Shown: positions 1-5,803 of the stretch, in pieces
How positions within the stretch are numbered: position 1 is the first letter of the stretch
Layout: the number at the start of each line of letters is the position of its first letter
Assembly (NCBI GenBank): GCA_021784635.1
Contig: JAJYHS010000084.1
Coordinates: forward strand, 1-5,803
Source: a bacterium
GTDB taxonomy: Bacteria; Bdellovibrionota; Bdellovibrionia; Bdellovibrionales; UBA1609
Direction of reading: 5' to 3'
DNA length: 5,803 nucleotides
The notes under the pieces: model-generated
Database searches by the model: none
What the model was told of the DNA's origin: nothing
Seen by the model: only the letters and a program-made list of their open reading frames with translations
Position numbers and translations under genes: made by a program

Positions 1-1066
1 GCCAGTCGTATTTTTTAAGTAGCGCCAGCGCTTCGGGGGTCGGCCCGATAATTTTTTTGCCCTGTTTTCTATTGAACTTTTGGATGAAATTTTTAACAAG
101 CTGTTCGATGTCATCGCGCCGCTCAGAGAGTGAGGGTAAAAATATCGGCATGACATTGAGACGGTAATACAAATCTTCGCGAAACTTACCGTCTTTGTTC
201 ATCTGTTCGAGAGGCCGGTTGGTGGCGGCAATGATACGTACATTGGCTTCAATTTCGCGGTTTGACCCGACGGGGGTAAACACTTTTTCTTGAAGAACGC
301 GCAAAAGTTTAACTTGCATCATAAGCGGCAAGTCACCAACTTCGTCTAAGAACAAAGTACCGCCTTCGGCATATTGAAATTTTCCGATTTTACGCTGATC
401 AGCTCCCGTGAACGCGCCTTTTTCGTGGCCGAAAAGTTCTGATTCAAAAAGATTTTCTGGTATCGCCGAGCAGTTCAGTGCCACAAAGGGGCCCTCTTTC
501 TGCGCGGAATTGACGTGAATGGCGCGGGCGACGAGTTCTTTACCGGTACCCGAAGCGCCTCGAATAAGAACGGGTGTGTCCACTTTCGAAAGCCGATGGA
601 TGACGTTAAACACTTTGCGCATTTGTGTATTGGAGCCGATGATTTTTCGGCCTTGTTCAGCCGAAAGTTGCGGCGCCGAGGCGACAACTTCTGAAACTAA
701 ATTGTACGCGGCAAGTGACTTGTTCACGAGATCGACGAGCTCTTCGCTTTTCACCGGCTTTGAAATGTAATTGTAGGCTCCTTCTTTGACTGCGCAAACC
801 GCATCATTGATATTTGCGTACGCGGTCATGATGAGCACGATCATGGAGGGGTCAATTTCTTTAATTGCGCTAAGGGTTTTGAGGCCGTTGAGCCGCGGCA
901 TATCGACGTCTAAAATCACAAGATTATATGAGCCGGCTTTAATTTTATCGAGAGCGTTAATGCCGTCAAACGCCTCGTCGGCGAGAAATTTACCGGTCGA
1001 CTCCAACGTGTTTTTCACCGAGAGTCTTAAGCCTTGGTCGTCGTCGCAAACAAGAACTTTGATCAT
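1..1066 (-). CDS. NtrC-family response regulator, sigma-54 activator (partial, C-terminus beyond window)
   Basis: Cytoplasmic transcription activator that, once phosphorylated, uses ATP hydrolysis to open sigma-54 promoters. I translated 355 residues from the ATG at 1066 to the window edge. The receiver domain (about 2-115) has the acidic pocket D8-D10, phospho-acceptor D53 in LDVDMP, T81 in MTAY and K103 followed by proline. The AAA+ domain starts near 145: Walker A GASGTGKE at 170-177, the sigma-54 contact loop GAFTGA at 217-222, Walker B TLFLDE at 237-242, ATNR at 281-284 and the arginine-rich FREDLYYRL at 295-303. The expected C-terminal Fis-type helix-turn-helix is cut off by the window edge, so DNA specificity cannot be read. 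Walker A has Ala171 where most relatives have Glu. The gene begins 18 nt after the histidine kinase stop with its own AAAGGAG site, so it is the likely partner of that kinase. Family assignment is very secure; the target genes are inferred. Confidence 0.96.
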
Positions 1067-1073
1067 GTTTCAG

Positions 1074-1080
1074 CTCCTTT
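1074..1080 (-). promoter_or_regulatory. Ribosome binding site of the response regulator gene
   Basis: On the minus strand AAAGGAG lies 7 nt before the ATG at 1066. It fixes the start and shows independent translation initiation within the 18-nt gap after the kinase stop codon. Confidence 0.85.
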
Positions 1081-1084
1081 AAAT

Positions 1085-2929
1085 TTACAAATCCATCGGG
1101 AGTTCGACGGTAAACGTCGAACCCTTCGTCGGTTCACTTTCAACCGAAATTTGACCGTGATGCAGCTGCACGAAGTAGCGCGCAAGATAAAGGCCGAGAC
1201 CGTTACCTTTAATCGCGCCGTCGCGAACCGAGCGGCTGCGGTAAAATTTCGTAAATAAATTTTCGAGTTCATCGTTGGGAATACCCATCCCCTGATCCGC
1301 CACTTGTACCATGAGACGCCCTTCGGTTTCTTCGGTTGTCACAAGTACCGAGCTGCCTTCCGGACTGTATTTCACAGCGTTTTCAATAAGATTTGAAAAC
1401 ACTTGGCGCATCAAATCTTCGTCGATTTTAACGCTAAATAACGGTTCAAATTCGGTGACGATACGAATGCTTTTCTGTTTAGCGTAGTAATCCAGTTTTT
1501 GGATGGTTTCGGTGAGCAGCGCGTTTACGTCGCGGGACTTGAGCTGCAATTTAATATCCTTACTTTCGATACGGCCAAGATTGAGGATCGAGCCGACAAA
1601 TTGGGTGAGCTCTTGCGACGATTCGCTAATCGTTTTTATGGCGTCTTGCTGTTGTGCGGTTAGGTGTGATGAATCGCGAAGTGCGATTTCGGTCATGCCT
1701 TGAATCCTCGCTAGAGGAGTTTTCAGGTCATGAGACATCAGTCGTAAAAAATTAGATTTGAGTTCCTCAACTTGTACAAGAAGGTTGTTGCGCTGAAAAT
1801 ATTCCCACGAACGGCGATTTTCGACAATCAACCGGTAAGGGATAAAAAAGTAATAACAAATAAAAACTGTAAGAAGCGGGTGTGAAACATCGATCCAAAT
1901 GCCGGCGGCGGCGAACAATAACCAAGCGACAAAGAGAAACCCCGTCAAAGTAAGAACTAAAATATAAAGTCCGCGCACCGGTCGCAACGCAAGAACGATA
2001 AACACGGTGATAATGGCGATGAGGCACGTGATCATGAGATTAAGCCATTTCGGAACTTGCACAGGAGCGTCGTTTAAAATTAGCGTATCAATCATGTTGG
2101 CTTGCAGTTCAGCTGTCGACATGGCCAGCTGATCGCGCGAATATGGGGTCATCGCGTAATCGTTTTCATTGGCCTTGTTGTCGATGCCGACGATGACAAT
2201 TTTACCGCGAAATTTTTTAGGTGAAATATAACCTTGTTCGACGTCAACAAAACTGTAATTCGGGTAGGTGCCGGTCGGTCGAAAGTTAATGTATGCTTGC
2301 TGAGTTCGTTTAAACGTGAAAACTCCACGATAATCTTTGACGCTCTTTTTGCCATTGATTTCGTCGGCAAGTTGCATCTGCGCAAGCGGCTTACCTTCGA
2401 AAGTTAAAATTACCCGCCGAGAAACGCCGTCTCGGGCAAAATTATAAACGTCAGCAGTTGTGGGGCCCGATTTGACGTCGAGATCTTGCAGCGGCGGGAG
2501 CAAACGAAATTCATCTTCGACGCCTTTGTCGGGGAGCGCGTTAGTTTTAAGAATGAGCAGATTGGCCCGTTTGGCCGCGCTCGCGAGCCTTTGAAGTTGC
2601 CCGTAAGATCCCATGATGTTGTTGAAATTATTCGTGTATAGAACGCGACGGGGCTTCGTTTGCGCAAGCCAGTTAAACAGTTTAACAAAATCATTCGCGT
2701 CGGGGAGCCGTTGCAACTCCTCTTGAGTTTTTTGATCGACGGTAACCAACACGATGTTACCGGATGTGGCCGGGGCCGGGCGCGTTCTCACGCGCATGTC
2801 GTAAAAGAAACCTTCGAAATAGCTCAATCGAAACTGAAAAATAAGTACGGCAAGGGCAATCGCCAGCCCGACTCTCAGGGCGGCAAATAGCCAACGCCGT
2901 TTTGATTTTTTATTTTTCTCAGTTTTCAT
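1085..2929 (-). CDS. CHASE2-domain sensor histidine kinase
   Basis: Inner-membrane sensor kinase of 614 aa that autophosphorylates on histidine and passes the phosphate to a response regulator. It begins with a basic stretch (KNKKSKRR) and a membrane helix at about 13-32. A large extracytoplasmic region follows (about 35-293), with the CHASE2 features FYDMRVRTRP near 42-51, NIVLVTVDQKT near 58-68 and GKIVIVGIDN at 242-251. Three membrane helices lie at about 296-315, 320-342 and 350-368; this one-plus-three arrangement is usual for CHASE2 sensors. The HisKA domain has the phospho-accepting H400 in MSHDLKTPLARI. The ATPase domain has the N box (N513 to N517), G1 DQGMGI at 545-550, an F-box-like LFTKFY at 558-563 and G2 GNGLGL at 575-580, ending just after the terminal GSTFTVELP. 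All catalytic motifs are intact. No PAS, HAMP or receiver domain is evident. The ligand is unknown; CHASE2 ligands are generally undefined. The start has only a weak upstream AAAGA-like site, so coupling to the preceding small gene is possible. Confidence 0.95.
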   Translation of the reverse strand: MKTEKNKKSKRRWLFAALRVGLAIALAVLIFQFRLSYFEGFFYDMRVRTRPAPATSGNIVLVTVDQKTQEELQRLPDANDFVKLFNWLAQTKPRRVLYTNNFNNIMGSYGQLQRLASAAKRANLLILKTNALPDKGVEDEFRLLPPLQDLDVKSGPTTADVYNFARDGVSRRVILTFEGKPLAQMQLADEINGKKSVKDYRGVFTFKRTQQAYINFRPTGTYPNYSFVDVEQGYISPKKFRGKIVIVGIDNKANENDYAMTPYSRDQLAMSTAELQANMIDTLILNDAPVQVPKWLNLMITCLIAIITVFIVLALRPVRGLYILVLTLTGFLFVAWLLFAAAGIWIDVSHPLLTVFICYYFFIPYRLIVENRRSWEYFQRNNLLVQVEELKSNFLRLMSHDLKTPLARIQGMTEIALRDSSHLTAQQQDAIKTISESSQELTQFVGSILNLGRIESKDIKLQLKSRDVNALLTETIQKLDYYAKQKSIRIVTEFEPLFSVKIDEDLMRQVFSNLIENAVKYSPEGSSVLVTTEETEGRLMVQVADQGMGIPNDELENLFTKFYRSRSVRDGAIKGNGLGLYLARYFVQLHHGQISVESEPTKGSTFTVELPMDL

Positions 2930-2933
2930 GAGT

Positions 2934-2945
2934 CGAAATCTTTCG
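2934..2945. repeat. Short inverted repeat before the kinase start
   Basis: CGAAATCTTTCG sits in the 33-nt gap between the small peptide gene and the kinase ATG, 4 nt before that ATG. It is a 4- to 5-bp stem with a 2- to 4-nt loop and it overlaps the place where a ribosome binding site should be. It could lower kinase translation relative to the peptide, but a stem this short is weak evidence. Confidence 0.3.
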
Positions 2946-2962
2946 CGTTATTTGCAGTCGTA

Positions 2963-3082
2963 TTAAACCCAACTGCGTTCGGGGCAACCATTGGCGGCGC
3001 TTTTGCCTTCACGGGCAAGAGTCTCGCGTGTTTTATTGCCCGAAACATTCTTTGGTTTGCGGACTTTTTTAATGTGTTTCAT
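2963..3082 (-). CDS. Small 39-aa peptide, candidate RiPP precursor for the adjacent radical SAM maturase
   Basis: The 39-codon gene starts at the ATG at 3082, preceded at 5 nt by a strong AAAAGGAG, and ends in TAA at 2965-2963. Its first 14 nt overlap the last codons and stop of the radical SAM gene in another frame, so translation is probably coupled. The peptide is strongly basic at the N-terminus (MKHIKKVRKPK), has a middle part with a possible helix (TRETLAREGK, 18-27) and ends in NGCPERSWV with a single Cys33 and a single Trp38. It has no signal peptide, membrane segment or double-glycine leader site. Known radical SAM/SPASM peptide maturases are often encoded beside precursors of this size, and residues of the C-terminal core are then cross-linked or cleaved. 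I do not recognise the sequence as a named RiPP family. That it is translated is likely; that it is the enzyme's substrate is inferred from position and size. It could instead be an unmodified small protein. Confidence 0.7.
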   Translation of the reverse strand: MKHIKKVRKPKNVSGNKTRETLAREGKSAANGCPERSWV

Positions 3083-4403
3083 GTAAACTCCTTTTGTAGT
3101 ACCAAATCGCGAGCGCCGCGATCTGGCGGGTTCGATGACAAAAATTTGGATCTTTTTCGTGACGGTTACCTGAAAATGATTTGTGTACAGCCATGCAACC
3201 CCCGCCGCATAAATGGCGTGCCCAGCAGGTTTGGCAGTGATTGAGTTCGATGAGCGTTGAGCCATAATGTTCAAGGTGCGGTTTTGACAAATCGGTGAGA
3301 TGGCCGATTTTTTCGGTTTCGTCGTTCATAAACCAATTGCAAACATAAAGGTCAGCGCGAGTATCGGATTGAATAAGCGATTTGCCCGCTCCGCAGTAAT
3401 TATGCTGGCGCGTTTGACTCTCCAATCTCGTCAGCGGCCGTCTAAACTGTTTGATTTTTACAAGCCCTGATAGCCCGTCGCGCGCGTAGAGCTTCGCGGC
3501 CGTTTTTTTCAATTCTTCAAGATAGCGGTTCGAAATTTCAAAGGCTGTTTCGGAGCGGTCGTTGTTTGAAAAGTTAAAATTATAGCGGTCAAAATCAAGA
3601 TGAAGCGATTCGAGATAATCAAACGCCCGCTCGACTCGCGTATTGTGGGCGCCAAAAACGCAATTGACCGCGAGCGTACCAAGTTGATTCCGTACGGCAC
3701 GTAGTTGTTCGAGTCCGCGAACGGTGAGCTCAGTTGAGCCATAACCGTTTTTTGCCTTTACCGGGCGGGTGAGGTCGTTTACTTCAGGATCACCGTCAAT
3801 GCTAACTGTGACGTGAAATCGATACCGCGCTAACATCTCCGCCGATTCGCGTGTAATGAGCGTCCCATTGGTATTAATGGCAAAATGCAAATCAATGTCT
3901 CTTCCGCTTACCATCAATTGAGCGTAGCGGCACAGCGACTCAATGACGCGCGGATAGAGCAGAGGTTCGCCTCCACAAAACTCAATTTCAAACGATTTGC
4001 TATCTTTGAGATTGGACAAAAAATACGAGATTTGTTGTTCGGCCTTATGCGTGTCGATCTTTGTGATTTTAGAACCGTAAGTTCCGGCACTTTCGTTCTT
4101 GCCATCGAAGTCGACGGCTGCGCAATAGGTACATTTTAAATTGCATATTTGCGCCACGTTAAGAAGCAGCGTACTTATTTCTTGCGACGAAGCGATGTCG
4201 GTTGTATCCGGAGAATTTTCTTTGTGCCACACCTCGAGTTCAGCCCTGATTTCGCTGTCTTTTTGAAGCGTGATTTCGTTTTCAAGCGCCTGCCAAACTT
4301 TTTCACTCAGTTCGGCAACTTCTAAGTTGCGCGCATGAAAACCCAATACTTCGCCGTTTTCAGCGCGTGTTGCGAGAATGTCTTTGTAGCGGCGAAATTG
4401 CAT
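3069..4403 (-). CDS. Radical SAM/SPASM domain protein, probable peptide maturase
   Basis: Cytoplasmic iron-sulfur enzyme of 444 aa from the ATG at 4403. The radical SAM cluster motif CNLKCTYC uses C87, C91 and C94; GGEP at 144-147 is the usual SAM-binding loop, followed by INTNGT at 176-181 and VSIDGD at 200-205. The C-terminal SPASM region has C337, C355, then C390-x2-C393-x5-C399-x3-C403 and C422, enough to hold two auxiliary 4Fe-4S clusters as in anaerobic sulfatase-maturase-like and peptide-modifying enzymes. Residues 1-45, before the radical SAM core, look like a small winged-helix, PqqD-like peptide recognition element (inferred from pattern and position only). A TTG at 4445 would add 14 residues, but it has no ribosome binding site and would lie close to the predicted transcript start; AGAGGG 7 nt before 4403 favours the ATG. 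It overlaps the 39-aa peptide gene by 14 nt, and that peptide is its best candidate substrate. The family is certain; the reaction (thioether, carbon-carbon link, epimerisation or other) cannot be read from sequence. Confidence 0.93.
   Translation of the reverse strand: MQFRRYKDILATRAENGEVLGFHARNLEVAELSEKVWQALENEITLQKDSEIRAELEVWHKENSPDTTDIASSQEISTLLLNVAQICNLKCTYCAAVDFDGKNESAGTYGSKITKIDTHKAEQQISYFLSNLKDSKSFEIEFCGGEPLLYPRVIESLCRYAQLMVSGRDIDLHFAINTNGTLITRESAEMLARYRFHVTVSIDGDPEVNDLTRPVKAKNGYGSTELTVRGLEQLRAVRNQLGTLAVNCVFGAHNTRVERAFDYLESLHLDFDRYNFNFSNNDRSETAFEISNRYLEELKKTAAKLYARDGLSGLVKIKQFRRPLTRLESQTRQHNYCGAGKSLIQSDTRADLYVCNWFMNDETEKIGHLTDLSKPHLEHYGSTLIELNHCQTCWARHLCGGGCMAVHKSFSGNRHEKDPNFCHRTRQIAALAIWYYKRSLHETH
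3088..3095 (-). promoter_or_regulatory. Strong ribosome binding site of the small peptide gene
   Basis: AAAAGGAG on the minus strand lies 5 nt before the ATG at 3082 and inside the 3' end of the radical SAM reading frame. It decides the start of the 39-aa peptide: the same frame is open further upstream to an ATG at 3274, but that part only shadows the radical SAM gene. The strength of the site fits a product needed in excess over the enzyme. Confidence 0.8.
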
Positions 4404-4410
4404 TTTCTTA

Positions 4411-4416
4411 CCCTCT
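4411..4416 (-). promoter_or_regulatory. Ribosome binding site of the radical SAM gene
   Basis: AGAGGG on the minus strand lies 7 nt before the ATG at 4403. It supports that ATG over the TTG 42 nt upstream, which is preceded by ACCACC rather than a purine-rich site. Confidence 0.65.
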
Positions 4417-4447
4417 ACGTGCAAAAAACAGCGTTGAAAATTCAAGG

Positions 4448-4457
4448 TGGTGTCAAA
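4448..4457. repeat. 10-bp repeat unit matching the upstream operator half-site (inverted)
   Basis: TGGTGTCAAA here is the exact reverse complement of TTTGACACCA at 4534-4543, inside the nested inverted repeat. This copy lies just downstream of the predicted sigma-54 transcript start (near 4461), in the leader of the radical SAM gene. A regulator could bind both copies and loop the promoter, or this copy could serve repression. A 10-bp exact match 86 bp apart is suggestive but may be chance. Confidence 0.45.
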
Positions 4458-4471
4458 CCCGTGTATCTAAG

Positions 4472-4487
4472 AGCAAATCACTTGCCA
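4472..4487 (-). promoter_or_regulatory. Sigma-54 (RpoN) -24/-12 promoter of the radical SAM-peptide-kinase-regulator unit
   Basis: The minus strand reads TGGCAAGTGATTTGCT. Against the known sigma-54 consensus TGGCACG-N4-TTGCW it differs only at the sixth base (A for C), and GG and GC are separated by the required 10 nt. Counting from the -12 C at 4473, the transcript would start near 4461, leaving a leader of about 57 nt before the ATG at 4403. The promoter lies in the only sizeable gap in front of four tightly packed genes, the last of which encodes a sigma-54 activator. Recognition of the motif is direct; use in vivo is inferred. Confidence 0.8.
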
Positions 4488-4518
4488 GGCTTAAACCCGC
4501 AAAATAAGGGGCTTAGGC

Positions 4519-4550
4519 GACAATAAGTGTCACTTTGACACCAGATTGTC
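4519..4550. promoter_or_regulatory. Nested inverted repeat, candidate enhancer/operator for a sigma-54 activator
   Basis: Reading the plus strand: GACAAT, 2 nt, GTGTCA, CTT, TGACAC, 3 nt, ATTGTC. Both inner (6-bp) and outer (6-bp) arms are perfectly complementary, with a one-base asymmetry between them. The right outer arm also belongs to a further small palindrome, GATTG-T-CAATC (4544-4554). The centre is about 73 bp upstream of the predicted sigma-54 transcript start, a position typical for binding of NtrC-type activator dimers. The inner core TGTCA-N3-TGACA has the usual form of a dimer site. The transcript of the upstream gene could also fold this into a hairpin, but it is followed by TTATTG rather than a T-run, so a terminator is less likely. 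Confidence 0.65.
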
Positions 4551-4582
4551 AATCCACAGGAGTAACTGTAGAGCACAGGCCT

Positions 4583-5476
4583 TTAAAGTTTTTGATAAAT
4601 GAGTACGAATTCAGATGTTGCGGTAGGAGCGTCAACCGGCACTGTTTTGATGTCAAAGGTCAACGTGGCGTTGTTGGGTTGCCGCGCAGTTAGCGTTGTA
4701 TTTTCAAGTGTTGTACCGTTTAGCCAAACGAAATGGAGGTGACTGTTTTGGTTGGCCGGAGGTTTCGCAACAGGCGCAGTGGTTTGCGGCATTGGCCCCA
4801 CAAAATCGGCGCTGGCGGCTGAAATTTGAGGCTGTGGTTTTTGAGCTTTCGGTTTCGACATGAGCCACGCGAGTGGGTTAAATGCCGTTGGCGTTACCGT
4901 TGAAAGATCGTACTCACCCTCAGGAGTTCGAAAATCAGACATGGGTATAAGACGGTCGGGTTTGAGATAAAAGTTATAAACGACTTGTGCATCGGGTATG
5001 GCGGCGTTTTTAATAAATCCTTTGTTACCTTCAAACAGTCGTGGAATAACAAGGCTTGAAGTCATGTTTTCTTCGGCAATATTGATGGGACTCGTATACT
5101 CAGTCACGACACTTTCGGGTTCACTGATTTCGGGGAGTGTATCTGTAAAGAGCACCTCAACGCTGTCGGTAATGTCTGTGACATGAGTCAAAATTTTAGT
5201 GAGCGCATATTTGCCGTTACCAAATGTTTTTTTAAAATTGAGATTTTTCCAAGCAAGCGCCGGCGAGTTGCCCGCCGCTTTTTTAATTTCGCGCTGAATG
5301 TCTTTGTGGCTTGCAAAACCACTGTTATCTACATTGCCGATGAGAGAGAGATCTTCAACATTGATATCGTCGGCTTTAGCCTTGGCGGTCAATAAAATGT
5401 TGGTTGCGCCAATAATGGCCAGCGCTGTAATAGCCGTGGCAATCAGATTCGAATTTCGTTGTGTAAATCGCTTCAT
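4583..5476 (-). CDS. Exported protein of unknown function
   Basis: 297 aa. The N-terminus is a Sec signal peptide: basic MKRFTQR, a hydrophobic core (LIATAITALAIIGA, about 11-24) and a likely signal peptidase I site A-K-A at 33-35 before DD. The mature part begins acidic and has three sections: an N-terminal part (36-200) rich in Asp, Thr and Ser with a KDIQREIKKAAGN stretch (58-70); a Pro/Ala/Gln-rich linker (about 207-243, KPKAQKPQPQ and PVAKPPANQ); and a C-terminal segment of alternating hydrophobic residues (245-297) that looks like beta strands. It has no cysteine, so no lipobox and no disulfide. I do not recognise the family. The start lacks a ribosome binding site, but the signal peptide supports the ATG at 5476. 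It is followed by 179 nt before the radical SAM gene, which has its own promoter, so it is probably a separate unit; a periplasmic location near the CHASE2 sensor would be possible but is speculation. Confidence 0.8.
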   Translation of the reverse strand: MKRFTQRNSNLIATAITALAIIGATNILLTAKAKADDINVEDLSLIGNVDNSGFASHKDIQREIKKAAGNSPALAWKNLNFKKTFGNGKYALTKILTHVTDITDSVEVLFTDTLPEISEPESVVTEYTSPINIAEENMTSSLVIPRLFEGNKGFIKNAAIPDAQVVYNFYLKPDRLIPMSDFRTPEGEYDLSTVTPTAFNPLAWLMSKPKAQKPQPQISAASADFVGPMPQTTAPVAKPPANQNSHLHFVWLNGTTLENTTLTARQPNNATLTFDIKTVPVDAPTATSEFVLIYQKL

Positions 5477-5491
5477 AACGGTTTGAAATGT

Positions 5492-5507
5492 ATCAAGAGC
5501 CGTGCCA
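5492..5507 (-). promoter_or_regulatory. Sigma-54-like motif upstream of the exported protein gene
   Basis: The minus strand reads TGGCACGGCTCTTGAT. The -24 element TGGCACG is perfect and the spacing is right, but the -12 element is TTGAT instead of TTGCW, losing the usually conserved C. The predicted transcript start (near 5481) falls only about 5 nt before the ATG at 5476, which agrees with the missing ribosome binding site but would make the mRNA almost leaderless. It may be a weak or chance match. Confidence 0.4.
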
Positions 5508-5655
5508 ACTCTTGCCGCACAAGTTTTTGAAAATCCAACAAGGTTCGAATAGTTAGAACAGTGTCGCGGGCTAAAATGATGAAAGTTGAACAGGGTTTTG
5601 AAATCACTTCAGAGCCGAAAAACGACGCCGTTGCGCCGCATTTCAGCGCTATTGG

Positions 5656-5803
5656 CTACTTTATCCGAATAAGTGTTGTGTTTTGGGCGGTTTCAAACGG
5701 GTAAGCGGTCGGAACTTGTTTTCTAAGTTGCGCAGCCGTGTAAGTGAACTTTTCGACTCCTTTGGGCCACGCAAAATCGTCTTTCGGAAAGCGCTTACAG
5801 TAG
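5656..5803 (-). CDS. C-terminal end of an unidentified protein (partial), weakly IS66 accessory-like
   Basis: A frame open from the window edge gives 48 residues before TAG at 5658-5656. It starts YCKRFPKDDFAWPKG and continues with KFTYTAAQLRKQV. The pattern KR-x4-F-x-WP followed by a T-x-x-QL segment recalls the C-terminal half of the IS66-family accessory protein TnpB, where similar motifs occur; the last 18 residues (PTAYPFETAQ onward) do not fit what I know of that family. No IS end or target duplication can be seen inside the window. A second minus-strand frame is also open for most of this stretch, so the frame itself is only likely. If it is a gene, it ends 179 nt before the exported protein's start. 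Confidence 0.4.
   Translation of the reverse strand, partial: YCKRFPKDDFAWPKGVEKFTYTAAQLRKQVPTAYPFETAQNTTLIRIK

What the first reader, a model, noticed from the sequence alone, without database searches (positions are those of the whole stretch)
2963..4403. Radical SAM/SPASM enzyme overlapping a 39-aa gene: candidate new RiPP system
Seen: an intact radical SAM core plus seven SPASM-region cysteines, and a 39-codon gene that starts inside the end of the enzyme gene (14-nt overlap) with a strong AAAAGGAG site. Known: maturases of this class (sactipeptide, ranthipeptide, PQQ, mycofactocin and cyclophane types) are commonly encoded beside their precursors. Inference: the peptide is the substrate. 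Its sequence, with one Cys, one Trp and a basic N-terminus, matches no precursor family I can name.
Basis: partly seen in the sequence, partly recalled or inferred. Interest (0 to 1): 0.78.

Follow-up and report, generated by a model that had tools for sequence, protein, structure and literature searches.

The report
Peptide-maturase cassette in predator sensor operon
Bdellovibrio-type bacteria carry a radical SAM enzyme gene directly followed by a short gene for a peptide that usually has one cysteine and that the enzyme likely modifies; in every locus that could be checked this pair precedes the same sensor-kinase gene, which suggests an undescribed modified peptide that may act in the bacterium's own signalling.

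Summary
In detail: a complete radical SAM/SPASM enzyme (window 3069-4403, minus) overlaps by 14 nt a 39-codon gene (2963-3082) with an AAAAGGAG site. The pair is conserved. An enzyme orthologue occurs in 44 of 98 related genomes; a short peptide with an HIKK-like N-terminus and a C-terminal Cys (mostly C-x-P; CPE in the window genus) follows it in the 43 of 43 where the downstream DNA is held. In 31 examined genomes that keep the neighbouring kinase but lack the enzyme, it is absent from that slot. The peptide is under purifying selection; its Trp is not conserved. Pfam and NCBIfam do not describe it. The predicted enzyme fold is closest to the thioether-forming CteB, with a weakly RRE-like N-terminal domain. 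Best reading: a leader-guided maturase that likely makes a Cys thioether on a peptide that is an add-on to an autoregulated two-component system. Chemistry and signalling role are inferred.

The parts
3069..4403 (-). radical SAM/SPASM enzyme, 444 aa; predicted RRE-like N-terminal domain (aa 1-61), radical SAM core (C87/C91/C94), SPASM domain with 7 Cys
2963..3082 (-). precursor peptide gene, 39 aa; HIKK motif at the N-terminus and C-terminal Cys-Pro-Glu
3088..3095 (-). ribosome-binding site AAAAGGAG of the peptide gene
   Evidence: read
4472..4487 (-). sigma-54-type promoter TGGCAAGTGATTTGCT (10 of 11 consensus positions; consensus recalled), 84 nt before the enzyme's ATG
4527..4541 (.). palindrome GTGTCA-N3-TGACAC, the only perfect copy in the held (76% complete) genome; predicted enhancer site of the NtrC-type regulator
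1085..2929 (-). CHASE2 sensor histidine kinase, starts 33 nt after the peptide's stop; downstream gene in 44 of 44 assessable loci
2..1066 (-). NtrC-type sigma-54 response regulator (gene runs off the window)

Best explanation
This is a conserved gene pair in which the radical SAM/SPASM enzyme most likely binds the HIKK-type leader of the short peptide with its predicted RRE-like N-terminal domain and would oxidise the peptide's C-terminal cysteine, most likely into a thioether to a nearby residue (position +2, usually Pro, is the next most conserved), as a likely add-on to a CHASE2 kinase / NtrC regulator operon predicted to be sigma-54-driven. Shown: the gene pair, its co-occurrence and co-absence, selection on the peptide, the seven-Cys SPASM domain, the conserved gene order, the promoter-like and palindromic elements. 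Inferred: that the peptide is the substrate, that the product is a thioether, that the genes are one transcript, that the regulator activates its own operon through the palindrome, and that the modified peptide feeds back on, or is the output of, that two-component system.
Confidence: 0.5

Rival explanations
1. The enzyme is a sulfatase-maturase-like oxidase that would turn the peptide's Cys into formylglycine: in many Bdellovibrio members the peptide ends in C-x-P-x-R/K, the sulfatase motif (motif recalled).
Against: anSME has eight SPASM Cys (PMC5682303 passage), this family has seven and lacks the second auxiliary-cluster-I Cys; the residue after SPASM Cys 355 is N, P or Q in the aligned orthologues (V in L058) where anSME has Asp (the role of that Asp as general base is recalled); 45 of 65 peptides do not end in C-x-P-x-[RK].
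Confidence: 0.12
2. The modified peptide would be a secreted or periplasmic autoinducer sensed by the CHASE2 domain of the next-door kinase, a Gram-negative analogue of agrBDCA or comQXPA (their gene order recalled).
For: Order maturase, precursor, sensor kinase, regulator in 36 of 40 assessable loci; promoter and palindrome fit a positive loop; a clostridial ranthipeptide mutant changed agr and sporulation gene expression (PMC8102284 passage).
Against: No enzyme-specific signature in CHASE2; kinase kept without peptide; no export gene found among the neighbour families scanned; no signal peptide apparent by eye; core not hypervariable within Bdellovibrio.
Confidence: 0.25
3. The modified peptide is the output, not the signal: the two-component system senses something else and switches on its own operon to make a cytoplasmic or periplasmic effector peptide or cofactor.
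For: Promoter-like site lies before the enzyme gene; the only perfect palindrome in each of six genomes is this operon's; kinase and regulator exist without the pair.
Against: In enzyme-less genomes the same operon has no such output; other regulator targets with imperfect sites cannot be excluded (one-mismatch sites near control level in G000, G002 and G005, but 9 against 0 in G003).
Confidence: 0.35
4. The peptide is a mere regulatory upstream frame for the kinase, and the enzyme acts on another target.
For: The peptide gene lies just before the kinase start (median 13 nt in 43 loci).
Against: Peptide sequence, not only its frame, is conserved; it was not found where the enzyme is absent although the kinase stays.
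Confidence: 0.05

Closest known systems
CteB / SCIFF ranthipeptide maturase (PDB 5wgg, 5why)
   Same: Overall fold with N-terminal domain, radical SAM core and SPASM domain; best PDB sequence match, E 2.8e-25; only two Cys before the CX2C block in the aligned part, as here
   Different: SCIFF precursors have six Cys in 45 residues (PMC8692599 passage; PMC8326336 passage); here 62 of 65 peptides have one Cys; SCIFF model 128.9 bits against a cut-off of 425
PapB-type ranthipeptide maturase (NF047865)
   Same: Best NCBIfam match, 177.5 bits over residues 76-414
   Different: Cut-off 340 not reached; PapA-type repeated C-x3-D motifs (recalled) absent
Anaerobic sulfatase maturase (anSME)
   Different: Seven, not eight, SPASM Cys; Asp after the Aux I Cys replaced; likely substrate is a 27-78-residue peptide
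agrBDCA and comQXPA peptide quorum-sensing cassettes (gene orders recalled)
   Same: Gene order maturase, precursor, histidine kinase, regulator; short peptide with one key residue
   Different: Maturase is radical SAM; kinase has a CHASE2 sensor and the regulator is of the sigma-54-dependent type; kinase and regulator persist without the peptide; no export gene found beside it; sensing not shown

Membership tests
RiPP radical SAM/SPASM maturase with its precursor | Radical SAM CX3CX2C and SPASM cysteines | tested here: met
   3 + 7 Cys invariant in 38 and 79 sequences
RiPP radical SAM/SPASM maturase with its precursor | Short precursor encoded beside the maturase and co-inherited with it | tested here: met
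   43 of 43 with the enzyme, not found in 31 of 31 examined without
RiPP radical SAM/SPASM maturase with its precursor | Leader-binding RRE domain | tested here: inconclusive
RiPP radical SAM/SPASM maturase with its precursor | Post-translational modification of the peptide | not testable with these tools
   needs co-expression and mass spectrometry
Ranthipeptide / SCIFF (CteB, PapB) | Family model at curated cut-off | tested here: not met
   PapB 177.5 of 340; SCIFF 128.9 of 425 bits
Ranthipeptide / SCIFF (CteB, PapB) | Cys-rich precursor with repeated Cys-acceptor motif | tested here: not met
   one Cys in 62 of 65, two in 3
Ranthipeptide / SCIFF (CteB, PapB) | Thioether to a beta or gamma carbon | not testable with these tools
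   needs co-expression, mass spectrometry and NMR
Anaerobic sulfatase maturase | Eight SPASM Cys binding two full clusters | tested here: not met
   seven (definition from PMC5682303 passage)
Anaerobic sulfatase maturase | Family model at curated cut-off | tested here: not met
   98.8 of 349.45 bits
agr/com-like peptide quorum sensing | Maturase-precursor-kinase-regulator gene order | tested here: met
   36 of 40 assessable loci, 35 within 400 nt
agr/com-like peptide quorum sensing | Kinase senses the mature peptide | not testable with these tools
   indirect test negative: 0 of 283 CHASE2 columns specific to enzyme-bearing genomes
agr/com-like peptide quorum sensing | Peptide export | tested here: inconclusive
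   no transporter among the neighbour families scanned; four families of three or more loci, the unclustered neighbours and the rest of the genome were not searched

The most novel reading that the evidence does not exclude
Bdellovibrio-type bacteria run a self-amplifying peptide circuit: a radical SAM enzyme makes a one-cysteine cyclic peptide that is read by the CHASE2 kinase encoded next to it, whose sigma-54 regulator drives the same operon, a Gram-negative counterpart of agr and com built on radical chemistry.
Probability: 0.22. Interest if true: 0.88.

Novelty: new variant of a known kind. Interest (0 to 1): 0.68.

Why it matters
Five searches of the held open-access library aimed at this listed no paper whose title, abstract or passages seen describe a radical SAM-modified peptide of Bdellovibrio (one search listed 10 of 157). 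A compact module with a precursor of about 38 aa, present in 44 of 98 genomes searched from genus to order, gives a ready test of a possible new peptide modification on a single-cysteine substrate, and ties a likely modified peptide to a CHASE2 sensor, a domain whose ligands are, to my knowledge (recalled), not known. If the peptide feeds the kinase, it would be a Gram-negative modified-peptide signalling loop in relatives of predatory bacteria.

Tried and rejected
Chance ORF: rejected by co-occurrence and selection. Trp-centred cyclophane or streptide-like crosslink: rejected because Trp is in 2 of 65 peptides and any of F, W, Y in 20 of 65. Formylglycine: kept as a rival at 0.12. Known precursor families: none for the window peptide in Pfam or NCBIfam; of 30 peptides at E 0.1, one match each to chryseobasin (0.014) and crocagin (0.073), taken as chance. 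Sensor-domain signature for direct sensing: looked for, not found. Wider regulon through the palindrome: one-mismatch sites near control level in three of four genomes, 9 against 0 in G003; not pursued. Small basic frames before the kinase in families f4 and f7: family f7 has only three held genomes, so not resolved. Upstream neighbours (F4 transglycosylase/transpeptidase, F6 metallo-beta-lactamase fold, F8 Cpn10, F9 DUF507, F12 matrixin, F15 response regulator with HD domain; F7, F10, F13 without a Pfam match) vary between lineages and were set aside; F5 (isoleucyl-tRNA synthetase by eye), F11, F14, F16 and unclustered ORFs were not scanned.

Selection effects: the peptide table required a Cys followed by Pro within three residues (L023 exempt) and an IKK-like motif, so the C-x-P counts are not blind; the earlier listing of L001-L030 required only a ribosome-site-like pattern and a length, and shows the same peptides. 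One search required that pattern and a Cys. Rows dropped before counting: five spurious frames inside the kinase (second rows of L006, L055, L056, L088, L090). L059's peptide was missed by that script and is counted from the list; L084's was missed and is read. Genes cut by contig ends (L062, L064, L065) and L100 cannot be assessed. The kinase tree left out four enzyme-bearing loci (short or missing) and L166 (broken kinase). Among the 31 enzyme-less loci three flags (L151, L156, L163) and two of a looser pattern (L147, L154) were judged chance by eye; neither of the latter recurs in its nearest relative. The looser pattern missed L055 and L090, which do have the peptide. G068, enzyme-less with a kinase match, was not fetched. 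The confidence of the best explanation was lowered from 0.6 to 0.5 on checking, since it cannot exceed that of its thioether step.

Full report
What is in the window. On the minus strand the window reads: an uncharacterised 297-aa gene (4583-5476), a promoter region, the radical SAM/SPASM enzyme (3069-4403), the 39-aa peptide (2963-3082), a CHASE2 sensor histidine kinase (1085-2929) and an NtrC-type regulator that runs off the window. The peptide starts inside the last codons of the enzyme (14-nt overlap) behind AAAAGGAG. The finding's description is accurate.

Is the pair real? The enzyme has an orthologue (E 1.5e-28 or better) in 44 of 98 genomes searched; the next match is 5.3e-11. In 43 of these the DNA behind the enzyme is held, and in all 43 a short frame with an HIKK-like N-terminus and a Cys near the C-terminus follows (L001-L030, L050-L061, L063). 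Their titles are Bdellovibrio-type names or Bdellovibrionota, apart from one MAG filed as Streptomyces griseus (L093), one as 'bacterium' (L094) and one as Oligoflexia (L109); the other 36 of the 80 are at 31% or less. In this set, largely the same species as the first, the peptide is found in 43 of 43 assessable loci. 65 distinct peptides of 27-78 aa were tabulated: 62 have one Cys, 3 have two; 58 read C-x-P, 6 CPE (four of the window genus and two others), 1 CEIV; Gly at -1 and at -3 of the Cys in 40 each; Trp in 2 (with the selection caveat in Tried and rejected). Codon comparison gives pooled pN/pS of 0.28 in a Bdellovibrio group, 0.38 in the window genus and 0.19-0.58 in five other groups (uncorrected proportions). 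A homologue search with 22 of the peptides returned 74 proteins at E 10 or better, the weakest of which may be chance; those that a source names are called hypothetical or uncharacterized, among them Bdt_3279 of B. bacteriovorus Tiberius.

Coupling of peptide and enzyme. The kinase is more widespread than the enzyme: 83 of 98 genomes have some match to its CHASE2 part at 1e-5, and by my count 32 genomes with a strong match lack the enzyme. I fetched the locus of 31 of these 32. Within 700 nt upstream of the kinase none shows the peptide. A looser pattern that ignores ribosome sites hits 2 of 31 (L147, L154, judged chance) against 84 of 86 enzyme-bearing loci. In G002, of the window's own genus, a relative of the 297-aa gene is followed directly by the kinase. 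On a tree of 71 kinases the presence of the enzyme changes six times, at least four forced by starred branches (quick tree, with long branches L098, L105 and L169). So enzyme and peptide come and go together while the kinase stays; this ties the peptide to the enzyme.

The operon. Of 45 loci (44 named plus the window), the CHASE2 kinase follows in 44 of 44 where the contig continues. The NtrC-type regulator is next within 400 nt in 35 of 40 assessable, and further off in one more. The kinase starts a median of 13 nt after the peptide's stop (43 loci). Upstream of the enzyme a sigma-54-type site scores 9 or more of 11 in 30 of 42 loci with 250 nt of upstream DNA, against 4.5% of 1176 control pieces drawn anywhere in the same loci, so mostly coding DNA; against mononucleotide shuffles of the upstream DNA itself the mean best score is 8.98 to 7.32 (41 loci). 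In enzyme-less loci such a site precedes the kinase in 17 of 31. In the window genus the palindrome GTGTCA-N3-TGACAC lies upstream; a perfect copy is found once in each of six genomes and always at this locus, including the two without the enzyme (three of the six are only 76-78% complete). Allowing two mismatches it lies upstream of the kinase in 23 of 31 enzyme-less loci (control 0.6% of 1060 pieces) but upstream of the enzyme in only 7 of 41 named loci, so it belongs to part of the order only. The simplest picture is an autoregulated sigma-54 two-component operon with the enzyme-peptide pair as its first genes in a subset of lineages; transcription was not tested.

What it does. The gene order recalls agrBDCA and comQXPA (recalled). 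I looked for support for direct sensing and found none: no CHASE2 column is conserved only in enzyme-bearing genomes, and CHASE2 identity at equal kinase identity is slightly higher among them in two of four shared bins and lower in two. The peptide may equally be the system's output. I put the pair as a maturase-precursor system at about 0.9, thioether chemistry at about 0.5, and a functional link of any kind to the two-component system at about 0.55.

Literature. Searches for Bdellovibrio with radical SAM and RiPP, ranthipeptide, precursor peptide, CHASE2, peptide signal or sigma-54, and two without Bdellovibrio listed no paper that, by title, abstract or passages seen, describes this pair. 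Searches listed 10 of 157 and 10 of 212 papers. I saw passages of PMC8326336, PMC5682303, PMC8692599, PMC8102284, PMC10352776 and PMC8895600, no whole paper; the library is open-access only.

Noticed in passing
L170, L171, L172 (G052, G062, G049), within about 220 nt upstream of the CHASE2 kinase: Enzyme-less genomes of families f7 and f4 have a promoter-like site about 190-215 nt before the kinase and a small basic frame in between, Cys-less if read from its ATG (an internal ATG in L170 and L171); possibly an unmodified counterpart of the peptide.
   Followed up: partly
L164 (G092), about 180 nt upstream of the second CHASE2-family gene: A 42-aa Gly/Asn-rich frame with repeated KPPF stretches and a GAGGAG site, between two kinase-family genes, in a genome of the Bdellovibrio-bearing family f8 that lacks the enzyme.
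   Followed up: no
L082:3473-3704: Two tandem precursor genes (30 and 38 aa) behind one enzyme.
   Followed up: no
L166 (G001:C36): In a congener without enzyme and peptide the kinase gene is broken into pieces, while the palindrome upstream is intact.
   Followed up: no
L091, L094, L113, upstream of the enzyme: A second protein of the kinase family (about 605 aa) directly precedes the enzyme gene; Pfam of the L113 copy, the only one scanned, finds only the ATPase domain.
   Followed up: partly
L093 (CALQIT020000002.1): A contig filed as Streptomyces griseus MAG carries the Bdellovibrio-type cassette; probably a mislabelled bin.
   Followed up: no
window 4583-5476 (-): 297-aa protein, exported-looking by eye, with no Pfam or NCBIfam match; among the loci compared, its family is upstream only in the window genus (four enzyme-bearing loci plus G002).
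   Followed up: partly
L092, L074, L076, L077, about 147 nt upstream of the enzyme: GAAATAGTTTC element shared by four Bdellovibrio loci, possibly the regulator's site there in place of GTGTCA-N3-TGACAC.
   Followed up: no
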